Below are positions 1 through 10,915 of a stretch of DNA of 10,915 nt, piece by piece. Origin of the DNA: Thermoanaerobacterales bacterium (GTDB taxonomy: Bacteria; Bacillota; Thermosediminibacteria; Thermosediminibacterales; Tepidanaerobacteraceae); NCBI GenBank assembly GCA_012841995.1, contig DUTQ01000075.1, forward strand, positions 1-10,915. Direction: 5' to 3'. The notes below the pieces were generated by a model. It ran no database searches, had not been told where the DNA came from, and saw only the letters and a program-made list of their open reading frames with translations. The number at the start of each line of letters is the position of its first letter. Within the stretch, counting starts at the first letter, position 1. A program made the position numbers and the translations under genes.

Positions 1-603
1 GCGGTTTTTTTTACGTAATGCATATTCCTCGTCGCTCTCCTTCTTCAAGAGAATATAATTTCGCGCATTAAGAGTTTTTGGATGTAAAAGTTTCCCTTTA
101 GCTATAACATATTTAATAGTAGAATCTAAAGCCAAGATAAGAGCCTCGTCCAAATTTTCAATAGCCATGTCTCTGATTTTACCAATACCAGGGAAATTCC
201 TTGTGGGCTCAATATAATCTGAAACGAAAATTACTTTATCAAGCATCTCCATATCTTTATCTCCGGTGGTATGTAATCTTATCGCTCTTAAAATATCATT
301 ATCACTAATGCCATATACCTTGCGGGCTACTGCGGCACCTAATGGACCGTGTATTAGCACCTTCTCGCGTTTTTGTATTTCATCTAAAAGTATACCAAAA
401 TCTTCTGCCATTTTCAACAAATGATCTTGTGGAACCTCTCTAGCACAATCATGGAAAAGCCCTGCAATTTTTGCTTTTTTAACATCACACTCATGTATAA
501 TAGCAAGTTCTTCCGCAGTTTCCATAACTTTTAAACAATGATCAAATCTCTTCTTTGAAAGGCTTTTTCTTAACTTCATAAGCATTTTTGCGTCAATAAA
601 CAT
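1..603 (-). CDS. yqeK: YqeK-type HD-domain hydrolase (3' end outside window)
   Basis: HD-superfamily phosphohydrolase. Family members are reported to split diadenosine tetraphosphate symmetrically into two ADP, which fits a cytoplasmic nucleotide-housekeeping role next to nadD. My translation from the ATG at 603 gives 201 residues without a stop before the window edge, so the C-terminus is missing; B. subtilis YqeK is about 186 residues, so little should be lost. Visible metal-ligand motifs are H22 in RFDHCLKV, H51-D52 in GLFHDCAR, H85 in LIHGPLGA, H111 in RLHTTGD and D129 in VSDYIEP, the usual order for the family. The ribosome binding site AGGTGA overlaps the nadD stop and the gap is 5 bases, so translation is probably coupled to nadD. 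The family call is firm; the substrate is inferred from family knowledge. Confidence 0.88.
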   Translation of the reverse strand, partial: MFIDAKMLMKLRKSLSKKRFDHCLKVMETAEELAIIHECDVKKAKIAGLFHDCAREVPQDHLLKMAEDFGILLDEIQKREKVLIHGPLGAAVARKVYGISDNDILRAIRLHTTGDKDMEMLDKVIFVSDYIEPTRNFPGIGKIRDMAIENLDEALILALDSTIKYVIAKGKLLHPKTLNARNYILLKKESDEEYALRKKNR

Positions 604-608
604 TTTAT

Positions 609-1223
609 TCACCTGTAAAGACCATGTTTTTTTATATGCAATTCTACACTTTCAGGCAGAAGATATTTTATAGAAATCCCTTGTTTAACTCGTTTCCTAA
701 TTTCAGTTGAAGAAATATCCATACCTGTTACTTGTAAAGGATAAACAACCTTGCCGTAAAGATTTTTTATCTGGATTAACTTCTGATCTAATTTTTCAAT
801 TGGATAACCAGGTCTTGTAGCTGCAATAAAAGTACAATAATTCAACACATCCCTAACATCTTTCCATGTCAATATGTCAAGCACTGCATCAGCACCACTT
901 ATAAAATAAAGAGCTGTGTCAGGCCCATAAATCTTCTTAAATTCACAGAGGGTGTCTACAGTGTAGGTTAAACCATGTCTATCAATCTCAACTCTTGAGA
1001 CTTTAAAATATGGATTGCTGTTTATAGCAAGTATTGTCATTAAATATCTTTCTTCAGCAGGGGTTACTTCGTAATCTTTTTTATGGGGCGGATTACCTGC
1101 TGGAGTAAATATAACCTCGTCCAATTTAAAAGTAGTTCTTGCCGCTTCAGCCGTAACTAAATGTCCATAGTGAATAGGATCAAATGTACCTCCCATAACT
1201 CCTACCCTGTTCTTTATTTTCAA
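609..1223 (-). CDS. nadD: Nicotinate-nucleotide adenylyltransferase
   Basis: Catalyses nicotinate mononucleotide + ATP to deamido-NAD + PPi in NAD synthesis; cytoplasmic. The 204-residue protein is full length for the family. The N-terminal nucleotidyltransferase signature [11 protein letters not shown] (residues 11-21) carries the HxGH motif, and the C-terminal [10 protein letters not shown] (about 170-179) is the second conserved ATP-binding motif. The start is TTG at 1221-1223, chosen because AGGGGAGA lies 7-8 bases upstream and no better start precedes the conserved motif. The gene sits between obg and yqeK, the common Firmicutes order. It has its own sigma-A-like promoter in the 88-base gap after obg and is followed 5 bases later by yqeK. 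Nothing is missing from the catalytic motifs. Confidence 0.95.
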
Positions 1224-1258
1224 AGTTCGCTCTCCCCTTACTACACCAAATTAAAAAG

Positions 1259-1288
1259 ATTATAACATATTTACAAAATATATTTCAA
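1259..1288 (-). promoter_or_regulatory. Sigma-A-type promoter for nadD-yqeK
   Basis: Read on the minus strand, TTGAAA (1283-1288) and TATAAT (1259-1264) are 18 bases apart. A TG one base before the -10 box gives an extended -10. The predicted start is about 30 bases before the nadD TTG. The match is by eye. Confidence 0.6.
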
Positions 1289-1311
1289 TATAATCGAAGT
1301 TTTGGACTTTA

Positions 1312-2580
1312 TTATTCCACATAATAAAACTCTGATTCTCCGATTTTCACTAAGTCACCTGGCTTGATTTTTTGCATTTTAAGGGCATCATCTAAACCGA
1401 TTCTTTTAAAAGTATGCTGCAATCTTTTTACTGCCGATTCGTTGCCAAGATCTGTCATAGCCACTAACCGTTCGACTACTTTTCCGGATACATAAAACAC
1501 ATCTTTACGCTTTTCAATCTTAAACGGCTCTTCTTCCTCAACTCTATACTCTTTAATATCTTCTGTGGCTACCACTTTGGGTATTTGTTTCAACAGTTGA
1601 TTTATGCAAAATATGAGTTCTTTAATACCTTGTCCCGTAACTGCCGAAACAGGTATTACTTTATAGCCCTGTTGTTCTAAAACCAGCCTACATTTTTCTA
1701 GCTGTTCTTTTGCTGAAGGCAAGTCAATCTTATTTGCAGCTATTATTTGCGGTTTTTTCGAAAGATCCTTTTTGTATTTGGCAAGTTCTTTGTTTATTAT
1801 CATAAACCCTTCTAGCGGGTTGTTCTCCGCTCCTGACATATCTATTACATGGACAAGCAGCCTTGTCCTTTCCACATGTCTTAAAAATTCATGCCCTAAT
1901 CCCTGACCTTCATGCGCTCCCTCTATTAGACCAGGGATATCGGCTATTACAAAGTTTATTCCTTCACCAGGTCCCAAATCTACTACTCCTAGATTTGGGG
2001 CTAATGTAGTAAAAGGATAATCAGCAATTTTCGGCCTTGCAGCAGTCATTCTTGAAAGTAAAGTTGATTTGCCAGCATTGGGAAGACCTATTAGACCTAC
2101 ATCAGCCAGTAGTTTTAATTCGAGTATAACCCATTTTTCTTCTCCAGGTTCACCTTTTTCAGCAAAATCAGGCGCTCTATGCACAGATGATGTAAACCGG
2201 GCGTTTCCCCTGCCACCTCTGCCTCCTTTAGCTACAACAAAGCTCTGACCATCATCTACTAAATCCGCTATAACCTTACCACTTTCTTCATCTTTTACGA
2301 CAGTTCCGGGTGGGACACGTATAATTAAATCATCTGCATTTTTTCCTGTCTTGTTTGAGCCCTGGCCGTGTTCACCTCTTTTTGCTTTATAGTGGACCTT
2401 ATATCTAAAATCCATAAGCGTAGTTAGGTTAGAATCCACCAAAAATATTACATCTCCACCCTTACCTCCATCCCCACCATTAGGGCCACCTCGCGGTACG
2501 AACTTTTCCCTTCGGAAAGCAACGATTCCATTGCCTCCATCACCAGCTTTAACATAGATTTTTGCCCTGTCAATAAACAA
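1312..2580 (-). CDS. obg: Obg-family GTPase (CgtA/ObgE)
   Basis: Essential GTPase that associates with the 50S ribosomal subunit and takes part in ribosome assembly and stress signalling; in Bacillus it is also needed for sporulation. The 422-residue protein has the glycine-rich Obg fold (about 1-158, with GGPNGGDGGKGGD), a G domain with GLPNAGKS (165-172), the switch segment DYPFTTLAPNLG (187-198), DIPG (214-217), NKID (283-286) and SAV (312-314), and a C-terminal OCT domain (about 345-422), which makes it the Firmicutes-type three-domain protein. The start is TTG at 2578-2580, supported by AAAGGTGAT about 6 bases upstream. It follows the Spo0B-like gene after 131 bases, mirroring the spo0B-obg pair of Bacillus. 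No intrinsic terminator is visible before nadD. Confidence 0.97.
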   Translation of the reverse strand: MFIDRAKIYVKAGDGGNGIVAFRREKFVPRGGPNGGDGGKGGDVIFLVDSNLTTLMDFRYKVHYKAKRGEHGQGSNKTGKNADDLIIRVPPGTVVKDEESGKVIADLVDDGQSFVVAKGGRGGRGNARFTSSVHRAPDFAEKGEPGEEKWVILELKLLADVGLIGLPNAGKSTLLSRMTAARPKIADYPFTTLAPNLGVVDLGPGEGINFVIADIPGLIEGAHEGQGLGHEFLRHVERTRLLVHVIDMSGAENNPLEGFMIINKELAKYKKDLSKKPQIIAANKIDLPSAKEQLEKCRLVLEQQGYKVIPVSAVTGQGIKELIFCINQLLKQIPKVVATEDIKEYRVEEEEPFKIEKRKDVFYVSGKVVERLVAMTDLGNESAVKRLQHTFKRIGLDDALKMQKIKPGDLVKIGESEFYYVE

Positions 2581-2711
2581 AGGTACATCACCTTTTTCAA
2601 AGTTTATTTTCTATATGAATAAATGTCTGATTCCTGTTAGAAAGCGAAATCATATCTTTCATTTTATTAATTTATGTAATATATTCGAAATCTATCCAAC
2701 TTTGTTTTAAA

Positions 2712-3308
2712 CTACCTATGAACTATGCTTATAAATCTGTCGTCTTTATTTGAATGGATTCGTATATTTGCCTTTCCTAAAACCAATTTTAAATCCTTCA
2801 ATTCTGGCTCACAATTCATAATATCATCAGCAAGTTTTTTTACCTTATTTACAAACTTATCTGTTAATACTATGTTTTCTTGTAATTCAATATTTATATT
2901 GAATCCCTTTTCCTTGTAATAGTAATAAATTTCAAGCAAATAGCACAAGAGGTTGTAATCAAGTTCAAATAATGAATTAATACTCTCACTTGAATTTTTG
3001 AACTTATTTATGTATGCTAATGCTTTGTCATATTTTTTTAGCTGTATCATCGTCATGATAATCTGCATTTGATTTTGATAATCATGTTTTATCAAACTAA
3101 AAACTTTCAACAATGTTTTTTTAGTTGAAGCTATAGCTTTTTTATGAAAAAAGAAGATAAGTATACAATAAATTAAAAAAAGTATGCTAAAAATAATCTT
3201 TTTAGTCATATCACCTATAAAGTATATTATAGCTATACCTAAAGTAGCTTGTACAATTAATGAAGTAATAAAAAGCACAGGCTTGTTCAAAAAACCAAAT
3301 CCTTTCAT
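2712..3308 (-). CDS. Membrane-anchored Spo0B-like phosphorelay protein
   Basis: 198 residues. Two hydrophobic segments (about 11-31 and 37-54) are followed by a cytoplasmic helical region with KHDYQNQMQIIMTMIQLKKY (residues 74-93). This resembles the Spo0B four-helix-bundle (SPOB_a) motif RHDWxNxLQxIxGxLxLxKY; H75 is the likely phosphoacceptor. Its place between rpmA and obg is that of spo0B. Bacillus Spo0B is soluble and passes phosphate from Spo0F to Spo0A; the clostridial version has a membrane anchor instead, and its partners are unknown to me. The C-terminal part shows none of the N, G1 or G2 boxes of an active kinase ATPase, so it should not autophosphorylate. The ATG at 3306-3308 lacks a recognisable Shine-Dalgarno sequence, and an in-frame stop lies four codons upstream. 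Confidence 0.75.
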   Translation of the reverse strand: MKGFGFLNKPVLFITSLIVQATLGIAIIYFIGDMTKKIIFSILFLIYCILIFFFHKKAIASTKKTLLKVFSLIKHDYQNQMQIIMTMIQLKKYDKALAYINKFKNSSESINSLFELDYNLLCYLLEIYYYYKEKGFNINIELQENIVLTDKFVNKVKKLADDIMNCEPELKDLKLVLGKANIRIHSNKDDRFISIVHR

Positions 3309-3317
3309 AAAAACAAA

Positions 3318-3346
3318 CTAATACTTTATTCTATAAATTTTGGCAA
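3318..3346 (-). promoter_or_regulatory. Possible promoter just before the Spo0B-like gene
   Basis: On the minus strand TTGCCA (3341-3346) and TATTAG (3318-3323) are separated by 17 bases. The -10 box ends only about 9 bases before the ATG, so any transcript would have almost no leader, in keeping with the absent ribosome binding site. The box matches are mediocre in AT-rich DNA. Confidence 0.25.
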
Positions 3347-3465
3347 TATCCTTTTTGTTGTGAGTAATTGTTGATTTGAGTTTTTGAACAAAATAGAAAC
3401 AAATACTTTCTTAAACCCGTATAATTAAATTTTATTTTAAAGAAATTTAGTTTTTCTTACAGTTA

Positions 3466-3497
3466 TAAAAAAAGCTCCTTATGGAGTAAAGGAGCTT
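3466..3497 (-). terminator. Intrinsic terminator after rpmA
   Basis: On the minus strand, AAGCTCCTT (3489-3497) pairs perfectly with AAGGAGCTT (3472-3480) around an 8-base loop, followed directly by a run of T. The upstream arm includes the first two bases of the rpmA TAA stop codon. It should end most rplU-prp-rpmA transcripts; any read-through would supply the Spo0B-like gene and obg. Confidence 0.88.
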
Positions 3498-3768
3498 ACA
3501 CTTCAGCATAAACATTGGCAAGTTTTTTATCTTTACCTTTTTGTTCAAACTTAACAACACCATCCGTTTTAGCAAACAAGGTATGGTCGACTCCCATTCC
3601 CACGTTCTTTCCGGGATATATCTTCGTGCCTCTCTGCCGAATAATAATACTGCCAGCACTCACAAATTGGCCATCAGCACTTTTAACACCAAGTCGTTTG
3701 GATTCACTATCTCTTCCGTTTCTTGTGCTACCCATTCCTTTTTTCTTGGCAAATAGTTGTAGATTCAT
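3496..3768 (-). CDS. rpmA: 50S ribosomal protein L27
   Basis: 90-residue large-subunit protein whose N-terminus reaches the peptidyl-transferase centre. It begins [15 protein letters not shown]. The MNLQLFA segment is the Firmicutes-type N-terminal extension, removed after LFA by the protease Prp, whose gene lies immediately upstream. The conserved core [15 protein letters not shown] and the [20 protein letters not shown] region are present and the length is normal. The ATG directly abuts the prp stop codon, with GGAGGTGC inside the end of prp, so the two are translationally coupled. The terminator begins within its stop codon. Confidence 0.98.
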
Positions 3769-4107
3769 CTACAGCACCTCCTTTTTTGACTCTATTTTTA
3801 TATAATCAGGATAGGATTTTGCAATATCTTTAATGCCTAGGCAAACTGTTTCAAGAATAACATATGCTATATCTTGTGACTTTTGATTTAACTTGGCAGG
3901 TAGTTGTATTCGGAAATAGCCCTCTTCTTTTATTAGTATAGGATCTATACCAGCTACTTTTTCTATTCCAAGAACACATGTCTCAGCCAATGCTGACACA
4001 CCTGCGCAGACAATATCACTTCCATATTCAGCATAATCTGCATGACCTATAATATTTAAGCCTATTAAATTTCCTGACAGTCCTCTATTAATTTGTACTT
4101 TAATCAT
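3769..4107 (-). CDS. prp: Ribosomal-processing cysteine protease Prp (YsxB)
   Basis: Cysteine protease that removes the N-terminal extension of L27 before it functions in the ribosome. The 112-residue protein shows the family catalytic pair H22 (GHADYAEYGSDIVCAG) and C34 at the expected spacing, followed by VSALAETCVLGIEK. It lies between rplU and rpmA, as in other Firmicutes, with 17 bases to rplU and none to rpmA. The MNLQLFA extension on the neighbouring L27 is its expected substrate, so enzyme and target are both visible here. No clear Shine-Dalgarno sequence precedes the ATG at 4107; initiation may depend on ribosomes finishing rplU. Confidence 0.94.
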   Translation of the reverse strand: MIKVQINRGLSGNLIGLNIIGHADYAEYGSDIVCAGVSALAETCVLGIEKVAGIDPILIKEEGYFRIQLPAKLNQKSQDIAYVILETVCLGIKDIAKSYPDYIKIESKKEVL

Positions 4108-4124
4108 TTTTAGATAAAATACGC

Positions 4125-4436
4125 CTATGCCTCTATTTTTTCAATCATTATCTCTGTATATGGTTGCCTGTGTCCTTGCTTTTTACGATAGTTTTTCTTT
4201 GGTTTATACTTAAAGACGATTATTTTTTCCCCTTTACCATGTTTTTGGATATTTGCTATAACCTTAACATTTTCTAGCCATGGTGTACCTACTTGGAGTT
4301 TATCATCTTTTGATACTGCCAAAACAGTATCAAACTCTACCTTTTCTCCTTCAGGAGCAGGGAGTTTTTCAACCTTAAGAATATCTCCTTCTTCTACTTT
4401 ATATTGCTTTCCGCCGGTCTCAATAATTGCATACAT
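4125..4436 (-). CDS. rplU: 50S ribosomal protein L21
   Basis: 103-residue large-subunit protein that binds 23S rRNA. It begins [18 protein letters not shown], the hallmark L21 N-terminus, and has the conserved [20 protein letters not shown] segment near the C-terminus; the length is standard. The ATG at 4434-4436 is preceded by AAGGAGGATG with about 10 bases between GGAGG and the start. It is first in the rplU-prp-rpmA operon, behind a strong promoter and an L21-leader-like RNA. Confidence 0.98.
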
Positions 4437-4524
4437 ATATTTTCATCCTCCTTATACTCGCCGGAAACAGGTAAAATATTTTTTTAAAACCAGTCCCGTG
4501 CGGTGGCCGGCATCACGAACCACC
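4437..4524 (-). ncRNA. L21-leader-like 5' UTR
   Basis: From the predicted transcription start near 4524, the minus-strand leader opens with GGTGG (4520-4524) pairing with CCACC (4502-4506). Between them lies TTCGTGATGCCGG. This resembles the Firmicutes L21 leader, a putative autoregulatory element in front of rplU. The rest is AT-rich and ends in the Shine-Dalgarno sequence. The call rests on position and hairpin sequence by eye. Confidence 0.55.
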
Positions 4525-4530
4525 TTTGTT

Positions 4531-4560
4531 ATTTTAGCACATGTAAAGCTAATATGTCAA
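4531..4560 (-). promoter_or_regulatory. Sigma-A promoter of rplU-prp-rpmA
   Basis: On the minus strand a perfect TTGACA (4555-4560) is followed after 18 bases by TAAAAT (4531-4536), with TG one base upstream of the -10 box. It lies in the 9 bases after the stop of the upstream gene and about 90 bases before the rplU ATG, leaving room for the leader RNA. Confidence 0.75.
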
Positions 4561-4569
4561 TTTAAAAGA

Positions 4570-5007
4570 TTATTTAGGAAAATGCCATACCAATGACTTA
4601 TTTGCTTTTTCAGATGAGGCTCTTTTTAATTCTGCAATTTCTCGTAACTCAACCACATTAGCTTTTTCTAACAGATCAACTACATTATCTTTCTTAAATT
4701 GTTGTACAGCAACAACACCACTTTCATTGTCTAAATCATAATTTATTTCTTCTGATGAATATTCTTCTGTTGATTTTTTATTTATTTCAGTTTTGATTTC
4801 ACCTTCCTTTTTCTTAACTTCATTTTTTCCCTTGCTTTTTATAACATCTTTTAAATTTTTTCCATCATGTTTCTCTTTTAGTGAATAATTCCCCCTGCTC
4901 CCCTGAAGAAATGCAGTTAATCCCAATATGTTTGCCAAAAGCAAAATATAGATTAAGGACATCATATTTTCATCGATTCTCTTCTCCAAGTTTTTTATAA
5001 TAGACAT
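4570..5007 (-). CDS. Unrecognised membrane-anchored charged protein
   Basis: 145 residues; I do not recognise the family. A short N-terminus is followed by one hydrophobic segment (about 16-34, SLIYILLLANILGLTAFLQ), then a long Lys/Glu-rich, probably disordered stretch (about 37-95), and a C-terminal part with possible coiled-coil character (VVDLLEKANVVELREIAELK). The likely topology is a single-pass anchor with a charged tail. The ATG at 5005-5007 has the strong binding site GAGGGGGAAT, so translation is credible. The hydrophobic segment resembles that of the plus-strand gene at 8558-8923 (9 of 19 positions identical by eye, including N-x-[IL]-G). It lies downstream of ypeB in the same direction but 317 bases away. 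A sporulation role is only a guess from the neighbourhood. Confidence 0.75.
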   Translation of the reverse strand: MSIIKNLEKRIDENMMSLIYILLLANILGLTAFLQGSRGNYSLKEKHDGKNLKDVIKSKGKNEVKKKEGEIKTEINKKSTEEYSSEEINYDLDNESGVVAVQQFKKDNVVDLLEKANVVELREIAELKRASSEKANKSLVWHFPK

Positions 5008-5324
5008 ACTGATTCCCCCTCTATAGAAAGTCTAAATAAAAAATCCAATGTTAACTCCAGTGTAGAAAGCAATGTTATTTTTCTTCATAATATTATATTA
5101 TGCAGCTTTAAGTTTATTCGTTAAGATTAGGTCAAAAAATAACAGGCACACGCCTACTTTAAATTGGCTAATAATAGCAATATTAGCACGATAAATACAA
5201 TAATTGTATCATTGAAAAATCTCTATATTACTAATGGCTAGTGTTACTTCTATAAGCTTTTTAAAACTCCCTTAACAAAGCCTTCATTTATTCATAAATT
5301 GTTCAATGTACTCTGCGTTACGTG
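5008..5324 (-). other. 317-base intergenic stretch after ypeB
   Basis: No credible complete gene. On the minus strand it holds a short hydrophobic reading frame without a start (5154-5222), a 7-bp inverted repeat GCTAATA/TATTAGC (5167-5187), a small ATACAA/TTGTAT inverted repeat near 5194-5208, and AT-rich DNA before the next gene. None of the hairpins has a convincing U-tract, so I call no terminator for ypeB. Confidence 0.5.
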
Positions 5325-6674
5325 TTACATTGTCATTATGCCCTTTTGGGTCTCAACTACTTTGAGTATTTGCTCTTCCTCACCATTTTGTGCATTTATA
5401 TATATATAGAATCGTTCCTCTCCAAGTTTTGCATCAACCTCATAACAAAGCCTTTCTTTTAGCGATGGATCAGGAATAAGAGCAAGGCGAACTTTATTGA
5501 CTCTTAAGTTTTTACTCAATATTTTCATAATATCTTGTTTGCTAAATTTTACTTTATCAAACTTTCTTTCGGTATGAAAAGTATAGTAAGCTACAGTATC
5601 AGCACCTACTACCTGACCATTATCAAGAGCAATTTCAACTTTTATAAAATCAGGGTAGAGTAGTATCTCTTCAGATGTAGGGACAAACGTAAAAGTAACG
5701 GTGTTATCTTCTTTTAAATAGCCGGTAGCCTTCATGTTGTCAAATCCTCGAGAGTTAAGGAAAGTATTTGCCTTATCTTTTGCTTCGTCTACGCTAATTT
5801 TTTGTTCTTCTATCTTTCTTGTATTTAAAAACCATAAGACATGCCCGCCTTGTTTGCTGACATCCGCAACTATATTTGGAGAGTTAGATTTGCCTCTTTT
5901 AAACTCTATACTGTAAGCAGGTATTACACCTTTGACTTTACCTGTTACTTTTATATCGTATTTATTATTGTTCCGACCGATTATGAATTTTTTAGCAATA
6001 TCTTGAGCTTCAGTTTCTGTAATGATCTTGTTTTTCAAACCTTTTGGTCTAATCTCTTCTGTATGATCAGAAAAAGGACCATCATAAGTGATAGTAGGCG
6101 CCTCTTTTTTAAGTTTTTGATCAATGTTAGCAAAATCTTCTGCAATGCCTGATTGGAGATCTTGTGTTTTACCCTTTAGAAATGTCTGATTTTCCCACTT
6201 AATTCGGCCAGATGCAACTTTTTCTTGAATTTTTCGAAGCTGTTTATTTAAAGTTGCAGAATTATCTTTAAATACCTCCATCTTTTTCCACTCGTTAGCA
6301 GTTATCTCATTATTTTTAACCGCTTTCTGAGCTAATGTGTAGGAGAAGTCACCCAGTTGTGCAAAAAATTTTTGACAGTTTGTCATATCCTGCTGCCCCA
6401 ATGGCAACGACGATAGGTTTTCTCTTGCTGCTTCAGCTTGATGCCATATTGTGGTTAAAGTCATGATTCGCTGCTGGTTTGAAGATGTGACCATACACTT
6501 GGAAATCAAAATATTTATGTTATTTACCCGATCGATAAGATTATAAAAGCAACGTTGGTGTGCTGCTTCTAATGCATTTTGTGCAGAATACGCTCTGCTT
6601 GACATTACCCACAAACTGATAATAATGCCACCAATTATAAGCAGGGCAACAATCCAACTATTTCTTTTATTCAA
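5325..6674 (-). CDS. ypeB: Germination protein YpeB
   Basis: Partner of the spore cortex-lytic enzyme SleB: each protects and localises the other in dormant spores so that cortex can be degraded at germination. With the TTG start at 6672-6674 the protein is 449 residues, matching B. subtilis YpeB at about 450. This start is chosen because GGAGGG sits about 7 bases upstream, the anchor NSWIVALLIIGGIIISLWVM follows at once (about 5-24), and a further upstream TTG would add 27 unlikely residues overlapping sleB. An alpha-helical middle region is followed by PepSY-like YpeB repeats in the C-terminal half, for example ITETEAQDIAKKFI and ISVDEAKDKANTFLNSRGF. The gene begins 23 bases after sleB, the standard order, so both are probably made from one forespore transcript. 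Confidence 0.93.
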   Translation of the reverse strand: MNKRNSWIVALLIIGGIIISLWVMSSRAYSAQNALEAAHQRCFYNLIDRVNNINILISKCMVTSSNQQRIMTLTTIWHQAEAARENLSSLPLGQQDMTNCQKFFAQLGDFSYTLAQKAVKNNEITANEWKKMEVFKDNSATLNKQLRKIQEKVASGRIKWENQTFLKGKTQDLQSGIAEDFANIDQKLKKEAPTITYDGPFSDHTEEIRPKGLKNKIITETEAQDIAKKFIIGRNNNKYDIKVTGKVKGVIPAYSIEFKRGKSNSPNIVADVSKQGGHVLWFLNTRKIEEQKISVDEAKDKANTFLNSRGFDNMKATGYLKEDNTVTFTFVPTSEEILLYPDFIKVEIALDNGQVVGADTVAYYTFHTERKFDKVKFSKQDIMKILSKNLRVNKVRLALIPDPSLKERLCYEVDAKLGEERFYIYINAQNGEEEQILKVVETQKGIMTM

Positions 6675-6697
6675 AGATATCCCTCCAATAAAACATA

Positions 6698-7186
6698 TTA
6701 TTTCCCAAAAACATGGTTGCCAAGTTGTGTTATTATTCGACGAGTCCAGATCCACGGGTGTACCTTTTTATATGGATTCCAAAAAAATAAACTCCCATAA
6801 GTCGGATCCCAGCCATTTATAGAATCACGTGCTGCGTTAAAGTTTGCTCTTGATGGATACTGTACCCATAATTGTCCATTGCGGACAGATTCAAAGGCAC
6901 CTGGCTGATAAATTACACCAGCCACCGTTCCAGGGAATTTAGGGCTTTTTACTCTATTAAGTATTACCGCCCCAACTCCTACCTGGCCTATATAAGGTTC
7001 CCCACCTGCTTCACCTGATATGAGTCTTGACAAGAGTAAATAATCAGCACCACGGGCTGAAACAGCGTAACCTATATTTTCCGCCTGTGCCCTATTTTGC
7101 TGTAAATTATATAACATAAACAACATTGAAACTACTAAAAGAGATAGCAAAATCCACTTCCATCTTTTTACTAATAATTTTTTCAA
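6698..7186 (-). CDS. sleB: SleB-type spore cortex-lytic enzyme without PG-binding domain
   Basis: Lytic transglycosylase of the SleB/CwlJ (Hydrolase_2) family, which degrades muramic-lactam cortex peptidoglycan during germination. The 162-residue protein has an N-terminal hydrophobic signal or anchor (about 11-28), a short linker, then the catalytic domain: LISGEAGGEPYIGQVGVGAV with the catalytic glutamate expected at E59, YQPGAFES, and FFWNPYKKVHPWIW near the end. Classical SleB is about 300 residues with a peptidoglycan-binding domain between signal and catalytic domain; that domain is absent here. The size is CwlJ-like, but CwlJ lacks a signal peptide and is not paired with ypeB, so SleB is the better name. 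The start is TTG at 7184-7186 with GAGGGTGAT upstream. Confidence 0.93.
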   Translation of the reverse strand: MKKLLVKRWKWILLSLLVVSMLFMLYNLQQNRAQAENIGYAVSARGADYLLLSRLISGEAGGEPYIGQVGVGAVILNRVKSPKFPGTVAGVIYQPGAFESVRNGQLWVQYPSRANFNAARDSINGWDPTYGSLFFWNPYKKVHPWIWTRRIITQLGNHVFGK

Positions 7187-7216
7187 TTATATCACCCTCT
7201 TCAACATGTTTAGTTT

Positions 7217-7245
7217 TATTTTGCGTATTTTCCATTTAGTTATAC
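7217..7245 (-). promoter_or_regulatory. Sigma-G-like promoter for sleB-ypeB
   Basis: On the minus strand GTATA (7241-7245) and CAAAATA (7217-7223) are 17 bases apart, one mismatch from the forespore sigma-G pattern (GHATR, 17-18, CATWHTA). Forespore expression is what is known for sleB-ypeB in Bacillus. Matched by eye in AT-rich DNA. Confidence 0.4.
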
Positions 7246-7248
7246 TGA

Positions 7249-7278
7249 CACTCTTTTAAACATTTTAATCATATAATA
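7249..7278 (+). promoter_or_regulatory. Sigma-K-like promoter for the 7312-7820 operon
   Basis: CATATAATA (7270-7278) fits the mother-cell sigma-K -10 pattern CATAnnnTA exactly. A core AC within CACT (7249-7252) lies 17 bases upstream, as sigma-K requires. The predicted start falls about 25 bases before the ATG. The -10 box also contains TATAAT, so sigma-A recognition is possible, although no -35 stands at the right distance for it. Confidence 0.4.
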
Positions 7279-7311
7279 ATTTAGGGGAAAATTTAAAAGG
7301 GGGAAAGGTCA

Positions 7312-7491
7312 ATGGAAAATACAACAGGCAAAACAAGTAAAACCAATAAAGATTGCCAACCGCCGAGGCAGCGTCATAACCCCTATAATCTTTTTTTAAT
7401 ACTTATACTTTTAATAAACTCTTTTGGCATTTCTAATAATATTAAAAAATTAAAATCAAGAAACAGCAATGAGGAGGTAAAAAAGAAATGA
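7312..7491 (+). CDS. Small single-pass membrane protein, unrecognised
   Basis: 59 residues. A polar, Lys/Thr-rich N-terminus ending QPPRQRHNPYN is followed by the hydrophobic segment NLFLILILLINSFGI (about 26-40) and a charged tail ending EEVKKK. A strong ribosome binding site (AAGGGGGAAAGG) precedes the ATG. Its stop overlaps the next start as ATGA (7488-7491), and its end carries the next gene's GAGGAGG, so the pair is translationally coupled. The stretch LFLILILL also occurs in the two micro-proteins at 8999-9097 and 9202-9282. I do not recognise a named family. Likely a spore-associated membrane protein, by context only. A sigma-K-like promoter lies upstream. Confidence 0.78.
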   Translation: MENTTGKTSKTNKDCQPPRQRHNPYNLFLILILLINSFGISNNIKKLKSRNSNEEVKKK

Positions 7492-7820
7492 GAATATCGT
7501 CGATTTCCGATGAAGATATTCAATTATTAAAAGCTATAAAGCCATTTATGAGCTCGAAAAGTAAAGGCTTACTTGACATATTCATAACCATTATAAACAT
7601 CTTCAAACCCGAAAGCCCTGAACAAACATTAAATATCGAAGCACTAACAGAATTTTTGACATTATTACATGAATCCTTTGAAACACAAAAGCTTGCTACT
7701 TCTAATAAAGATAGCATTGAGGAAATAAAAAAGGAGAATGGAAAAGCGCCATCAGAAAACGTAAAAGATATAGAAAACCTATTAAATACACTGGCAAAAG
7801 AAAAATCAGATAAAGAATAA
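7488..7820 (+). CDS. Unrecognised small helical protein
   Basis: 110 residues with no family I recognise. The N-terminal two thirds look like amphipathic helices (DEDIQLLKAIKPFMSSKSKG, then LLDIFITIINIFK and LTEFLTLLHESFE). The C-terminal third is Lys/Glu/Ser-rich and probably disordered. There is no signal peptide; LLDIFITIINIF (about 28-39) could associate with membrane but is short. The start is ATG at 7488, overlapping the previous stop by 4 bases, with GAGGAGG upstream. It should therefore be made together with the 59-residue membrane protein and may be its cytoplasmic partner. The acidic-basic tail ending KEKSDKE is similar in style to that of the gene at 8558-8923. Function unknown. 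Confidence 0.78.
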   Translation: MRISSISDEDIQLLKAIKPFMSSKSKGLLDIFITIINIFKPESPEQTLNIEALTEFLTLLHESFETQKLATSNKDSIEEIKKENGKAPSENVKDIENLLNTLAKEKSDKE

Positions 7821-7882
7821 CTGACAAACCTTGTATTAAAATTTAAACCAATTACTCAAGGGCTTTGTTTGCATTCTAATAG

Positions 7883-7902
7883 AATGAGTTTATTTACTCA
7901 TT
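7883..7902 (+). other. Inverted repeat upstream of the structured RNA
   Basis: AATGAGT (7883-7889) and ACTCATT (7896-7902) form a perfect 7-bp stem with a 6-base loop; a smaller ATTCT/AGAAT repeat (7873-7885) overlaps it. It lies between the 7488-7820 gene and the RNA. No U-tract follows on either strand, so it is a poor terminator. It could be an operator or the 5' end of the RNA. Confidence 0.35.
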
Positions 7903-7912
7903 AGTTAAAATC

Positions 7913-8160
7913 GATTCCAGAGTTAAAATTGTTTTTAGTGTAGAACCTCCTACTCGGTGAAGATGACGGCATAAGTAAAACCGTTATTATTCTTAAGCCC
8001 GAGCCAAACTTAGCAGGGGCAGTGTGCAGAACTTTCGACATAAGCAGGATGTCGAATTGCCCACAAGTTCTGCTTAAGTGCAAGCCAGTCTTTAGGATAA
8101 CAGGTCTTACTTTTAGAAAAGGTGCCACCACCTTCACCGTAATTACTTTTACACGGAATC
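7913..8160 (+). ncRNA. Compact structured RNA with pseudoknot; raiA motif is first family to test
   Basis: This stretch has no credible gene but dense self-complementarity. Closing helices are GATTCC/GGAATC (7913-7918 with 8155-8160) and GTGTAGAA/TTTTACAC (7938-7945 with 8147-8154). A long-range helix is CGGTGAAG/CTTCACCG (7955-7962 with 8132-8139), directly abutted by the hairpin ATGACGG/CCGTTAT (7963-7969 with 7981-7987). The core is a pseudoknot: GGGCAGT/ATTGCCC (8017-8023 with 8056-8062) crosses GCAGAACTT/AAGTTCTGC (8026-8034 with 8065-8073), with hairpin TCGACAT/ATGTCGA (8035-8055) nested inside. Three G-U pairs (7943/8149, 7965/7985, 8022/8057) would be A-C mismatches on the other strand, so the plus strand is the RNA. 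The size, clostridial host and sporulation context recall the raiA motif RNA, but I cannot confirm its consensus. No clear promoter or U-tract terminator is visible; ends are approximate. Confidence 0.75.
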
Positions 8161-8179
8161 AAAATTAATTTATATATGT

Positions 8180-8208
8180 TCATTTTTGTATCGTACTTTG
8201 CATATACT
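8180..8208 (+). promoter_or_regulatory. Sigma-E-like promoter for ybaB-like gene
   Basis: TCATTTT (8180-8186) and CATATACT (8201-8208) are exactly 14 bases apart. Each differs at one position from the mother-cell sigma-E pattern KMATATT-14-CATACAnT. The predicted start is about 25 bases before the TTG at 8240, and the promoter lies just after the structured RNA, so the gene may be transcribed separately from it. Confidence 0.45.
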
Positions 8209-8239
8209 TAATCTAGTTATAAAGTGGGGGGTGCCTAAT

Positions 8240-8542
8240 TTGTGGGAAAACATAGAAAAAGCTGGAAGGAAATTACAAGAACAGATGGAGGAACTCAAGA
8301 AAAACCTTTGTGAAGCTAGATTTACCGGTAAATCTTTTGACGGTAAAATAATAGCAACAGCAAATGGTCTCGAAGAAATAGTAGAAATAAACTTTAATTG
8401 TGACATAAAATCTGAAAATATAATCGAGCTGGAAAAATCTATCCTAGACGCAGTAAACAATGCTTTAGATAAAGTCAGAAACTCTTTAGAAGAGCAAGCG
8501 CGCAAATTTACCGAAGGCTTTAATTTTAATGATATCGATTGA
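8240..8542 (+). CDS. Orphan YbaB/EbfC-family nucleoid-associated protein
   Basis: 100 residues from a TTG start at 8240-8242, chosen for the upstream GTGGGGGGTG and because upstream ATG and GTG codons would overlap the promoter or the binding site. The pattern fits YbaB/EbfC: an N-terminal helix rich in Gln, Lys and Glu (LQEQMEELKKNL), a beta segment (GKIIATANGLEEIVEINFNC), then ELEKSILDAVNNALDKVRNS and a C-terminal helix. Family members are small dimeric DNA-binding proteins. The housekeeping copy normally sits between dnaX and recR; this one lies with spore-type genes and is followed 15 bases later by an unrecognised gene, so it is probably a specialised paralogue, perhaps acting on mother-cell DNA or on its partner. 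The family call is moderately sure; the role is inference. Confidence 0.78.
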   Translation: MWENIEKAGRKLQEQMEELKKNLCEARFTGKSFDGKIIATANGLEEIVEINFNCDIKSENIIELEKSILDAVNNALDKVRNSLEEQARKFTEGFNFNDID

Positions 8543-8557
8543 AGGGGGGCGTTTTAT

Positions 8558-8923
8558 TTGGAGCAAGATAAAAATCCACATTTAAAAACAGATTTACTTT
8601 CTACTGTGCTTGATATAATTCAAGGGCAAAGGGGCAAAAACATCAATGAATTGATAAGCCTACTGGCGTTAAGCAATCTATTGGGAATCATTAGCTTTTT
8701 AAATATTCAAGACCTCCAGTTTGATTTAAAAAGCTCCTCTTCTAAATATGATTCTTCGGAACTTAAGGATATGATCTCAAGTTTATTAGCTTCAATGAGT
8801 GATTTATCGTCAGATAAAAAAATAAATCCGGCTATGCTCATGAATTTAATGAAAGCGTTTTCTTCAGATAATAGCTCTGAAAATAAGAAAAAAAATAGCA
8901 ACAGTGATAAAGTTAAAGAATAA
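8558..8923 (+). CDS. Unrecognised Ser/Lys-rich protein with hydrophobic segment
   Basis: 121 residues from a TTG start at 8558 with AAGGGGGGC upstream; no family recognised. The order is a polar N-terminus with a helix (DLLSTVLDIIQ), a hydrophobic segment (about 31-50, ELISLLALSNLLGIISFLNI), a Ser/Asp-rich linker with SSLLASMSDLSSDKK, the helix INPAMLMNLMKAFSS, and a Lys/Asn/Ser tail that looks disordered. The hydrophobic segment resembles that of the protein encoded at 4570-5007. It lies 15 bases after the YbaB-like gene and ends inside a terminator hairpin, so the two form a closed bicistronic unit. It could be a membrane-associated or coat-associated partner of the YbaB-like protein; nothing in the sequence proves this. 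Confidence 0.76.
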   Translation: MEQDKNPHLKTDLLSTVLDIIQGQRGKNINELISLLALSNLLGIISFLNIQDLQFDLKSSSSKYDSSELKDMISSLLASMSDLSSDKKINPAMLMNLMKAFSSDNSSENKKKNSNSDKVKE

Positions 8924-8944
8924 CCATTTTCATGGTTATTCTTT
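8915..8944. terminator. Perfect 13-bp hairpin ending the plus-strand cassette
   Basis: AAAGAATAACCAT (8915-8927) pairs with ATGGTTATTCTTT (8932-8944) around the 4-base loop TTTC. The left arm contains the stop codon of the 8558-8923 gene. The descending arm is T-rich and is followed by ATT. The symmetry would let it also stop minus-strand transcripts coming from the micro-genes on the right. Confidence 0.8.
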
Positions 8945-8998
8945 ATTAAGTGGCGCCCAATATGGACAGTATTACAAATATTAAGTTTTTTTACTTGT

Positions 8999-9097
8999 TT
9001 AGTCATCGGCAAAGAATAGGAGAATTAAAATCAAAAACAGTGCAAATGCCCATCTGCTTCCAAATCCGCCAAATCCGCCACCCATCGTATCAGCCAT
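8999..9097 (-). CDS. YjcZ-like hydrophobic micro-protein (first copy)
   Basis: 32 residues, MADTMGGGFGGFGSRW followed by AFALFLILILLFFADD. A Gly/Phe-rich head and one hydrophobic helix with an acidic end are typical of the YjcZ-type small sporulation proteins. A textbook ribosome binding site (AAAAAAGGAGGG, about 7 bases before ATG) and a near-identical downstream paralogue argue that it is translated. The codon frame is open from the ATG at 9095-9097 to TAA at 8999-9001. A sigma-K-like promoter lies 28 bases upstream. In Bacillus such proteins are made in the mother cell and are found with the coat or outer spore layers; that role is inferred. Confidence 0.85.
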   Translation of the reverse strand: MADTMGGGFGGFGSRWAFALFLILILLFFADD

Positions 9098-9124
9098 ATT
9101 AAACCCTCCTTTTTTGTTGTAATG

Positions 9125-9153
9125 TAATATATTCCGTAAAACCTTATAGTGTT
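9125..9153 (-). promoter_or_regulatory. Sigma-K-like promoter for the first micro-gene
   Basis: On the minus strand AACA (9150-9153) and AATATATTA (9125-9133) are 16 bases apart. This is one mismatch (A for the leading C) from mACm-16/17-CATAnnnTA. The distance to the ribosome binding site is suitable. Confidence 0.3.
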
Positions 9154-9201
9154 ACTTAAGTTTATATTTTTAAAACTTGTATTCTGTTATATTAAGCTTG
9201 C

Positions 9202-9282
9202 TTAATCATCAGCAAAAAACAACAGAATCAATATTAAAAATAAAGCAAATACCATCTGTCTATTAAATCCTGGTCCACCCAT
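9202..9282 (-). CDS. YjcZ-like hydrophobic micro-protein (second copy)
   Basis: 26 residues, MGGPGFNRQM then VFALFLILILLFFADD. The last 15 residues (FALFLILILLFFADD) are identical to the end of the neighbouring micro-protein while the heads differ, so the two are tandem paralogues. Strong binding site AAGGGGGTAAGG upstream of the ATG at 9280-9282; TAA at 9202-9204. It has its own promoter region with overlapping sigma-E-like and sigma-K-like elements. A single-pass spore membrane or coat protein is the likely identity. The gene is far shorter than routine annotation thresholds and is easily missed. Confidence 0.85.
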   Translation of the reverse strand: MGGPGFNRQMVFALFLILILLFFADD

Positions 9283-9313
9283 TTACCTTACCCCCTTTTT
9301 TATATCCCTGATA

Positions 9314-9343
9314 TACTATATGCAGTGTAGGATATATAAGGTT
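9314..9343 (-). promoter_or_regulatory. Sigma-K-like promoter for the second micro-gene
   Basis: On the minus strand AACC (9340-9343) is followed after 17 bases by CATATAGTA (9314-9322), an exact match to mACm-17-CATAnnnTA. The predicted start is about 25 bases before the ATG at 9282. Confidence 0.5.
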
Positions 9344-9352
9344 ACAATATTT
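9324..9352 (-). promoter_or_regulatory. Sigma-E-like promoter overlapping the sigma-K-like one
   Basis: On the minus strand AAATATT (9346-9352) and CCTACACT (9324-9331) are 14 bases apart, each one mismatch from the sigma-E pattern KMATATT-14-CATACAnT. It overlaps the sigma-K-like element, as if expression passed from the early to the late mother-cell factor. Confidence 0.4.
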
Positions 9353-9353
9353 C

Positions 9354-9585
9354 CTTTGATACCTTATTACCTCATTTCTTTGTGCATTGCTTTATATGAC
9401 TTCTATTGTCTTGTTTTAATTATCTTTTTTAAATGCTTGTTAAAACGACCATCAGAACATATATTGTTCAGCTAATTTTAGGACTTTCTCATTTTTCGGG
9501 GGGTTTTCCACTATATATACTAACATTGATTCGCTTTCGTTTCGCTCCAATAACCAACATCGGCGCAACAGACATGCTGGACAAA
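9354..9585. other. Intergenic DNA between the micro-genes and the rnhB operon terminator
   Basis: I see no supported gene here. A plus-strand frame starting at 9433 has no ribosome binding site and its end runs through the terminator and into yraN. No repeat or RNA fold stands out. Confidence 0.4.
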
Positions 9586-9612
9586 CAAAAATTCAGCCCT
9601 AGCTGGGCTGAA
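9586..9612 (-). terminator. Intrinsic terminator of the rbgA-rnhB-yraN operon
   Basis: On the minus strand TTCAGCCC (9605-9612) pairs perfectly with GGGCTGAA (9592-9599) around a 5-base loop, followed by TTTTTGTTTG. It lies 23 bases after the yraN stop and points the right way. Confidence 0.9.
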
Positions 9613-9635
9613 GAATGGTTTAATAGAACAATCTA

Positions 9636-9986
9636 TCAAAATGAGTTTTTAATATGATTTAATTTAAAAGATCTACCGTCGAAAAATATGTCTATTACAT
9701 CAAATCTCAAGTTTTCAAATCTGATCTTATTTTCATTTAAAAAATTCAAAGCTGTCTTTCTTATTTTTTGCTGTTTTGGATAGTTAACTGCTTCCATGCC
9801 CATCCCAAAGCTATCACTTCTTCGTGTTTTTACTTCAACAAAAACAATTGTTCCTTCTTTTTTTGCAATTATATCAATTTCACCAAAACGGCAACGATAA
9901 TTTACAAATAAAATACTGTATCTATTTTTTTTAAAAAAATCTACAGCCTTTTGTTCACCTAATTTACCGAGTTGTTTTCTATCCAT
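9636..9986 (-). CDS. YraN/UPF0102 family nuclease-fold protein
   Basis: 116 residues, normal length for UPF0102. The family shares the restriction-endonuclease-like fold of Holliday-junction resolvases, but its cellular role is not well established. Visible motifs are KLGEQKAVDFFKKN (about 8-21), then the likely metal-binding residues of GEIDIIA (35-41) and FVEVKTR (49-55), that is E36, D38, E51 and K53. The ATG at 9984-9986 lies one base after the rnhB stop, in the usual rbgA-rnhB-yraN order. The upstream binding site GGGTTGGA is mediocre, so translation may be coupled to rnhB. A terminator follows. A role in DNA repair or uptake is only suggested by the fold. Confidence 0.92.
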   Translation of the reverse strand: MDRKQLGKLGEQKAVDFFKKNRYSILFVNYRCRFGEIDIIAKKEGTIVFVEVKTRRSDSFGMGMEAVNYPKQQKIRKTALNFLNENKIRFENLRFDVIDIFFDGRSFKLNHIKNSF

Positions 9987-9987
9987 T

Positions 9988-10623
9988 TTAAATTTCCAAC
10001 CCTTTTACAGAAAAGCTTTTTCTATGTATTGGGCACCGACCAAATTTTTTAATTGATTCTATATGTTCTTTAGTACCATAACCTTTATTGCGACAAAAAC
10101 CATATTGTGGATAAACCCGGTCATAAGCTCTCATTATCTTATCACGCTCTACCTTGGCAATTATTGAAGCAGCCGCAATACAAGCACAAATTTTATCGCC
10201 GCGAATAATAGACTTTTGTTGTATTGTTATTTCTGGTATTTTCACCGCATCAACAAGTACGAAATCGGGTTTGGGATTAAGTTTAGTTACTGCAGTTTTC
10301 ATGGCAATCAAAGTTGCTTTCAAGATATTGTATCTATCAATAAAAGCTTCATCAACTACTTCAAACGCATAAGATATTGCATTTTTTTTAATTTCTTCAT
10401 ATACTTTTTGCCGCTTTTTTTCACTCAAAAGTTTAGAATCTTTTAAGTCTACTATTCTTTTATCAAGTGGAAGAATTACAGCTGCCGCTACAACTGGTCC
10501 TGCCAGCGGACCCCTACCAGCTTCATCAACACCCGCTATAAACTCAAAACCATTTTTATGTAAATCTCTTTCCATTTCAAATAATTTATATATACGTTGT
10601 TCTTCTTTTTCTAAATCAAACAT
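9988..10623 (-). CDS. rnhB: Ribonuclease HII
   Basis: Endonuclease that cuts the RNA strand of RNA-DNA hybrids and starts removal of single ribonucleotides from DNA; needs Mg or Mn. With the ATG at 10621-10623 it has 211 residues, within the family range. That start is chosen for GGGGGAT about 8 bases upstream; the alternative TTG at 10665 would add 14 residues overlapping rbgA with no binding site. Catalytic residues are visible: D33 and E34 in GVDEAGRGPLAGPVV, D125 in LVDAVKIP, and a fourth acidic residue, probably D143 in RGDK. The tail YGTKEHIESIKKFGRCPIHR is also characteristic. The gene sits 26 bases after rbgA and one base before yraN. Confidence 0.97.
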   Translation of the reverse strand: MFDLEKEEQRIYKLFEMERDLHKNGFEFIAGVDEAGRGPLAGPVVAAAVILPLDKRIVDLKDSKLLSEKKRQKVYEEIKKNAISYAFEVVDEAFIDRYNILKATLIAMKTAVTKLNPKPDFVLVDAVKIPEITIQQKSIIRGDKICACIAAASIIAKVERDKIMRAYDRVYPQYGFCRNKGYGTKEHIESIKKFGRCPIHRKSFSVKGLEI

Positions 10624-10649
10624 AAAAAATATCCCCCAGCAAAAACATT

Positions 10650-10915
10650 CTAATAGTCTGCCCAAAAGTCTTGTTCATCAGGCCTTTCTAAAGAAATTCT
10701 TCCCAACTTTCCCTGACGGAACTCACTCATTATTGTCCTAGAACTTCTCTTTACATCAAATTCACTTTTTGACAATAAAAATCCACGGTTTTTGGCAATT
10801 TGCTCAAGAACCTGTATAGGACTATTACCTTTATATCCATTCAGCTCAATATTATATCGTGCAATTAAATATTCAGGATAATTTATTACCAAATATTTTA
10901 TTAAAATCTGAGAAA
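10650..10915 (-). CDS. rbgA: Ribosome biogenesis GTPase RbgA/YlqF, C-terminal part only
   Basis: The frame is open to the right edge of the window, so only about the last 88 residues are present and the G domain lies outside. The visible part matches the RbgA (YlqF) C-terminal helical domain: YPEYLIARYNIEL, an IAKNRGFLL segment, then TIMSEFRQGKLGRISLERP close to the end. In B. subtilis RbgA is required for late 50S subunit assembly, and ylqF-rnhB-yraN order is common in Firmicutes. The TAG stop at 10650-10652 is 26 bases before the rnhB start. The TTG at 10892 is not the real start, because the frame continues upstream with family-like sequence. Confidence 0.85.
   Translation of the reverse strand, partial: SQILIKYLVINYPEYLIARYNIELNGYKGNSPIQVLEQIAKNRGFLLSKSEFDVKRSSRTIMSEFRQGKLGRISLERPDEQDFWADY

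Follow-up and report, generated by a model that had tools for sequence, protein, structure and literature searches.

The feature at positions 7931-8160 of the window (the whole 10,915-nt stretch of DNA analysed here, from a genome designated G000) is identified with high confidence as a copy of a dispersed family of RNA elements related to TwoAYGGAY RNA (RF01731, clan CL00106), the nearest known RNA class to this family. Taken as a whole it is probably best explained as a MITE-like element of the IS1182 type that is non-autonomous and has decayed, the body of which is a TwoAYGGAY-related RNA. The copy is degenerate and about 230 bp long; the extent of 7913-8160 proposed in the earlier note, which had described a structured, pseudoknotted RNA here, was close, with the left end now read as 7931.

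A search at the DNA level of 61 genomes, in which at most the best 12 candidates were scored per genome, gave at least eight matches in G000 and matches in nine of the 61 genomes, mainly of the same family, and a profile search confirmed relatives assigned to Tepidanaerobacter, Tepidanaerobacteraceae, Thermoanaerobacterales or Bacillota (copies of G001, G007 and G011 are referred to here as the Tepidanaerobacter copies). Common to the aligned copies are two stems, the outer of which is long, together with two hairpins and an internal loop of symmetric CGNAG/CGNAG form, and intact relatives combine the long stem and the symmetric GNA/GNA-type loop with two hairpins that present GGA. A pattern search gave 64 stretches, many of them in unrelated phyla. 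Occurrence in viruses was rejected, the sole pattern match on a viral contig (L095) not resembling the element, and two loci from unrelated phyla (L058 and L069) were set aside, since they passed E 0.001 over no more than 63 and 43 nt, as a result of having been preselected by the pattern.

A covariance model (R1) was built from 22 copies of other genomes, with the G000 copies and the most damaged copies left out. R1 matches the window over its full length at 7955-8139 (+ strand; 49.3 bits, E 7.5e-12), and has matches in 25 of 149 genomes, G000 included. The 22-copy alignment contains 66 pairs, 46 of which have changed on both sides, and 95.8% of its cells are paired. None of 500 shuffles reached any of the five covariation measures, and partners slid out of register paired in only 33-41% of cases, part of the excess over the slid versions being expected because the structure was derived from the same alignment. 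Copies at shared sites, defined by flank similarity, gave a further comparison: 12 pairs were found, one of which was dropped for having a single short match, and the remaining 11 had both flanks similar in six and one flank in five, with three of the pairs representing one site in three genomes and four involving G004, G009 or G006. Of the 627 cells in these pairs, 481 were unchanged, 38 had changed on both sides and were still paired, 41 had changed to or from a wobble, 62 had one member unpaired and five had neither member paired. As judged from this covariation, the body of the family is base paired. The structured RNA proposed in the earlier note is supported at the level of the family, by the strong covariation and by the independent R1 match, with the window copy itself damaged.

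The RNA-like core of the window copy is 185 nt long against 205 model positions, and is therefore 20 nt short, with a loss of about 12 nt from the 5' side, where the outer stem is followed by the second, and of about 8 nt from the hairpin region. The outer stem P1 (5' strand 7956-7972, 3' strand 8122-8138, both on the + strand) forms 14 of 17 pairs, the other three being A-C mismatches, and the GNA loop has been lost, the CGNAG/CGNAG internal loop now being, in our reading, a nearly regular helix. Hairpin P5a (8035-8055, +) retains the conserved CAGGATG (8045-8051), and the GGA within it (8047-8049) is the sole survivor of the two GGA sites. This copy, which has lost one GGA hairpin and the internal loop, is probably no longer active and is most likely a fossil.

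On the left, the core is preceded by a terminal inverted repeat, GTTTTTAGTGTAGAACC (7931-7947, +), with three mismatches to the family consensus GATTCYRGTGTARAAA by our own count, and on the right it is followed by ACTTTTACACGGAATC (8145-8160, +), one base under the consensus length and read by us as having a one-base gap. Given the left end at 7931, the hexamer AAAATT flanks the element on both sides (7925-7930 and 8161-8166, +) as a target-site duplication. This duplication rests on our choice of left end, since the automated end rule picked 7913, at an unusual distance, and 7931 was chosen by reading, from the spacing of ends: it lies 24 nt ahead of the model start, and the spacing is 21-29 nt in 33 of 35 copies. 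The stretch at 7913-7928, GATTCCAGAGTTAAAA, is a second terminal-repeat-like sequence that matches the ends better; its distance to the model start is 42 nt, it thus begins 18 nt beyond the end read here as the likely one, and it is perhaps the remnant of a neighbouring insertion. A lone terminal-repeat match, AACTCCAGTGTAGAAA, with two mismatches, lies at 5053-5068 between genes ending at 5007 and 5325, and is possibly a leftover of another copy of the element.

Both neighbouring genes lie outside the element. Upstream is a gene of 110 aa without a Pfam match (7488-7820, +), and downstream an open frame for a YbaB/EbfC-like DNA-binding protein (8186-8542, +), the real start of which may be at about 8241. 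Across the core just one open reading frame reaches 60 aa, a minus-strand frame of 78 aa (7901-8137), and a coding explanation was rejected as disfavoured by the base-pair covariation.

The helices described in the earlier note are present, namely 8017-8023 with 8056-8062 (seven pairs, one of them G-U), 8026-8034 with 8065-8073 (nine Watson-Crick pairs) and the hairpin at 8035-8055, and the first two cross in the window sequence. As a family feature the resulting pseudoknot did not hold up: both stems (5' strands on the + strand) are complete in the window copy only, the first in 0 of 27 other copies and the 9-bp stem likewise in 0 of 27, the best copy having four of nine pairs and 33% of cells being paired. 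The 5' strand of the second stem sits where the 3' arm of hairpin 1 and the 5' arm of hairpin 2 are unrecognisable, with about 8 nt missing. The crossing helices fall in the damaged part of the element, and the pseudoknot is peculiar to the window copy. Nor is the number of helices informative, with 23 of at least 7 bp where 300 shuffles averaged 22.5, which is chance level; at least one perfect 9-bp helix occurred in 30 of 300 shuffles, and the compact crossing arrangement, which was defined only after being seen, in none of 300. The region 7900-8170 folds at -77.8 kcal/mol on the plus strand (z -5.2), better than all 200 dinucleotide shuffles, and slightly better still on the minus strand (-86.0, z -5.5, again beating all 200 shuffles). 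The plus-strand preference claimed in the earlier note is not supported for this copy, and the three A-C mismatches of the outer stem become G-U pairs on the minus strand.

The earlier note suggested that the element could be a raiA-motif RNA (RF03072) or a relative of it acting in sporulation, a reading favoured by its size, the apparent pseudoknot and the spore-related neighbours (YpeB and a cell wall hydrolase, both encoded on the opposite strand). As far as the Rfam model goes, we now regard this as extremely improbable: no Rfam family reaches its gathering score anywhere in the window, raiA is not matched even when E is relaxed to 10, the sole match at that level over 7820-8240 being a truncated U12 far below its gathering score, and it is TwoAYGGAY that matches a relative (L071) instead. 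Group I and group II introns, HEARO and IS605-type RNAs were likewise considered and dropped as having no Rfam match in the window. The likeness to raiA is, we presume, one of size and taxonomic neighbourhood only; the pseudoknot is incomplete in all 27 other copies, and the copies are dispersed. The sporulation setting looks incidental, other copies lying between different genes and in both orientations. The YpeB and cell wall hydrolase genes themselves (5325-7186, minus strand, by Pfam) are presumably a spore germination pair like SleB-YpeB, and two very short frames on the minus strand at about 9005-9285, read by eye and ending in FALFLILILLFFADD, we take to resemble YjcZ-type sporulation peptides.

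Evidence of a relationship to TwoAYGGAY comes from L071, a relative from the same host family, which has a full-length RF01731 match of 44.8 bits against a gathering score of 43, the only RF01731 match at E up to 1 among the 18 loci tested. No RF01731 match was obtained at E up to 1 for the G000 copies L010 and L030 or for the Tepidanaerobacter copies tested, none at E up to 10 in the window region, which also fails the gathering score, and none in G000 in a genome-wide search; RF01731 has two GGA hairpins and the window copy a single remaining GGA loop. Since the window fails RF01731 while one of its relatives passes, we describe it as TwoAYGGAY-related and not as a member itself. In other genomes both models match common elements. 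R1 matched eight of eight RF01731 elements fetched from G133 and G056, three of 13 from G141, six of the 14 RF01731 matches listed for G069, as well as the elements of G108 and G142 and the two in G008; it matched none of the nine fetched from G094, G230, G249 and G053, and in G036, G120 and G146 the two models match different places. RF01731 matches occur in 19 of 149 genomes and are multicopy, with at least 17 in G141, where the best 17 candidates were scored, so that RF01731 copy numbers are lower bounds.

TwoAYGGAY resembles the present family in having a long stem and two terminal hairpins with GGA-type loops and in occurring in Clostridia, and also in having tandem G-A pairs in a stem (PMC4333381). 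The loops of the Tepidanaerobacter copies differ somewhat, being mostly AGGAN as opposed to the AYGGAY of TwoAYGGAY. In the 2010 account, TwoAYGGAY was described from the human gut, gamma-Proteobacteria and Clostridiales as probably an RNA and probably not cis-regulatory, with its function unknown (PMC2864571). Gardner and Eldai subsequently proposed in 2014 that it binds CsrA (PMC4333381), and it is named among the families improved with R-scape in Rfam 15 (PMC11701678). A search of accessible parts of the open-licence literature turned up no description of TwoAYGGAY as mobile or as having terminal repeats or target duplications, and no test of the 2014 CsrA-binding prediction.

It is very likely that the element family has IS1182-type mobility, for which two classes of ends provide the evidence. 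Those of the first class, to which the window belongs, are inverted repeats of the GATTCYRGTGTARAAA type placed outside the outer stem and are frequent in G004, G009, G002, G008, G006, G023 and G069, where both ends were found with at most four mismatches in 6/11, 4/8, 4/5, 2/5, 4/17, 2/4 and 7/12 copies, respectively; none of five G000 copies had both ends within this limit at the expected place. With a limit of five mismatches, 35 of 67 copies had recognisable ends, and of these 35, ten had identical 6-bp flanks (against 1.3% of mismatched flank pairs) and 15 had flanks identical at five or more of six positions (against 7.4%). In G000 the end sequence occurs 43 times with at most three mismatches, against 17 times for the reversed control. 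This genome also contains core-less copies, among them two (L096 and L109) with ATACTT on both sides. Such miniatures (L096:1501-1729, L020:1435-1539 and L109:1449-1516) have little besides the ends and the outer stem, with one of them nested and with copies of 67, 105 and 156 bp.

First-class ends also flank IS1182-like genes, in G094, G009 and G002. Two such elements in G094 (L313:1225-3170 and L322:1226-3170) carry IS1182-family genes with 554-aa frames without a stop between ends with three and one mismatches, and in our reading are flanked by 7-bp repeats (GCTATAT and GTTATAT); their transposases score approximately 160 bits against an NF033551 cut-off of 270, and from their sequence they are candidate active sources for elements with ends like those of the window copy. 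Two further elements with first-class ends were found: L315 (2,002 bp) has an IS1182-family gene with one stop and a 9-bp flank repeat, and L296 (3,353 bp) has one stop in the match and a second, IS701-like gene, and its flanks do not match each other. No transposase match associated with first-class ends reaches the NF033551 cut-off, and the window's ends are linked to IS1182 tentatively, through partners that score below it. IS1182 elements carry a transposase gene and the window copy does not, and in G000 itself no autonomous partner bearing the window's ends was found, the single IS1182-family gene of this genome (L309) having other ends.

Ends of the second class are of the CAGACTGTMGACAAA type and were found in G141, where the same locus-specific hairpin lies on both sides of the element, in many cases preceded by an A-tract and followed by a T-tract. 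Flank repeats exceeded the 95% control in 12 of 13 G141, two of four G133 and three of four G056 copies, and in 10 of 105 copies of the remaining groups with a control, about twice the expected 5%. These ends, and the hairpin duplication, are shared with full-length IS1182-family elements of G004: four of the five complete elements listed there were examined, and all four, each of 1,611 bp, had second-class ends together with an exact duplication of the whole hairpin. IS1272, of the IS1182 family, targets hairpins and terminators (PMC4923244 and PMC5678879). Its reported effect on the stem-loop is deletion or replacement, with no duplication, whereas the second-class elements duplicate it; a stem-loop duplication is drawn as one branch of the model in PMC5678879. 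These elements, autonomous and miniature, provide an example of IS1182-type elements that duplicate whole terminator-like hairpins. In two G249 loci (L293 and L294) the outer stem is greatly lengthened by paired sequence particular to each locus; neither class of ends was seen there by eye. From their sequences, then, the family has both ends and duplications, and we infer that an IS1182-family transposase moves the miniature copies.

These same features would be expected if the family were a purely selfish hairpin transposon, in which the structure simply follows from the palindromic nature of miniature transposons, the RNA does nothing for the host, and compensatory changes arise by quasi-palindrome correction, with one arm copied from the other in replication. 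Transposon ends, target duplications and hairpin copies that have lost their core all fit such an origin, as do effects resembling correction in the window copy, where in our reading an almost regular helix has replaced the internal loop, and where a new perfect 9-bp repeat has arisen. In a few copies, e.g. L010 and L077, the hairpin-1 loop is also inverted (TCC for GGA), suggesting that this hairpin was flipped at the level of the DNA.

Other properties of the family are not those expected of a selfish hairpin, one being the choice of strand. In the 22 copies under the model structure, G-U pairs outnumber A-C mismatches (44 vs 15 cells, or 27 vs 12 by column and type), as they do for the Tepidanaerobacter copies in a larger, model-fitted alignment (87 vs 30). 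When 30 matches on the opposite strand, a few of them from other genomes, were treated in the same way the ratio was reversed (36 vs 60), and the same loci read on the sense strand gave 86 vs 28, so that the strand signal is not an alignment artefact. A G-U excess confined to one strand is not predicted by correction between DNA arms. Counts for the copies of G006 and G000 were 109 vs 75, and for those of G004, G009, G002 and G008 82 vs 74, where the excess is absent. Choosing the structure free of wobble pairs gave 14-8, 4-6, none, 9-6, 6-5 and 15-6, with no group significant, and this test was discarded since a structure picked without G-U pairs makes it uninformative in divergent alignments. 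On these alignments the strand signal is thus strong in one lineage only, Tepidanaerobacter.

The same lineage differs in its ends. In G001, G007 and G011 the ends are at the level of shuffled sequence (median 6-8 mismatches against approximately 6.7), element sites are shared between species with the core kept, and both GGA loops, the letters of which are among the most conserved positions of the family, are retained in 23 of 30 copies (compared with 9/19, 5/10, 9/17, 1/5 and 1/4 in other groups). From this combination of decayed ends, shared sites and kept loops we infer that mobility has been lost in Tepidanaerobacter and the RNA retained, R1 scores having been left out of the argument because R1 was trained on Tepidanaerobacter copies. 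Such retention of core and GGA letters again runs counter to a purely selfish transposon.

With regard to genomic context, for which genes were assigned from ORFs by a simple rule, four of 127 copies overlap a long open frame. A role in cis on the adjoining genes, as an attenuator or as a structure at transcript ends, would be in keeping with the insertion of second-class elements at terminator-like hairpins and with the excess of convergent over divergent sites among classified copies (28 vs 12), but the upstream gene is in the same orientation in 61 and the opposite orientation in 57 classified copies, so that no orientation preference relative to the neighbouring genes is evident, and no terminator-like site was found in the window at 7780-8300; we consider such a role unlikely. 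Among the 114 copies with both neighbours classified, 42 were opposite to both and 32 the same as both, with the 28 and 12 above being same/opposite and opposite/same, respectively. A promoter of its own for the element was also considered and rejected, as there is no conserved one across groups and none above chance in the window. Upstream promoter scores are unremarkable by median against plain shuffles, with the share of copies at p ≤0.1 ranging from 0.10 to 0.46 per group and highest in G141, and in G141 alone a promoter-like site recurs at one position inside the element. The lack of both a conserved promoter and an orientation bias is, for its part, what a selfish transposon would show.

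CsrB, CsrC and RsmX/Y/Z are RNAs known from Gammaproteobacteria for which CsrA binding has been demonstrated. They present GGA in hairpins, generally in pairs (PMC4383904), much as the intact copies described here do, and differ from the present family in that their CsrA binding is demonstrated (PMC4333381 and PMC4383904), the element family being a putative binder, and in that the family is dispersed and mobile. In order to compare distributions, lists of carriers and of genomes with CsrA were compared by eye across 398 genomes required to be at least 95% complete, G000 excepted. CsrA was found in 47 of 49 carriers of RF01731 (E up to 0.001) against 295 of 398 genomes overall (hypergeometric 3.0e-5, a probability that is too small because the genomes are related). 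Carriers above the RF01731 gathering score had CsrA in 30 of 31 cases, at the genus level it was found in 37 of 38 carriers against 202 of 277, and in the smaller genome set in 18 of 19 carriers against 107 of 149. Carriers in which it was not found were G420, G424 and G008, to which G000 and G007 (R1 matches only) can be added, all of them less than 97% complete; G000, which is 84% complete, has no PF02599 or FliW match, FliW is also missing in G008, G420 and G424, and the fliW match of G007 is cut off by the end of a contig. In G011 a TwoAYGGAY-type copy (L216:2360-2545) lies just downstream of a fliW-csrA pair on the opposite strand, which may be due to chance given the approximately 15 matches in that genome.

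This co-occurrence fits the published prediction of CsrA binding, which is putative for this family, and the near-constant presence of CsrA in carriers is a further point against the purely selfish transposon, a reading that we find somewhat doubtful. Titration of CsrA by intact copies has, on the present analysis, slightly less than an even chance of being right. Under the mechanism that we propose, an IS1182-family transposase acting in trans would recognise the terminal inverted repeats and insert the element mostly between genes, duplicating either a short A+T-rich target (window-type ends) or a whole terminator-like hairpin (second class). If transcribed in the sense direction, the body would fold into the long stem, the symmetric GNA/GNA-type internal loop and the two GGA hairpins; this pair of hairpins might bind a CsrA dimer, and the many dispersed copies might jointly titrate CsrA, which in Clostridia would parallel the role of CsrB and RsmZ in Gammaproteobacteria.

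Carriage by IS1182-type miniature transposons would explain the scattered, multicopy distribution of TwoAYGGAY, and the relatives of the window copy show how such RNAs spread through clostridial genomes. We can tentatively envisage that Clostridia carry a distributed, mobile CsrA sponge, formed by TwoAYGGAY on miniature transposons of IS1182 type, with one class homing to terminator-like hairpins, with at least 17 copies in one genome and with the Tepidanaerobacter copies being end-less and kept as host RNAs. If true, Gram-positive bacteria would have an RNA that antagonises CsrA, and domesticated transposons would here be titrating a regulator; the finding of carriage points to the copies worth testing, namely those without transposon ends and with the core intact.
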